The notes beneath the pieces are model-generated. The model saw only the letters and a program-made list of their open reading frames with translations, was not told the origin of the DNA and ran no database searches. Shown here one piece after another: positions 1 through 59,892 of a DNA stretch of 59,892 nucleotides (positions are counted from its first letter, which is position 1; each line of letters begins with the position of its first letter). A program made the position numbers and the translations under genes. Source of the DNA: Pseudomonas sp. ACM7 (GTDB taxonomy: Bacteria; Pseudomonadota; Gammaproteobacteria; Pseudomonadales; Pseudomonadaceae); the NCBI RefSeq assembly GCF_004136015.1, contig NZ_CP024866.1, positions 2,426,638 through 2,486,529 of the forward strand, given 5' to 3'.

Positions 1-291
1 CACGGTCACCAGGTTGGTGCCTTTGCCTTCATTGAAGCTCTTCAGGTACGGCAGGGTCTGGAAGTAGTTGGCATCCAGACGCTTCTGGTCGACTTGTACG
101 TTCGGCTGAACGTAGTCGGTGAAGACTTTGATTTCCAGATCCACGCCTTCTTTGGCGAGGGTGGGTTTGATCAGTTCCAGAATCTCGGCGTGTGGAACCG
201 GGGTCGCCGCAACCACCAGTTTCTCGCCAGCCTGGGCCAGGCCCGCGGTCAGGGCAGCCGCCAATGCGGTGAACAACAGAACCTTTTTCAT
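1..291 (-). CDS. metQ: MetQ/NlpA-family methionine-binding protein, 5' part only
   Basis: The first 97 codons of a periplasmic substrate-binding protein of the MetQ (NlpA lipoprotein) family; the rest lies left of the window. The N-terminus is a typical signal peptide (Lys-Lys, hydrophobic core, ending AQA/G) without an obvious lipobox cysteine, so it is probably free in the periplasm. The mature start has the family pattern: KLVVAATPVPHAEIL, then a DYVQPN segment and LDANYFQTLPYL. The family binds D/L-methionine for the MetNI ABC transporter; metN and metI would be expected beyond the left edge. Family assignment is clear, but the exact ligand is inferred. Confidence 0.85.
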   Translation of the reverse strand, partial: MKKVLLFTALAAALTAGLAQAGEKLVVAATPVPHAEILELIKPTLAKEGVDLEIKVFTDYVQPNVQVDQKRLDANYFQTLPYLKSFNEGKGTNLVTV

Positions 292-464
292 GCAGTGTCC
301 TTATCGAAAATCGCGGTCGTGATCGACGACGGCTTGTTTATTACGAGTGGTTTTTGTAAGTGCTAATGAAGTGCTATCGCTGGCGTGACGCGGACAATAC
401 CGGGATTTTTTATTCCCGAACAATATCTTTTATTCACTTTCATATTCCATTTTGTTCATACGGC

Positions 465-560
465 GTAGGAGCTGCCGAAGGCTGCGATCTTTTGATCTTG
501 ATCTTCGGCAATCTAGAGCATTGCCAAGATCAAAAGATCGCAGGCTGCGCCAGCTCCTAC
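465..560. repeat. REP inverted pair, GTAGGAGCTGCC type
   Basis: A long imperfect hairpin of about 96 bp. The left arm begins GTAGGAGCTGCCGAAGG and the right arm ends with its complement. The central part (TTGATCTTCGGCAATC / complement) also pairs, so nearly the whole element can fold. The stop codon of the adjacent sigma54-activator-like gene (557-559) lies inside the right arm. Related elements are at 10576-10646 and 37625-37703. Confidence 0.85.
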
Positions 561-1486
561 ACAAACGCGGTGTTTTTGAGGAGTTGTTTCAAGGCTTCTT
601 TCTCTGCGGTGGAACCGCTGCCGAGAATCTGCTTCAGTTGCCGCTCGATCTGCACCAATGACGGCGGTGCCTCGGGCAGATTCAAATGCTCGGGCAAAAT
701 CTCATCGCCGGTGCTGACCAACAACGCAAAGTGAATGACGTTTTCCAGCTCCCGGGTGTTGCCCGGCCAACTGTGTTGCTCTAACAAATGCTGCGCGGCT
801 TCGCTGATCAGCGGCACCGGCAGGTCCAGGCGTTGGCTATAGATACCGAGGAAATATTCGGACAGCGACAGAATATCGCCCACCCGTTCACGCAAGGCCG
901 GCAGTTCGAGCTGGCCTTCGCTGAGGTAGTGGTAGAGCCGCTCATGGAATTTTCCGGCGGCCACCGCTTGGGCCAGATCGATGCTGGTAGCCGCCACCAG
1001 GCGCACGTCCACCGGGCTTGGTTGGTGAGCGCCCACACGAGTGACTTCGTGGTTTTCCAGCGCCGCGAGCAATTTGATCTGGATCGGTAGCGGCAAGTCG
1101 CCGATCTCATCCAGGTAGAGCGTCCCGCCGTTGGCAGAACCGAACCAACCCGCGCGACTGCTGGCCGAACCGCTGTAACTGCCAGCGGCATAACCGAACA
1201 ATTCAGCATCAGCGTAGGTCGGACTGATCGCGCCGCAATTGACCGAGACGAACAACCCGCCACGATCACTCGCACGATGGATGTGCCGTGCGAGCAATTC
1301 CTTGCCGCTGCCGGTTTCGCCGCGGATCAACACCGAGATCGAGCGCGGTGCCAATAGCTCCAGCTCCTGGCGTAACTGACGGGAACGCGGATCGACAAAC
1401 ACCAGCGCCTTGGCGCGAATGCTCAGGGGACTTTTTTCTGCGTCGGGGAAGGTCAGCAGCGGCTGACCGAAGGCTTCAAAACTCAT
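557..1486 (-). CDS. SfnR-like sigma54 activator AAA+ protein without visible HTH
   Basis: A 309-residue protein consisting almost wholly of a sigma54-activator AAA+ domain. Walker A is GETGSGKE (about residues 52-59) and Walker B lies in GGTLYLDEIG. The ATG at 1486 is chosen because the domain begins soon after it; the open frame upstream has no family similarity. There is no N-terminal sensor domain, as in SfnR-type regulators of organosulfur use, which fits the sulfur-related neighbours. Two features are unusual: the loop that should read GAFTGA, which contacts sigma54, reads GSYSGS, and no Fis-type helix-turn-helix follows the AAA+ domain. The reading frame ends on a TAG supplied by a REP element. 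It may be a conserved short variant acting with a partner, or a decayed regulator. Confidence 0.75.
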   Translation of the reverse strand: MSFEAFGQPLLTFPDAEKSPLSIRAKALVFVDPRSRQLRQELELLAPRSISVLIRGETGSGKELLARHIHRASDRGGLFVSVNCGAISPTYADAELFGYAAGSYSGSASSRAGWFGSANGGTLYLDEIGDLPLPIQIKLLAALENHEVTRVGAHQPSPVDVRLVAATSIDLAQAVAAGKFHERLYHYLSEGQLELPALRERVGDILSLSEYFLGIYSQRLDLPVPLISEAAQHLLEQHSWPGNTRELENVIHFALLVSTGDEILPEHLNLPEAPPSLVQIERQLKQILGSGSTAEKEALKQLLKNTAFV

Positions 1487-1560
1487 GGCAGACTCCCGCC
1501 CTAAACCGCCGGGAGACGGGGGGCGTTGTTTTAAAAAACAAAAGCAAAAAAAGAAAAGGT

Positions 1561-2142
1561 TCAAGCGCGGCGCAGGGCGTGGTGTTCCATTCGGTTTTGC
1601 AGGCGATAGAGATAGGCAAAACCCTGCTCCCAGCGTTGGTGACCGGACTTCACGTTGATGTGTCCGGCACCCGACAAAATCCCCGCCTCGGCGCCCCAGT
1701 GACGTGCCAGTTCCAACGCACGCGGTGTGCTCACGGCGCTGTCGTTGTCGGAGCTGACCACCTGACTCGGGAACGGCAGCAGGTGGGTTGGAATCGGTGC
1801 GAAGTTGCGCAGGGCCGGTGCACAGGCCGCACGCTCGACGTCCGCCGGGGCGACCAGCAAGGCGCCGCGGACCTGGCGCAAAAACTGCCCGGGCGCCGTG
1901 GCAGCCCAATGCGCGACAGTGATGCAACCCAGGCTATGGGCGATCAGGATCACCGGCGTGCTGTCGGCGGCAATCGCCTCAGCCAGTGCCGCGACCCAAT
2001 CTTCACGACGCGGCGTCAGCCAGTCGGCCTGCTCCACCCGCGCGCTGTTCGGCAGGCTGTTCTGCCAATGGCTTTGCCAATGATCTTCTGGCGATCCTTG
2101 CCAGCCCGGCACAATCAGGTAGCGAATTGATTCGTTGCGCAT
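1561..2142 (-). CDS. RBBP9/YdeN-family alpha/beta hydrolase
   Basis: A 193-residue small serine hydrolase. It starts with the family hallmark VPGWQGSPEDHWQSHW. The nucleophile elbow is HSLG (in LIAHSLGCITVAHWA), the acid is probably in SDNDSAV, and the C-terminal GAGHIN supplies the catalytic histidine. It is a soluble protein with no signal peptide. The natural substrate of this family is generally unknown. The gene is codirectional with the sigma54-like gene downstream (74 bp gap), which suggests one transcription unit. Family call is firm; the role is open. Confidence 0.85.
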   Translation of the reverse strand: MRNESIRYLIVPGWQGSPEDHWQSHWQNSLPNSARVEQADWLTPRREDWVAALAEAIAADSTPVILIAHSLGCITVAHWAATAPGQFLRQVRGALLVAPADVERAACAPALRNFAPIPTHLLPFPSQVVSSDNDSAVSTPRALELARHWGAEAGILSGAGHINVKSGHQRWEQGFAYLYRLQNRMEHHALRRA

Positions 2143-2489
2143 GGGGGAGCTCTCCTGCTGCGTGTCTGTTCCTGAGCAAGTATAGGGAGGAGAGTTATAT
2201 TCGTTAAGGAATAAGAAGCTATTTATTAAGACCTATAAGGAATATGCGGCAGTTTTGAATGGACAAAAAAAGGGACCGCACCCTGCCAAGGAGACGGCCC
2301 CGGAAACTCAAAATTTGATAATGCGATGATTGGCTGAAATGCATATCCAATAAAGGAATATTTAATTATTTTATTAGATCCAAAATGCATATATCAATCA
2401 GCGATACTGTCGCCACCAAGCAACCCTGCTTGCGTCATAACGTATCGCCCTATTGGGTCAGATTGATGACGAGTTTCAGGACACATCGA
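2143..2489. other. AT-rich non-coding stretch
   Basis: About 350 bp between the hydrolase start and the desaturase end. It is markedly richer in A+T than its surroundings, for example 2340-2400. It should hold the promoter of the hydrolase and the 3' end of the desaturase transcript. I see no convincing ORF, terminator hairpin or sigma54 -24/-12 promoter. Confidence 0.5.
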
Positions 2490-3563
2490 TCAAGCCTGAG
2501 CGGCACGCACCTCCTGCGCCTCTGTTGCTTCCTTGCGCACAAATCGATTCGCCCGCCCAAACGTCCCGAAATCATTGAATCGCACACCCATCTCGCGCAT
2601 CGCTTTATGCGCCACCGACACGGTCATCTGACGGATGTAAAACGGTTCCTTCACTACAAAATGATGAATCCCGTGAGTGCTGCCGAAGTTGAAGCAGAAC
2701 GCCTGCAACGGCCACATCCACCAAGGGTTCAGCACCTGGGTCTGCTGGATCACGTTGCCCGGCTCCACGTCACCGTAGTAGTGCATGTTCGAGCTGACGA
2801 AATGCAGGCAAAAGGTACGCAACACGTTCGGGCCGATGATCACCACGGCAGCGATGTCGATCACCTGCATCACCGACAAAGTAGTGGCCGACCATTCAAT
2901 CGACGTTCCCATTAGAGAGGCGATGCCATTGGCCGCATGGAAGCCCAGGAACATGTACCAAGCCCCCCAATGCACCAGCGCCAGTGGCGCGTAGACCCTC
3001 AGGGTGCGCTTGATGATGCTGATCTTGTGAGCCCAGGTCTTGGCCCGCAGCATACGAATGAACGCCGACATCACGTTGTCGCCGACCATCAACAGCCGCG
3101 CAAAACCCCAGGGTTCGCCGTTGGTGATGGCGCGCTCTTCCATGTCGGATTCCGTGCCGGAGACTTTGTGATGATTGAGGTGCAGATGCCGGCGAATCCA
3201 CGGATTGATCGTGCTCGGCCGCGCCAGCCACACCAATCCCATCATCAGGTTGTGCGGCATGCGTTGTTTGCGGAAGTACATGCTATGAATCAGGTCGTGT
3301 TCCAGCTCGTGGGTCAGCGAGGCAAAAAATGCGTTGAGCAACAGGCATGCCCACCACGCCATGTGCCCGGTCATGTAGAGCGTTGCCGAGCCAATCATGC
3401 CGACCAGCGCGAAGGCCAGAATGCCCGCGCCCAAGGCGTCCTGATGGTTGAGAATCGGGTAGCGCTGACGCAGTTCGACCCCCTTGGCCAGCACCACTTC
3501 ACGAATATGCGCTGATCGTTGTGCTGCATTCAGTCGCTGGGGACTTGCAGAAGTACCGTGCAT
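2490..3563 (-). CDS. Membrane fatty-acid desaturase
   Basis: A 357-residue integral-membrane di-iron desaturase. The three histidine boxes are HELEH (residues 85-89), HLHLNHH (126-132) and HGIHH (near 297). Hydrophobic segments around residues 45-80 and 190-270 fit the usual topology. It would introduce a double bond into an acyl chain at the inner membrane; the position cannot be read from sequence. It differs from the acyl-CoA-type DesA at 13051. The neighbouring AraC regulator is divergent across 100 bp and is a plausible regulator. Confidence 0.85.
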   Translation of the reverse strand: MHGTSASPQRLNAAQRSAHIREVVLAKGVELRQRYPILNHQDALGAGILAFALVGMIGSATLYMTGHMAWWACLLLNAFFASLTHELEHDLIHSMYFRKQRMPHNLMMGLVWLARPSTINPWIRRHLHLNHHKVSGTESDMEERAITNGEPWGFARLLMVGDNVMSAFIRMLRAKTWAHKISIIKRTLRVYAPLALVHWGAWYMFLGFHAANGIASLMGTSIEWSATTLSVMQVIDIAAVVIIGPNVLRTFCLHFVSSNMHYYGDVEPGNVIQQTQVLNPWWMWPLQAFCFNFGSTHGIHHFVVKEPFYIRQMTVSVAHKAMREMGVRFNDFGTFGRANRFVRKEATEAQEVRAAQA

Positions 3564-3663
3564 GCTTCCATCCTCTGGTTATTGATGTTCGCATCCTGCC
3601 TTGTGAACCCTCGCAACGCGGTAGCCGTGAACGCCAACCTGTTGACCGGAAGCGCCAATCAGC

Positions 3664-4668
3664 ATGACTGAACCGACCTCCCTCGCCAGCTGGACCCGCG
3701 CCCTGCGCAAGCAACTCGATGCGCTGGGCCTCGACAGCACCGCCCTGTGCCAACAGGCGGGGCTCGACCCGCGACTGATGGACGACCCGAACGCCCGTTA
3801 CCCGTTGTCCGGCACCACGCGCCTGTGGGAAATCGCAGTGCAAGTCAGCGGCGACCCGGCGATTGGTTTGCGGGTATCGCGCTTCGTCAGCCCCACCACG
3901 TTTCACGCACTCGGTTATGCGCTGGTCGCCAGCGGCAGTCTGCGAGAAGTGTTCGAGCGCATCGTGCGTTATCACCAAGTGGTCAGCGATGCCCTGGATC
4001 TGGAACTGACTCGCGCCGAGGACCGCTACCGCTTCCGCCTGAAAATCCCGCCAGGCAATCCGGCCCCGGCCTTCGAAGCCATCGACGCCTTCACGGCAAT
4101 TTACGTACGCACCTGCCGCAATCGCCTGGGCCGCGATTACGCCCCGCTGGCGGTGTACCTGCGCCGCCCGGAACCGGCGGACCCGCATCAATGGCACAAA
4201 GTCTTCCGCTCACCGGTGTACTTCGCCGCCGATGAAGACCGACTGGAATTCGCCGTCGCGGACTTCGACAGCCACCTGGACGACGCCAACCCGGAACTGG
4301 CCGAGCACAACGAAGCCGTGCTCAAACGCACCCTCGCACAACTCAAACCCCTGACTTGGGAACGCAAGGTTCGCGACGCCATTGAGGAGCAATTGCCGGA
4401 AGGCGAGCCCAGCGCCGAACACATCGCCCAGGCTCTGCACCTGAGTTTGCGCAGCCTGCAACGGCATCTGGCGGACGAGGGTTACCGCTTTGATACATTG
4501 CTCAACGAAAGCCGCGAGAACCTGGCGCTGCTGCATTTACGTGATCCGCAATGCTCGTTGAGCGAGATCAGCTATCTGCTGGGATTTGCGGACACGAGCA
4601 GCTTCAGCCGCGCATTCAAGCGCTGGACCGGGATGACACCGGGGCAGTTTAGGGATGGGTTGCGGTAA
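3664..4668 (+). CDS. AraC-family regulator with N-terminal arabinose_bd-type domain
   Basis: A 334-residue regulator. Residues about 25-205 match the ligand-binding domain common in Pseudomonas AraC proteins of the OruR type, and residues about 245-330 carry the double HTH (HIAQALHLSLRSLQRHL and LSEISYLLGFADTSSFSRAFKRWTGMTPGQFR). The ATG at 3664 gives a full-length family member. It is divergent from the fatty-acid desaturase with only 100 bp between them, so it probably controls that gene, perhaps in response to a fatty acid. The ligand is not known. Confidence 0.88.
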   Translation: MTEPTSLASWTRALRKQLDALGLDSTALCQQAGLDPRLMDDPNARYPLSGTTRLWEIAVQVSGDPAIGLRVSRFVSPTTFHALGYALVASGSLREVFERIVRYHQVVSDALDLELTRAEDRYRFRLKIPPGNPAPAFEAIDAFTAIYVRTCRNRLGRDYAPLAVYLRRPEPADPHQWHKVFRSPVYFAADEDRLEFAVADFDSHLDDANPELAEHNEAVLKRTLAQLKPLTWERKVRDAIEEQLPEGEPSAEHIAQALHLSLRSLQRHLADEGYRFDTLLNESRENLALLHLRDPQCSLSEISYLLGFADTSSFSRAFKRWTGMTPGQFRDGLR

Positions 4669-4696
4669 CTGATCCGAGAAGTGTGTTGCCTCGTCC

Positions 4697-4772
4697 GGCC
4701 TCATCGCGAGCAAGCTCGCTCCCACAGTTGACCGCATTCCAATGTGGGAGCGAGCTTGCTCGCGATGAGGCC
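4697..4772. repeat. REP inverted pair, GTGGGAGC type
   Basis: Two arms of about 30 bp, GGCCTCATCGCGAGCAAGC and so on, and their exact complement, separated by about 16 bp. It lies between the convergent ends of the AraC gene and the receiver gene and could act as a bidirectional transcript end. Confidence 0.9.
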
Positions 4773-4795
4773 AGACCAGACACTACAGAAACGCC

Positions 4796-5161
4796 TCAGC
4801 GCCCCCGATCCCGCCGCAACAATTTACGCACCCGCTTCACCAGTTCACTCACGGCAAACGGCTTGAGCAGGTAATCATCCTCATGCAACTCCAGATCGCG
4901 CAGGCGATCCTCGATGCCGTCCTTGGTGGTCAGGAACAGCACCGGCGTTTCGCCGAGCTTGCGGATCTGCTGCAGCAACTGCCAGCCATTGAGCCCCGGC
5001 AGCATCACGTCGAGGATGATCAGCTCGTATTCGCCAGACTCGATGAAACGACGGCCGTCCATACCGTTGACCGCCACATCGACTGAGTAACTTGCCTCGT
5101 TCAGACCTTTAGCCAGGAGTTTGGCGGTCTCAGGTTCGTCTTCCACTAACAGCACACGCAT
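4796..5161 (-). CDS. Receiver-only response regulator (OmpR/PhoB-type receiver)
   Basis: A 121-residue protein covering just one receiver domain. It has the acidic pocket (VEDE), the phospho-acceptor aspartate in LIILDVMLPG (residue 51), the conserved threonine in LFLTTKD and the lysine in LLKPF. The sequence resembles heavy-metal-type OmpR regulators (CopR/CzcR), but the frame ends just after LLRR, where the linker to the winged-helix domain would start. No winged-helix remnant is seen in the 130 bp downstream, which holds a REP pair. No sensor kinase gene is adjacent. It could be a stand-alone phospho-signalling protein or a truncated regulator. Confidence 0.8.
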   Translation of the reverse strand: MRVLLVEDEPETAKLLAKGLNEASYSVDVAVNGMDGRRFIESGEYELIILDVMLPGLNGWQLLQQIRKLGETPVLFLTTKDGIEDRLRDLELHEDDYLLKPFAVSELVKRVRKLLRRDRGR

Positions 5162-5231
5162 GGCACACCTCGATTGTCGTCATCACAGGCTAGGCGCCTT
5201 CGCGTCCAAAGCCCACCACTAACGCCGGGTT

Positions 5232-5918
5232 TTAGATAATCGCCAACATCCGCAATCGTTGCGCATCCAGAATCTCGATCTCGCCGTACTTGAGATTCAC
5301 AATCCCCTGCCCCTGCAAGTCCTTGAGAATCTGGTTGGTGGTCTGGCGCGACAGCGAAAGCATCGACGCCAATTGTTCCTGGGGCAGTTGCAACACCCGT
5401 CTCGGCGGGTCGATTTCGCCGTAACCCTCGGCGATCATCAGCAAGCGATGAGCCAGTCGAGCGGCGGTTGGCATGAGGCTCAGTTGTTCGAGATTGATGA
5501 AGGTCAGGCGCAGTTTCTGGCTCATCAGCAATGCCAGTTGCCGCCAGTACGCCGGTTGCTCATCAAGCAATGTCAGCAGCACAGTTTGCGGGATGTGCAA
5601 CAGGGTGCAATGGCCCAGACCGAACGCATCGTGAGTGCGCGGCTGACCATCGAACAGACAGATTTCGCCGAACCAGTGGGGCGACTCCACCAGGCTCAAC
5701 AGCGCCTCCTTGCCCTGCTCGCTCACCGCGCCGATCCGCACCGAACCTTCGAGCACCGCGTACAGCCCGCACGGTGGATCGCCGCGCTTGAACAGCCGCT
5801 GGCCCGGCGACAACCGCCGCACCTTGGCGGCGGCCAGCAGACTATCCTGTAAAGGAACAGGTAGATGGCTGAACCACTGCCCTTTATCCAGCCGCGAACG
5901 CCAAACCTGCATGTCCAT
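5232..5918 (-). CDS. Crp/Fnr-family transcriptional regulator
   Basis: A 228-residue protein with an N-terminal cyclic-nucleotide-binding-like barrel (about residues 20-130; LFKRGDPPCGLYAVLEGSVRI, then EICLFDGQPRTHDA) and a C-terminal HTH (about 155-225; QEQLASMLSLSRQTTNQILKDL). There are no Fnr-type cysteine clusters at the N-terminus. The start at 5918 is favoured by an AGGAG sequence at correct spacing; the longer frame upstream is not family-like. It is divergent from the Mpo1-like gene, with 84 bp between the start codons, and may control it. The effector is unknown. Confidence 0.87.
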   Translation of the reverse strand: MDMQVWRSRLDKGQWFSHLPVPLQDSLLAAAKVRRLSPGQRLFKRGDPPCGLYAVLEGSVRIGAVSEQGKEALLSLVESPHWFGEICLFDGQPRTHDAFGLGHCTLLHIPQTVLLTLLDEQPAYWRQLALLMSQKLRLTFINLEQLSLMPTAARLAHRLLMIAEGYGEIDPPRRVLQLPQEQLASMLSLSRQTTNQILKDLQGQGIVNLKYGEIEILDAQRLRMLAII

Positions 5919-6002
5919 GAAAACTCCTGGAGATTGTCGCCTGCCTGACAGAGCGAAATGTGGACCCGGGGCATGATCCATCACCCAACAGGAGGAACAA
6001 CA

Positions 6003-6527
6003 ATGAAAAGCCTCGTCGACCATCTCAGTCAATACGCCGCCTACCACCGTGACCCGCGCAATATTGCCACCCACTTTATCGGTATTCCGCTGATCGTTGT
6101 CGCCGTTGCGGTGCTGCTGTCACGGCCCGAGTGGTCGCTGGCCGGAGTTTGGGTGTCACCGGCAGTGCTTTTGGCGCTGGCTTCGGCGTGGTTTTATCTG
6201 CGATTGGAGTTACGGCTGGGCGCGCTGATGACGGTGTTGCTGGGCCTTTGTGTTTGGCTGGGTCATGTGCTCGCGCAGCAAAGCACGTTCGTCTGGCTTG
6301 CGAGCGGCATCGGGATGTTTGTGGTGGGTTGGGTGATTCAATTTGCCGGTCATCACTACGAAGGACGCAAACCGGCGTTTGTCGATGATGTGACGGGGTT
6401 GATTGTCGGGCCGTTGTTTGTGGTGGTTGAGCTGGCGTTTTTGGTTGGGTTGCGGCATGACCTCAAAGAGCAGATCGAGGCGCGGGTGGGTGGTGTGCGG
6501 GTCAATCCGAATCGCGCCGCTGCGTAG
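6003..6527 (+). CDS. Mpo1-like (DUF962/YGL010w-type) membrane protein
   Basis: A 174-residue integral membrane protein with several transmembrane segments. The N-terminal YAAYHRDPRNIATHFIGIPL and the later QFAGHHYEGRKPAF are signatures of the DUF962/Mpo1 family. Yeast Mpo1 is an iron-dependent dioxygenase in 2-hydroxy fatty-acid alpha-oxidation, and the conserved histidines (H in YHRDP, H in ATHF, HHYEG) are present here. The start at 6003 follows AGGAGG with good spacing. Bacterial function is inferred only by homology. Confidence 0.82.
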   Translation: MKSLVDHLSQYAAYHRDPRNIATHFIGIPLIVVAVAVLLSRPEWSLAGVWVSPAVLLALASAWFYLRLELRLGALMTVLLGLCVWLGHVLAQQSTFVWLASGIGMFVVGWVIQFAGHHYEGRKPAFVDDVTGLIVGPLFVVVELAFLVGLRHDLKEQIEARVGGVRVNPNRAAA

Positions 6528-6530
6528 ATC

Positions 6531-6610
6531 GCTTTCGCGAGCAAGCCCGCTCCCACATTGGATTTGTGTCCACCATAGATCCAGTGTGGGAGCGGGCTTG
6601 CTCGCGAAGC
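6531..6610. repeat. REP inverted pair, GTGGGAGC type
   Basis: Arms of about 32 bp (GCTTTCGCGAGCAAGCCCGC and complement) with a 15-bp centre. It sits between the convergent ends of the Mpo1-like gene and cysA. Confidence 0.9.
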
Positions 6611-6617
6611 TTTTGCT

Positions 6618-7607
6618 TTAGATGTTGGCGACTTTCTGCCAGACCTTCGGCTTGAAGAACAGCGTCTCGCCCTTCGCCAACCCGGTCAGGCTGTCGTGAT
6701 CTTTCACCACTTCAGCTTCGATCAATTCGCTCTGGCCTTCGACCTTCAGCGTCACCCGTGTCGTCGCGCCCAACGGACGAATATCCCGCACCTCGGCCGC
6801 GTGGTGATCCTCCAGCTCATGACGCGACAGCGACACTTCGTGCGGACGGAACAGCACATGGTTGTCTTCACCCAGATGCAGCCGGTTCGAATCGCCCAGG
6901 AAGTGATAAACGAAATCGCTGGCCGGGTTTTCGTAGACGTCGCCCGGTGAGCCGATCTGCTCGATCACGCCCTTGTTCATCACCACGATGCGGTCGGCGA
7001 CTTCCATCGCTTCTTCCTGGTCGTGAGTCACGAACACCGAGGTCAGGTTGATGTCCTCGTGCAGCCGCGCCAACCAGCGACGCAGTTCTTTACGGACCTT
7101 GGCGTCGAGGGCGCCGAAGGGTTCGTCGAGCAGCAGGACTTTTGGTTCAACCGCCAAGGCACGAGCCAAGGCGATACGCTGACGCTGACCGCCGGAGAGT
7201 TGTTCCGGGTAGCGATCCGACAACCAATCCAGTTGCACCATGTTCAGCAGCTCGTGGACTTTCACCGCGATCTGGCTTTCGCTCGGGCGCTGGTTTTTCG
7301 GCTTCATGCGCAGACCGAACGCGACGTTGTCGAACACGGTCATGTGGCGGAACAGCGCGTAGTGCTGGAACACGAAACCGACGTTGCGATCACGCACATC
7401 GTGACCGGAGACGTCTTCACCGTGGAACACGATGCTGCCCTTATCCGGGGTTTCCAGACCGGCGATGATCCGCAACAGTGTGGTCTTGCCGCAACCGGAC
7501 GGGCCAAGCAGCGCCACGAGTTCGCCGCTTTGAATGTCCAGGCTGATGTTGTCCAGCGCCTTGAACGCGTGAAAATTCTTGCTGACGTTACGCACTTCGA
7601 TCGACAT
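6618..7607 (-). CDS. cysA: Sulfate/thiosulfate ABC transporter ATPase
   Basis: A 329-residue ATP-binding subunit that powers sulfate/thiosulfate import through CysTW. Walker A GPSGCGKT is at residues 35-42, the signature LSGGQ at 137-141, Walker B VLLLDEP at 157-163, and the H-loop is in [19 protein letters not shown]-terminal regulatory domain (about 240-329) completes the normal CysA length. It is the last gene of the operon; its ATG lies 3 bp after the cysW stop, and its Shine-Dalgarno (GGAGGA) is inside the cysW 3' end. Confidence 0.96.
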
Positions 7608-7610
7608 GAC

Positions 7611-8483
7611 TTATTCCTCCGCGGCGCTGGCGCGCAGGCGGTTAATACGGTTTTCGCTCCACTGCTTGAGCAGCAGGATGAAGAGCGCCAGGATCAGCAA
7701 CAGGCTCGCCACGGCGAATGCGGCCACGTGGTTGTATTCGTTGTAGAGGATCTCGACGTGCAGCGGCAGGGTGTTGGTCACCCCGCGAATGTGCCCGGAA
7801 ACCACCGAGACCGCACCGAACTCACCCATGGCCCGCGCCGTACACAGCACCACGCCGTAGATCAGGCCCCATTTGATGTTGGGAACGGTGACGTGCCAGA
7901 ACATCTGCCAGCCATTGGCCCCGAGCAGACGCGCGGCCTCTTCTTCCTGCGTGCCTTGTTCCTGCATCAGCGGGATCAGCTCACGCGCCACGAACGGCAC
8001 GGTGACGAAGATCGTCGCCAACACGATGCCCGGCAAGGCGAAGACGATCTGGATGTCGTGGTCCTGCAGCCACGGCCCGAACAGGCCCTGAGCACCGAAC
8101 ATCAGCACGTAGACCAGACCGGCGATCACCGGCGATACCGAGAACGGCAAGTCGATCAGGGTCACCAGCATGCTCTTGCCGCGGAACGAGTATTTACTCA
8201 CGCACCACGCGGCGCTGACACCGAACACCAGGTTCAGCGGCACTGAAATCAGCACGGCAATCACCGTGAGTTTCAGGGCCGACAGAGCGTCGGGTTCGAA
8301 GATCGCGGTGAAGAACGCACCGAGGCCATTTTTCAGCCCCTGGGACACCACGATGAACAGTGGCAGAAACAGAAACAGCGCAAAAATCAGCCAGCCAAGG
8401 CTGATCAGAATTCGCCGCGAAGTGGCACTGCCACGGCGGGCAGCGTTGGCCGAGGAAGCGGCGCTAATAGACGATTGGGACAT
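7611..8483 (-). CDS. cysW: Sulfate ABC transporter permease CysW
   Basis: A 290-residue inner-membrane permease with about six transmembrane helices. The cytoplasmic EAA-type loop is [31 protein letters not shown]. The N-terminus is Ser/Ala-rich and cytoplasmic. It forms the transmembrane channel with CysT. It follows cysT by 12 bp and has a GGAGG-like site before its ATG, so it is translated from the same mRNA as cysT and cysA. Confidence 0.95.
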
Positions 8484-8495
8484 TTTCGCGCCTCC

Positions 8496-9314
8496 TTATG
8501 GGGTTTCGATGCGCCGCTGCAGCAAGTTGATCAGCAGCAACAGGACGAAAGAAACCACCAGCATCAGTACACCAATGGACGTGGCGCCGGTGTAATCGTA
8601 CTGGTCAAGTTTGACCATGATCAGCAGCGGCAGGATCTCGGTTTTCATCGGCATGTTGCCGGCGATGAAAATCACCGAACCGTACTCGCCGACCCCGCGG
8701 GCAAAGGCCAACGCGAAACCGGTCAGCCAGGCTGGCAGCAGCGCGGGCACCAGAATATGGCGGAAAACCTGTAACGGTTTTGCACCCAGGCACGCCGCCG
8801 CTTCTTCCACTTCACGCGGGATATCAGCCAATACTGGCTGTACGGTACGTACTACGAATGGAAGTGTCACAAAAGTGAGGGCAAGGGTGATGCCGAGAGG
8901 GGTATATGCGATCTTGAAACCCAGGTCCGCTGCGAACTGACCCACCAAACCGGTGGGGGTGTACAACGCAGTCAGTGCGATACCGGCCACGGCAGTGGGC
9001 AACGCGAAGGGCAAGTCGATCATCGCGTCGATGACTTTGCGTCCCGGGAAGGTATAGCGCACCAGCACCCAGGCCAGCAGCGTGCCGATGATACCGTTGA
9101 TAATCGCGGCATAGAGCGCGGTGCCGAAGCTGAGCTTCAACGCCGCCAGCACCCGTGGCGCCGAGATAATCGCCCAGAACTGGTCCCAGGTGAGTTGAGC
9201 GGCATGCACGAACATCGCCGCCAGTGGAATGAGCACAATCAGGCTGAGGTACACCAAGGTGTAGCCCAGCGTCAGCCCGAAGCCGGGTATGACGGGGGAG
9301 ATACGACGCGACAT
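8496..9314 (-). CDS. cysT: Sulfate ABC transporter permease CysT
   Basis: A 272-residue permease. It starts MSRRISPVIPGFGLTLGYTL, as CysT/CysU proteins do, which is why 9314 is chosen over the longer frame that runs back through a REP element. The EAA loop is EVEEAAACLGAKPLQVFRHILVPALLPAWLTG. It contains about six transmembrane helices. A REP pair separates it from sbp, so the permease genes may be transcribed at a different level from the binding protein. Confidence 0.95.
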   Translation of the reverse strand: MSRRISPVIPGFGLTLGYTLVYLSLIVLIPLAAMFVHAAQLTWDQFWAIISAPRVLAALKLSFGTALYAAIINGIIGTLLAWVLVRYTFPGRKVIDAMIDLPFALPTAVAGIALTALYTPTGLVGQFAADLGFKIAYTPLGITLALTFVTLPFVVRTVQPVLADIPREVEEAAACLGAKPLQVFRHILVPALLPAWLTGFALAFARGVGEYGSVIFIAGNMPMKTEILPLLIMVKLDQYDYTGATSIGVLMLVVSFVLLLLINLLQRRIETP

Positions 9315-9380
9315 AAAAGTCCTTGGTTGAGAACGCGCTAAGCCCCGACGGTGAAATCGGGGCCCGTTGGTGCGTAACCT

Positions 9381-9469
9381 GTGGGAGCGGGCTTGCTCGC
9401 GAAAGCGGTGTGTCAGACAACATCGATACTGACTGTGCCGCCGTCTTCGCGAGCAAGCCCGCTCCCACA
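9381..9469. repeat. REP inverted pair between sbp and cysT
   Basis: GTGGGAGCGGGCTTGCTCGC and its complement, 35-40 bp apart, within the 184-bp gap between sbp and cysT. Intra-operon REPs can protect the upstream mRNA (here sbp) from 3' exonucleases, giving more binding protein than permease; that is inference for this case. Confidence 0.88.
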
Positions 9470-9498
9470 TGAATTGCGTTTAACTGATCGTTTTCAGG

Positions 9499-10512
9499 TT
9501 ATTGCGCCTGATAAATCTGGTCGAACACGCCACCATCGTTGAAGAATTTCGGTTGAGCGGTTTTCCAGCCGCCGAAATCCTTGTCGATGGTCACCAGATC
9601 CAGTGTCGGGAACTGTTTGGCGTACTTGGCGGCAACATCCTTGTCACGTGGACGATAGAAGTTTTTTGCCGCGATTTCCTGGCCGGCCGGGCTGTACAGG
9701 TGCTTGAGGTACGCTTCGGCGATCTCGGTGTTGCCCTTTTTCTCGGCGTTCTTGTCGACCACGGCTACCGGAGGTTCGGCGAGGATCGACAGCGAAGGCA
9801 CGACAATGTCGAACTTGTCAGCGCCGCCGTCTTCTTTCAGGGCCAGGAAGGCTTCGTTTTCCCAGGCCAGCAACACGTCGCCCTGACCGTTGTTGACGAA
9901 GGTAATGGTCGAACCGCGAGCACCGGTGTCCAGCACAGGAACGTGCTTGAACAGGGTTTGCACGTATTCCTTGGCTTTCGCTTCGTTACCGCCATTGGCT
10001 TTCAGGCCATAGGCCCACGCCGCGAGGAAGTTCCAGCGTGCTCCGCCGGAGGTTTTCGGGTTCGGGGTGATAACTTCCACGCCGTTTTTGGTCAGGTCGC
10101 CCCAGTCCTTGATGCCTTTAGGGTTGCCCTTGCGCACAAGGAACACGATGGTCGAGGTGTAAGGCGTGCTCGCTTCCGGCAGACGCTTCTGCCAATCCGC
10201 TGGCAGGGTCTTGCCGAGTTTGGCGATTTCATCGATGTCACCGGCCAGGGCCAAGGTCACCACGTCGGCACGCAGACCGTCGATCACTGCCCGGCCCTGC
10301 TTGCCCGAACCACCGTGGGACTGCTGGATTTTCACGCTGTCGCCGGCGTGGTCTTTCTGCCAGAACTTGACGAATTCGGCGTTGTAGTCCTGATACAGCT
10401 CGCGAGTCGGGTCGTACGACACGTTAAGCAGCTCGTAATCCTTGGCAACCGCGGAACCAGCAAAAAGGGCACTGGCCAGGGCGGCCAAAGCGAAATGACG
10501 AATCGACGACAT
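9499..10512 (-). CDS. sbp: Periplasmic sulfate-binding protein
   Basis: A 337-residue protein with a clean signal peptide (cleavage after AVA, residue 23). The mature protein begins [21 protein letters not shown], the classic Sbp/CysP start. Ligand-contact segments SHGGSGKQ and [11 protein letters not shown] are present. It delivers sulfate to the CysTWA importer encoded downstream. The ATG is preceded by AGGAG. Transcription probably starts upstream of oscA or in the oscA-sbp gap and should respond to CysB and sulfur starvation. Confidence 0.96.
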
Positions 10513-10575
10513 GGTGAAAGCTCCTGGAATTCTGTTTGTAATGGCTTTTTATGGTCTGGAATCGGGGTTGCCTGT

Positions 10576-10646
10576 CAAAGATCGCAGCCTTCGGCAGCTC
10601 CTACACAAAGCCCCCCGTAGGAGCTGCCGCAGGCTGCGATCTTTTG
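10576..10646. repeat. REP inverted pair, GTAGGAGCTGCC type
   Basis: CAAAGATCGCAGCC...GGCAGCTCCTAC followed after about 11 bp by the complementary arm. It lies in the gap between oscA and sbp. Confidence 0.88.
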
Positions 10647-10655
10647 ATCTTTGTT

Positions 10656-10838
10656 TCAGCTCGGTTTGTTGCTCGGGTTCTGCAACCGGAATTTCTCTTT
10701 GCGTTCGATCTGGACCACCTGGGCGTTATGCACGGTGATTTCCACTGCGCCAAAACGCAGATCGCGCAAGGCGCTCTGGATCTCACGCAAAATGGTTGCT
10801 TCGTCCTGGCCGTCAACGCTACGCAGGGATGCGCTCAT
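10656..10838 (-). CDS. oscA: OscA, small sulfur-starvation response protein
   Basis: A 60-residue YezD-family protein containing ILREIQSALRDLRFGAVEITVHNAQVVQIERKEKFRL. In Pseudomonas, OscA is encoded just upstream of sbp-cysTWA and is needed for growth on organosulfur compounds under chromate stress; the location here is the same. It is predicted soluble with an alpha/beta fold and no known catalytic motif. The ATG at 10838 is preceded by GGAG. A perfect AT-rich inverted repeat 82 bp upstream may be its control site. Confidence 0.88.
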   Translation of the reverse strand: MSASLRSVDGQDEATILREIQSALRDLRFGAVEITVHNAQVVQIERKEKFRLQNPSNKPS

Positions 10839-10919
10839 GGTGCTGCTCCTTCAACTAGAGGTTGCCTGGCAGTGGCGAGACTGCTTGCGGCGTGGGACCA
10901 ATAGTAGATAAGCGCGGAT

Positions 10920-10944
10920 ATTCTTAAAAAGACTATTTAAGAAT
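10920..10944 (-). promoter_or_regulatory. Perfect inverted repeat upstream of oscA
   Basis: ATTCTTAAA (10920-10928), 7-bp spacer, TTTAAGAAT (10936-10944). It is an isolated AT-rich palindrome in the 139-bp gap between oscA and the GGDEF/EAL gene. Its place ahead of a sulfur-starvation operon suggests a CysB-type or other operator; that is inference. Confidence 0.45.
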
Positions 10945-10977
10945 TTTAATATAACCAAAAGACCAATCGAAGACCGA

Positions 10978-12915
10978 TCAGTGCTGAAGAATCAGTGGAG
11001 CACGCTTCCAATCCAGCTGCCCGGCCGGCACCGGCCGCCCAAACCAGTAGCCCTGCCCCAGATCGCAATCGTGTTCGAGCAGGAAGCCCGCCTGCTCGAC
11101 CTGCTCGATCCCCTCGGCATGAACCTGCATTCCCATGCTCTGGGCCAGCGCGATGATCACCCGCACAATCGCCGCGTCATCCTCATCCCACGGCAACCCG
11201 GCAACGAAGCCCTGGTCGATCTTGAGTTTCTGTACCGGCATTCGCTTGAGGCGCAGTAACGACGAATAGCCTGTACCGAAGTCATCGATGGCCAGCCGAA
11301 CTCCTAATTCACGCAACCTGTGCATCTGCTCCAGTGCGTCTTCCGGGTCATCCATCACAGCGCTCTCGGTAACTTCCAGCTCCAGACAGGCAGGATCCAG
11401 CCCGGTTTCGTTCAGCACCTTCGCCACCTGCCCAAACAACTCACGGCGGGCGAACAATCGAGAAGAAACATTCACCGCGACAAACGACAACACCACCCCG
11501 GCCTGCTGCCACCGGCACATCTGCTCACACCCTTGGCGCATCACCCAGGCATCAATTTCGGCGATCAGACCGGTGCGCTCGGCAATGGGAATGAATTCTG
11601 CCGGCGACACCAACCCTCGCTGTGGATGCTCCCAGCGCACCAATGCCTCAACGCCGATCAGGCGGCTGGTCTTGAGGTCGTGAACCGGCTGGTAATAAAC
11701 CCGCAACTCCTGCTGCTCCAGCGCACGGCGCAATTCGAATGCAGTCTCGACCCGTTGCTGGGCATGGGCGGTCAATTCTTCGGTATAGAGGGCGTAGCCG
11801 TTGCGGCCGGCACCCTTGGCCTTGAACAGCGCCGAGTCGGAGTTGCGCAACAGCTGCTCGGCACTCAAGGCGTCGCCGGGGAACAGGCTGATGCCGACGC
11901 TGATATTGACGAACAACTGATGCCCGTCGATCTGGAACGGCTCTTTGAGGCCATCGATGATCCGCTGAGCCAGCGCCGCCGCGTGCACCATTTGCGGACA
12001 GCTTTCAGCCAGCACGGCGAACTCGTCGCCGCCAAGGCGTGCCAGCGTGATTCCCGGACCGACCATCGCTTTCAAACGCTCGGCCACGCCCTTGAGCAAC
12101 TGGTCCCCAATGCTATGCCCGAGGCTGTCGTTAATCATCTTGAAGTGATCAAGATCGATCATCAGTAACGCGCAGCCGCGCTTGTGGATCTGCGCCGAAG
12201 CCAGGGCCTGCTCGGTGCGGTCGGTGAACAGCAAACGGTTGGGCAGATCGGTCAGCGGATCGTAGTGAGCCAGGTGCGTCAGCTCATGTTCAGAGTTCTT
12301 GATTGCGCTAATGTCGGAAAACACTGCCACGTAATGGCTGCGCCGCCCTCTCTCGTCGTCAATGACGCGGATTGTCTGCCATTGCGGGTAGATCTCGCCG
12401 CTTTTGCGGCGGTTCCAGATTTCCCCGCTCCACTCGCCGGTGCTGGTGAGTGTCGCGAACATCGCCTGGTAGAAAGCCGGCGGGTGATGACCGGACTTGA
12501 ACAGGCTGGGGCGCTGGCCGAGCACCTCCTCGCTCCGATAGCCGGTAATTGCCATGAAGGCCCGGTTTACATGGACGATCAACCCTTTGTTGTCGGTGAC
12601 CAGCACCCCTTCACGTGTGCAATCGAACACCGCGGCCGCTTGACGCAAACGCTCGTGGTCTTCAGTGCGTTCACGCAATTTTGCGCCGATCCCCAGGCAA
12701 CGGAACAATCGCGCCCGAGCGAGAAAAATCAAACCGGCGCTGAATACCACCCAGGCGTAACCGTTGATCAGTTGCCATCGCATTAGCTCAGCGGAGCTAT
12801 CGAAGAAACTGTTCAATAAATAACCGCTAAACAGCAGCCAACCTACAGAAACCAGAAGGTAAAGCAGCGCTGCACGCAAAGCATCGCGATAGGTGGCAGA
12901 CATTCGGCTGTCCAT
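10978..12915 (-). CDS. pipA: PAS-GGDEF-EAL c-di-GMP protein (PipA/PA0285-like)
   Basis: A 645-residue inner-membrane protein. Two transmembrane segments near the N-terminus (about 14-33 and 50-68) are followed by a PAS domain (about 90-205, with TREGVLVTDNKGLIVHVNRAF), a GGDEF domain (about 212-375) with intact RLGGDEF, and an EAL domain (about 385-635) with EALVRW and a conserved DDFGTGYSSL loop. Both catalytic signatures look functional, so synthesis or breakdown of c-di-GMP cannot be decided here; the syntenic P. aeruginosa PA0285 is described as a phosphodiesterase. The ATG at 12915 follows AAGGGA. Next to desA and oscA the order matches that species. Confidence 0.85.
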   Translation of the reverse strand: MDSRMSATYRDALRAALLYLLVSVGWLLFSGYLLNSFFDSSAELMRWQLINGYAWVVFSAGLIFLARARLFRCLGIGAKLRERTEDHERLRQAAAVFDCTREGVLVTDNKGLIVHVNRAFMAITGYRSEEVLGQRPSLFKSGHHPPAFYQAMFATLTSTGEWSGEIWNRRKSGEIYPQWQTIRVIDDERGRRSHYVAVFSDISAIKNSEHELTHLAHYDPLTDLPNRLLFTDRTEQALASAQIHKRGCALLMIDLDHFKMINDSLGHSIGDQLLKGVAERLKAMVGPGITLARLGGDEFAVLAESCPQMVHAAALAQRIIDGLKEPFQIDGHQLFVNISVGISLFPGDALSAEQLLRNSDSALFKAKGAGRNGYALYTEELTAHAQQRVETAFELRRALEQQELRVYYQPVHDLKTSRLIGVEALVRWEHPQRGLVSPAEFIPIAERTGLIAEIDAWVMRQGCEQMCRWQQAGVVLSFVAVNVSSRLFARRELFGQVAKVLNETGLDPACLELEVTESAVMDDPEDALEQMHRLRELGVRLAIDDFGTGYSSLLRLKRMPVQKLKIDQGFVAGLPWDEDDAAIVRVIIALAQSMGMQVHAEGIEQVEQAGFLLEHDCDLGQGYWFGRPVPAGQLDWKRAPLILQH

Positions 12916-12935
12916 GTCCCTTCAAAAAGGATGGA

Positions 12936-12941
12936 ATTATA
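12936..12941 (-). promoter_or_regulatory. Candidate -10 box of the pipA-like gene
   Basis: On the minus strand this reads TATAAT, 21 bp upstream of the ATG at 12915. No good -35 is seen, so the call rests on the -10 match alone. Confidence 0.35.
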
Positions 12942-13050
12942 GTTTAAAGAAACATCCAGCCACTCTTATCTGAAAGGGCGACTGGTTTTATCTGTGGGCT
13001 AAGTGATAATGCAACGGCTGTTTTTTTATTTATCGAGGGCCCAATAGCCT

Positions 13051-14235
13051 ATGTGGTACGAAGGTTTTCTCGGCTTGTCGCCCTGGTCACTGGTGGCAGT
13101 CACCCTGCTGATGACCCACGTGACGATCATCGGCGTCACGGTCTATCTGCATCGTTATTCAGCCCATCGCTCGCTTGAGCTCAATGCCGGCCTGAAACAT
13201 TTCTTCCGCTTCTGGCTGTGGCTGACCACGGCACAGAACACCCGTGAGTGGACCGCTATCCACCGCAAGCACCACGCCAAATGCGAAACCGTCGATGACC
13301 CGCACAGCCCGGTCATCAAGGGCCTGTCCACCGTTCTGCGCAAAGGCGCCGAGCTGTACCGTGCCGAGGCGGAAAACCCCGAGACCCTGCGCATCTATGG
13401 CAAGAACTGCCCCGAAGACTGGATCGAACGCAACCTGTACAGCCGTTTCCCCCTGCTGGGCGTGGCGATCATGGGCGTTATCGACCTGTTGCTGTTCGGC
13501 ACCATCGGCATCACCATCTGGGCGATCCAGATGATGTGGATCCCGGTCTGGGCCGCCGGTGTGGTCAATGGCCTGGGCCATGCCATCGGCTACCGCAACT
13601 TCGAATGCCGCGATGCGGCGACCAATCTGGTGCCGTGGGGCATCCTGATCGGCGGCGAAGAACTGCATAACAACCATCACACCTACCCTAATTCGGCAAA
13701 ACTGTCGGTGAAGAAGTGGGAATTCGATCTCGGCTGGGCCTGGATCCAGGTCTTCAGCTTCCTGCGTCTGGCCAAGGTTCAGCGGGTCGCGCCCATCGCC
13801 CATCGGGTCGAAGGCAAAGGCAACCTGGACATGGACACCGCCATGGCGATCCTCAACAACCGCTTCCAGATCATGGCCCAGTACCGCAAATTGGTGATCG
13901 CACCGCTGGTCAAACAAGAGCTGGAAAAGGTCGATCACTCGGTCCGTCACCAGTTCCACCGCGCCAAGCGCCTGCTCTCGCGGGAAACCAGCCTGCTGGA
14001 TGACAAACACCACATTCGCATCCAGACCATGCTCGAGCACAGTCAGGCGCTGAAGGTAATTTACGAGAAACGCCTGGCCTTGCAGCAGATCTGGGTCAAG
14101 ACCAGCTCAAATGGTCACGACATGCTGGCCGCCATCAAGGATTGGGTACACGAAGCCGAAGCCAGCGGGATTCAATCCCTGCGCGACTTTGCCGATCAGT
14201 TGAAAACCTACTCCCTGCGCCCCGCCGCTGTCTGA
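13051..14235 (+). CDS. desA: DesA-type delta-9 fatty-acid desaturase
   Basis: A 394-residue acyl-lipid/acyl-CoA-type membrane desaturase. Histidine boxes are HRYSAHR (34-40), HRKHH (71-75) and HNNHH (about 206-210), with hydrophobic segments around residues 10-30 and 145-175. The family introduces the delta-9 double bond into membrane phospholipid acyl chains. The C-terminal 130 residues are hydrophilic and helical. The gene is divergent from the pipA-like gene across 135 bp, exactly as PA0286 is in P. aeruginosa. A GAGGG sequence precedes the ATG. Confidence 0.92.
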   Translation: MWYEGFLGLSPWSLVAVTLLMTHVTIIGVTVYLHRYSAHRSLELNAGLKHFFRFWLWLTTAQNTREWTAIHRKHHAKCETVDDPHSPVIKGLSTVLRKGAELYRAEAENPETLRIYGKNCPEDWIERNLYSRFPLLGVAIMGVIDLLLFGTIGITIWAIQMMWIPVWAAGVVNGLGHAIGYRNFECRDAATNLVPWGILIGGEELHNNHHTYPNSAKLSVKKWEFDLGWAWIQVFSFLRLAKVQRVAPIAHRVEGKGNLDMDTAMAILNNRFQIMAQYRKLVIAPLVKQELEKVDHSVRHQFHRAKRLLSRETSLLDDKHHIRIQTMLEHSQALKVIYEKRLALQQIWVKTSSNGHDMLAAIKDWVHEAEASGIQSLRDFADQLKTYSLRPAAV

Positions 14236-14382
14236 CGCCGTTGATCGGTGCGCCTCGTTCGTGGGCGCACCCTTCGGAACTTAGCTCCAAATCCCCTATC
14301 TCAAAGACACTTCGCCATCCAGGCGGGCCATGGTATTGGTCGCTTTCGAACCTCGAGCGGCACACGCCCTTTGAGAGTGTCG

Positions 14383-15372
14383 ATGGTCAATAAAAGCCTG
14401 CAAGACTCATCCCTCCAGCAGTGGCCCGAGGCCGCGCAAACCTTGCTGGCGCTGATGCATGCACAAGGCGAAGTGGCGCGCCTGAGCGAACGCGAACAAC
14501 TGTTCAGCGCTCTGCTGGTGAGCGTCAACGCGGTGCTTTGGGCCTTCGACTGGGAATCCCGTCGGGTGCTCTATGTCAGCCCCGCGTATGAACGGATTTT
14601 CGGCCGCTCCGCAGGCTTGTTGCTGTCCGACTATAACCAATGGCGCGACAGCATTTACCCCGACGATCTGGACTATGCCGAACGCAGCCTGGCCGAAGTA
14701 CTGGTCAAAGGCGCCGATGAAGACCGCGAATACCGAATCATTGCCGCCGACGGCCAGGTCCGCTGGCTCAGTGACAAGTGCTTCATCAACCGTCAGGCCG
14801 AGCCGGGTCAACCGGTGATCATCGTCGGCATTGCCGAAGACATTACTGACAAGAAGCAGATGGAAACCGAGCTGCAACGCCTGGCCACCACCGACGTACT
14901 GACCCAGAGCAGTAACCGCCGACACTTCTTCGACTGCGCCCACCGTGAATTCGAACAGGCACGGAACCAAGGCACGCCGCTGGCATTCCTGCTGCTGGAC
15001 ATCGATGACTTCAAAGTGATCAACGATACCTACGGCCACCAGGAAGGCGACAACGTGCTGCAACGAATCGCCGAGAGCAGTCGCGCGGCTTTGCGTCGCG
15101 GTGATTTGTTCGGGCGAGTTGGCGGTGAGGAATTTGCAGCGGTGTTTCCCGGCTGTGCGCCAGACATGGCCATGCAAGTGGCCGAACGCCTGCAACAGGA
15201 GATTCAGCGCTTAAGTTTCAGCCATGGCGACCAGACGTTCGGCATCACCGTCAGCCAGGGTCTGACCAGCCTCACCGCCGAGGACGAAAGCGTCGACAGC
15301 CTGTTTGCCCGCGCGGATGCGGCAATGTACAAAGCCAAACACCAGGGCAAGAACCGCATCATCTCGGCCTGA
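14383..15372 (+). CDS. PAS-GGDEF diguanylate cyclase (PA0290-like)
   Basis: A 329-residue soluble protein. The PAS domain with PAC (about residues 45-155) contains ESRRVLYVSPAYERIFGRS and ends GIAEDITDKKQ. The GGDEF domain (about 160-325) has the active signature VGGEEF, so it should make c-di-GMP. No transmembrane segment is visible. The start at 14383 has a weak RBS; in-frame TTG (14371) and GTG (14377) codons just upstream are alternatives. The longer upstream frame overlaps the intergenic region and is unlikely. Confidence 0.87.
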   Translation: MVNKSLQDSSLQQWPEAAQTLLALMHAQGEVARLSEREQLFSALLVSVNAVLWAFDWESRRVLYVSPAYERIFGRSAGLLLSDYNQWRDSIYPDDLDYAERSLAEVLVKGADEDREYRIIAADGQVRWLSDKCFINRQAEPGQPVIIVGIAEDITDKKQMETELQRLATTDVLTQSSNRRHFFDCAHREFEQARNQGTPLAFLLLDIDDFKVINDTYGHQEGDNVLQRIAESSRAALRRGDLFGRVGGEEFAAVFPGCAPDMAMQVAERLQQEIQRLSFSHGDQTFGITVSQGLTSLTAEDESVDSLFARADAAMYKAKHQGKNRIISA

Positions 15373-15385
15373 CAGGCTCAACACA

Positions 15386-15490
15386 AACCCCCTGTGGGAG
15401 CGGGCTTGCTCGCGAAGGCGCCGTATCATGCAACATTGATATCGACTGACACGAGGCCTTCGCGAGCAAGCCCGCTCCCACAGGGGGTTT
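15386..15490. repeat. REP inverted pair, GTGGGAGC type
   Basis: AAACCCCCTGTGGGAGCGGG... and its complement ending CCCACAGGGGGTTT, with about 35 bp between. It lies between the convergent ends of the PAS-GGDEF gene and the HDOD gene and probably serves both transcripts. Confidence 0.9.
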
Positions 15491-15499
15491 GGGCAATGG

Positions 15500-16714
15500 C
15501 TACTTTTTGCGCAACCGCATCAATTCCGGCAACCCGATCTTGAGCAACCGCGCCGTCCGGCTCTTCGCCAGTTCCTCAATGCCCTCATGCTCGGTCAGTC
15601 GCGCCAGTTGTGCAGCCATGTTCATCACCAGCGCTTCGCGGGAGTAAACCCCGCCACCGAACTGGTAGACCGCTGCAATCAGCTCTCGCAGCTCCAGCGG
15701 CAGGCGCCAGCGAGTGCGAAGCGCCGAACCATAAGCCGCGCCGAATTCGGCCAGCGCCTCGCCGACCTCCTCCCATTCATCCAGCTCACCACCGGCCTGC
15801 TTCCATTCCTGCAAACACCGCAACAACGCAAGGTCGCCGAGGCGATGCAGCATGCCGGCGCAATAACAACGCTCCTGATCCAGATCCAGCAAGCGCGCCA
15901 GGGTCCGGCCATACTCGGCAGTGCGCAGCGACAGCTCCCAATAGCGCTCGGCATAGTCGGCCAGAAACGGATCACTGAGGCGGGCACTGCGTTTGAGCGC
16001 CAGCCCCAGAATCAGGTTCATGCTTTGCCCGGTGCCGAGGTGGTGCAGCGCCTGGGACAGGGTTTGTACGGCGGCGCCATGGTGCTGGGCCGCGCTGTTG
16101 GCGGCGGCGATCAGCACAGCGGTGACTTGCGGATCGGTGCGGATCTCGTCATGCAGCACGGTCAAATCGAGGCCGTTGGGATTGAGGCTGCGTTTGACCG
16201 CCAACTGCACGTCAGTCATCAGCGGCGCACCGTCCGCAGACTCACGACGACGCTCCAGGTACGCCGACAAGGTGATGCCCGGCGCCAATGAAGGCACCTC
16301 GCAAGACACTTCCTCACCGGCATTGAGCAGCAGATCCTGCAGACGCAGGGTCAGGCTTTCCATGTTCAGGGGTTTGGTCAGGTACGCAGCAGGCGCCAGG
16401 GGCAAGACTTCGCGCACACTGGCGCTGTCATTGCGGCAGCTCATCAGAATGAACGGCAGGGGGGGATTACGTTTGCGCTGGCGGACATTGCGCAAGACAT
16501 TCAAACCATCGACGCCGGGCAACTCCCAGTCGACGATCACCAGGTCGTAAGGATTTTCCGCCAACAGGTGCAGCGCTTCCTGACCATCGGCACACAGATC
16601 CAGCCGCGCGTCGCAGCGCACATTCAACAAAACCTGCTTGAGCAGGTCGCGGGCCCAGGGATCGGCCTCGGCAATCAGCACACGCGGTGCAGCGGGTAAC
16701 ACCACAGCAGTCAT
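15500..16714 (-). CDS. Response regulator with C-terminal HDOD domain
   Basis: A 404-residue protein. The receiver domain (about 10-130) has the phospho-acceptor in LVIVDWELPGVDG, the serine switch in FILMSCRN and the lysine in YLTKPL. The HDOD domain (about 165-375) has the family pattern AAANSAAQHHG... LHHLGTGQSMNLILGLAL and CYCAGMLHRLGDLAL, without a metal-binding HD pair. HDOD response regulators act in chemosensory or stress signalling without a known enzymatic activity. There is no kinase next door. It is separated from gabT by a strong terminator. Confidence 0.85.
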   Translation of the reverse strand: MTAVVLPAAPRVLIAEADPWARDLLKQVLLNVRCDARLDLCADGQEALHLLAENPYDLVIVDWELPGVDGLNVLRNVRQRKRNPPLPFILMSCRNDSASVREVLPLAPAAYLTKPLNMESLTLRLQDLLLNAGEEVSCEVPSLAPGITLSAYLERRRESADGAPLMTDVQLAVKRSLNPNGLDLTVLHDEIRTDPQVTAVLIAAANSAAQHHGAAVQTLSQALHHLGTGQSMNLILGLALKRSARLSDPFLADYAERYWELSLRTAEYGRTLARLLDLDQERCYCAGMLHRLGDLALLRCLQEWKQAGGELDEWEEVGEALAEFGAAYGSALRTRWRLPLELRELIAAVYQFGGGVYSREALVMNMAAQLARLTEHEGIEELAKSRTARLLKIGLPELMRLRKK

Positions 16715-16800
16715 TTACACACTCCAAAGTAGTGCTTGCACCTTAGTCAATGCTGGCCATTCGATACAGCGCATTTGCCATCGATGGGTTCCAGGGACAC

Positions 16801-16828
16801 AAAAAAACCCGCCGAAGCGGGTTTTTTT
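16801..16828. terminator. Rho-independent terminator after gabT
   Basis: AAAAAAACCCGC-CGAA-GCGGGTTTTTTT, a perfect stem with a stable CGAA loop. It is flanked by A and T runs, so it works in both directions; here it ends the minus-strand gabT transcript. Confidence 0.93.
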
Positions 16829-16863
16829 GTCGATCAGTTCACAAATCGATCAGAGCTTGGAAA

Positions 16864-18141
16864 TCACAGCTCGGAGAAGCACTCTTCGATGATTGCCAGA
16901 CCTTTGTCCAGTTGCTCGTCCGGCGAAGTCAGTGGTACCAGGACGCGCAGAACGTTGCCGTATGTGCCGCAGGACAGCAGGATCAGTCCCTTGTCGCGAG
17001 CCTTGGCCACAACGGCGGCTACCGCTGGAGCGTTCGGCTTGTGGCTGTCGCCATCAACGAACAGCTCGACCGCGATCATCGCGCCCAGGGCACGGACTTC
17101 GCCGATCACCGGGTATTTGGCCTGGATGGCTTTCAGGCCAGTGACCAGACGCTCGCCGACAGCTTTGCAACGGTCCAGCAGGTGCTCTTCTTCGAACACT
17201 TCCATTACGGCCAGGGCCGCGGCGCAAGCGATCGGGCTACCGGCGTAGGTGCCACCCAGGCCGCCTGGAGCAATGGCGTCCATGTATTCGGCCTTGCCGC
17301 ACACACCGGCCAGCGGGAAGCCGCCAGCGATGGATTTGGCGAAGGTGGTCAGGTCGGCAGCAACGCCCATCTGTTCCATGGCGAAGAAAGTACCGGTACG
17401 ACCAGCGCCGGTCTGTACTTCGTCAGCGATCAGCAGGATGCCGTGCTGGTCGCACAGCGCGCGCAGACGCTTCATGAACTCTTTAGGCGCGACGTAGAAA
17501 CCGCCTTCGCCCTGAACCGGCTCGATGATGATTGCAGCGATGTCACGCGGCTCGGCGTCGTTCTTGAAGATGCGTTCGATGCTGGCGATCGAATCGTCGA
17601 TGCTCACACCGTGCAGTTCGTTCGGGTACAGCGCGCGGAAGATGCCGCCTGGCATCAGGCCCATGCCGGCCGAGTAAGGCACGACTTTACCGGTCAGGCC
17701 CAGGGTCATCATGGTGCGACCGTGGTACGCGCCGGTGAAGGCAATCACGCCGGCACGGCCAGTGGCGGCACGGGCGATTTTCACGGCGTTTTCCACGGCT
17801 TCGGAGCCGGTGGTCACCAGCAGGGTTTTCTTGGCGAAATCACCCGGCACCTTGGCGTTGATTTTTTCGCACACTTCTACGTACGGTTCGTAAGCCAGTA
17901 CCTGGAAGCACGTGTGGGTCAGCTTGTTCAACTGCTCGGTCACGGCGGCGATGATTTTCGGGTGCACGTGGCCGGTGTTCAGTACAGCGATACCGCCGGC
18001 GAAGTCGATGAACTCGCGACCTTCAACGTCGGTCACGGTGGCGTTCTTCGCGGACTCGGCGAAGATCGGGTGAATCTGGCCAACACCGCGTGGTACAGCG
18101 GCTTCGCGGCGTTTCATCAGGGATGCGTTAGTCTTGCTCAT
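16864..18141 (-). CDS. gabT: 4-aminobutyrate aminotransferase
   Basis: A 425-residue class III PLP-dependent aminotransferase, the normal GabT length. It converts GABA and 2-oxoglutarate to succinic semialdehyde and glutamate. The PLP region is clear: TTGSEAVENAVKIARAATGR, IADEVQTGAGRTG, and the Schiff-base lysine in TFAKSIAGGFPLAG. The start at 18141 (MSKTNASLMKRR) follows GAGGA at good spacing. It lies 183 bp downstream of gabD, on the same strand. Confidence 0.95.
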   Translation of the reverse strand: MSKTNASLMKRREAAVPRGVGQIHPIFAESAKNATVTDVEGREFIDFAGGIAVLNTGHVHPKIIAAVTEQLNKLTHTCFQVLAYEPYVEVCEKINAKVPGDFAKKTLLVTTGSEAVENAVKIARAATGRAGVIAFTGAYHGRTMMTLGLTGKVVPYSAGMGLMPGGIFRALYPNELHGVSIDDSIASIERIFKNDAEPRDIAAIIIEPVQGEGGFYVAPKEFMKRLRALCDQHGILLIADEVQTGAGRTGTFFAMEQMGVAADLTTFAKSIAGGFPLAGVCGKAEYMDAIAPGGLGGTYAGSPIACAAALAVMEVFEEEHLLDRCKAVGERLVTGLKAIQAKYPVIGEVRALGAMIAVELFVDGDSHKPNAPAVAAVVAKARDKGLILLSCGTYGNVLRVLVPLTSPDEQLDKGLAIIEECFSEL

Positions 18142-18268
18142 AAAGTCCTCATTCACCGCTCATCGGGCGGCGTGGTTCAAGGAAAATGCGGCGGGGAGGC
18201 AACTACGGCAGCATGCGATGATCGACTGCCACAGCTTTCCGGACCACAGAGAAAATTCCGTTTGAAGC

Positions 18269-18302
18269 ACGCAAAGGGACAGCGCTCTCGTGCCCTTTGC
18301 GT
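18269..18302. other. Hairpin in the gabD-gabT intergenic gap
   Basis: ACGCAAAGGG (18269-18278) pairs perfectly with CCCTTTGCGT (18293-18302) around a 14-nt loop. The sequence CGTTTGAAGCA occurs on both sides (18259-18269 and 18300-18310). There is no T run, so it may be a partial attenuator or RNA processing/stability element setting the gabD:gabT ratio. Confidence 0.5.
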
Positions 18303-18324
18303 TTGAAGCAATGCCCAGCCGGGC

Positions 18325-19767
18325 TTAGATGCCCAGGCAGAGGTATTTGATTTCCAGGTAATCTTCGATGCCGTACTTGGAGCCTTCACGGCCCAGGCCC
18401 GACGCCTTGATGCCGCCGAACGGCGCGACTTCGTTGGAGATCAACCCGGTGTTGACGCCGACCATGCCGTATTCCAGGGCTTCAGCCACACGGAACACAC
18501 GACCCAGGTCGCGAGCATAGAAGTACGAAGCCAGACCGAACTCGGTGTCGTTGGACATCGCGATCACTTCAGCTTCGTCTTTGAAGCGGAACAGCGGCGC
18601 CAATGGACCGAAGGTTTCTTCCTTGGCCACGGCAGCGTTTTTCGGCACGTTGGTCAGGATGGTCGGCTCGAAGAAGTTGCCTTCCATGACCTTGCCACCT
18701 GCCAGGATGGTTGCGCCTTTGCTGATCGCGTCAGCAATGTGCTCTTGAACCTTGGCCACGGCTTTTTCGTCGATCAGCGGGCCAGTGGTGGTGCCTTCTT
18801 CCAGACCGTTGCCGATCTTGAGTTTGGCCACAGCCACTTTCAGCTTCTCGGCGAACGCGTCGTAGACCGAATCCTGAATGTACAGACGGTTGGCGCAGAC
18901 GCAGGTCTGGCCGTTGTTGCGGTACTTGGAAATGATCGCGCCTTCGACGGCCTTATCCAGGTCCGCGTCGTCGAACACGATGAACGGCGCGTTGCCGCCC
19001 AATTCCAGGGACACTTTCTTGATGTCCTTGGCGCATTCAGCCATCAGCTGACGACCGATCTCGGTCGAGCCGGTGAAGGACAATTTACGCACGATCGGGT
19101 TGCTGGTCAGCTCGCTGCCGATGTCGCCGGCGCTGCCGGACACAACACTGAACACACCGGCAGGAATGCCGGCACGTTGGGCCAGTTCAGCCAAAGCGAA
19201 TGCGGAAAACGGAGTTTGCGAAGCAGGCTTGAGCACCATGGTGCAACCGGCGGCCAGGGCCGGGCCGGCTTTACGGGTGATCATCGCGGCCGGGAAGTTC
19301 CACGGGGTGATTGCAGCGGTCACGCCGATTGGCTGCTTGATCACGATCAAGCGCTTGTCTGGCTGGTGACCCGGAATCACGTCACCGTAGACGCGCTTGG
19401 CTTCTTCGGCGAACCACTCGATAAAGGAAGCGGCGTAAACGATTTCGCCCTTGGCTTCGGCCAATGGCTTGCCTTGTTCCAGGGTCATCAGGCGAGCCAG
19501 GTCGTCCTGGTTCTCGATGATCAGTTCGAACCAGCGACGCAGCTTGTTCGCACGGTCCTTGGCGGTCAGTGCACGCCAGGCCGGCAGCGCTTTGTCAGCG
19601 GCTTCGATTGCACGGCGGGTTTCGGCAGCACCCATTTTCGGCACGGTGCCCAGAATTTCGCCCGTTGCCGGGTTGTTGACCTTGATCGTCTGACCATTGT
19701 CCGCATCAACCCAAGCGCCATCGATAAAGGCTTGCTGGCGGAACAACTGGGTGTCTTTAAGCTGCAT
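18325..19767 (-). CDS. gabD: Succinate-semialdehyde dehydrogenase (NADP+)
   Basis: A 480-residue aldehyde dehydrogenase that completes GABA degradation to succinate. The catalytic cysteine is in NGQTCVCANR, the general-base glutamate in SLELGGNAPF, and the cofactor region is PWNFPAAMITRK. The start at 19767 (MQLKDTQLFRQQAFIDGAWVDAD) matches the family N-terminus; the few upstream in-frame codons are dropped. It is first in the gabDT unit. Confidence 0.95.
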   Translation of the reverse strand: MQLKDTQLFRQQAFIDGAWVDADNGQTIKVNNPATGEILGTVPKMGAAETRRAIEAADKALPAWRALTAKDRANKLRRWFELIIENQDDLARLMTLEQGKPLAEAKGEIVYAASFIEWFAEEAKRVYGDVIPGHQPDKRLIVIKQPIGVTAAITPWNFPAAMITRKAGPALAAGCTMVLKPASQTPFSAFALAELAQRAGIPAGVFSVVSGSAGDIGSELTSNPIVRKLSFTGSTEIGRQLMAECAKDIKKVSLELGGNAPFIVFDDADLDKAVEGAIISKYRNNGQTCVCANRLYIQDSVYDAFAEKLKVAVAKLKIGNGLEEGTTTGPLIDEKAVAKVQEHIADAISKGATILAGGKVMEGNFFEPTILTNVPKNAAVAKEETFGPLAPLFRFKDEAEVIAMSNDTEFGLASYFYARDLGRVFRVAEALEYGMVGVNTGLISNEVAPFGGIKASGLGREGSKYGIEDYLEIKYLCLGI

Positions 19768-20117
19768 GTCGGCTTTCCTTAACAGCACCGCGGCAAGCGC
19801 GGAGCGAATTATGATTGTTGAAAGGCGCCTTATAGGCTGCCGTCAGGGAAATCATTCACCGGGCTGAAGCACATAAATAGCGCACTGATTGAAACTCGTG
19901 CGGTTCAGCACCCAGACAAGAGCGTTTGAAATCTCGAACGAATCCTAGGATCAATGCCGGGAAAGGACAATAGGGCGTTCGAAAAAAAGAACGAAAACGG
20001 CGCATTTGCCTAATTTTTCTGATCAACGTAGCAACCGCAGGTTACGCTTTGGAAAAACGCAGGTGATTCAGCAGCATGGACGCCCGCAGCGCATATGAGT
20101 ATCATGGCGCCCGCATT
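19768..20117. other. Intergenic region between gabD and tRNA-Arg
   Basis: About 350 bp without a supported gene. It must contain the gabD promoter (minus) and the tRNA promoter (plus). I see no clear sigma54 or sigma70 hexamer pair, inverted repeat or small ORF that stands out. Confidence 0.4.
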
Positions 20118-20194
20118 GCACCAGTAGCTCAGCTGGATAGAGTACTGCCCTCCGAAGGCAGTGGTCGTGGGTTCGAATCCCGCCTGGTGCACCA
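20118..20194 (+). tRNA. tRNA-Arg (anticodon CCG)
   Basis: A 77-nt cloverleaf with encoded CCA. The acceptor stem is GCACCAG/CTGGTGC, the anticodon arm CTGCC-CTCCGAA-GGCAG (anticodon CCG, reads CGG), and the T arm GCGGG/GTGGG pairing around TTCGAAT. A terminator follows 17 bp downstream. tRNA 3' ends are common integration sites, but the flanking genes look like ordinary chromosome. Confidence 0.96.
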
Positions 20195-20210
20195 TACGTA
20201 GAAACGAGAA

Positions 20211-20241
20211 AGCCTCAGATCTTAGGGTCTGGGGCTTTTTT
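20211..20241 (+). terminator. Terminator of tRNA-Arg
   Basis: AGCCTCAGA...TCTGGGGCT forms a nine-pair stem with one wobble, followed by TTTTTTT. Confidence 0.85.
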
Positions 20242-20311
20242 GTGTCCGTCGTCAAAGCCTCAGGATGGGCGCTGGATGCAGCTGTTCGGTTTAACCGAAC
20301 AACTGAGTCTG

Positions 20312-20336
20312 AAAAAAACCGCCGAAGCGGTTTTTT
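20312..20336. terminator. Terminator of the acidic small protein gene
   Basis: AAAAAAACCGC-CGAA-GCGGTTTTTT, a bidirectional hairpin touching the stop codon of the minus-strand gene at 20336. A separate palindrome GTTCGGT-TTA-ACCGAAC lies just before it (20283-20299). Confidence 0.85.
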
Positions 20337-20542
20337 CATTCAGTCGTCCAATCAAACTCGTCGTATTCATCATCCTCGTCGTCCTCAACCTCTTCTTCAT
20401 CAAGAACGTCTTCCTCAAGCGCTTCTTCTGCCTGCTTCGCCAGCAGAAACTCCTTACGACTCTCAGTAACAGCCCGTCGTAATTCCTGACCCTTCACCGG
20501 GCAGTTGAGCATTTGGGCGATGCGGTCGATTTTTTTTGCCAT
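20336..20542 (-). CDS. Small acidic hypothetical protein
   Basis: A 68-residue protein of unknown function. The N-terminal half is basic and helical ([18 protein letters not shown]), the middle has [26 protein letters not shown], and the last 20 residues are almost all Asp/Glu. The start at 20542 follows GGAGGA at good spacing and is preferred over an upstream in-frame ATG at 20602. It could be a nucleic-acid mimic or a partner-binding protein; no function is claimed. Confidence 0.72.
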
Positions 20543-20622
20543 GGCTTCCTCCAACGCATCGGCTATAGGCCGATAGTGCGCGCTTTCGGGTGTCGATGCC
20601 AAATGACTGACCGCTCCGCCTC

Positions 20623-21255
20623 TCAGTTTTTCTGCAAATCCTTGAGTCTGGTCGTGAGATTTTCCTTGGGAAAGCGTTTGTGCAATGTCGCCATCAGGTC
20701 AGCGGCCGCTTGAGCCTGACCAGCCTTTTGCAGGCGGATCACTTCCCTTAATTGATCGTCGATAAACTTTGCCGGAGCTATCGACGGGCGTTTGCTGACC
20801 TTCGCTTCGTCAGCCATTTCAGCGCTGATCGATTCGCTCTGCGCTGGGGCAGCAAGATCGGCCATTGGGGCCGCAAGCTCTGGCGCGGACATCGCGCCGG
20901 CCGGGGCCGTCAGCGAGCGAGCAACCGAAGGGGGTGCCTCTGCGACTTCTTTTTTTGCGGCCGGTGCAGACGCTTTGGATGCAGGCGCGAAGTCGTAACT
21001 CGGCGGTTGCTCCTCCGTGCGTTGCACCAGTGCAAGCATCAGGGCCACACCGACGAGGCTGGCAAATGCAACTTGCCAACGGGGTTTCTGGCAGGCCTGG
21101 ACCCAGCGTTTCCACAGACCTGGCTTCTGCACAGGGACTTCACGGTGTGCGGCAGTCAGGAGGAACGCGTCGAGATGGGCCGGCGGTTCGCCGGTCGCGT
21201 GTTCACGATAGTGTTTCAACACTTCGTCTTCTGGCGTAGGACGGGCGTCAGTCAT
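20623..21255 (-). CDS. Putative anti-sigma factor, single-pass membrane protein
   Basis: A 210-residue protein with a cytoplasmic N-terminus (residues 1-60), one transmembrane helix (about 61-77) and a periplasmic Ala/Pro-rich stretch ending in a helical segment (FIDDQLREVIRLQKAGQAQAAADLMATLHKRFP). Its ATG overlaps the sigma-factor stop by four bases (ATGA), which implies translational coupling. Position and topology point to an anti-sigma factor; the N-terminal domain has no clear zinc-binding ZAS motif, so the assignment is by context. Confidence 0.7.
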   Translation of the reverse strand: MTDARPTPEDEVLKHYREHATGEPPAHLDAFLLTAAHREVPVQKPGLWKRWVQACQKPRWQVAFASLVGVALMLALVQRTEEQPPSYDFAPASKASAPAAKKEVAEAPPSVARSLTAPAGAMSAPELAAPMADLAAPAQSESISAEMADEAKVSKRPSIAPAKFIDDQLREVIRLQKAGQAQAAADLMATLHKRFPKENLTTRLKDLQKN

Positions 21256-21818
21256 GTCAGTACCTCCTCGGCCAGCAGCCGACGCAGTTTTTGCTGGGCG
21301 TAGCGCAAGCGGCTTTTGACGGTTTCCAGCGGTGTTTCGGTGAGGGTGGCGATCTGCGGCAGGTCGAGATCGCCATGGGCGCGCAGCAGGAACACTTCGC
21401 GCTGGTCAGCGGGCAGGTTTTGCAGGGCCGCTTCGAGGCGCTGGCTGTCGCGGCTCAGGCTCAGCAGTTGTTCGGGATCAGCAGCGTCATCGCTCAGCGC
21501 GTGGATCTGTTCGTCGTAGCTGTCGTGCAAGGGGTTGTGGATTCCGTGTTTGCGCCAGTGATCGATCAGGCGGTTGCGGGCAATCTGGTAGAGCCAGGTG
21601 CGAAAATTCGCTCGGCCTTGTGGCTGACTGGTGCTGCGGATCAGGCTCAGCCAAGTGTCCTGGTAAACCTCTTCGGCCAGCTCGGACTTGCCGCTCAGGC
21701 CGAGCAGGAATCGGTAGAGCCCTTGGCGGTGACGGGCGTACAAAATCTCGAACGCCGGCCCGTCGCCTGCGCGATAACGGGCGAGCAGCGATTCGTCGCT
21801 CGATTGAGGAGCTGACAT
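21252..21818 (-). CDS. ECF-type RNA polymerase sigma factor
   Basis: A 188-residue sigma-70-family factor of ECF size. Region 2 (about 20-95) includes EEVYQDTWLSLIRS and FRTWLYQIARNRLIDHWRK; region 4 (about 130-185) includes LPADQREVFLLRAHGDLDLPQIATLTETPLETVKSRLRYAQQKL. The start at 21818 is one base after the vWA stop, and its Shine-Dalgarno (AAAGGAGG) lies inside the last vWA codons. It should direct a stress- or envelope-related regulon, controlled by the protein encoded next. Confidence 0.9.
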   Translation of the reverse strand: MSAPQSSDESLLARYRAGDGPAFEILYARHRQGLYRFLLGLSGKSELAEEVYQDTWLSLIRSTSQPQGRANFRTWLYQIARNRLIDHWRKHGIHNPLHDSYDEQIHALSDDAADPEQLLSLSRDSQRLEAALQNLPADQREVFLLRAHGDLDLPQIATLTETPLETVKSRLRYAQQKLRRLLAEEVLT

Positions 21819-21819
21819 T

Positions 21820-23532
21820 TCAGTTGTAGCCTCCTTTAAGCGGCTCACTATTGGATGCGGTCGTGGTTCGCAGACTTTGAGCCAACTCCACCAATTGCAC
21901 GAACTCTGCCCGCAGACCAAATCGATCCTCGCCCCGCGCACCGCGAGCCAAAGCCTCGGTGTCCTTCAAGCTGAAATCACCGGTATAACGCCCATCCTTG
22001 AGCTGCTGGGAAAACGCCGCGACTGCCGCCGCAAATCGCAGGTCTTCACTGGCTTTGCCGACCTGACCGCTGACGATCGGCCGCTCGATCAAGCGACTAT
22101 TCCCACCCTCAGGCCGCTGATACCGCACTCGCAACATCGCCAATTCCCCAGTCTTTTCGGAAACAGCGGCCCCAGGAGTGCCATACCGCAGCGGCTCCAG
22201 CCAACCCTTTTCACCCTTGGGCACAATTTCGTACAACGCCGTCACCGTATGTCCTGCGCCGATTTCACCGGCATCGACCTTGTCGTTGCTGAAATCCTCA
22301 CGCTTCAACGTACGATTTTCATACCCCAACAGCCGATATTCACTGACCTGTGCCGGGTTGAACTCCACTTGCAGCTTCACGTTCTTCGCCACGACCGCGA
22401 GGGTCGAGCCGAGTTGATCCACCAGCACCTTGCGCGCCTCGCGCAGGTTGTCGATGTAGGCATAGTTGCCGTCGCCAGCATCGGCCAACTGTTCCATCAG
22501 GTGTTCATTGTAGTTATCCACACCAAAACCCAATGTGGTCAGGGAAACGCCGGTCTTGCGTTTATCCACAGCCATTTGCTTGAGGCTGTCGAAGTCGCTG
22601 ATGCCGACGTTGAAGTCACCGTCAGTGGCCAACAGGATGCGGTTGATGCCTTTGGGAATGAACGCTTGCTGCGCCATCTGATAGGCCAGTTCGATGCCTG
22701 ACGCCCCAGCGGTGGAGCCGCCGGCGGTTAATTGATCGATGGCTGTATGAATCTTCGCTTTGTCGCGTCCGGAGGTCGGCTCCAGTACCACACGCGAATC
22801 ACCGGCATAGACGACCAATGAAACCCGGTCCTGCTCGCGCAATTGATCGACCAGCAATTTCAGGGTGCTTTTGACCAACGGCAACCCCTCGCGTCGGTCC
22901 ATCGAGCCGGACACGTCCACCAGAAACACCAGGTTCGCCGGGGCCAGTTCCGCGACCGCGCGGTCCGAGGCCTTGATGCCGATGCGCAGCAATCGGGTAT
23001 GCGGGTTCCACGGCGACGGCGCCAGCTCGGTGGTCACGCCGAAGGGCGAGCCATCGGTGGGCAATGCGTAGTCGTAGGGGAAGTAGTTGACCATCTCCTC
23101 CAGTCGCACCGCACCTTCCGGTGGCAGGCGCCCTTGATTGAGCAAGCGGCGGACGTTGGCGTAAGCGCCGGTATCGACGTCGGCGCTGAAGGTCGAGACG
23201 GGCGCTTCGGCCACGCTGTGAATCGGGTTATCCGCCAGCGCTTGATACTGCTCCCGCTGCTCATCCCGATATCCCTGCGCAGATGCCTCACCCGCCGGCA
23301 TCGGCGCATAGCTCGCCGTCGGTGCCGGGCGAACGCTGCGCTTGGCCATCGAGGAGTCCGCCATGACAGCCTCGCTGCGCACCAATGCTTCAGCCGACAG
23401 CGCACCTTGAGCCGGTGGCGGAACCGAGGCGGAATCAGGCTTGGATGAAACGCCGCAACCGGCAATCGCCAGCAGCAACCCGGCGGCGAAACCCTGGGCG
23501 GCCGGGCGGAGGAAATGCAGAGGGAGGGACAT
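21820..23532 (-). CDS. vWA-domain lipoprotein (YfbK type)
   Basis: A 570-residue lipoprotein with the lipidated cysteine at residue 26 (LLLAIAGC). Domains in order: an Ala/Pro-rich linker, a vWA N-terminal domain (about 95-190), a vWA domain with an intact metal site DVSGSMD (206-212) and later TDGDFNVG, and a C-terminal DUF3520-type domain (about 385-565). YfbK proteins are envelope lipoproteins of unclear function, probably binding a partner via the metal site. It is first in an operon with the ECF sigma and anti-sigma genes, which suggests a surface sensing role. Confidence 0.87.
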   Translation of the reverse strand: MSLPLHFLRPAAQGFAAGLLLAIAGCGVSSKPDSASVPPPAQGALSAEALVRSEAVMADSSMAKRSVRPAPTASYAPMPAGEASAQGYRDEQREQYQALADNPIHSVAEAPVSTFSADVDTGAYANVRRLLNQGRLPPEGAVRLEEMVNYFPYDYALPTDGSPFGVTTELAPSPWNPHTRLLRIGIKASDRAVAELAPANLVFLVDVSGSMDRREGLPLVKSTLKLLVDQLREQDRVSLVVYAGDSRVVLEPTSGRDKAKIHTAIDQLTAGGSTAGASGIELAYQMAQQAFIPKGINRILLATDGDFNVGISDFDSLKQMAVDKRKTGVSLTTLGFGVDNYNEHLMEQLADAGDGNYAYIDNLREARKVLVDQLGSTLAVVAKNVKLQVEFNPAQVSEYRLLGYENRTLKREDFSNDKVDAGEIGAGHTVTALYEIVPKGEKGWLEPLRYGTPGAAVSEKTGELAMLRVRYQRPEGGNSRLIERPIVSGQVGKASEDLRFAAAVAAFSQQLKDGRYTGDFSLKDTEALARGARGEDRFGLRAEFVQLVELAQSLRTTTASNSEPLKGGYN

Positions 23533-23619
23533 GGGGGCTGACCTCAGGAGGAAGTTGATCCATTCATCCTCTGAGACGAGCCCCTCTTCAGGTTCGGGTT
23601 AAACCGGCCGAAATTAATT

Positions 23620-24180
23620 TCAGCGGTGATAACGCCGCACCACACTGCTGTTTTTCAGCACATGGCCTTTGATTTTTTCCAGTAGCTGCGCGCGCGTCAG
23701 GCCGGCGGGCAAAGCTTCCGGCGCCAGGTCCAGGGCGTAGAGCTGGATGATGTAGTGGTGCGCGCTGTCGCCGACCGGCGGGCAAGGGCCAACATAACCG
23801 GTGGTGCCTTTGCTGTTGGTGCCGCCGACGCCTTCTAGGGCGGATTTTGCGCCGACGCCGGCGGCAATCTGATGAGTCGTGGCTTTGATGCCGTAATGCA
23901 CCCAGTGATCAACGCCTTGGCCTTTTTGGCCGTCAGGATCGTGCATGACAATGGCGTAACTGAGGGTGCCCGCCGGGCCGGCGTTCCAATTCAATGCCGG
24001 TGACTGGTTGTGCCCACCACAATTGGGCGCATCGCTGGCGGCAGCCGAGGTGAACAGTCGATCGTCGGTGACACCTGGGATGTTCAGGGTGAAACGCTCC
24101 TGGGCCTGCGCCGGAAATTGCACGCAAAGGGCGACTGCAACGGCCGCCAGCCAAGGGTTCAGAGAGGTCAATCGGGTCAT
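23620..24180 (-). CDS. YbhB/YbcL-type (PEBP/Raf kinase inhibitor-like) secreted protein
   Basis: A 186-residue protein with a signal peptide (ends QAQ, about residue 24). Hallmarks are the ligand-site segments SPALNWNAGPAGTLSYAIVMHDPDG, the HWVHYGI motif, and GYVGPCPPVGDSAHHYIIQLYALD. The family has a small-anion-binding fold; in bacteria its role is unknown. The start at 24180 is at the head of the signal peptide; the longer frame upstream reads into the intergenic region. Confidence 0.86.
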   Translation of the reverse strand: MTRLTSLNPWLAAVAVALCVQFPAQAQERFTLNIPGVTDDRLFTSAAASDAPNCGGHNQSPALNWNAGPAGTLSYAIVMHDPDGQKGQGVDHWVHYGIKATTHQIAAGVGAKSALEGVGGTNSKGTTGYVGPCPPVGDSAHHYIIQLYALDLAPEALPAGLTRAQLLEKIKGHVLKNSSVVRRYHR

Positions 24181-24319
24181 ACCGGAGCACCTTGTGCGGG
24201 TGGGGCCGTCGTCGGCGTGCAAACTATAGCCGGACGGTTCATTCGGTGGCAGTGGGAATTGGCTGAACCTCCAGATAAGCGCCAAACTCTTAAGTGAAAC
24301 GCTTGCCTGGAGAGTGATC

Positions 24320-25849
24320 ATGGCACTGCACCGCGTCGCCCGTTTCGCCGATGTGTCCGAAAACCGGGGCCTTGAGGTCCAGATAGAGGGCACGAAAATT
24401 GTCCTGTTGCGGGTGGGCGATCATCTACGCGCCTTTCAGGGCGAATGCCCCCATGCCGGGGCGCCGCTGGCCGACGGTGCTCTGTGCCACGGACGTTTGA
24501 TCTGCCCGTGGCACAAGGCTGCGTACCGGATCGAGGACGGTGCGCTGTGCGAACCGCCGTCCCTGGACAGCCTCAAGCGCTATCCGCTGGAAGTGCGCGA
24601 TGACGAGGTCTGGGTCGACGATCAGCCGATGTCCGACGCTCACACCCCACCGGCGGACGACGCGCGAACCTTTGTGATCATCGGTGCCGGTGCGGCAGGC
24701 ACGGCGTGCGCGGCGGCGTTGCGCGAAAAGGGCTTCGGTGGCCGGGTGCTGTTGATCGACCGTGAAACCGACGCCGGTTACGACCGCACGGTATTAAGCA
24801 AATTCGTGATTGCCGGGGAGATGCCGCCGGAAGAAGTCCCGCCGCTGCGTGATGAACACTTTTACCAAGAGCAGCGCATTGAGCGAATAAACGCTGAAGT
24901 GACGAGCCTGGACGCCGCGAACAAGACCTTGCGCCTGGCTGATGGTCAATCGCTGAGCTACGACGCTGCCCTGCTCGCCACCGGGGGCACACCCAATCCG
25001 CTTACGCTGCCTGGCGCCGATCTGCCGCAGGTGTTCGTGTTGCGTTCGAAGGATCAGGCGCAGCGGATTCTGGGCTCGGCAAAACCAGGCCAACGAGCGG
25101 TGATCATCGGTGACAGTTTTATTGCCATGGAATCCGCGTCCTCCCTGCGCCAATACGGTCTGGACGTCACCGTTCTGGCCCGCCACGCAGTGCCTTTTGC
25201 CAAACAGTTTGGCGATGCCGTCGGCAAATCGATTCGTGCCCTGCACGAGGCCAACGGCGTGGTGTTTCATACAGATGGCCAAGCCACGCACGTCGAAGGA
25301 ACGACCAAGGTTGAAGCGGTACGCCTGGACAACGGTCAACGTTTACCGGCGGATCTGGTGTTGGTCGGCATTGGCGTCAGCCCGGCAACCGGCGCCTTTA
25401 TCGGCCTTCCCCTGGAAAAAGACCAGTCGCTGAAGGTCGACGGCGGGATGGGCGTGACCGATGGGCTTTGGGCCGCCGGCGATATCGCGACCTTCCCGCT
25501 CAACGGTCAGCCCCAGCGAATCGAACATTGGCGCCTGGCACAGCAACAGGCACGGATCGCAGCGATGAACATGCTCGGCGGCGACGAGCATTACCTCGAC
25601 GTCCCCTATTTCTGGACCTGGCACTTCGGTAAAAACTACGACTACCTCGGCCACGCCGAGACCTGGGATGAGGTCGAGTTCAAAGGCGACCCTGACCATC
25701 CCCCTTTTATCGGCCTGTTCGGCAAGGACGGGTTGGTAGTCGCCGCGGTGGCTTGCGATGAAGAACGTGCGATGGCGATGCTCGCCGAACGGATGAAACA
25801 GCCGTTGACGGTGGATGAGGCGTGGCGGTTGATTCGGGACCTGAATTAA
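24320..25849 (+). CDS. Rieske-domain FAD/NAD(P)-dependent oxidoreductase
   Basis: A 509-residue fusion. The N-terminal Rieske [2Fe-2S] domain has C43-P-H45 and C62-P-W-H65. The rest is a class I pyridine-nucleotide disulfide-type reductase: FAD site IIGAGAAGTACAAALREKGF, NAD site region VIIGDSFIAMESASSLRQYG, and the GLWAAGDIATFPLNG motif. This layout matches AIFM3-like or ferredoxin-reductase proteins that pass electrons from NAD(P)H to a partner. The ATG at 24320 (GGAGAG eight bases before) is preferred over GTG at 24314. No oxygenase partner is adjacent. Confidence 0.88.
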   Translation: MALHRVARFADVSENRGLEVQIEGTKIVLLRVGDHLRAFQGECPHAGAPLADGALCHGRLICPWHKAAYRIEDGALCEPPSLDSLKRYPLEVRDDEVWVDDQPMSDAHTPPADDARTFVIIGAGAAGTACAAALREKGFGGRVLLIDRETDAGYDRTVLSKFVIAGEMPPEEVPPLRDEHFYQEQRIERINAEVTSLDAANKTLRLADGQSLSYDAALLATGGTPNPLTLPGADLPQVFVLRSKDQAQRILGSAKPGQRAVIIGDSFIAMESASSLRQYGLDVTVLARHAVPFAKQFGDAVGKSIRALHEANGVVFHTDGQATHVEGTTKVEAVRLDNGQRLPADLVLVGIGVSPATGAFIGLPLEKDQSLKVDGGMGVTDGLWAAGDIATFPLNGQPQRIEHWRLAQQQARIAAMNMLGGDEHYLDVPYFWTWHFGKNYDYLGHAETWDEVEFKGDPDHPPFIGLFGKDGLVVAAVACDEERAMAMLAERMKQPLTVDEAWRLIRDLN

Positions 25850-25884
25850 CGGCTGTTCCCCCGTTTCAAACGCCAGACAGCAAA

Positions 25885-25919
25885 ACGCCCGGCGTCTGCG
25901 TTGCACAGAGGCCGGGCGT
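25885..25919 (-). terminator. Terminator of the YdgA-like gene
   Basis: On the minus strand ACGCCCGGC...GCCGGGCGT is followed by TTTTG. It lies 20 bp after the stop of the YdgA-like gene. Confidence 0.8.
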
Positions 25920-25938
25920 CGGTCTGTAAGCCCTGGTT

Positions 25939-27444
25939 TTACTGGACGGTGACATTCCCGCCGAATTTGCTCATGACAAACCCGACAAACTCTTCGACGG
26001 TCATCTTCTGGCCGTTGAATTCCACCTGATTACTGGCGTAATGCAGTTTGGAAACGATGTTGTTGCCATCCAGTTTTGCCAACTGCGTACCGACTGCCAT
26101 GCTGCCAAACATGTCGGCGGTAGCAGTGGCCTGATCGGCGATGAGTTTAGCGTCGGTCTGACCGTTGATTTGCGACTGCACGCTCAGCAGGTCAACGAGC
26201 ATGGGCTTGGACACTTTCACGTTGACGTCCAGCAGCGCGATCAGTTGTTGGGTCAGTAGGTCGGGCGGCAGGTCCATGGATTGTGGTTTGGTCAGGTCGA
26301 GCACCAGGTGGGCGCGGCTTTCGCCATTGGGGGTGTTGAACGACAGATTTTCCAGGGCGACCTGCGGGCCAGCGGCCAGCAGTTTCTCCAGGCCGGTTTT
26401 GACCTGCGCCTCTTCGGCCGGGGTCAGGATCAGCTCTGGCGCCGGTTCACCCGCAGCGACGGCCTCAGCGGCGGCCCTCTCGTACGGTTGCAGTTTGGTC
26501 TGGTAAATCTGCATCAACGACATTGTTGCCGGGATGTCGAGGTTCTTCAGGCTCATGACCATCTGAGCAGAGCCGACGGCCTTGCCGTTCAAGGACACCT
26601 CACCCACCTTGTAATCGGCACGCCCCGAAGCGCTGGTGCCCGATTCCTCGGTCTGGTTCTTCATTTCGAATTTCTTGAAACCCAAGACCGACTGCTTGGC
26701 GCCGAAGGTGGTCTTGCTGTCGGTCAGCTCGACGGTGTTGTCGCCGGTGTAGTAGCCGTAGGTACTTTTTGTCAGGTTGCTGGCCAGGGTCAGGCCGTTC
26801 AGTTCGACCTTCACCGGCGTCTGATCTTCAGCCACTGTGCTCAGTGTCAGGCTGTCCATGTAACCGTCGGCCTTGACCTTCTGCGCTTGAGCGCTGGCGG
26901 CGACATCGAGGTTCAGCCCGGAGAATTTCAGGTTGGACTTGTCGTCGAGCGCCACGTCCAGCGGCAGCAATTGCAGAGTACCGTTGGTGGCATTGTCGTA
27001 ACCGATGTTGACCACGCCCGTGAGTGGGGATTTGTCCTTGGCAGCGGCGAACCACTTCTCGGTGTTAGGCGTTCTTTCCAGTTCGTAGTGACTGGTGGCC
27101 AGGACCGGCAGCCACTTCAGCGACACCAGGCGCGAAAACGGCAGCGGACCGTGTTCGATGTGATCGACGAACAGCAGCTCCACCGGTGCTTCACCGAACA
27201 TCTCGCCTTCACCCTTGAGGCGGTAGTGCGCAGTGCTGCTGAACACATGGCGTTCCAGCGACACCAGCTCCAGCGACGCCTTGCCGTTGGAACCGACCAG
27301 CGCGGCTTGCAGCTCTTTGTTGGCGTCGGCGATCGAGGTGTTCAGCACACCTTCGAGTTTGGTGCCGGTGTACCAGGCACCGCCAGCGCTGATTGCGCCG
27401 ATGGCAACGACGATTCCAAGAAGCACGCCTGCTGATTTATTCAT
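25939..27444 (-). CDS. YdgA-family (DUF945) protein
   Basis: A 501-residue protein with an N-terminal transmembrane/signal-anchor helix (about residues 4-24) and a long extracytoplasmic region matching DUF945 (YdgA). Typical features include the early KLEGVLNTSIADANKEL, the HYELERTPN segment, and a repetitive beta-rich body with NGLTLASNLTKS-like strands. YdgA is a conserved envelope protein of unknown function in gammaproteobacteria. The start at 27444 is placed at the helix. Confidence 0.82.
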   Translation of the reverse strand: MNKSAGVLLGIVVAIGAISAGGAWYTGTKLEGVLNTSIADANKELQAALVGSNGKASLELVSLERHVFSSTAHYRLKGEGEMFGEAPVELLFVDHIEHGPLPFSRLVSLKWLPVLATSHYELERTPNTEKWFAAAKDKSPLTGVVNIGYDNATNGTLQLLPLDVALDDKSNLKFSGLNLDVAASAQAQKVKADGYMDSLTLSTVAEDQTPVKVELNGLTLASNLTKSTYGYYTGDNTVELTDSKTTFGAKQSVLGFKKFEMKNQTEESGTSASGRADYKVGEVSLNGKAVGSAQMVMSLKNLDIPATMSLMQIYQTKLQPYERAAAEAVAAGEPAPELILTPAEEAQVKTGLEKLLAAGPQVALENLSFNTPNGESRAHLVLDLTKPQSMDLPPDLLTQQLIALLDVNVKVSKPMLVDLLSVQSQINGQTDAKLIADQATATADMFGSMAVGTQLAKLDGNNIVSKLHYASNQVEFNGQKMTVEEFVGFVMSKFGGNVTVQ

Positions 27445-27652
27445 GAATGACCCGATCAATGTCCGTTGTTTGAAGGTGTGGTCGTCTTCCCTGAACCCAT
27501 GACGGGTTGCGGTCACGACTGCGCTAAAAGTGCGATGGAGATTAGCATCAGGCGCACGGGGCGACCCAATGATTAAAGGTTAAAGAGTGTCTATGGAGTG
27601 TCACTGCTTGTGGACAACTGGCAGGGGGCGAGAGTTTCAGTGCTCATTAGAT

Positions 27653-27783
27653 CGCCTTCGCGAGCAAGTCGAATCGTCGCACCGCCGCTCCCACATTGAA
27701 TCTCAGGTGTTCATAAATTCTGTGTCCACCACCGATCTAATGTGGGAGCGGCGGTGCGACGATTCGACTTGCTCGCGAAGGCG
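27653..27783. repeat. REP inverted pair with long variant arms
   Basis: Both arms carry the longer form TGTGGGAGCGGCGGTGCGAC... GATTCGACTTGCTCGCGAAGG, about 43 bp per arm, separated by about 45 bp. The usual short GGGC core is replaced by an insert of roughly 17 bp. Confidence 0.88.
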
Positions 27784-27804
27784 TCAGGTCAGGCAACATC
27801 CCAT

Positions 27805-28443
27805 TCAGGAATACTGAACCTCGATCTCATCCAATTGATGATCAAAGCTCTTGAGCCGTGCAGTCCATGTATAGACCAGCACTTCGAAGTCGCGATTGAT
27901 CACCGCCGTGCCGCTTGGGGATTCCGAGCGCGGGTCGCAGAAGTCCAGTTGATAACGTTCGCGGGCCATGGCGGTGACGACATCGGAGAGTTCACGGGCG
28001 TTGCTGAGCCAGTGCCAGCCTTCCGCGGACACTTGCTTGTCCAGCGCCTGGCATTGTTTTTTCAGGGTTTCGAGGCTTTTTTCCAGCGGTGTGCCGGTGA
28101 GTTCGCCCATGACTTCCTGGAACGTACGCCCCGGTTGCCAGTAACTGCCCCAGAAATACCGGTCGAACACCGTTTCGACACGGCGCAGCGCGACCTTGGT
28201 GTCCCAGATCAGCACCAGGGTCTTGCCTTGTTCGAGCTGTCTTTTTTTGATGCGCTGACCCTGGACCGAAGCCCAGGCCACCACCACGATTGCCATCACG
28301 GCAATCAGTGCCGTGGCGCTGTCGAGGAACACCAGTGCCTTGTCGATCTGGTGGGCCAGCATGATGCCGTAGAAATAAGTGGCCGATAGCAACACCAATG
28401 CCGCAATAGCGCACCAGAAGCCGGGAGCATAAGGGTTTTTCAT
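27805..28443 (-). CDS. Hypothetical inner-membrane protein with two N-terminal helices
   Basis: A 212-residue protein I do not recognise. Two hydrophobic helices (about residues 6-28 and 38-62) are followed by a cytoplasmic region of about 150 residues with many charged helices (RIKKRQLEQGKTLVLIWDTKVALRRVETVFDRYFWGSYW) and no known motif. The start at 28443 has GGGGA eight bases upstream; in-frame starts at 28458 (ATG) and 28464 (TTG) are possible. A REP pair lies downstream. Confidence 0.65.
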   Translation of the reverse strand: MKNPYAPGFWCAIAALVLLSATYFYGIMLAHQIDKALVFLDSATALIAVMAIVVVAWASVQGQRIKKRQLEQGKTLVLIWDTKVALRRVETVFDRYFWGSYWQPGRTFQEVMGELTGTPLEKSLETLKKQCQALDKQVSAEGWHWLSNARELSDVVTAMARERYQLDFCDPRSESPSGTAVINRDFEVLVYTWTARLKSFDHQLDEIEVQYS

Positions 28444-28525
28444 TATTGGAATCCCCATGACCAACGCGAGCCTTGATTGATGAGTTCGACGCGCGACCTC
28501 ATCAAATCAAAGCATAGCAACGGCC

Positions 28526-29974
28526 TCAGGGTTTGCCGGAGTTCATGCCTTGCGTTCGTCCGCTTTCCCAACCGCCACCCAATGCCAGGAACAAATCGAT
28601 CTGGCTCATGGCAACCTGCGTGCTGGCGGAAGCCAGTTGCGCCCGCACGTCGGTGTAGGTGCGGGTCGCTTGCAAGTCCGCCAGGAACGATGCGCGGCCA
28701 GCCTGGAAGAAGCGGTGGGTCTGATCTGCCGCCAGTTGCGCCGATTGCTCGGCGTCAGCCAGCGCGTCGCGACGTTGCAGCAACGCGGAGTACTGCGCCA
28801 GGCCGGTTTGGGTTTCGCGGATGGCGTTGAGCACCACGCCATCGAAATGTGCCAGCGCGCCTTGGGTGGCGGCTTCGGCCTCGCGGATTCGTGCCCGGGA
28901 GCCGTTGGACGGCACGGTCCAGGTCAGCAACGGCCCGAAACCCCAGCGATTGGTCGCCGGTTTGCCGAGATTTTCCAGGATGCCGACGGTACCGACGGTC
29001 GCGCCGATGCTGATGTCCGGGTACAACTCGCCGGTGGCGATGCCGATGCCGGCGGTCGCGGCAGCCAGTCGTCGCTCGGCCTGCCGCACATCGGGACGGC
29101 GCTTGAGCAACGTCGCGCCGTCACCCACCGGCAACAATTGCGCAATTTTTGGCAGTTCGGCGCAGCGGTCGGTACCGGCCGGCAGTTGATCCACAGGTTT
29201 GGCCAACAGCATCGACAACCGGAACAACCCGGCCTGACGCGCCGCCTCATAACGCGGCATGTCGGCGCGCAGGGATTTGAATTGGGTTTGCGAGCGGGTG
29301 ACCTGGGTTTCATCACCGCGCCCGGCGTCGCGCAAGCGCTGGATCAGCGTGGTGCTCTGGGCTTGCAGGTCGAGGGAATGCTGGGCGATTTCCTGCTCTT
29401 CATTGGCCGCGCAGACTTGGGTGTAGGCCCGAACCACATCAGCCACCAAGGTAATCCGCGCTGTATCGGCCGCGGCTTGAGTCGCATCGGCATTGGCCTT
29501 GGCCGATTCGATGCCGCGCTGCAACGTGCCAAACAGGTCGAACTGATACGAGGTGGTGATGCCAATGTCGCCGACGTTGGCCACCGGCACTTTCTCCGGT
29601 AGCAAGAACGCTTCGCCGGACTCCTGCAATCGCTGGGCGCCCATCTTCACCCCGCCGCTCCAGCCACCTGCGGCTTGAGCTTCATCGACCTGCGCGCGCG
29701 CCCGGGAAAGGTTCGCCGCCGCCACGCGCAAATCGGTATTGGAGGCCATAGCCTGCTCGACCAATTGATCGAGGCGCGGATCTTGATACAAGCGCCACCA
29801 ATCGCTGGGCACCGGTGCCGAAACGACATTTTTGCCGTTCACCGCCAAGTTGCCCTGCAAGTCTTCACGGTGTACGGCGGCCTCGTCCGGCAAGTGATAA
29901 TCCGGCCCGACCACCTGGCAGGCCGACAGCAACAGGCCTAACCCGGCGATAGCCAAACCCGAGGCCCTGCTCAT
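28526..29974 (-). CDS. Outer-membrane efflux lipoprotein (OprM/NodT type)
   Basis: A 482-residue outer-membrane factor of the RND/MFS-linked type. The lipobox LLSAC places the lipidated cysteine near residue 19. Two repeated TolC-type domains follow, each with the characteristic long helices (NTDLRVAAANLSRARAQVDEAQAAGG and LVADVVRAYTQVCAANEEQEIAQHSL). It forms the outer-membrane channel for the HlyD and FUSC proteins encoded upstream in the operon, overlapping the HlyD gene by four bases. Confidence 0.9.
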   Translation of the reverse strand: MSRASGLAIAGLGLLLSACQVVGPDYHLPDEAAVHREDLQGNLAVNGKNVVSAPVPSDWWRLYQDPRLDQLVEQAMASNTDLRVAAANLSRARAQVDEAQAAGGWSGGVKMGAQRLQESGEAFLLPEKVPVANVGDIGITTSYQFDLFGTLQRGIESAKANADATQAAADTARITLVADVVRAYTQVCAANEEQEIAQHSLDLQAQSTTLIQRLRDAGRGDETQVTRSQTQFKSLRADMPRYEAARQAGLFRLSMLLAKPVDQLPAGTDRCAELPKIAQLLPVGDGATLLKRRPDVRQAERRLAAATAGIGIATGELYPDISIGATVGTVGILENLGKPATNRWGFGPLLTWTVPSNGSRARIREAEAATQGALAHFDGVVLNAIRETQTGLAQYSALLQRRDALADAEQSAQLAADQTHRFFQAGRASFLADLQATRTYTDVRAQLASASTQVAMSQIDLFLALGGGWESGRTQGMNSGKP

Positions 29975-30858
29975 TTCGCGGGCTCCTGCTGGTGGTCATC
30001 CATAATAGAAACCGTCGCCGTGCGACCGGCGATCATGCGGAAATCCGCCGGCACGTCGTCGAAGGCGATCCGCACCGGAATCCGCTGCGCCAGCCGCACC
30101 CAACTGAACGCCGGGTTGACGTTGGGCAGCAAGTTGCTGCCGCTGCTGCGGTCGCGGTCTTCGATGCCGGCGACGATGCTTTCCACGTGTCCGCGCAGGC
30201 GAGCACGGTCGCCGATCACCCGAATATCGACGCTCTGGCCGACATGAATGCCGTCCAGTTTGGTTTCTTCAAAATAACCGTCGATGTGGAATGAATTGCT
30301 GTCCACCACCGACAACACCGGACGCCCGGCGGTGACGAATTCCTGGTTGCGCGGTGCACGGTCGTTGACGTAGCCGTCCACCGGGCTGCGAATGGTCGAG
30401 CGGTCGAGGTTGAGCTGGGCGCTGTCCACCGCCACTTGGGCTTCCATCAACGCCACTTCGGCGCGGGCCACCCGGGACTGGCTCTCTTCCAGTTGCTCAC
30501 CCGGCACCAAATTGCCGAGGCCGCGGTTACGCTTGGCTTCGCGTTGCGCCTGCGCCAGGGTTTCCTGACGGTCGGCGACCGCCGCCTTGGCCTGACGCAG
30601 GGCCAGTTTGAAACGGTCCTGATCAATGCTGAACAGCACTTGGCCACGTTTGACTAATTGGTTGTCACGCACGTCGACTCGCTGGATCAGCCCGGACACG
30701 TCCGGCGCGATCTGCACGATGTCGGCACGGATGTGGCCGTCCCGGGTCCAGGGCGCGAACATGTAATACATCACCATGCGCCAGACCACGACAACGGCGA
30801 AGGTCACGATCAGCAGGGTCAGCACTACGCGACCGATGGTCAAAAAAGGTTTTTTCAT
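29971..30858 (-). CDS. HlyD/AaeA-type membrane fusion protein
   Basis: A 295-residue periplasmic adaptor with one N-terminal transmembrane helix (about 8-30), a lipoyl-like segment (QIAPDVSGLIQRVDVRDNQLVKRGQVLF), a coiled coil (about 80-130), and a second lipoyl half (STIRSPVDGYVNDRAPRNQEFV). It resembles AaeA/EmrA-type adaptors that work with FUSC exporters. Start and stop overlap both neighbours by four bases. Confidence 0.9.
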   Translation of the reverse strand: MKKPFLTIGRVVLTLLIVTFAVVVVWRMVMYYMFAPWTRDGHIRADIVQIAPDVSGLIQRVDVRDNQLVKRGQVLFSIDQDRFKLALRQAKAAVADRQETLAQAQREAKRNRGLGNLVPGEQLEESQSRVARAEVALMEAQVAVDSAQLNLDRSTIRSPVDGYVNDRAPRNQEFVTAGRPVLSVVDSNSFHIDGYFEETKLDGIHVGQSVDIRVIGDRARLRGHVESIVAGIEDRDRSSGSNLLPNVNPAFSWVRLAQRIPVRIAFDDVPADFRMIAGRTATVSIMDDHQQEPAK

Positions 30859-31064
30859 GTCATCAGGTATCGACTGAGTGAGTCCACGGCGCCGAGCAGC
30901 ACAGCGTAGAGAGCCACGTTAAACAATGCCCGGTGCCAGACCAGACGGTAAAAGTGCAGACGCGTCAGCAACCCGTGCACCAGCAGGAACAACACGTACG
31001 TAATGCCCATCAGCACCAGCAGCGTGGGCAGAAACACCCCGCTGATATCCAGATCACCGATCAT
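30855..31064 (-). CDS. DUF1656 (AaeX-type) small membrane protein
   Basis: A 69-residue protein with two transmembrane helices. It contains the DUF1656 pattern: DLDISGVFLPTLLVLMGITYVLFLLVHGLL, then FYRLVWHRALFNVALYAVLL. Such proteins sit between FUSC and HlyD genes in aaeXAB-type operons; their function is unknown. Four-base overlaps on both sides show translational coupling. Confidence 0.88.
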   Translation of the reverse strand: MIGDLDISGVFLPTLLVLMGITYVLFLLVHGLLTRLHFYRLVWHRALFNVALYAVLLGAVDSLSRYLMT

Positions 31065-33133
31065 AAAGGCGCTCCATCGATGCCATGGGGCAGCGGTTCT
31101 TCGAGCTCGCCGGCGCCGACGAATTCCACCCCTGGCAGCAGCGACAGGCGCAGGCCGCTCAAGGCGTGCAGCAAATGCAGACGCGCACCTTCATCGCACT
31201 CCGTGTTGAGTGCACGGCGGGTGCGATCCAGGGTCATCAGCAACGGACTCGGCGCCGGCAACCGTTCGCCAGCCTTGAGGCAGGCTTTGAAATACTCACC
31301 GACCTCGGCCACCACCTGGCGCAGCAGCGCTTGCGGTACGCCGAGGACTCGCGGTGTATAGGCGAGCAAATCCAGCAGGTTCAGCGCCACGCGCACTTCC
31401 CGCAGGGCGATGCCCGTGTCCTGGCCGGTCATGGCCAGGCGCGGCAAATGCTGCATCAGGCGATCGAGCATCTGCACACCCAAGTGCCGGTGCTCAGACA
31501 ACGTCGCCGGCTCGGTCAGGCTGACAATGTCGCGCCAGCTGAAACGGGTCAGGCGCTTGGCCGCCAGTTCGGCGCCGAACGGCCGGGCGATCAGGGTCCA
31601 GACGAAGGCGAACAGCAAGCCCACGGGGCCGGCCAGGTTGGAGTTGGCGAAGCTGAGGAAATCCGCGTCGTAGGCGCCCTGAATACTGATAAAGGACGAG
31701 GTGTTGACGAGGGTCAGCAGCATGCCCAGATAGAACTGCGGTTTGACCGTCAGGGTGCCTATGCAAATGAACGGCACGGCAAACGCCAGTACCAGCATCG
31801 GGAAGTCATGCAGGTTGGGCAGGACCAGAAACAGATAAAGACTGGCGAACAACACCGACATCGCCGTCCAGAAAAAGAATCGGAAGATCTGCGGTGCCGG
31901 GTCGTCCATCGAAGCGAAAAAGCTGCACGCCACCGCCGCCAGAATCACCGCGGCGCCGCCGTCGGTCCAGCCGAGCAGAATCCACAGCACTGAAGCGACG
32001 ATGATGGCGGTGACGGTGGACGCCGCCGAATAGAGCATCAGCCCACGGTCGAGAAATGGCGACAGCCGACCAAGCCGCCAGTGCCGATAAACCGCGCGCC
32101 AACTGTCCTGGCTTTCGCACTGGATGGCGTACTGCAGGCTGCGACAGTCTTGCCACACATCGATCCACTCGCCGAGGCGATACAGGGCGTTTGAGAACAG
32201 CAGCTGCTTGCGATCATCCAACGCTTCGGCGGACGGTTGCAGGGCTTCGAGTTGGTCTTTCAGCGTCTGCCAGCGGGCGAGGTCGGCATCGTTGTGGCCG
32301 AGCCATTCAGTGGTCGCTGCCAGCAGCGGCGCGAACTTATCCACAAGCTCGGGCGTGCGCCGCTCAAGGGCATAAAGCGCGTCGTCGAGGGCGTCAATCA
32401 CTGGCAGCAGGTGAATCATGCGACCGCGCAGTTCCTTGGTGTTGCGCACCGTTTGCGGCCGCGCGCCTTCGTGGGGGAGCTGTCCGATCATCAATTCCAG
32501 ACTGTTGAACGTCGCCACCATCGCCGAGCGCAGGGCGCTAACTTCGTCCGGTTGCACGTTGCGGCTGAGGAAACGCAGGCTGTAAGTCGAGGCATCGGCG
32601 AACCATTTGTTCACCGAATCGTTGAACACCGGCGCCAGCCGCCGAGGCCAAAACATGGCGCCGACCACCGCCGCCACCGCGATACCGAGGAAGATTTCTT
32701 CCGTCCGCGCTTCGGCCACGTCCCACACCCCCAACGGGTTATTCACCACCGGCAGAGCGATCAGCGGCAAGGTGTACCCGGCGAGCATCAGCGCGTAATT
32801 ATTGGCGGTGCGCAGGTGCAGGGAGAGGAACAGCAGAGTCCCGGTCCACAGCGCGATGACCACCACCAGCACATAAGGGCTCTGGACAAACATCGGCACG
32901 AAAAAAACCGCGGCGGCGGCACCGAGAAGGGTGCCGACAGCGCGGTACAACGCCTTGGAACTGGTAGGGCCAAGAAACGGACTGGAAACGATGTAGACCG
33001 TGGCCATCGCCCAATAAGGCCGGGGCATTTGCATGAGCATGGCGATGTACAACGCGATCATCGATGCCGCGAACGTTCGCACACCGTAGAACCAGTCCCG
33101 CGCCGGGGGCATGCCGGTAAAAAATCCGTTCAA
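31061..33133 (-). CDS. FUSC-family (AaeB-type) aromatic-acid exporter
   Basis: A 690-residue inner-membrane protein with two blocks of transmembrane helices (about 20-165 and 350-500) separated by soluble domains, the layout of FUSC/AaeB proteins. E. coli AaeB exports hydroxylated aromatic carboxylic acids. Segments such as RPYWAMATVYIVSSPFLGPTSSKALYR are typical of the family. It is the core of the efflux operon; the substrate here is inferred as small aromatic or organic acids. Confidence 0.88.
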   Translation of the reverse strand: MNGFFTGMPPARDWFYGVRTFAASMIALYIAMLMQMPRPYWAMATVYIVSSPFLGPTSSKALYRAVGTLLGAAAAVFFVPMFVQSPYVLVVVIALWTGTLLFLSLHLRTANNYALMLAGYTLPLIALPVVNNPLGVWDVAEARTEEIFLGIAVAAVVGAMFWPRRLAPVFNDSVNKWFADASTYSLRFLSRNVQPDEVSALRSAMVATFNSLELMIGQLPHEGARPQTVRNTKELRGRMIHLLPVIDALDDALYALERRTPELVDKFAPLLAATTEWLGHNDADLARWQTLKDQLEALQPSAEALDDRKQLLFSNALYRLGEWIDVWQDCRSLQYAIQCESQDSWRAVYRHWRLGRLSPFLDRGLMLYSAASTVTAIIVASVLWILLGWTDGGAAVILAAVACSFFASMDDPAPQIFRFFFWTAMSVLFASLYLFLVLPNLHDFPMLVLAFAVPFICIGTLTVKPQFYLGMLLTLVNTSSFISIQGAYDADFLSFANSNLAGPVGLLFAFVWTLIARPFGAELAAKRLTRFSWRDIVSLTEPATLSEHRHLGVQMLDRLMQHLPRLAMTGQDTGIALREVRVALNLLDLLAYTPRVLGVPQALLRQVVAEVGEYFKACLKAGERLPAPSPLLMTLDRTRRALNTECDEGARLHLLHALSGLRLSLLPGVEFVGAGELEEPLPHGIDGAPL

Positions 33134-33597
33134 GGGTTGAGCACCGGCAGATGATTGGCCGATTCAAAAGCCCTCAGCACCCGCAACGCCGCTTCCAGAT
33201 CACGCTGATCGATCCCTTCGAGCACTTCATGGCGCAAACGCACCAGCTCGATTTCGACGGCTTGCACCAACTCACGACCCGTCTCGGTCAGGCTCAGGCA
33301 TTTGGCGCGCCGGTCATGGGCGTCTTCGGTACGGCAGACGTAGCCGGCATGACACAACTGATCCAGCAGGCGCACCAGGGACGGGCTCTCCATCCCGGCC
33401 GCCTGCGCCACCGTCACCTGCCGCACACCCTCGCCCAAACGCCCGATCATCAACAACGGAACGGCGCAGGCTTCGGAGATTCCATAGTTGACCAGCGTGG
33501 TCTGGCAGATCCTGCGCCAATGCCTGGCGGCCACCACCATGGAGCTGCTGATGTTCATCTGGAGAGCGTCGAGGTTCTTCGGCACGAGGGGAAACAC
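33130..33597 (-). CDS. MarR-family regulator of the efflux operon
   Basis: A 155-residue winged-helix protein. The recognition region is TVAQAAGMESPSLVRLLDQLCHAGYVCRTEDAHDRRAKCLSLTETGREL, as in MarR proteins. It is first in the five-gene operon and overlaps the FUSC start by four bases, so it probably represses its own operon and responds to an exported compound. The start is uncertain: GTG at 33597 has no clear Shine-Dalgarno; ATG at 33558 would shorten it by 13 residues that look like part of helix 1. Confidence 0.87.
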   Translation of the reverse strand: MFPLVPKNLDALQMNISSSMVVAARHWRRICQTTLVNYGISEACAVPLLMIGRLGEGVRQVTVAQAAGMESPSLVRLLDQLCHAGYVCRTEDAHDRRAKCLSLTETGRELVQAVEIELVRLRHEVLEGIDQRDLEAALRVLRAFESANHLPVLNP

Positions 33598-33602
33598 ACA
33601 CT

Positions 33603-33616
33603 GTTAGTTTGCTAAC
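33603..33616 (-). promoter_or_regulatory. Candidate MarR operator
   Basis: GTTAG-TTTG-CTAAC, a perfect short palindrome just upstream of the MarR start codon and the whole efflux operon. The position suits autorepression. Confidence 0.45.
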
Positions 33617-33689
33617 TATCAATATGGCATTTGATGGGAAAGCTGGTCAAGTTTTGAAACAATTCAATTATCCAACGAATGCTTGCCCC

Positions 33690-35165
33690 TTAGACATCAC
33701 TCAACAATCTTCCTGCTTCTCCCTCAATAAAATCTAAAACCTCTTCCGGCACGCTGTACTGAAATTGCTTGCGTCGGTGCTTCGAGACCTTGCCGTCGTT
33801 GTCCAGACACATCATCACCAGCTTCGACAAATCGCTGCCGCGAACATCGAAACGCTCATTCACCGCTTTGATCACACGGTCGTAACGGTCCAGAAACTCA
33901 GTTTCCTCACGCAATTCGATTTCCAGCGCGCGTCGCGCCATCTGCAATGTGAATTCGACGCAACGGGTGGCGTCCCAGAAGCGATAAATGGACGGGTGGC
34001 CGATGAACTCGAAAACCATCTGGTCAGCGTCCAGCCAAGTGACATTCCAAAAATCACGAGCAGGTTTTGAGAAGTCCTTCAGCGCTTCCAGGTAGTTCGC
34101 CTCTTCGTGTTTCATGGCCACGGAGACGGGCAGCAGCAAACCATTTTCCAAGGCACCGGAATGGCAAAGGGTCTGATGAATCAAGAAACGTGAAAGTCGA
34201 CCATTGCCATCCATGAACGGATGAACGAAGACGAATCCAAAAGCAGTCACAGCAGCAGCCACCAGTGGGTCGACTTGCCTTGAAGACTGATTGGCGAAGT
34301 TCATCAACTCTTCCATCAGTTCACGACACAGGTCCGGTGCGGGCGGGACATAGCTGACACCAGCGGCGCCACGCAAACCGTTATGCAGATGATTCTGTTC
34401 GTGGCGAAACAGGACAGCTTTGTCGAAAGGGTTGGAAACCGTGCTGTTCTGCAGTTCGACCAGATAGTCTTCACTCAACTCGCGCCCTTCATGGGCCTGG
34501 CGCAGCAATTGAACAAAGCGGCGAGACTTTTCTTCGCTGGGTTCTTCTTTTTCGATGGCGAAGGAATCGCGGGTTTCGTGCAGGTAAGCCCAGTTGATGG
34601 CGCGGTCCATCATTTCGGGCGGCAATGTCGCCATAAAGGCTTTAGCTCGGCCGAGAATGTCGAGACTGAGCAAGGCTTCGAGTTCAGGAGTTCGCTTTAC
34701 GGTGGCGCAGTAGCGCATAGAACCCAAGCCGTTAAAATCGACGCGCCAACGGCTATTGCGCAGGGCTGGCCCAGTTACATAGCGCTTGGGATCAAATAGT
34801 GGAACAACACTGCCCCGAACCGGCATCGAATACTCAAGTTGTTGCCCGGTGAAGCTCTCCCACAAGAAGCAGGCTTTGCGGATGAACACGCCATTCGGGG
34901 ATTTGGCCAACTCATCCAGCAGTTGCTCAGCAGAAACAGCTTCAAGCGCCTGAGCAAGGATGCAGAGGTTGACGCCTTCGTGCTTGAGGGCAAAGAGAAT
35001 ATGCTCAAGCATCGAGCCTTGAGCAGGTGCGACTGACTGGGGAACGGCCAAGCAATCACCGATCAATGTGATTCGAGTGACTGGCTTGATCATCGCCGCG
35101 CGTTTGGGTGCGAAAGCCTTAAGGCTCAGCGCATCACGGAGATAGGCGTATCCAACAACAGGCAT
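33690..35165 (-). CDS. Fic-domain protein (adenylyltransferase family)
   Basis: A 491-residue protein. The Fic core motif is HPFMDGNGRLSRF (about residues 314-326), with the catalytic histidine and the nucleotide-binding GNGR present. An N-terminal region of about 190 residues precedes it, with a possible inhibitory helix around 200-205 (SFAIEK) in which the usual Gly/Asn after Glu is Lys. A C-terminal helical region of about 100 residues may be a winged helix. Fic proteins usually transfer AMP to a protein target. No antitoxin-like small gene is adjacent. The start at 35165 lies below a run of T-tract repeats. Confidence 0.85.
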   Translation of the reverse strand: MPVVGYAYLRDALSLKAFAPKRAAMIKPVTRITLIGDCLAVPQSVAPAQGSMLEHILFALKHEGVNLCILAQALEAVSAEQLLDELAKSPNGVFIRKACFLWESFTGQQLEYSMPVRGSVVPLFDPKRYVTGPALRNSRWRVDFNGLGSMRYCATVKRTPELEALLSLDILGRAKAFMATLPPEMMDRAINWAYLHETRDSFAIEKEEPSEEKSRRFVQLLRQAHEGRELSEDYLVELQNSTVSNPFDKAVLFRHEQNHLHNGLRGAAGVSYVPPAPDLCRELMEELMNFANQSSRQVDPLVAAAVTAFGFVFVHPFMDGNGRLSRFLIHQTLCHSGALENGLLLPVSVAMKHEEANYLEALKDFSKPARDFWNVTWLDADQMVFEFIGHPSIYRFWDATRCVEFTLQMARRALEIELREETEFLDRYDRVIKAVNERFDVRGSDLSKLVMMCLDNDGKVSKHRRKQFQYSVPEEVLDFIEGEAGRLLSDV

Positions 35166-35177
35166 GGCGAGCGTCCA

Positions 35178-35270
35178 CAGAAAAAATTTACTTGGGCGAT
35201 TAAAGCCCAGATTTTTTTACCGCTCACCAGTTTTTTTTACATTTCGCCATTTTCTTTCAGATTTTTTTAC
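35178..35270 (-). repeat. Four spaced T-tract repeats upstream of fic
   Basis: A 13-14 bp motif, CAG(A/T)TTTTTTTAC, occurs at 35208-35220, 35228-35240 and 35258-35270, with a variant CAGAAAAAATTTAC at 35178-35191. Start-to-start distances are 30, 20 and 30 bp, close to whole helical turns. The last copy supplies the stop codon of the DUF2789 gene. Phased A/T tracts would bend the DNA, and this could also be a binding array. Confidence 0.7.
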
Positions 35271-35512
35271 ACCCCCCGCCCCTTCCGCAACAGCACATCC
35301 AACTGATCCACCACCTCCGCCCAATCGGCGTCATCCAGAATGTCGTCGCGCAAAAACTGCGCTTGGCTCTCGCTCCAGAAGAACGCATCCGCCAGGTGCA
35401 ATTCGGGTTTAAGCGGTGAATGGGTGGCGATGAATTTATCGATGCTTTCGGCGTCATCGGGCAGGCCGAGTTGTTTGAACAGGTTGGGGAGGCTGTGGGT
35501 TGGGGATTCCAT
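35267..35512 (-). CDS. DUF2789 family protein
   Basis: An 81-residue protein with the family start MESPTHSLPNLFKQLGLPDD and the segment PLKPELHLADAFFWSESQAQFLRDDILDDADWAEVVDQLDVLLR. It is small, acidic and helical; its function is unknown. The start at 35512 follows AAGGAG at good spacing; an ATG further upstream is less likely. The stop TAA is provided by a T-tract repeat. Confidence 0.85.
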   Translation of the reverse strand: MESPTHSLPNLFKQLGLPDDAESIDKFIATHSPLKPELHLADAFFWSESQAQFLRDDILDDADWAEVVDQLDVLLRKGRGV

Positions 35513-35562
35513 GTCGGGCTCCTTCGTCATCGCGTATGGGATCGGTGACCGCGGCGCGGCCA

Positions 35563-35643
35563 TTCGCGAGCAAGCCCGCTCCCACAGTTGACCGCGTTTC
35601 CATGTGGGAGCGGCGGTGCGGCGATCCGACTTGCTCGCGAAGG
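35563..35643. repeat. Hybrid REP pair (short arm plus long arm)
   Basis: The left arm is the standard short form (TTCGCGAGCAAGCCCGCTCC) while the right arm is the longer GGCGGTGCGGCGATCCGACTTGCTCGCGAAGG form, so the two arms pair only at their ends. Confidence 0.85.
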
Positions 35644-35666
35644 CGTCATCACTGACGCCGCAAAAA

Positions 35667-36128
35667 CTACTGACTCAACTCACACACTTCAGCATGCGGC
35701 ACCATTTTCAGGTATTCCGGCACGCTCATGTGCACCAGGTTGTTGTGGTTACCAGCCTCCAGGTAGATGTCTTTTTGCCGGGTCAGCAGTGGGTCGATGA
35801 CCATGTCCATGCCATAGGATTCGCCCAACGCAGGCACCGCGCCGCGTTCGCAATCCTGGAACAGATGCGCCAGGGTGCTTTCCCGGGTGATCTGCCATTC
35901 GCCGCTGCCGCGTACTTTGCTCAGGTCCAGGTGACGGCTCGCCGGCAGCACAGCCATCAGGAAATGACCGTGGTGGTCGTCGAGGATCACCGATTTGGCC
36001 ACCCGTTCGGCAGGAATGCCCGCGACCCGAGCTGTTTCAAGGCTGCTGGCCGAGTGCGGATGGGTGACGACGTCAAATTCGCAGTGAGCCTTATTGAGGC
36101 TGTCCTGCACAGTTCTTGCCATACGCAT
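35667..36128 (-). CDS. YbaK/aminoacyl-tRNA deacylase-like protein
   Basis: A 153-residue protein of the YbaK/EbsC superfamily of aminoacyl-tRNA editing domains. Features include DVVTHPHSASSLETARVAGIPAERVAKSVIL with the conserved lysine and FLMAVLPASRHLDLSKV. Members hydrolyse mischarged tRNAs such as Cys- or Ala-tRNA(Pro); the substrate here is not determined. The start at 36128 follows GAGGTG; an ATG two codons later is also possible. Confidence 0.83.
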   Translation of the reverse strand: MRMARTVQDSLNKAHCEFDVVTHPHSASSLETARVAGIPAERVAKSVILDDHHGHFLMAVLPASRHLDLSKVRGSGEWQITRESTLAHLFQDCERGAVPALGESYGMDMVIDPLLTRQKDIYLEAGNHNNLVHMSVPEYLKMVPHAEVCELSQ

Positions 36129-36326
36129 GATGCACCTCGGAGTCCGCAATAACGTTTCGCGGACGATGGTTAAACTTTTTCTCTCCACTAAAAGTCTAGG
36201 CCCGCTGGCGCCATCGCGCGGGAAATCTGCCCGCCGGAACAACGTCAACAACTGATCAAAATTCGTACAATCAAGAGCTCAGCTAGACTGTATAAAGAAC
36301 CATCTATGACTCTCCCGGAGGGTCAC

Positions 36327-36857
36327 GTGAACACTCGTTGTTGTGCAGTTGCGCTGCTGTTGGCCTTGAGCGGATCGGTATTCGCGGCGGACACCGTCGT
36401 CCTGCTGGTGCCAAACCCCATCGGGATCTGGCTGATCACGTTCGGCATCGCGTTTCTGATCGCCGAGGCGGCCTTGCCCAATTACGGCGTGATCGGTCTG
36501 GGCGGCATTGTGATGTTCGTGATCGGTGCGGTGATTCTGAGCAACACCGAGGTGCCGGTTCCGTTGATGATCGGCCTGGGACTGATCAGTGCCCTGTTGC
36601 TGATTTTCCTGCTGATCCACGCACTGAAAACCCGACCGCGCGAAAACGTCAGTGGCGATGCAGGACTGGTGGGTAGCGTGGCTCCGGTGATGTCGCTGGC
36701 CGGCAATGCCTACAACGGTTGGGTGCACCTGCAAGGAGAAAAGTGGCAAGTGCTCAGCGCCACGCCGCTGCAACCCGGGCAAAGGGTCCGGGTGGTGGCA
36801 CGCAAGGGATTATTGCTGGAAGTGGCCGCGGCTGACGCGGCGCCGGGTGGAGAATAA
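36327..36857 (+). CDS. NfeD-like membrane protein (short form)
   Basis: A 176-residue protein of the short NfeD type without the ClpP-like protease domain. It has a signal-like N-terminus, three hydrophobic helices (about 30-105) and a C-terminal OB-fold domain ([54 protein letters not shown]). A GTG start at 36327 is chosen because GGAGGG lies six bases upstream; an upstream ATG at 36306 lacks a Shine-Dalgarno. It is paired with the stomatin gene two bases downstream, the usual NfeD-stomatin arrangement. Confidence 0.82.
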
Positions 36858-36859
36858 CC

Positions 36860-37618
36860 ATGGGCCTGCAACTGGGTTTTGCCGCGCTGCTGTTACTGGT
36901 GATTGCACTGGCGGGGTCGACCTTCCGCATCCTGCGCGAATACGAGCGCGGAGTGGTCTTCCAGCTCGGGCGCTTCTGGCAGGTCAAAGGCCCCGGCCTG
37001 ATCCTGCTGATTCCAGTGGTGCAGCAAATGGTTCGCGTCGACTTGCGTACCGTGGTCCTCGACGTGCCGCCACAAGACGTGATCACCCGCGACAACGTTT
37101 CGGTCAAGGTCAACGCGGTGCTGTATTTCCGCGTCCTCGATCCGCAGAAAGCGATTATTCAGGTTGAAGACTTTCTCATGGCCACCAGCCAACTGGCTCA
37201 AACCACGTTGCGCGCGGTGCTCGGTAAACATGAGCTCGATGAACTGCTGGCCGAGCGTGAGCGGTTGAACATCGACATCCAGCAAGTGCTCGACGCCCAG
37301 ACCGACGCCTGGGGCATCAAGGTCGCCAACGTCGAGATCAAGCACGTAGACCTTAACGAATCGATGATCCGCGCCATCGCCAAACAGGCCGAAGCCGAAC
37401 GGGAACGCCGGGCCAAGGTGATCCACGCCGAAGGCGAATTGCAGGCCTCGGAAAAACTCATGCAGGCCGCCGAAATGCTCGGGCGCCAGCCTGGGGCCAT
37501 GCAGCTGCGGTATATGCAGACGTTGAGTTCGATTGCCGGGGACAAGAGCTCGACCATTGTCTTTCCGCTGCCGATCGAGTTGCTCAAGGGGATGGCGGAT
37601 TTGTCGTCCAAACCTTGA
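36860..37618 (+). CDS. Stomatin/slipin-family (SPFH) membrane protein
   Basis: A 252-residue SPFH protein. It has one N-terminal transmembrane helix (about 4-22), then [42 protein letters not shown], the prohibitin-like domain, and a C-terminal coiled coil ([32 protein letters not shown]). Such proteins form membrane microdomain scaffolds and usually partner with NfeD. The ATG follows the NfeD stop by two bases. Confidence 0.9.
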
Positions 37619-37624
37619 TGGCCC

Positions 37625-37703
37625 CAAAAGATCGCAGCCTTCGGCAGCTCCTACAGGTGTACGCCGCGCCCATGTAGGAGCTGCCGAAGGCTGCGATCTT
37701 TTG
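37625..37703. repeat. REP inverted pair, GTAGGAGCTGCC type
   Basis: CAAAAGATCGCAGCCTTCGG...CAGCTCCTAC and the complementary arm, with a centre of about 18 bp. It lies just after the stomatin gene and may end its transcript. Confidence 0.9.
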
Positions 37704-37822
37704 ACCTTCCCCATAGACACCAACGTCTGGTAACCGCGTCGGAGATTTCCTTCAAGTTGTAGTGGTGTTGGTGAACTTGTTCCGGCCCAAGCCCAGGTCT
37801 AGTCTGGCTTTGTCACTGAATA

Positions 37823-38028
37823 AACGGTGACACGGACGTGCAAGTCCGACGAAACTGTTTAGGGCGCAATTGCCATGGCTCATGCTTTATGGCGGCTGCG
37901 CGCAGGAGATCCTCGGATCTGCTGGGTGTCCTAAACAGTCCCGGTCTTGCACACCTGCGCACGGCCGCCACCCAATTCGCGTGCAAACGAACGGTGACGG
38001 CTCCAAATTACTGTTTAGGGAATTTTAT
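37823..38028 (+). promoter_or_regulatory. Structured 5' leader of the DUF6124-type gene (switch-like)
   Basis: ACTGTTTAGG occurs at 37854-37863 and again at 38010-38019, where it overlaps the ribosome binding site ahead of the ATG at 38029. Its exact complement CCTAAACAGT is at 37930-37939. GTGCAAG (37838-37844) pairs with CTTGCAC (37946-37952), extending the first helix; GTGCAA recurs at 37981. AACGGTGAC is also duplicated (37823-37831 and 37990-37998). A 14-of-16 hairpin (37891-37906 / 37953-37968) is a further pairing in the middle. The two main pairings are mutually exclusive, one hiding the ribosome binding site. A local hairpin CGGAC...GTCCG is at 37833-37848. Confidence 0.6.
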
Positions 38029-38412
38029 ATGTTCAAGGTATCTCCAAATCCGCCAGACAACTCTGGCACCCCGTCCGAAGAATCCTTCGAAGACGAAAAA
38101 CTCAAAGAAGCCGCCGACCGCGCCTTCGCCCACTACTTCCCCCCGACCACCGAAAAACCGCCCAGGCACCGCAAAGGTAACCTCTTCACCGTCGCCCCCG
38201 ATGTCAACACCGAATCCCTTCTGGCCAACGCTTCCGAAGACCTGCTGTCCATCAGCGCCATCGCTGCCAATCTGGCAGACGATGTGGACGGGACGCGGCG
38301 CTCGGTAGCCTTGGCGCTCAGCCGCATGGCCGATGGCGTGCAGTTGCTCGTAGAGCGAGCGCTGGATCATTGGGAGGAGTCGGAGATCATGCAGGCTCGG
38401 GTCAAGGTTTAG
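38029..38412 (+). CDS. DUF6124-type hypothetical protein
   Basis: A 127-residue protein with the start MFKVSPNPPDNSGTPSEESFEDEKLKEAADRAFAHYF, typical of the DUF6124 family found in Pseudomonas. The C-terminal half is helical (NTESLLANASEDLLSISAIAANLADDVDGTRRSVALALSRMADGVQLLVERALDHWEE), with no catalytic motif or membrane segment. Function is unknown. It is expressed alone behind an unusual leader of about 200 nt that can bury its ribosome binding site. Confidence 0.8.
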   Translation: MFKVSPNPPDNSGTPSEESFEDEKLKEAADRAFAHYFPPTTEKPPRHRKGNLFTVAPDVNTESLLANASEDLLSISAIAANLADDVDGTRRSVALALSRMADGVQLLVERALDHWEESEIMQARVKV

Positions 38413-38440
38413 CCGAATAGATTTGTGGTGAATTGACCGC

Positions 38441-38555
38441 CGCCATCGTCGGAACGCCGCCCGGAGCAAGCTCGCTCCCACAGTTGATCGTCGGTGAACA
38501 CAACCTATGTGTACGACTGAGATCCAATGTGTGTGGAGCTTGCTCGCGATGGCGT
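38441..38555. repeat. Degenerate REP pair
   Basis: The left arm (CGCCATCGTC...GGAGCAAGCTCGCTCCCACA) and the right arm (TGTGTGGAGCTTGCTCGCGATGGCG) carry several mismatches, and the centre is about 50 bp. It is more decayed than the other REP pairs in the window. Confidence 0.7.
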
Positions 38556-38604
38556 CAGTGCCGTCGATACACGACTTCTGGAAAACGCGTTTTTTGTTAC
38601 AGAC

Positions 38605-40176
38605 TCACTTCAACACGAACAAGCGTGCGTTGGCGCCTCCCGCCTGCGTTACGCCAACGCTCTGCCAGCCTGCGGGCAACGGCGCGAATTCGTTCGGCAA
38701 ATCGACGGTGCCGATCAACCACACCCGGCCGGTGCCTTTGGGCAAATTACTGAGGCTATCGAGGTAAATATCCTGAGTCACCAGCGTGCCGAAACCATAG
38801 GCATTCGGCCGGCTCGAAGCGCCATTGGCCAACGGCGGGGTGTACAGCAGCGGTTTGGCGTCAGTGCGGTTGTAATAGACATAACTGAGGTACCAGAGCA
38901 TGTCGCTGGTGACGATCCGGTCACCGGCAACGAAGTGCTGGTTCACGTAGTCCACCATGACGCTGATTTGATCGTTGGTATCGACCGTGGCGTTGTTGTT
39001 CAGGCCTACCAGTTCGACGCTGACAAACAACACCAGCACCGTCAGGGCCACCACCCGAAAGACCGCGTACACGCGGTCAATGGCCAGTGCGGCAATCATC
39101 GGCAGGCCGAGGGCATACGCGGTGAGGTAACGCTCGATGAACACCGGCGAGATGAACGACACCGAAAACACCAGCAACAACGGCAAAACGGTGTAGATCA
39201 CCAGTAACGCGCTGCCACGAATGACACTGCGATCCCGCGCCAGCGCCACACACACCAAGGCCAGCACCGCCAAGGGCAACGTCATGAAAAGCGGTGTGGC
39301 CAGGGTCTCGCCATCGTCCTGGGTCAGGAACGACCAGATCATCGAAGGTAACGAGGCGAAGGTGACCGGTGTCTCCCACCCTACATCGCCATTGGCTTTG
39401 AGTTGGTCCATGTGCTGCATCAGATCTATCAGGCTGGGCACCCACGGCAAGTACACCAACACAATCGCCACGTTCGCCCACCACCAGCCGGGCTGCTGGA
39501 TATGCCGCAAGCGATAGCCAGGCTGTACGCGGAGCAGCCCCAGATACAGCCAGTGACACAGCACGCACAGGGCCGTGAAGTAATGGGTGTAGAACGCCGC
39601 GCTCATCAGCAGTGCGTAAATCACCAGATAGCGCCTACGCCCGGGGTGTTTGATCCAGTAAACCAGGGCAATCGTGGCACCGATCAGCCACAGCCCCAGC
39701 AACGAATACATGCGCACTTCCTGGCTGTAACGCACGGCGGTAGGCAGCAGCGCCAACAGGACGCCGGCCAACAACGCGGCGCGGCGAGTGGCGAGCAAGT
39801 CCACCAGCCAGACGCCAAGCGCCACGGTGGCAATCCCCGGTAGCGCGCTCAGGCTTCGAATCGAAAAAATGCCATTGCCGAACAGCTCGATCCAGCCATG
39901 CAGCAGCATGAAATACAGCGGCGGATGCACATCATGGGCAGCATGCACCCAGATCCCGGCCAGCGAATACTGGCTCAGCAGCAGACTGGAACCTTCATCG
40001 CCCCAGACCGCCGCCGCGGTCAGGTCATAAAAACGCACCAGCGCGGCCAATGCCAGGATCGGCAGCAGCCAATGCTCGCGCACCCATCGAAGCAAGCGTT
40101 GAACACTCGCCCAGGTGCCGGGTGCCGCGTGGGGGCCTTGGGTGCCGTCAAGCGGCGTTTCTCTGCGCGCCTCCAT
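38605..40176 (-). CDS. GT39-type membrane glycosyltransferase
   Basis: A 523-residue integral membrane protein with about 11-12 transmembrane helices, of the ArnT/PMT-like glycosyltransferase family. The N-terminal loop has the hallmark acidic pair in AVWGDEGSSLLLSQYSLAGIWVHAAHDVHPPLYFMLLH. It would transfer a sugar from a polyprenyl-phosphate donor in the periplasm; the acceptor (lipid A, protein or glycan) is unknown. The C-terminal 110 residues form a periplasmic domain. No other surface-glycan genes are next to it. Confidence 0.85.
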   Translation of the reverse strand: MEARRETPLDGTQGPHAAPGTWASVQRLLRWVREHWLLPILALAALVRFYDLTAAAVWGDEGSSLLLSQYSLAGIWVHAAHDVHPPLYFMLLHGWIELFGNGIFSIRSLSALPGIATVALGVWLVDLLATRRAALLAGVLLALLPTAVRYSQEVRMYSLLGLWLIGATIALVYWIKHPGRRRYLVIYALLMSAAFYTHYFTALCVLCHWLYLGLLRVQPGYRLRHIQQPGWWWANVAIVLVYLPWVPSLIDLMQHMDQLKANGDVGWETPVTFASLPSMIWSFLTQDDGETLATPLFMTLPLAVLALVCVALARDRSVIRGSALLVIYTVLPLLLVFSVSFISPVFIERYLTAYALGLPMIAALAIDRVYAVFRVVALTVLVLFVSVELVGLNNNATVDTNDQISVMVDYVNQHFVAGDRIVTSDMLWYLSYVYYNRTDAKPLLYTPPLANGASSRPNAYGFGTLVTQDIYLDSLSNLPKGTGRVWLIGTVDLPNEFAPLPAGWQSVGVTQAGGANARLFVLK

Positions 40177-40340
40177 TGCCTCCCCTCGAGTCTGCCGGTG
40201 AAAAAACCTTGAAGCTTGCCATCACTGTAGGACAGCCACAGCGCCGTCGTCGATGCTGGCTTTGCGACCAACGACATTCGGCGGCCATGCGGATCCGGGT
40301 CTACGCTCTTGCATGGCGTGACTTGACCACGGAGATGCCC

Positions 40341-40415
40341 ATGGAAACGATGAACCCCTTCCTGGTGCTCAACTTCAGCATCGCCCTGAATGGGCTGCTC
40401 CCTTCGCGCAACTGA
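40341..40415 (+). CDS. Candidate 24-residue peptide
   Basis: METMNPFLVLNFSIALNGLLPSRN, with GGAGA nine bases before the ATG. It is hydrophobic in the middle and polar at the C-terminus. It sits 54 bp before the DUF6916-type gene, followed by a GC-rich hairpin. It could be a small membrane peptide or a leader controlling the downstream gene; it may also be chance. Confidence 0.4.
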   Translation: METMNPFLVLNFSIALNGLLPSRN

Positions 40416-40421
40416 GCAGCC

Positions 40422-40445
40422 GCCGGGGGGTTCAAATCCCCCGGC
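40422..40445 (+). terminator. GC-rich hairpin between the short peptide and the DUF6916-type gene
   Basis: GCCGGGGG (40422-40429) pairs perfectly with CCCCCGGC (40438-40445) around an 8-nt loop containing TTCAAAT. A weak T-rich stretch (TTTCAATTTT) follows, so it may act as a partial terminator. It resembles a tRNA T-arm but no tRNA is present. Confidence 0.5.
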
Positions 40446-40469
40446 CACTTTCAATTTTGGAGTGACGCC

Positions 40470-40781
40470 ATGCTGCAACAGGTTCAAAGCCAACACTTTC
40501 AGGCGCTGCTGAGCAAGACAGGGACCCTGCGACTGCCGGATGGAAGTGAATTGCCGATCCACATCGACAGCCTTGAAGAAACGCCCCGCTCGCGGATGCC
40601 CAAGAGCGAGCGCATGCCGTTCAGCGTCGAGTTCAACAGCCTGAACCCCACAGAGTTTGTCGATGGGTTGTGCGCATTGGCGTTGCCGGAGTTGGGTCAG
40701 GTGCAAGCCATCTTTGTCTCCCGAGTGCCGGCCATGGGACGTGACCCCGGCGTGGGGTACTTTTACATCGCGTTCAATTGA
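40470..40781 (+). CDS. DUF6916-type hypothetical protein
   Basis: A 103-residue protein (MLQQVQSQHFQALLSKTGTLRLPDGSELPIHIDSL...). The pattern of beta strands and the closing GRDPGVGYFYIAFN resemble DUF6916 proteins often encoded near tail-collar or secreted repetitive proteins. No signal peptide or catalytic motif is visible. GGAGTG precedes the ATG at good spacing. A single REP arm follows. Function is unknown. Confidence 0.75.
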   Translation: MLQQVQSQHFQALLSKTGTLRLPDGSELPIHIDSLEETPRSRMPKSERMPFSVEFNSLNPTEFVDGLCALALPELGQVQAIFVSRVPAMGRDPGVGYFYIAFN

Positions 40782-40791
40782 ACACGAAATT

Positions 40792-40823
40792 CCAATGTGG
40801 GAGCGAGCCTGCTCGCGAAGGGG
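40792..40823. repeat. Single REP arm
   Basis: TCCAATGTGGGAGCGAGCCT...GCTCGCGAAGG without a paired arm nearby, unlike the other REP elements of this window. Confidence 0.7.
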
Positions 40824-40844
40824 CCAGATCAAACACCGCAAATC

Positions 40845-41711
40845 TTACCGCTGCATCCCCCAACGCTTTACCGTGACCCGCTCCAACGTGCTGAACACCA
40901 GGTTTTCCACCAGCAAGCCGATCAGGATCACCACCGCCAATCCGGCAAACACCTTGTCGGTGTACAGCTCATTGCGGTTCTGGAAGATGTACCAGCCCAA
41001 GCCACCCTTGCCACTGGTGGCACCGAACACCAATTCAGCGGCGATCAATGTGCGCCAGGCAAAAGCCCAGCCGATTTTCAGCCCCGCAAGAATCGATGGC
41101 AGTGCTGCCGGAATCAGAATGAACAGCACGAAGCGCATGCCTTTGAGGCCGTAATTGCGCCCGGCCATGCGCAGGGTTTCCGAGACACCGAGGAACCCGG
41201 CATAAGTGTTCAACGCCAAGGCCCAGAGCACCGAATGCACCAATACGAAAATCAGGCTGTTCTGCCCCAGGCCGAACCACAGCAGCGCCAACGGCAACAG
41301 CGCAATCGCCGGCAGCGGGTTGAACATCGAGGTCAACGTACTCAATAGATCGCGACCGAACTGCGTCGACACCGCCAAAGTGGTCAGGGCAAACGCCAGC
41401 ACAATGCCGATCAAGTACCCCTTGAGCAGCACCACCAGCGAAATCCACACCTTGCCCAGCAACTCGCCACTGAGCAAGCCGTCATACAGCGCGCTCCCGG
41501 TTTGCAGAAAGCTCGGCAGCAGCAGGTCGTTGTTCTGAACGCGGGCAACCACCTCCCACAGGACCGCGAGCAAAATCAGGATCAGGCTTTTGCGTAACCA
41601 GCCTTGTTGCCACAGGCGCTGACCGAGCGGTAATTCACGCTCCAGCGGCACGCTCGTCAGCGGCTGTAACACCGTTTCAAACTCTTCACGCGGGGATGAT
41701 AAAAGGCTCAT
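40845..41711 (-). CDS. ABC transporter permease, sulfonate/nitrate/taurine type
   Basis: A 288-residue permease with about six transmembrane helices, of the SsuC/TauC type. The EAA loop is GVSETLRMAGRNYGLKGMRFVLFILIPAALPSILAGLKIGW. It would form the membrane channel for the binding protein at 42598. Being last in the operon, it should still be translated, but its ATPase partner gene is interrupted. Confidence 0.88.
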   Translation of the reverse strand: MSLLSSPREEFETVLQPLTSVPLERELPLGQRLWQQGWLRKSLILILLAVLWEVVARVQNNDLLLPSFLQTGSALYDGLLSGELLGKVWISLVVLLKGYLIGIVLAFALTTLAVSTQFGRDLLSTLTSMFNPLPAIALLPLALLWFGLGQNSLIFVLVHSVLWALALNTYAGFLGVSETLRMAGRNYGLKGMRFVLFILIPAALPSILAGLKIGWAFAWRTLIAAELVFGATSGKGGLGWYIFQNRNELYTDKVFAGLAVVILIGLLVENLVFSTLERVTVKRWGMQR

Positions 41712-41731
41712 CGGGCACTCCTCTCAATGGC

Positions 41732-42592
41732 TCAATAAGCAATGCGGATGTCGGAGAAATCCAGCTCACGCTCGGCTTCCGGGGACTGACCTTCATCGAA
41801 CAACAACCGATGAATGCGCCGCGCCGACTCCTGAAAGGCCACGCCACCGAGGCTGTGCAAGTCGTATTGATGGCTGTGGACCTCGGCTCGCACCCGCCCC
41901 GGATGCGGCGATAGCAGCAGGATTCGATTGCCCACCACCAGCGCTTCTTCGATGGAGTGCGTGACGAACAGCAGCGTGAAGCGCACTTCTTCCCAGAGCA
42001 GCAGCAATTCTTCCTGCATCTTGCGGCGGGTCAGCGCGTCCAGGGCGGCGAAGGGTTCGTCCATCAAGAGGATTTTCGGCTGCATGGCCAGCGCACGAGC
42101 AATCGCCACACGCGCTTTCATGCCGCCGGACAAGGTATGCGGGTAGGCGTCGGCAAACGCCGCCAGACCGACCTTGTCCAGGTAGTGCAACGCTCGTTCC
42201 TCGGCCTCTTTGCGCTTGAGCGTCCTGGAAGCCAGCAGCGGAAACATCACGTTCTATTTGACGGTTTTCCACGGCGGCAGTTGATCGAATTCCTGGAACA
42301 CCACGATCCGGTCCGGCCCCGGGGCATGAACGGTTTGCCCCTGAAGACGAATCTCGCCTTCACAGGGCTGAATGAACCCGGCGACCGCCTTGAGCAACGT
42401 TGATTTGCCGCAACCGGACGGACCGAGCAGCACAAAGCGGTCTGCCGGATCGATTTCAAAACTGACCTGATGGGTCGCACGAACCACACGCTGAGGCGTG
42501 CGGTATTCGAGGCTGACGTTGTCGACCGACAGCAGCGCTTGGGCTGCCGCGATCGGTTTGCTGACCGTGTGGCCTTGCAAAGGGGCGTTCAT
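41732..42592 (-). pseudogene. Interrupted ABC transporter ATPase (SsuB/TauB type)
   Basis: The full gene would encode 286 residues. The first 112 codons give the N-terminal half, with Walker A GPSGCGKST and the Q-loop (VVFQEFDQLPPW). An in-frame TAG at 42254-42256 follows KTVK. The frame then continues NVMFPLL... with a normal signature LSGGM, Walker B ILLMDEP and H-loop FVTHSIEEAL. Homologues have Gln at the TAG position, so one CAG-to-TAG change explains it. Everything else looks intact, so the mutation is recent, or the stop is suppressed, or a downstream ATG (42247) restarts translation. Confidence 0.85.
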
Positions 42593-42597
42593 CTCGG

Positions 42598-43623
42598 TCA
42601 GCTCCCTTGCAGCGGTTTGGCGTCCTGGAAGAAGTAGTCCTTCCACGAGTCCGGTTTGTTTTTGATCGCGCCGACACGGTAGAGGAATTCGGCCAGCGGG
42701 TAAGTGTTTTTCGGCGTGACGCTGAATTCGAACTGTGGGTCATCGATGATTTTCAGCAGCGCGGCACGGTCGATTTTGGCCTTGGTGACGCGGATGTAAG
42801 TATCCGCCGCCGCGCCTTTATCGTTCTGGGCAAACTCGGCCGCTTCAGTCAGCGCCTGGACGAACGCTTTATAGGTTTTCGGGTTCTCGTCGCGGAATTT
42901 CTCGGTGGCGAACAGCACCGTCGGCGAGTTCGGGCCGAGCACGTCATTGGAATTGAGCACAACGTGGACGTTAGGGTTAGCCAGCTCTTGATCCTGGAAC
43001 GGCGGGTTGGAAAAGTGCCCGGTCAACTCGGTGCCGCCGGCAATCAGCGCCGCCGTGGCGTCGGGGTGCGGAACGGCGATGGTGTACTTGTCGAGGCGAT
43101 TGAATTCCTTGTCACCCCACTGCTTGGCGGCCGCGTATTGCAGGATGCGCGACTGCACCGACACGCCGACCGCCGGCACCGCGATGCGGTCCTTCTCGGT
43201 GAAGTCAGCGATGGTTTTGACCTTGGGATTGTTGCTCACCAGGTAGTAAGGGAAGTTGCCAAGGGAAGCCACGGCTTTGACGTTCTGCTTGCCGTGGGTG
43301 CGGTCCCAGATGGTCAGCAGCGGACCGACGCCCGCACCGGCAATATCAATGGAACCGGAGAGCAATGCATCGTTGACCGCCGCACCACCGGAGAGCTGGG
43401 TCCAGTCGACCTTGATGTCGATGCCTTCCTGCTTGCCGTACTTCTCGATCAGGTTCTGATCGCGCACCACATTGAGCAACAGATAAACAATGCCGAACTG
43501 CTCGGCGATGCGGATTTCACCTTCGGCGTGGGCCACGGTCGGCGCCACCAGGCTGCCGGCGATCAAGCTGAAACCCAGGCCGATGGCCGCGGCCAACGGT
43601 GCAAATGGAAGACGTTTGGACAT
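42598..43623 (-). CDS. Sulfonate/taurine-type ABC substrate-binding protein
   Basis: A 341-residue periplasmic binding protein with a signal peptide (cleavage after AHA, about residue 33). The mature start EIRIAEQFGIVYLLLNVVRDQNLIEKYGKQEGIDIKVDWTQLSGGAAVNDALLSGSIDIAGAG is typical of the SsuA/TauA/NrtA type. The neighbouring dioxygenase suggests a sulfonate or sulfate ester ligand. The stop lies five bases before the ATPase start. Confidence 0.88.
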   Translation of the reverse strand: MSKRLPFAPLAAAIGLGFSLIAGSLVAPTVAHAEGEIRIAEQFGIVYLLLNVVRDQNLIEKYGKQEGIDIKVDWTQLSGGAAVNDALLSGSIDIAGAGVGPLLTIWDRTHGKQNVKAVASLGNFPYYLVSNNPKVKTIADFTEKDRIAVPAVGVSVQSRILQYAAAKQWGDKEFNRLDKYTIAVPHPDATAALIAGGTELTGHFSNPPFQDQELANPNVHVVLNSNDVLGPNSPTVLFATEKFRDENPKTYKAFVQALTEAAEFAQNDKGAAADTYIRVTKAKIDRAALLKIIDDPQFEFSVTPKNTYPLAEFLYRVGAIKNKPDSWKDYFFQDAKPLQGS

Positions 43624-43641
43624 GAGAGTTTCTCCGAAAAA

Positions 43642-44538
43642 TCAGAAAGGCGCGTCGCCCTGGATGGTGGTGCGATACAACTTGCGGCGCAGGTAGCTCG
43701 GGCATCCGGCGGCGAGATGAATCAGCGAACGGTTGTCCCAGAACACCAGGTCGTGGGCCTGCCATTGATGGCGGTAGATGTTTTGCGGCAGCACGCTGTG
43801 GGCGTAGAGCTCGTCGAGCAGTTGCTTGCTTTCGTCTTCCGGCAAACCAACGATGCGCGTGGTGAAACCCTCACTGACGAACAACGCCTTACGGCCGTTT
43901 TCCGGGTGTGTGCGGACGATCGGATGAACCACTTCGGCGACCTGAGCGAGTTGCTCTGGCGTCAGCGTCGGGCGCCAGTTGCCTTCGAATTTGGTCTCGC
44001 TGTAGCGCGCGGTGTAAGAGTGCGCGGCCGAGCGACCTTCGACGGCTTTGCGCAGCGCTTCGGGCAGGTTGTCCCAGGCTTTATGCATGTCGGCGAAGAG
44101 CGTGTCGCCGCCCTCGGATGGCAGCTCCTGGGCGTGCAGCATCGAGCCCAGGCTTGGCAGCTCTTTATAGGAAAGGTCGGAATGCCAGAACTTGCCGGCA
44201 TCGCCGAGGCCGATGGATTGGCCATTTTCGATGATGTTGGAAACGATGAGGATTTCCGGATGCCCGGCGAGCAGGAATTGCTTGAGCACATGAATCTGCA
44301 ACACGCCGAAACGGCGGCTGAAAGCGATCTGCTGCTCGGGGGTAATGCGTTGATCGCGGAACACCACGACGTGATGATCCAGGTGCGCACGGTGAATGCG
44401 GGCAAAGTCCTGATCATTGATCGGGCGGGACAGGTCGAGGCCGATGATTTCGACACCGACAGCGCCACTGAACGGGCGGATGTCGAAGGTTTGCGGCGCG
44501 ATGTTCGCGGCGCTTGGGGAAGCCGTTGCTGCAGACAT
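43642..44538 (-). CDS. TauD/TfdA-type 2-oxoglutarate dioxygenase
   Basis: A 298-residue Fe(II)/2-oxoglutarate-dependent dioxygenase. The iron site is H119-x-D121 (FWHSDLSY) with the distal histidine near 274 (NRSLIHLA), and the 2-oxoglutarate arginine is near 289 (LYRTTIQG). It would release sulfite or sulfate from an imported alkylsulfonate or sulfate ester. It is first in an operon with the ABC transporter genes. A GGGAGTG site precedes the ATG. Confidence 0.9.
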   Translation of the reverse strand: MSAATASPSAANIAPQTFDIRPFSGAVGVEIIGLDLSRPINDQDFARIHRAHLDHHVVVFRDQRITPEQQIAFSRRFGVLQIHVLKQFLLAGHPEILIVSNIIENGQSIGLGDAGKFWHSDLSYKELPSLGSMLHAQELPSEGGDTLFADMHKAWDNLPEALRKAVEGRSAAHSYTARYSETKFEGNWRPTLTPEQLAQVAEVVHPIVRTHPENGRKALFVSEGFTTRIVGLPEDESKQLLDELYAHSVLPQNIYRHQWQAHDLVFWDNRSLIHLAAGCPSYLRRKLYRTTIQGDAPF

Positions 44539-44734
44539 AAATCACTCCCACGCACGGCACGCTCAAAGGCGCGCGCGTCGATCAAGAAACTCACGGAGGT
44601 CCCGTGTTAGTTCGTGTCGTGCGGCGCGCCGATTGGTCGGCAGGTACGCAGGGGATGACTTTATAGGTATAAGAACGTGAATTTAAATACCGTTAGCGAA
44701 TAACGATATGGCTTTTGAGGTGTGTTGCCTTTTG
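44539..44734. other. Upstream region of the dioxygenase/ABC operon
   Basis: Nearly 200 bp before the operon. The far part is AT-rich, with TATTTAAATTCACG and ATTCGCTAACGG on the minus strand, which recalls the AT-rich sites before other sulfur-starvation genes; no consensus site is clear. Confidence 0.35.
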
Positions 44735-44822
44735 GGCCTCTTCGCGAGCAAGTCCGCTCCCACATTGGATGTGTGTTGATCACAGAACCAATGTGGGAGC
44801 GGGCTTGCTCGCGAAGGGGCCA
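44735..44822. repeat. REP inverted pair, GTGGGAGC type
   Basis: GGCCTCTTCGCGAGCAAG... and the complementary arm, about 20 bp apart. It lies between lapC and the dioxygenase operon and probably separates the two transcription units. Confidence 0.9.
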
Positions 44823-44839
44823 TTAGCCCCAGCCGAGAA

Positions 44840-46207
44840 CTATCGCTCGTGCAACGCCTCGGCGCGCGCCCGAATAATCGGCTTGAGCAGGTAGCTGAGA
44901 ATGGTCTTCTTGCCGGTGATGATGTCCACCGAAGCCACCATCCCCGGGATGATCAGCAACGGCTTTTCATCCGTCCCCAGGTGGCTGCGATCAGTGCGCA
45001 GCTTGATGATGTAGTAAGTGGTTTTCTTATCTTCGTCGGTGATGGTGTCAGCCCCGATCTGCTCAAGCTTGGCCTTCAGCCCACCATAAATGGTGTAGTC
45101 ATACGCCGTGAACTTCACCGTCGCTTCCTGCCCCGGATGCAGGAACGCAATGTCCTGCGGGCGAATCTTCGCTTCCACCAGCAAGGTATCGTCCAGCGGC
45201 ACGATTTCCACCAGGTCGCTGCCCGGCTGGATCACGCCGCCAATGGTGTTCACCAGCAACTTGTTGACGATGCCGCGCACCGGCGATGTCACCAGCGTCC
45301 GGCTGACCCGGTCTTCCAGCGCCTTGCCGGTGGCCTGGGCCTTGTTCAGGTCAGTGCGTGCTTCATTGAGTTGAGTCAGTGCTTCGCTGCGGAATTTGCC
45401 GCGAGTCTCGTCGATCTTGCGCTGCACTTCCTTGATCGCCGATTGGGCGCGAGGAATGGCAAGAGTGGTAGCGTCCAGTTGCCCGCGGGTTTCAACCTCG
45501 GCGCGCTTGAGTCGCAGCACTTCAACCGGCGATACCGCGCCCTGGGCCACCAACGGCTCGGACATGTCGATTTCCTGACGCTGCAACGCGAGACCGCTAC
45601 GGTACTGCGACTGCTTGGAAGTGAACTCGCGCAGCTCTTGCTGACGCTGGATCAACTGCTCCTCCAAACCGCCAATTTCATCGTGCAGCTGCTGACGGCG
45701 GCTGATGTACAGCGACTCCTCGCTGGCCGCCTGACCGGGAACAGCCTTCAGCACGTCAGCCGGGAAGTTCAGCGGACGGTCGTCGACTTCTGCGCTCAAG
45801 CGTTCGACTCGCAGCAGCATCGACAGCCGATCGGCTTCGGTTTCGCCGACGTTGGAGGCGAATCGCGTGTCGTCCAGGCGAATCAGCGGTGCGCCAGCTT
45901 CGACGATCTGCCCTTCGGTCACGTACAACTCGGAGACGATGCCGCCCTCCAGGTTCTGGATTTTCTGGATCTTGGACGACGGAATGGCTTTGCCGTCGCC
46001 CTTTGTGACTTCGTCGATCACGGCGAAGTTGGCCCAGAGCATCAGGAACACGAAGAAGCCGATGATCGCCCAGATGGTCAGTCGCACCACGCGTGGGGCG
46101 TCCTCGATCAGCGCTTTGTTGACCTCGGGAAGTGGCTGGCCATGCAGCGAATCGGAGCCTTTGAAGTAACGGCCGATCGAATTCTTGAAACCCGACTTAA
46201 GCAACAC
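44840..46207 (-). CDS. lapC: Type I secretion membrane fusion protein LapC
   Basis: A 455-residue HlyD-family adaptor. One transmembrane helix (about 42-62) is followed by VIDEVTKGDGKAIPSSKIQKIQNLEGGIVSELYVTEGQIVEAG, a long coiled coil (about 165-305), and a C-terminal lipoyl/beta-barrel region. It links the LapB ATPase to the LapE outer-membrane channel for export of the giant adhesin LapA. A GTG start at 46207, inside the lapB end (11-bp overlap), has AAGGGG eight bases upstream. Confidence 0.92.
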   Translation of the reverse strand: MLLKSGFKNSIGRYFKGSDSLHGQPLPEVNKALIEDAPRVVRLTIWAIIGFFVFLMLWANFAVIDEVTKGDGKAIPSSKIQKIQNLEGGIVSELYVTEGQIVEAGAPLIRLDDTRFASNVGETEADRLSMLLRVERLSAEVDDRPLNFPADVLKAVPGQAASEESLYISRRQQLHDEIGGLEEQLIQRQQELREFTSKQSQYRSGLALQRQEIDMSEPLVAQGAVSPVEVLRLKRAEVETRGQLDATTLAIPRAQSAIKEVQRKIDETRGKFRSEALTQLNEARTDLNKAQATGKALEDRVSRTLVTSPVRGIVNKLLVNTIGGVIQPGSDLVEIVPLDDTLLVEAKIRPQDIAFLHPGQEATVKFTAYDYTIYGGLKAKLEQIGADTITDEDKKTTYYIIKLRTDRSHLGTDEKPLLIIPGMVASVDIITGKKTILSYLLKPIIRARAEALHER

Positions 46208-48353
46208 TGATCTGCCCCTTCTTCAACGCTTCCATCACGGCGGCTTTCGGGCCGTCGGCAAGAACCTGCCCGCGGTCGATGACGATCAGACGATCCACCA
46301 GCGACAACAGCGAAGCCCGGTGCGTCACCAGCACCACGGTTTTGTTTTCAACCACCGCCGCGAGGCGTTGCTTTAGGCGTTCTTCACCGGTGTTGTCCAT
46401 GGCACTGGTCGGTTCGTCGAGCAGCAGGATCGGCGGGTTGAGCAGTAACGCACGGGCCAGGGCAACGTTCTGGCGCTGACCGCCAGACAGGTTCTGCCCA
46501 CGCTCGCCGACTTGCAGCTCATAACCTTGTGGGTGCAGACGGGCGAATTCGTGGACGCCGGCCAACTCGGCCGCTTGCAGCACCATTTCGTCTTCGACAT
46601 AGCGTGCGCCCGACACGAGGTTGTCGCGCAGGGTGCCGGCCAGCAGCTGAATGTCCTGAGCCACGTAGCCAATGTTGTGGCGCAATTCGCTGACGTCGAT
46701 CTGACGGATATCGACGCCATCCACCAACAGGGCGCCATCGTCCGGCTGGTAGAGGCCTACGAGCAGTTTGGCCAGGGAGCTTTTCCCCGAGCCGCTGCGA
46801 CCGATGATGCCGATCTTCTCGCCAGGCTTGATGATCAGGTTGATATTCTTCAATGCCGCGTTCTGTTGGTTCGGGTAGGTGAAGTTCATCTGCCGGCATT
46901 CGATGGCGCCTTGCAGCACCTTGCGGCTCAGTGGGCGTTCCTCGAAGTTGCGCTCTTGCGGCAGCTCCATCATCTGATCGACCGAGGTCATGGTCACCCG
47001 CGCTTGCTGGTAACGGGTCAGCAGGCCAGACAGCGAGGCCAGCGGGCTGAGAGCGCGGCCGCTGAGCATGTAGCAGGCGATCAAACCGCCCATGCTCAGG
47101 TGACCGTCGATGATCTGGTACACGCCGAAGACGATCATGATCACCCCGGCCAGTTGCTGGATCAGCAAGGTGATGTTCATCGCCAGACCGGAGAGCATTT
47201 TCACCCGCAGCTCGAGGCGGCTGAGGGTGCCGATGGTCTGCTCCCACTGATATTGGCGCTCGCTTTCGGCGTTGTTGACCTTCACTGCATCGAGGCCGGC
47301 GAGGGTTTCGATCAGGCTCGACTGCCGCTCCGCGCCCAGGGCCATGGTTCGCTCCATGGTCGCCACCAGCGGCTTCTGCAAGGCATAGCCGATGAGCAGG
47401 GCAATCGGGAACGCCAGCACTGGAATCCACACCAGATGCCCGCCGAGAATCGCGATGACCATGAAGATCAACAGCGTAAACGGCAGGTCGATCAGGCTGG
47501 TGAGGGTCAGCGAAGCAAGAAAGTCCCGCAGGCTCTGAAACTCATGGATGTTCTGGGCAAAACTGCCGACCCGTGCAGGGCGGTACTTCATGGCCATGCC
47601 GACGATGCGCTCGAACAACGTGGCCGAGATGATCAGGTCGGTTTTCTTCCCGGCCAGGTCCAGGCAGAGGCTGCGCAGGCTCTTGAGGATCAGGTCGAAC
47701 AGGTACGCCCCGGTGATGCCGATGGCCAACACCCACAGGGTCGATTCGGCCTGGTTCGGCACGACGCGGTCGTAGACGTTCATCACGAACAGCGGCGCGG
47801 CCATGGCAATGATGTTGATCAGGAAGCTGGCGGCGATGGCGTCGGCGTACAGCCAGCGCGAACGCTTGAGGGTGTCGCGGAACCACGAGCGCGCGCGCGG
47901 GATCAGCGTGCCGTGATTGACGTCGAATTTGTGCTGGGGTTGAGCGAAGAACACTTTGCCGATGTAGTCATCGGCCAGCAGTTCGCGGCTGACGACACTT
48001 TCGCCGCCATCGCTTTCGCTGAGCAGCAGGCGCGCCTGGTCGTCACCTAGCCAACCCAGCAGGACGGCACTGCGACCATCCTTGAGCAGCAACAGCGCCG
48101 GCATGGCAATCGCCGGGATCTGCTCCAGTTTGCGTACCAGCACCCGCCCTTGCAGACCGGCGCGAGCTGCCGCGCGGGGTAGCAGTTCAACACTCAGACG
48201 CTGCTTGGGCAACGGCAGGCCGGTGGTCAACATCGCGGCGCTGGCCGGTTTCTGATGCAGGGTGCAGAGAGCCAGCAAGCCGTCCAGTAACGGATCGTCG
48301 TGCAGCGCGCGTGGATCATGGATGAGTTGAACTCGACTGACTTCTGATTCCAC
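46197..48353 (-). CDS. lapB: Type I secretion ATPase LapB
   Basis: A 718-residue ABC exporter. An N-terminal degenerate C39-like peptidase domain (about 1-135) lacks the catalytic cysteine, the usual form for giant RTX-type adhesins. Then come six transmembrane helices (about 155-430) and an ATPase domain with Walker A GRSGSGKSS, signature LSGGQ and Walker B ILLLDEP. A GTG start at 48353 (ESEVSRVQLIHDPR) gives the length of LapB in P. fluorescens; another GTG three codons earlier is possible. Confidence 0.93.
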   Translation of the reverse strand: MESEVSRVQLIHDPRALHDDPLLDGLLALCTLHQKPASAAMLTTGLPLPKQRLSVELLPRAAARAGLQGRVLVRKLEQIPAIAMPALLLLKDGRSAVLLGWLGDDQARLLLSESDGGESVVSRELLADDYIGKVFFAQPQHKFDVNHGTLIPRARSWFRDTLKRSRWLYADAIAASFLINIIAMAAPLFVMNVYDRVVPNQAESTLWVLAIGITGAYLFDLILKSLRSLCLDLAGKKTDLIISATLFERIVGMAMKYRPARVGSFAQNIHEFQSLRDFLASLTLTSLIDLPFTLLIFMVIAILGGHLVWIPVLAFPIALLIGYALQKPLVATMERTMALGAERQSSLIETLAGLDAVKVNNAESERQYQWEQTIGTLSRLELRVKMLSGLAMNITLLIQQLAGVIMIVFGVYQIIDGHLSMGGLIACYMLSGRALSPLASLSGLLTRYQQARVTMTSVDQMMELPQERNFEERPLSRKVLQGAIECRQMNFTYPNQQNAALKNINLIIKPGEKIGIIGRSGSGKSSLAKLLVGLYQPDDGALLVDGVDIRQIDVSELRHNIGYVAQDIQLLAGTLRDNLVSGARYVEDEMVLQAAELAGVHEFARLHPQGYELQVGERGQNLSGGQRQNVALARALLLNPPILLLDEPTSAMDNTGEERLKQRLAAVVENKTVVLVTHRASLLSLVDRLIVIDRGQVLADGPKAAVMEALKKGQISVA

Positions 48354-48395
48354 GCTCGGCACTCTTGGCTAACAATTGAACAATGAAGGTTCTGC

Positions 48396-49748
48396 TCAAT
48401 TCATACCGGGCAGTTGAACCTTCGGCTTCACGTCGTTCTGCACAACGGATGCCAACGGTGCGACCACTCCCTGGCTCTTGAGCAACTCGCCCATGGTCGC
48501 CTTGATTCGGTACTGAGTAAATAACTGAATGTTTTTGATCTCCGCCAGGCGACGAGAAGCCGAGAACAGCTCGTTTTCGCTGTCGAGCAGGTCGAGCAAC
48601 GTGCGCTCGCCCAGACCGAACTGCTTCTGATAGGCGGTGCGCACGCTGGTGCTGTGATCGACATACTGCTGGGCGATCGGCACTTGGGCATTGGCGTTGT
48701 TCAAGGCATTCCAGGCCAGACCCAGCTCTTCGTTCAATACGCGCAAGGCGTTGTTGCGAATATCCAGTGCCTGGGTGGACAGGTAGGACTTGGATTCCAG
48801 ATCAGCCTTGTTGCTGCCGCCGGCATACAAATTGAAGCGCATGCGCAACATGGCCTGCCATTCATTGCTGTGACCGTTCTGGCCGTCGAGATCGTTGTCG
48901 GCAGTGCGACCCAATTCGGCATCGAAGCGCGGGTAGAAGCTCGACTTGGCGGCTTCGTACTGTTTCTCGGCAGCGGCGATGTCAGATTCGGCGGAACGCA
49001 AGATCGGGCTGTTTTCCAGCATCTGCGTCCGGGCTTCATTCAGGTTGGCCGGCAACAGCGCCATGAAATCGGCAGGACGCTCCAACTGATCGGGCATCTG
49101 GCCGACGGCGCTGAGGAAGTTGGTCTCGGCGTCAGCCAGGTTGGTCTGCTCGGTGATCAGGTTGTTGCGGGCCTGAGCCATACGCGCTTCGGCCTGATCG
49201 AGGTCGGCGCCGCTGCCCACGCCGCGCTGGGTGCGCAGTTTGATCTGGTCGAAAATCCGTTCGTGGCTCTTCAGGTTCTCGGTTGCCAGGCGTACGAATT
49301 CGCGGCGGGTCAACACGTCGAGATACACCTGAGCGACGGTGAGCGCGGTGCGTTCGGACGTGCCCAGCAAGGAGTAGGCGCGGGAATTAACAGTGGCTTG
49401 TTGACGCCCCACTTCACTCGACGTCGCAAAACCGTCAAAAACCATTTGCGACAACCGCACGCTCGATTCGCTGCGATTCAGGGTTTCCCAGTGATTGTTG
49501 TTGCCAGCGGCACGCGTGGTGACGTTGTCGGTGCCTTCGCGACCATAACCGCCCAGCAGATCGACCCGTGGGAGGTATCCCCCTTTCGCTGCCTTTAACT
49601 GATAATCCGCGGCCAATCGACTGTTAACGCCTGCCTGGATTTCCGGATGGACATCCAGTGCCTGTTGCATGGCCTCCGGAAGGGTCTGCGCCTGAACAAA
49701 ACTGGCGGCTACGGCGAAAGGTAAAGCCTTGAGCAGGTGCAAACGCAT
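48396..49748 (-). CDS. lapE: TolC-like outer-membrane secretion protein LapE
   Basis: A 450-residue outer-membrane channel protein with a signal peptide (ends VQAQT, about residue 20). It has two TolC-type repeats with long periplasmic helices (LGTSERTALTVAQVYLDVLTRREFVRLATENL). It is the first gene of a lapE-lapB-lapC unit, and it is divergent from lapA. It completes the type I channel that exports LapA and holds its N-terminal retention module. Confidence 0.92.
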   Translation of the reverse strand: MRLHLLKALPFAVAASFVQAQTLPEAMQQALDVHPEIQAGVNSRLAADYQLKAAKGGYLPRVDLLGGYGREGTDNVTTRAAGNNNHWETLNRSESSVRLSQMVFDGFATSSEVGRQQATVNSRAYSLLGTSERTALTVAQVYLDVLTRREFVRLATENLKSHERIFDQIKLRTQRGVGSGADLDQAEARMAQARNNLITEQTNLADAETNFLSAVGQMPDQLERPADFMALLPANLNEARTQMLENSPILRSAESDIAAAEKQYEAAKSSFYPRFDAELGRTADNDLDGQNGHSNEWQAMLRMRFNLYAGGSNKADLESKSYLSTQALDIRNNALRVLNEELGLAWNALNNANAQVPIAQQYVDHSTSVRTAYQKQFGLGERTLLDLLDSENELFSASRRLAEIKNIQLFTQYRIKATMGELLKSQGVVAPLASVVQNDVKPKVQLPGMN

Positions 49749-49938
49749 TATTGGAGTTTCCCGGAATTGCTTGTCTTGAATCACTGCAGAACGTGCCGCT
49801 GCATCGGATGATGACAACCGGAATTACCGCTTGTCGGAAAGTTGAATTTTGGAACTGCGTCACACTCTGCGCGGCAGGTCGGCACCGAAATATCAATGTG
49901 ACATTACGGGAGCGATTGTTTAGGATGACATGCGCAAG

Positions 49939-49952
49939 GTCAATAGTTTGGC
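49939..49952 (+). promoter_or_regulatory. FleQ-like box 1
   Basis: GTCAATAGTTTGGC matches the FleQ consensus GTCAATAAATTGAC in 10-11 of 14 positions. FleQ is the c-di-GMP-responsive regulator that controls lapA in related species. Confidence 0.5.
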
Positions 49953-49977
49953 ATAAAGTTTATAGCGAAAAAATATA

Positions 49978-49991
49978 GCCAATTTGTTGAC
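49978..49991 (-). promoter_or_regulatory. FleQ-like box 2
   Basis: On the minus strand GTCAACAAATTGGC, 12 of 14 matches to the FleQ consensus GTCAATAAATTGAC. It is 39 bp from box 1 and about 117 bp upstream of the lapA start. Confidence 0.58.
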
Positions 49992-50107
49992 GAATAACCG
50001 CGTCAAAGTTGTGCCTCTAATACCTTGAAAGTACATCCAGACTGAGCGCGATCAACCGCTCTCAGGTCCATGGAAGTCTACTGAATGTGACACCCGGAGA
50101 GTCTTCA

Positions 50108-53100
50108 ATGAGCAGTGTTGTGGCCATCGTCAAAAGCATTGTCGGTCAGGTTTTCGCTGTGTCCCCAGAGGGCGTGCGCCGCGTACTCGTTGAAGGCGAT
50201 CGGTTGTTTGTCGGCGATCAGGTAGACACCGGTGCGGCTGGCGCCATTACGCTCGAACTGGCTGACGGCCGGACCCTGGACCTGGGCCGCGACACTCAAT
50301 GGAGCGGCAGCGACCCGGATTCCAGCACTGACCTGGCACAAGCCACTGCACAAGCCGCGCCATCGGTTGAAGAGCTGCAGCAAGCCATCGTTGCCGGTGC
50401 CGACCCGACCACCAATCTTGAAGCCACCGCGGCCGGTCCGACAGCTGCCGGCACAGGCGGCGCGGCGGGTGGCGGCCACAGCTTCGTGTTGCTGGATGCA
50501 ACCGCTGGCCGGGTCGACCCGACCATTGGTTTCCCGACTGCGGGCATCGGCACTGCCGCGTTGGCTGCACAGAACACCATCGGCGGCCAGACTGCCGATA
50601 CCAGCGCCAACGTGCAGCGCGAGTCGACCCTGACCTTGAGCGCCACGCCGACCATCACCGAGGCCGGTGGCGTGCTGGTTTACACCGCCACGTTGACCCA
50701 GGCTCCGCTGACCGACCTGACCATTACCCTGTCCAATGGCTCGGTAATTGTGATCCAGGCCGGCCAGTTGACCGGTACCGTCAACGTCCCGCTCGCGCCG
50801 AACGACACTGTCTATAGCGACCCGACCCAAATCAACGTGTCCGTCACCGGCACCACGGGCGGCAGCGGCATCATCGTCACCCCGCCGACAACCCCGGCCG
50901 TGACCCAGGTCACTGACACCGTCGATACCACCACGGTCACCTTGACCGCTGGCGCCAACGTTACCGAAGGCGGCCAGATCACTTACACCGCGACATTGAC
51001 CAACCCGGCGCAGACGCCGGTCACCATCACGTTGTCCAACGGCTCGATCATCACCATCGACGCTGGCAAAACCACCGGCTCCGTGAACGTCGACACCCCG
51101 GCCAATGACGTTTATCAGAACGGCAGCACCGTTAGCACCACGATCACTGGCGCCACCGGCGGCAACTTCGAGAACCTGGTGCCAAACCCGGCTCCGGCCG
51201 TGACCACCATTACCGACTCGCCGGACACCACCACCGTCACACTGACGGCGGGATCTACAGTCACCGAAGGCGGCCAGATCACCTACACCGCGACCCTGAC
51301 CAATCCTGCTCAAACGCCGGTCACTGTCACCCTGTCCAACGGCTCGACCATCACCATCGAAGCCGGCAAAACCACCGGCTCCGTGAACGTCGACACCCCG
51401 GCCAATGACGTTTATCAGAACGGCAGCACCGTCAGCACCACCATCACCGGGACCACCGGTGGCAATTTCGAGCAGCTGACCCCGAGCACCGAGCCGGCGC
51501 TGACCACCATTACCGACTCGAAAGACAACACCGGCCTGAGCCTCACCGCCACCGGCACCGTCGTCGAAGGCGGTCAGATCACCTACACCGCCACCCTGAC
51601 CAACCCGGCCGGCACGCCGATGACCGTGACTTTGAGCAATGGCTCGGTCATCACCATCGAAGCGGGCAAGACCACCGGCAGCGTGACCGTCGATACCGCA
51701 GCCAATGACGTCTACAACAATGGCAGCATCGTCAGCACCACCATCACGGGAACCACCGGCGGCAATTTCGAGCAGTTGACCCCGAGCACCGAGCCGGCGC
51801 TGACCACCATTACCGACTCGAAAGACAATACCGGCCTGAGCCTCACCGCCACCGGCACCGTCGTCGAAGGCGGTCAGATCACCTACACCGCCACCCTGAC
51901 CAACCCGGCCGGCACGCCGATGACCGTGACTTTGAGCAATGGCTCGGTCATCACCATCGAAGCGGGCAAGACCACCGGCAGCGTGACCGTCGATACCGCA
52001 GCCAATGACGTCTACAACAATGGCAGCACCGTCAGCACCACCATCACGGGAACCACCGGCGGCAATTTCGAGCAGCTGACCCCGAGCACCGAGCCGGCGC
52101 TGACCACTATCACTGACTCCAAGGATGACACCGGCCTGAGCCTGTCGGCGTCCACCGTAGTGGCCGAGGGCGGTTCGATCGTTTACACCGCGAACCTGAC
52201 CCACGCGGCCGGCACTCCGGTCACTGTGACCCTGAGCAACGGCGCAGTGATCACCATCGCCGCCAACGCTACCAGCGGTTCCGTCACCGTCGACGCGCCG
52301 AAAGACGATGCCTACATCGACGCCGGCAAAGTCAGCGCCACGATTACCACCGCTACCGGCGGCAACTTCGAGAACCTGGTGACCAGCCCGGCGGCGGCAG
52401 TCACTGAGGTGACTGACACAATCAACATTTCGACGGTCAGCCTGACCGCCAACGGCTCTGTGGCCGAAGGCGGCACCGTGGTTTACACCGCGTCCGTGTC
52501 TGCTGAAGTCACTGGTTCGCCGGTCGTCGTGACCCTTTCCAACGGCCAGACCATCACCATTCCGGTCGGCTCGAGCAGCGCCAGCGTGAACTTTGTTGCG
52601 CCGAACGATGCTTTGGCCGGCGGCGGTTCGCTGAGCGTCAAAATCGACGACGCCAAGGGCGGCAACTTCGAAAAGCTGGAAGTCGACGGCAAGCCTGCGG
52701 ACACCTCGATTACCGATACGGCTGACACCACCACACTGAGCCTTACGGCTACCGATTCGATTGCTGAAGGCGGCTCCATCGTTTACACCGCAACACTGAC
52801 CAACGCTGCCGGCACGCCAGTGACTGTGACCCTGAGCAACGGCGCAGTGATCACCATCGCCGCCAACGCTACCAGCGGTTCCGTCACCGTCGACGCGCCG
52901 AAAGACGATGCCTACATTGACGCCGGCAAGGTCAGCGCCACGATCAGCACGGCCACCGGCGGCAACTTCGAGAACCTGGTCAAAAGCCCGGCTGCGGCCG
53001 TCACCACCGTCACCGATACCCTCGACACCTCGACCGTCACCCTGACCGCCACCAGCAGAGTGGCCGAGGGCGGCACCGTGGTTTACACCGCCTCGGTCGG

Positions 53101-56100
53101 CGCACCGGTCACCGGTTCGCCGGTGGTGGTGACCTTGTCCAACGGTCAGACCATCACCATTGGCATTGGCCAAAGCAGCGGCACAGTCAATGCCGTGGTC
53201 TCGAACGATGTGCTCAGCGGCCACGCGCCGGTGACCAACTCGATCACCAAAGTCAGCGGCGGCAACTACGAAAACCTGGTCGCCGATAAAACCCCGGTCA
53301 GCACCAGTGTGACCGACACCGTCGACTCCACCACCCTGTCGCTGAGCGCCACTGGCAATGTCAAAGAAGGCGGCCAGATCACCTACACCGCCACCCTGAC
53401 CCACGCGGCCGGCAGCCCGGTTACCGTGACGTTGAGCAACGGAGCGACCATCACCATCGATGCCGGTAAAACCACTGGCACTGTGAAAGTCGATGCGCCG
53501 AAAGACGACGTCTACAAGGACGCCGGCAAACTGGAAGTCACCATCAAGGACGCCGCTGGCGGCAACTTTGAAAACCTGGTCACCAGCCCGACCCCGGCCG
53601 TGACCAACGTGGCGGACACCACCAACACCACACACCTGACCCTCAGCGCTGAAAAGTCGGTGCTCGAAGGCTCGCACATCACCTACACCGCGACCCTCAC
53701 CAACGCCGCGCAAACGCCGGTAACCGTCAAGCTGAGCAACGGCGAGACCATCACCATCGACGCCGGCAAAACCACCGGTTCGGTCACCATCGCGGCGCCA
53801 AGCGACGACGTCTACAAGGATGCCGGCAAGCTCGCTGTGACAATGACGGATGCCAGCGGTGGCAACTTCGAAAAACTCGACATCAGCAAAGCGTCAGTGA
53901 CCACCACCGTCAAAGACACGGTCGACTCCACGTCCCTGTCGCTGTCGGCCAGCCACACGGTCAGCGAAGGTGGCCAGATCACCTACACCGCCACCCTGAG
54001 CAACCCGACAGACACGGCCATGACCGTGAAGTTGAGCAACGGCGCCGTGATCAACATCGCCGCCGGTGCCACCACCGGTTCGGTGAACTTCGCCGCACCG
54101 GCTAACACTCCGTATATCGATGGCGGCAAAGTCCAGGCTACGATTGCCAGCCAGAGCGGCGGCAACTTCGAAAAAGTCGTCACCGACCATTCGCCGGCGG
54201 TTACCACCGTCACCGATTCGGCAGACACCACCGGCCTGAGCCTGAGCGCCACCGGCTCGGTCGCCGAGGGCGGTTCGATCGTCTACACCGCGACCCTGAC
54301 CAATGCCGCTGGCTCCGCCATGACCGTGACGTTGAACAACGGCGCGATGATCCACATTGCCAAGGGCGCCACCACCGGTTCGGTGAACTTCGCCGCACCG
54401 AAGGATGACGTCTACAAAGACGCCGGCAAAGTCGAAGCCAGCATCACCAAGACTGCCGGCGGCAACTTCGAGAACCTGGTGGCCGACAAGACGCCAGCGG
54501 TTACCGACGTGACCGACACCCTCAATACGTCGACAGTCAGTCTGACGGCCAACAGCACTGTGGCTGAAGGCGGCACCGTGGTGTACACCGCTTCGGTCAA
54601 CGCACCAGTGACCGGTTCGCCGGTTGTCGTGACTTTGTCCAACGGCCAGAGCATTACCATTCCGGTCGGATCGAGCAGCGCCAGCGTGCACTTCACCGCA
54701 CCGAACGACGCCCTGGCTGGCGGCGGTTCGCTGAGCGTAAAAATCGACGGCACCACCGGGGGCAACTACGAAAACCTGGTGGCGAATCAAACCCCGGCGG
54801 TTACCTCGGTGACCGACGTCAAAGACACCACCACAGTTAGCTTGACCGCTTCCGATTCCGTGGCTGAAGGCGGTTCGATTGTTTACTCCGCGACGCTGAC
54901 TCACGCTGCCGGCACCCCGGTCACCGTGAACCTGTCGAACGGCGCAGTGATTACCATCGCGGCGGGTGCGACGGTCGGCTCCGTGACCGTCAAGGCGCCA
55001 GCCGATGACGTCTACAAAGATGCCGGCAAAGTCGCAGCCACGATCAAGGACGCCAGCGGCGGCAACTTCGAAAACCTGGTTACCAGCCCGGCACCGGCGG
55101 TCACGCAAGTGACTGACACGATCAATACGTCGACGGTCAGTCTGACCGCGACATCCTCCGTCGCTGAAGGCGGCACGGTGGTTTACACCGCGTCCGTCAC
55201 CGCGCCAGTGACCAGCTCGCCGGTTGTTGTGACCTTGTCCAACGGCCAGACCATCACCATTCCGGTCGGCGCCAGCAGCGCTAGCGTGAATTTCACCGCA
55301 CCGAACGATGCCTTGGCTGGCGGCGGTTCCCTAAGCGTCAAAATCAACGACGTCAAGGGCGGCAATTACGAGAAGCTGGATGTCGACGGCAAGTCGGCAA
55401 ACACCTCGATTACAGACACCGCCGACACCACCACCGTGAGCCTGACCGCTACCCACTCGGTCGCCGAAGGTGGTTCGATCGTTTACACGGCGAACCTGAC
55501 CCACGCTGCCGGGACTCCGGTCACCGTGACATTGAGCAACGGCGCCGTGATCAACATCGCGGCTGGCGCCACCAGTGGCACTGTCACTGTCGATGCACCG
55601 AAAGACGACGTCTACAAAGACGCGGGCAAAGTCGAAGCGACCATCAAGGACGCCAGCGGCGGTAACTTCGAAAACCTGGTCACCAGCCCGGCAGCGGCGG
55701 TCACACAAGTGACTGACACGATCAATACGTCGACGGTCAGTCTGACCGCAACGCCCGCCACCGCTGAAGGCGGCAACGTGGTGTACACCGCGTCCGTGAC
55801 CTCACCGGTCACCGGCAAGGACGTGGTCGTCATGCTGGCCAGCGGTGAAAAAATCACCATCCCGGTCGGTCAAAGCACCGCTTCGATCACCGTAAAAGCC
55901 CCGAACGATGCACTGGTCGGCCACGAGCCGCTGACCAACGCCATCAAGGATGTGGCCGGCGGCAACTACGAGCACCTGGTCGCCGACAAGACCCCGACCT
56001 CGACCGCCATCAGCGACACGCTGGACACCACCAAGGTGTCGATGACCGCCAGCGGCAGCGTGTTCGAAGGCGGCACGATCACCTACACCGCCAACCTGAC

Positions 56101-59100
56101 GAATGCGGCCGGCACCGACATGACGGTCAAGTTGAGCAACGGCGAAAGCATCGTGATCAAGGCCGGCGACAAGTCGGGCTTCATTACCATTCCCGCACCT
56201 GCCGATGACGTCTACAAGGACGGCAGCAAAATCACCGTTGGTATCGCCAGCACCAGCGGCGGCAACTTCGAAAAGCTCGACGTCAGCACAACCACTCACA
56301 CCACCACCGTCAAAGACACCGTCGACACCACCACGCTGAAGCTCAGCGCAGACGTTAGCACCGTCGGCGAAGGTGGTCAGATTACCTACACCGCGACCCT
56401 GAACCATCCAACCGACACGGCGATGACCGTGACCCTGAACAACGGTCTGGTGATCAACATCAAAGCGGGCGAGTCCAGCGGCTCCGCGCCTTATACCGTA
56501 CCGAATAACGTCTATACCGGCGCAGCGGACGTCAGTACCGCGATCAAGGAAACCACCGGCGGCAACTTCGAAAAGCTGGACACCGATCGCTCGCCCGTCG
56601 TCACCAAAGTCACCGACACCGCCGACACCACCAGCCTGACCTTGAGCGCTACAGGCTCGGTTCAGGAAGGTGGGCAGATCGTCTACACCGCGACGCTGTC
56701 CCATGCCGCCGGCAGCGACATGACCGTGAAGCTGAGCAACGGCGCGACCATCACCATCCTCAAGGATGCGGTGTCCGGCCATGTCAGCGTGGCCGCACCG
56801 AAAGACGACGTCTATAAAGACGCCGGCAAAATCGAAGCGACCATCAAGGACGCCAGCGGCGGCAACTTCGAAAACCTGGTTCCGAGTACTGCCCCGGCAG
56901 TGACCGAGGTGACTGACACGATCAACACGTCGACGGTCAGTCTGACGGCCAACAGCACTGTGGCTGAAGGCGGGACCGTGGTTTACACCGCGTCCGTCAC
57001 CGCGCCAGTGACCGGTTCGCCGGTGGTTGTGACCTTGTCCAATGGCCAGAGCATCACCATTCCAGTCGGATCGAGCAGCGGTAGCGTGAACTTTGTTGCG
57101 CCGAACGATGCCTTGGCTGGCGGCGGTTCGCTGAGCGTCAAGATAGATGATGCCAAGGGCGGTAATTACGAGAAGCTGGCAATCGACGCCAAGTCGGCGG
57201 ACACCTCGGTCACTGATTCTGCGGACACCACAAACCTGTCGCTGAGTGCGAGCAACTCAGTCGCCGAAGGCGGTTCGATCGTCTACACCGCGACCCTGAC
57301 CAACGCTGCCGGCACACCCGTGACCGTGACGTTGAGCAACGGCGCCGTGATCACCATCGACGCCGGCAAAACCACCGGCACCGCGACGGTTGATGCGCCG
57401 AAGGACGACGCTTATATCGACGCCGGCAAAGTCAGCGCCACGATCAGCACGGCCACTGGTGGCAACTTCGAGAACCTGGTACCAAGCACGATTCCGGCAG
57501 TGACCAGCGTCACTGACACCATCGATACTTCGACCGTGACCCTGAAAGCCACTGAGTCGGCCGCTGAAGGGGGCGCCGTCACCTACACCGCCACTGTTGG
57601 CGCGCCGGTCACCGGTTCGCCAGTGACGGTGTCGTTGGCCAATGGCCAAACGATCACCATCGATATCGGTAAAACCACCGGCACCGTGACCACCCTCGCA
57701 CCTAACGATGCGTTGAACGGTCACACGCCGCTGACCAACGCCATCACCAACGTCAGCGGCGGCAACTACGAAAACCTGGTCGCCGACAAAACACCGGTTT
57801 CGACTTCTGTCACTGACACAGTCGACACCACCAACCTGTCGCTGAGCGCCAGCAACTCGGTCGCCGAAGGCGGTTCGATCGTCTACACCGCGACCCTGAC
57901 CAATGCTGCCGGCACTCCGGTCACCGTCACGCTGAGCAACGGCGCCGTGATCACCATCGATGCCGGTAAAACCACCGGCACCGCGACCGTCGATGCGCCG
58001 AAGGACGATGCTTATATCGACGCTGGCAAAGTCAGCGCCATGATCAGCACGGCGACCGGTGGCAACTTCGAGAACCTGGTACCAAGCACGGTTCCGGCAG
58101 TGACCAGCGTCACTGATACCATCGATACCTCGACCGTGACCCTGAAAGCCACTGAGTCGGCCGCTGAAGGTGGCACCGTCACCTACACCGCCACTGTTGG
58201 CACCGCAGTCACTGGCAGCCCGGTCACCGTGTCTTTGGCCAACGGCCAGACCATCACCATCGACATCGGTAAAACCACCGGCACCGTAACCACCCTCGCA
58301 CCTAACGATGCGTTGAACGGTCACACTCCGCTGACCAACGCCATTACCAGCGTCAGCGGCGGCAACTACGAAAACCTGGTCGCCGACAAAACCCCGGTCA
58401 GCACCATCGTGACTGACACAGTCGACACGACCAACCTGACTCTGAGTGCCAGCAACTCAGTCGCCGAAGGCGGTTCAATCGTCTACACCGCGACCCTGAC
58501 CAATGCTGCCGGGACTCCGGTGACCGTCACGTTGAGCAACGGCGCAGTGATCACCATCGCGGCCGATGCTACCAGCGGCTCCGTCACTGTCGATGCACCG
58601 AAAGACGACGTGTACAAAGACGCCCGCAAAGTCGAAGCGACCATCAAGGACGCCAGCGGTGGCGACTTCGAAAGCCTGGTCACCAATCCGGCAGCTGCGG
58701 TCACGGAAGTGACTGACACACTCAACACGTCGACAGTCAGCCTGACGGCCAACGGCACTGTGACCGAAGGCGGCACCGTGGTTTACACCGCATCCGTCAC
58801 CGCGCCAGTGACCGATTCGCCAGTGGTCGTGACCTTATCCAACGGCCAGACCATCACCATCCCGGTTGGATCGAGCAGCGCGAGCGTGAACTTTGTTACG
58901 CCGAACGATGCCCTCGCCGGCGGCGGTTCGCTGAGCGTGAAGATAGATGATGCCAAGGGCGGCAACTTCGAAAAACTGGCAATCGACGGCAAATCGGCGG
59001 ACACCTCTGTCAGCGATACCGTGGACACCACCAAAGTGACCATGACCGCCAGCGGTAGCGTGTTCGAAGGCGGCACGATCACCTACACCGCCAACCTGAC

Positions 59101-59892
59101 GAATGCGGCCGGCACCGACATGACGGTCAAGTTGAGCAACGGCGAAAGCATCGTGATCAAGGCCGGCGACAAGTCGGGCTTCATTACCATTCCCGCACCT
59201 GCCGATGACGTCTACAAGGACGGCAGCAAAATCACCGTTGGTATCGCCAGCACCAGCGGCGGCAACTTCGAAAAGCTCGACGTCAGCACAACCACTCACA
59301 CCACCACCGTCAATGACACCACCGACACCACCACACTGAAGCTCAGTGCCGATGTGAGCACCGTCGGCGAAGGTGGTCAGATCACCTACACCGCCACGTT
59401 GAGCCACCCGGCCGACACCGCCATGACCGTTACGCTGAACAACGGTCTGGTGATCAACATCAAGGCCGGCGAGTCCAGCGGTTCGGCGCCGTACACCGTG
59501 CCAAATGACGTCTTCACCGGTGCGGCGCCCGTCAGGGCCGCGATCGCGGACAGCACTGCCGGCAACTTCGAAAAACTGGATACCGATAGCTCGGCCGTCG
59601 TCACAAAAGTGACTGACACCGCTGACACCGCTGACACCACGACGATTAGCCTGAGCGCGACTGAGTCGGTTGTTGAAGGTGGTTCGATCGTCTACACCGC
59701 GACCCTGACCAACGCTGCCGGCACACCCGTGACCGTGACGTTGAGCAACGGCGCCGTGATCACCATCGACGCCGGCAAAACCACCGGCACCGCGACGGTT
59801 GATGCGCCGAAGGACGACGCTTATATCGACGCCGGCAAAGTCAGCGCCACGATCAGCACGGCCACTGGTGGCAACTTCGAGAACCTGGTACC
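50108..59892 (+). CDS. lapA: Giant biofilm adhesin LapA, 5' part only
   Basis: The frame stays open from the ATG at 50108 to the window end, 3,261 codons, and continues beyond it. Residues 1 to about 110 form the N-terminal retention module (SIVGQVFAVSPEGVRRVLVEGDRL). The LapG protease site TAAG is at residues 107-110, with a second TAAG at 112-115. From about residue 175 onward there are some 30 tandem 100-residue Ig-like repeats, each with YTATLTN...VTLSNG...TGGNFENL. The protein is held in LapE and released when LapG cuts, a step controlled by c-di-GMP through LapD in known systems. The C-terminal RTX and calcium-binding part is outside the window. Confidence 0.95.
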   Translation, partial: MSSVVAIVKSIVGQVFAVSPEGVRRVLVEGDRLFVGDQVDTGAAGAITLELADGRTLDLGRDTQWSGSDPDSSTDLAQATAQAAPSVEELQQAIVAGADPTTNLEATAAGPTAAGTGGAAGGGHSFVLLDATAGRVDPTIGFPTAGIGTAALAAQNTIGGQTADTSANVQRESTLTLSATPTITEAGGVLVYTATLTQAPLTDLTITLSNGSVIVIQAGQLTGTVNVPLAPNDTVYSDPTQINVSVTGTTGGSGIIVTPPTTPAVTQVTDTVDTTTVTLTAGANVTEGGQITYTATLTNPAQTPVTITLSNGSIITIDAGKTTGSVNVDTPANDVYQNGSTVSTTITGATGGNFENLVPNPAPAVTTITDSPDTTTVTLTAGSTVTEGGQITYTATLTNPAQTPVTVTLSNGSTITIEAGKTTGSVNVDTPANDVYQNGSTVSTTITGTTGGNFEQLTPSTEPALTTITDSKDNTGLSLTATGTVVEGGQITYTATLTNPAGTPMTVTLSNGSVITIEAGKTTGSVTVDTAANDVYNNGSIVSTTITGTTGGNFEQLTPSTEPALTTITDSKDNTGLSLTATGTVVEGGQITYTATLTNPAGTPMTVTLSNGSVITIEAGKTTGSVTVDTAANDVYNNGSTVSTTITGTTGGNFEQLTPSTEPALTTITDSKDDTGLSLSASTVVAEGGSIVYTANLTHAAGTPVTVTLSNGAVITIAANATSGSVTVDAPKDDAYIDAGKVSATITTATGGNFENLVTSPAAAVTEVTDTINISTVSLTANGSVAEGGTVVYTASVSAEVTGSPVVVTLSNGQTITIPVGSSSASVNFVAPNDALAGGGSLSVKIDDAKGGNFEKLEVDGKPADTSITDTADTTTLSLTATDSIAEGGSIVYTATLTNAAGTPVTVTLSNGAVITIAANATSGSVTVDAPKDDAYIDAGKVSATISTATGGNFENLVKSPAAAVTTVTDTLDTSTVTLTATSRVAEGGTVVYTASVGAPVTGSPVVVTLSNGQTITIGIGQSSGTVNAVVSNDVLSGHAPVTNSITKVSGGNYENLVADKTPVSTSVTDTVDSTTLSLSATGNVKEGGQITYTATLTHAAGSPVTVTLSNGATITIDAGKTTGTVKVDAPKDDVYKDAGKLEVTIKDAAGGNFENLVTSPTPAVTNVADTTNTTHLTLSAEKSVLEGSHITYTATLTNAAQTPVTVKLSNGETITIDAGKTTGSVTIAAPSDDVYKDAGKLAVTMTDASGGNFEKLDISKASVTTTVKDTVDSTSLSLSASHTVSEGGQITYTATLSNPTDTAMTVKLSNGAVINIAAGATTGSVNFAAPANTPYIDGGKVQATIASQSGGNFEKVVTDHSPAVTTVTDSADTTGLSLSATGSVAEGGSIVYTATLTNAAGSAMTVTLNNGAMIHIAKGATTGSVNFAAPKDDVYKDAGKVEASITKTAGGNFENLVADKTPAVTDVTDTLNTSTVSLTANSTVAEGGTVVYTASVNAPVTGSPVVVTLSNGQSITIPVGSSSASVHFTAPNDALAGGGSLSVKIDGTTGGNYENLVANQTPAVTSVTDVKDTTTVSLTASDSVAEGGSIVYSATLTHAAGTPVTVNLSNGAVITIAAGATVGSVTVKAPADDVYKDAGKVAATIKDASGGNFENLVTSPAPAVTQVTDTINTSTVSLTATSSVAEGGTVVYTASVTAPVTSSPVVVTLSNGQTITIPVGASSASVNFTAPNDALAGGGSLSVKINDVKGGNYEKLDVDGKSANTSITDTADTTTVSLTATHSVAEGGSIVYTANLTHAAGTPVTVTLSNGAVINIAAGATSGTVTVDAPKDDVYKDAGKVEATIKDASGGNFENLVTSPAAAVTQVTDTINTSTVSLTATPATAEGGNVVYTASVTSPVTGKDVVVMLASGEKITIPVGQSTASITVKAPNDALVGHEPLTNAIKDVAGGNYEHLVADKTPTSTAISDTLDTTKVSMTASGSVFEGGTITYTANLTNAAGTDMTVKLSNGESIVIKAGDKSGFITIPAPADDVYKDGSKITVGIASTSGGNFEKLDVSTTTHTTTVKDTVDTTTLKLSADVSTVGEGGQITYTATLNHPTDTAMTVTLNNGLVINIKAGESSGSAPYTVPNNVYTGAADVSTAIKETTGGNFEKLDTDRSPVVTKVTDTADTTSLTLSATGSVQEGGQIVYTATLSHAAGSDMTVKLSNGATITILKDAVSGHVSVAAPKDDVYKDAGKIEATIKDASGGNFENLVPSTAPAVTEVTDTINTSTVSLTANSTVAEGGTVVYTASVTAPVTGSPVVVTLSNGQSITIPVGSSSGSVNFVAPNDALAGGGSLSVKIDDAKGGNYEKLAIDAKSADTSVTDSADTTNLSLSASNSVAEGGSIVYTATLTNAAGTPVTVTLSNGAVITIDAGKTTGTATVDAPKDDAYIDAGKVSATISTATGGNFENLVPSTIPAVTSVTDTIDTSTVTLKATESAAEGGAVTYTATVGAPVTGSPVTVSLANGQTITIDIGKTTGTVTTLAPNDALNGHTPLTNAITNVSGGNYENLVADKTPVSTSVTDTVDTTNLSLSASNSVAEGGSIVYTATLTNAAGTPVTVTLSNGAVITIDAGKTTGTATVDAPKDDAYIDAGKVSAMISTATGGNFENLVPSTVPAVTSVTDTIDTSTVTLKATESAAEGGTVTYTATVGTAVTGSPVTVSLANGQTITIDIGKTTGTVTTLAPNDALNGHTPLTNAITSVSGGNYENLVADKTPVSTIVTDTVDTTNLTLSASNSVAEGGSIVYTATLTNAAGTPVTVTLSNGAVITIAADATSGSVTVDAPKDDVYKDARKVEATIKDASGGDFESLVTNPAAAVTEVTDTLNTSTVSLTANGTVTEGGTVVYTASVTAPVTDSPVVVTLSNGQTITIPVGSSSASVNFVTPNDALAGGGSLSVKIDDAKGGNFEKLAIDGKSADTSVSDTVDTTKVTMTASGSVFEGGTITYTANLTNAAGTDMTVKLSNGESIVIKAGDKSGFITIPAPADDVYKDGSKITVGIASTSGGNFEKLDVSTTTHTTTVNDTTDTTTLKLSADVSTVGEGGQITYTATLSHPADTAMTVTLNNGLVINIKAGESSGSAPYTVPNDVFTGAAPVRAAIADSTAGNFEKLDTDSSAVVTKVTDTADTADTTTISLSATESVVEGGSIVYTATLTNAAGTPVTVTLSNGAVITIDAGKTTGTATVDAPKDDAYIDAGKVSATISTATGGNFENLV
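50630..59892 (+). repeat. Tandem 300-bp repeats of lapA (about 30 units)
   Basis: The unit is exactly 300 bp (100 codons), except one of 303 and one of about 306 bp. Two alternating types are visible, one with TLTNAAGTPVTVTLSNGAVITI and one with SVTAPVTGSPVVVTLSNGQTITI plus NDALAGGGSLSVKI. Units at 51536 and 51836 differ by only a few bases. The segment 56057-56313 recurs exactly 3,000 bp later, and 57272-57483 recurs at the window end. Confidence 0.95.

Follow-up and report, generated by a model that had tools for sequence, protein, structure and literature searches.

Our analysis indicates that the leader at 37823-38031 of the window (the whole stretch of 59,892 bases that was analysed) very probably encodes a C4-type antisense RNA that is co-transcribed with its target, excised from the message and then blocks translation of the adjacent DUF6124 gene. 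Rfam named 37885-37975 C4 antisense RNA (RF01695), at 62.7 bits against a cut-off of 45, with the arms of the C4 scaffold at 37890-37906 and 37954-37970. The MFE fold of the C4 region presented the basal stem, the tetraloop hairpin and the antisense-loop hairpin, and it beat 200 of 200 dinucleotide shuffles (z -5.17), as did the fold of the whole leader (200 of 200, z -4.98). The surroundings also indicate membership of the class, as the ribosome-binding site of the following gene carries complementary a2-b2 words and a1-b1 words lie upstream; in addition, the GG at the start of the stem (37891) fits the cleavage site of P1. The upstream part matched the c4-a1b1 family (RF03163), which appears in the available part of Weinberg et al. 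2010 (PMC2864571), with 24.5 bits and E 2.6e-4, below the cut-off of 46.7. Like c4-a1b1, its hairpins present a1 and b1 words and, since position and words fit, it probably works like that family despite the score.

The original prediction had described a two-state RNA switch of no known class, in which one antisense element pairs with one of two copies of a word. Re-reading of the sequence placed all the quoted words where it had put them. ACTGTTTAGG occurs at 37854-37863 and at 38010-38019, one further G extending both copies, and its complement CCTAAACAGT lies at 37930-37939; nowhere else in the window do 10-mers form a direct-inverse-direct set within 250 nt. The predicted pairing energy of 37930-37939 was -14.1 kcal/mol with b1 and -14.0 kcal/mol with b2. 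The reinforcing pair GTGCAAG (37838-37844) and CTTGCAC (37946-37952), together with the further GTGCAA at 37981-37986, correspond to a1/a' and a2. Both the words and the C4 fold thus support the structured leader; the downstream copy does cover the ribosome-binding site, as b2 (38010-38020) overlaps the Shine-Dalgarno sequence before the ATG at 38029, and translation as the likely controlled step agrees with this placement. The repeat of AACGGTGAC in both halves (37823-37831 and 37990-37998) is real but probably incidental: the upstream copy forms part of a hairpin (GTCACTG...CGGTGAC), in its 3' arm, and inspection by eye of other loci revealed no matching role for it. As for the class, the Rfam check proposed for an unrecognised family returned the known family C4. 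It is the C4 scaffold lying between the words that identifies the element, and this was absent from the original prediction. The reading as an unknown riboswitch was dropped because the stretch is a Rfam C4, an RNA whose duplicated target accounts for the apparent switch.

Coordinates of the features of the C4-DUF6124 unit (window positions)
Feature	Position	Strand	Basis
Predicted promoter, TTGTTC, 17-nt spacer, TAGTCT	37777-37805	+	Sequence; inference
5' hairpin GTCACTG...CGGTGAC, c4-a1b1 region	37812-37831	+	RF03163 24.5 bits, below cut-off 46.7
Second hairpin, presents a1 (GTGCAAG, 37838-37844)	37833-37848	+	a1 target of P1 equivalently placed
b1 word ACTGTTTAGGG, upstream copy	37854-37864	+	Equivalent to annotated P1 b1
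C4 antisense RNA	37885-37975	+	RF01695 62.7 bits, cut-off 45; fold z -5.17
Mature C4 RNA, predicted	~37891-37972	+	Ends inferred from 77-nt C4 of P1 and GG start (PMC5320573, available part)
b' antisense word TCCTAAACAGT, third C4 hairpin	37929-37939	+	Complementarity
a' antisense word CTTGCAC	37946-37952	+	Complementarity
a2 target word GTGCAA	37981-37986	+	Sequence
b2 target word ACTGTTTAGGG, overlaps Shine-Dalgarno	38010-38020	+	Sequence
DUF6124 target gene, 127 aa	38029-38412	+	PF19619 92.2 bits, cut-off 27

The promoter in the table is proposed from the sequence, since a consensus scan of 37300-38600 returned no promoters. The site sits just upstream of the first hairpin and TCTAGTCTGG was kept in 10 of 11 syntenic rows, the remaining row carrying GCTAGTCTGG (the window is included and two rows are the same genome). 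Upstream of it, at 37625-37702, there is a near-palindromic repeat (GATCGCAGCCTTCGGCAGCTCCTACA and its inverse), presumably REP-like; similar sequence occurs near loci L020 and L263.

The arrangement of the window locus is that of c4-icd in phage P1. The P1 record, from which the a/b lettering was taken, places a1 at 48255, b1 at 48269, C4 at 48343-48419, a2 at 48423, b2 at 48452-48459 and the icd start at 48470, that is, an order of a1-b1, C4, a2-b2 and start codon identical to that of the window. The distance from the start of a2 to the start of b2 is 29 nt in both, and that from the end of b2 to the ATG is 11 in P1 and 10 in the window; the remaining distances differ. As in the P1/P7 C4 (RF01695, compared via the P1 record only), b2 lies at the ribosome-binding site. 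Unlike it, the window type is chromosomal, present in about 30 copies with a private b word per copy, and its target is DUF6124 instead of icd-ant. According to the available text of PMC5320573, the P1 C4 is excised by RNase P, processed and trans-acting; the parts at hand of PMC8546580 and PMC12197685 term c4 RNA trans-acting and describe C4 binding around the ribosome-binding site, respectively.

Based on this likeness, we propose that transcription would start just before 37812 and that cleavage at the basal stem would release C4, with RNase P, which acts on the C4 of P1, as the presumed enzyme. On messages still uncut, b2 and a2 would then be bound by the exposed b' and a' words. If the P1 model applies, pairing at b2 would cover the ribosome-binding site and keep DUF6124 off, so that repression of DUF6124 translation by C4 is inferred from the pairing over the Shine-Dalgarno sequence. 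The a1-b1 words may compete for b' and a' and delay C4 folding or maturation, and such a delay would give fresh transcripts a short translation window. Predicted pairing was stronger for a1b1 than for a2b2 (-34.5 vs -24.7 kcal/mol), and the leader MFE was -93.0 vs -84.9 with the C4 fold enforced. These folding predictions suggest that the ribosome-binding site might be free for a time in the fresh transcript; a cis two-state behaviour may also occur within the C4 scheme. About 30 chromosomal units would work in this manner and, as each has its own b word, each C4 would be expected mainly to silence its own gene.

We examined how frequent such units are. The 6.6 Mb genome that carries the window contained 30 C4 matches, 29 of them over the cut-off, and 25 c4-a1b1 matches, seven of which reached theirs. 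At 30/30 loci an ORF started 45-58 nt after C4. These ORFs comprised 15 DUF6124 genes (one of them, L009, frameshifted), three Bro-N antirepressor-like genes, one DUF3077 gene and 11 others; Pfam gave no match for L014, L018, L019, L021, L022 and L034 (six of the 11 other targets scanned). Two of the remaining five, L011 and L017, have a short first ORF (28 and 34 aa) that overlaps the following one, resembling the overlap of icd with ant1 in P1. L016 showed no good a2/b2 match. By coordinates, 15 of the 20 DUF6124 matches in the genome lay directly behind a C4 and five had none. A nhmmer search at these five genes was negative for C4, and Rfam run with permissive settings gave only a weak c4-a1b1-like match of 24.2 bits at L042. 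Four of the five lack the MFKxTPNPP N-terminus, and one has it, which indicates that C4 linkage belongs to that subtype and not to DUF6124 at large. One DUF6124 gene without C4 (L040) lies beside a PrrF sRNA (156.3 bits, positions 1043-1191 of the locus, 474042-474190 of the genome).

C4 was present in 138 of the 149 genomes of the genus sampled (137 over the cut-off, own genome included, with at most 27 candidates scored per genome), and three relatives searched singly gave 55, 26 and 35 matches. At the level of the class, it was found in 18 of 274 genomes, again counting our own. A C4 lay within 400 nt upstream of 78 of 80 DUF6124 loci, 45-66 nt before the match start; these are the best 80 of 553, all from records titled Pseudomonas, and they were gathered with the N-terminal pattern M[FI]K[PVN][TS]PNPP of an alignment (A1) whose 13 members are all C4-linked. 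The two exceptions are L160, whose record begins 150 nt before the gene and holds a partial match, and L210, with none. An antisense RNA well studied in phages appears here as a large family of chromosomal loci that is common across the genus. Among the 60 top-scoring C4 of other genomes, the target of many (L044-L047, L058 and similar loci) is a short ORF, often of 52-57 aa and MHALNPSKIRAAAHRAM-like; in 19 of the 26 loci whose first ORF is short, an ATGA overlap marks the start of the second, like icd/ant1. In a 1.5 Mb genome (G409) six C4 matches were found, four of them on a single contig in a stretch of 1.4 kb. The three that were retrieved (L312-L314) have a common b loop and differing a words, the reverse of Pseudomonas.

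Multiple C4 copies have precedents. The available text of PMC5320573 describes 'Group 1' C4-like sRNAs of Acinetobacter baumannii in 21 copies, with processing seen by RNA-seq, and cites an earlier prediction of the C4 motif in Pseudomonadales by Weinberg et al. The Pseudomonas units resemble Group 1 in their many copies and variable specificity loop. The target is read here as the next gene, whereas the consulted portion of that paper leaves the Group 1 targets open. In the titles and abstract openings searched, mostly outside subscription journals, we found no chromosomal C4 units controlling DUF6124 genes.

We next compared pairing of each C4 with its own targets and with those of other loci. 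For b'/b2, a'/a2, b'/b1 and a'/a1 alike, the mean own pairing energy beat 20,000 of 20,000 re-pairings in a sample of 30 own-genome loci and 60 loci from other genomes, the latter being the top-scoring C4 of one genome each from 60 genomes and not a random draw. Own pairing likewise beat 10,000 of 10,000 re-pairings at 78 DUF6124 loci. Results were similar when runs of at least six Watson-Crick pairs were counted in own and cross pairs. In the 30 own-genome loci, runs occurred at 25 loci for b'/b2 (7.2% of 870 cross pairs), 29 for a'/a2 (10.0% of 870), 24 for b'/b1 (17.6% of 870) and 30 for a'/a1 (25.2% of 870). In the 60 other loci, the corresponding values were 50 (15.3% of 3540 cross pairs), 58 (27.3% of 3540), 39 (13.2% of 3540) and 58 (44.8% of 3540). 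No own b'/b2 run of six was found at 5/30 own-genome loci and 10/60 others. Taken genome by genome, four genomes had own b'/b2 runs at 24/30, 20/30, 20/25 and 22/29 loci against 56/870, 44/870, 50/600 and 65/812 cross pairs in the same order, counts in which the start of L034 is misplaced. Outside the genus, 20 loci hand-picked from 30 matches beyond our own genome showed own runs at 18 (b'/b2), 19 (a'/a2), 19 (b'/b1) and 19 (a'/a1) loci, against 56, 58, 83 and 93 of 380 cross pairs, and at 19 of the 20 an ORF of at least 30 aa started 31-58 nt downstream.

The two words differed in how well they single out a target. The own b2 ranked first by energy at 11/30 own-genome and 24/60 other loci and was in the top three at 22/30 and 44/60; the own a2 ranked first at 0/30 and 1/60. 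These ranks indicate that the b word discriminates and that the a word is widely shared. Whole b loops were distinct at 30/30 own-genome loci, 38/60 other loci and 57/78 DUF6124 loci. The target of the window C4, written as GTGCAA-N12-35-CTGTTTAGG for its a2-b2 words, occurred once in the 6.6 Mb genome, at the window locus. A C4 would thus name its own target by position and a private word, and the units form a set of candidate orthogonal RNA repressors. This yields a simple rule, namely that each C4 targets the gene that follows it, and multi-copy C4 RNAs with open targets, for example those of Acinetobacter, provide material on which to test it.

Comparison of homologous leaders revealed the compensatory changes that the original prediction had looked to covariation for: other words were found, with complementarity kept. 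At the window site, 11 syntenic rows including the window, judged by a Band_7, NfeD or PMT_2 neighbour, represent 10 distinct genomes, as L108 and L138 are the same genome. A word of the ACTGTTTAGG type was present in seven of the 10 (one with a b1 change) and another word in three. Those three retain matching copies, and their DUF6124 proteins are 91-95% identical to that of the window; since the leader outside the words has also changed, exchange of the whole leader fits. Against one relative (G134), the word was kept at three of 11 syntenic loci, the window among them, changed at three with the leader kept (L020, L024 and L034), and at five the leader had diverged. In L020, L024 and L034, respectively, divergence was 0.47, 0.44 and 0.56 at b sites, 0.14, 0.00 and 0.10 at other C4 positions, 0.16, 0.09 and 0.14 at other leader positions and 0.09, 0.09 and 0.12 at third codon positions (Fisher p 3.7e-10, 6.4e-12 and 1.4e-11, the last computed with a misplaced b2). 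Own complementarity was retained in all three, in runs of 6-11 with G-U allowed. Such matched replacement of three short sites in otherwise similar loci offers a natural experiment on the evolution of antisense specificity.

Over all 11 loci compared with G134, b sites, whose limits are approximate because the sites were located via complementarity, differed by 35.5% (137/386), third codon positions by 12.1%, other C4 positions by 12.6% and other leader positions by 22.8%. Divergence of b exceeded that of third positions at 8/11 loci (Wilcoxon p 0.007), of the other leader positions at 7/11 (p 0.021) and of the other C4 positions at 9/11 (p 0.002), an excess that is partly exchange of whole leaders. 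In 10 leader-conserved pairs from several genome pairs, the difference between b sites (27.4%) and third positions (18.7%) was not significant (5/10, p 0.14). A contrast of 47.6% vs 17.9% was set aside as biased, since it had been taken from changed-word pairs alone, 6/10 of the leader-conserved pairs. The word-change set consisted of 23 pairs, namely 21 of 26 flank-match pairs plus L033/L264 and L033/L301 added by hand; L026/L238, L243/L260, L243/L265, L244/L282 (protein identity <=0.56) and L264/L301 were left out. A cross b run of at least six was present in seven of the 26 flank-match pairs.

Three other explanations of these data have to be considered. A leader acting only in cis (riboswitch, attenuator or thermosensor), with b' pairing alternately with b1 and b2 of its own molecule and no free antisense RNA being made, would account for the stronger predicted pairing of a1b1 than a2b2 and for an MFE that favours it over the C4 fold. 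We consider this very unlikely, as the intervening stretch is the scaffold of a known antisense RNA with a stem of its own and the characterised P1 relative is processed and acts in trans, as stated in the available parts of PMC5320573 and PMC8546580. Nor did the metabolite or temperature sensor put forward originally gain support: Rfam hits up to E = 1 at 37780-38060 were C4 and c4-a1b1 only, with no known sensor family among them, and variation is greater in the pairing words than in the C4 stems, which are kept, the opposite of a ligand pocket. A second possibility, a network in which C4 RNAs chiefly target other loci or incoming phages, is unlikely. It draws on the a words common to several loci, on the own b2 ranking first by energy at no more than 11 of 30 loci and on the phage or host targets that the available text of PMC5320573 proposes for the multi-copy Acinetobacter C4; yet the b loops of all 30 own-genome loci are distinct, cross runs of six are confined to 7.2% of pairs and the exact a2-b2 target of the window C4 is unique in the genome.

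We give very little credence to the remaining explanation, in which the locus is a decayed prophage remnant whose C4 and gene are left over from phage immunity regions and no longer work. C4 does occur over the cut-off in three Pseudomonas phage records, phiAH14b (L302), vB_Pae_U10 (L135) and PAJU2 (L303), and in the first two it lies between the integrase and primase genes, a layout that we take to be like that of a P4-like satellite. Three targets of the genome are Bro-N antirepressor-like and one of the 30 has an evident frameshift, which a remnant would also explain. Against this, own pairing has been kept despite word change, C4 was present in 138 of the 149 genus genomes sampled, and none of the four neighbours of the window gene scanned with Pfam is a phage gene (NfeD and Band_7 upstream, PMT_2 and DUF6916 downstream). 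A phage search with the window leader matched one record, over 18% of the query. The isrK family (RF01394) overlaps the c4-a1b1 match in the phage loci L135 and L303 and gave no match at the window locus.

Within the preferred reading of an excised C4 RNA that silences the next gene, we tentatively raise, with our judgement leaning against it, the idea that diversifying selection acts on the antisense address words of the paralogous C4-gene units, of which Pseudomonas chromosomes would hold dozens. A unit would have to silence itself yet escape sister or incoming C4 RNAs, so that b1, b' and b2 would be replaced together; if true, the system would parallel allorecognition or phage heteroimmunity at the level of RNA. 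Cross-reading, defined as b' of one locus reading b2 of another in a run of at least seven, was counted in pairs from four genomes that share loci (31 and 40 loci), with the L034 start misplaced as above, with 2/116 loci left out for having no ORF by the rule and with G048 and G099 represented by the best 30 of 55 and the best 30 of 35 matches. At protein identity of at least 0.90, 3/32 pairs within a genome and 3/29 between genomes cross-read; at 0.75-0.90 the figures were 0/28 and 8/60. Near-identical paralogues within one genome therefore seldom cross-read, and between-genome pairs equally seldom do so, which means that these counts give no signal of selection against cross-silencing within one genome.

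Finally, we analysed the target protein. The DUF6124 model combines an N-terminal part of low confidence with a helical hairpin that is predicted confidently; the mean pLDDT is 76.9, with ten-residue means above 90 at residues 61-110. Fold searches against PDB and viral models yielded no match at E <= 0.001, its profile gave nothing below 0.35 against PDB sequences, NCBIfam and PHROGs gave no family for the window protein, and a plasmid search returned no match to it. When DUF6124, DUF3077 and the unnamed small proteins were tested as one target superfamily, hhalign gave E values of 0.021, 0.066 and 0.12. Elsewhere in the window, a gabT RNA motif (RF01738) was found over its cut-off, with 67.7 bits, at 18187-18248 on the minus strand.
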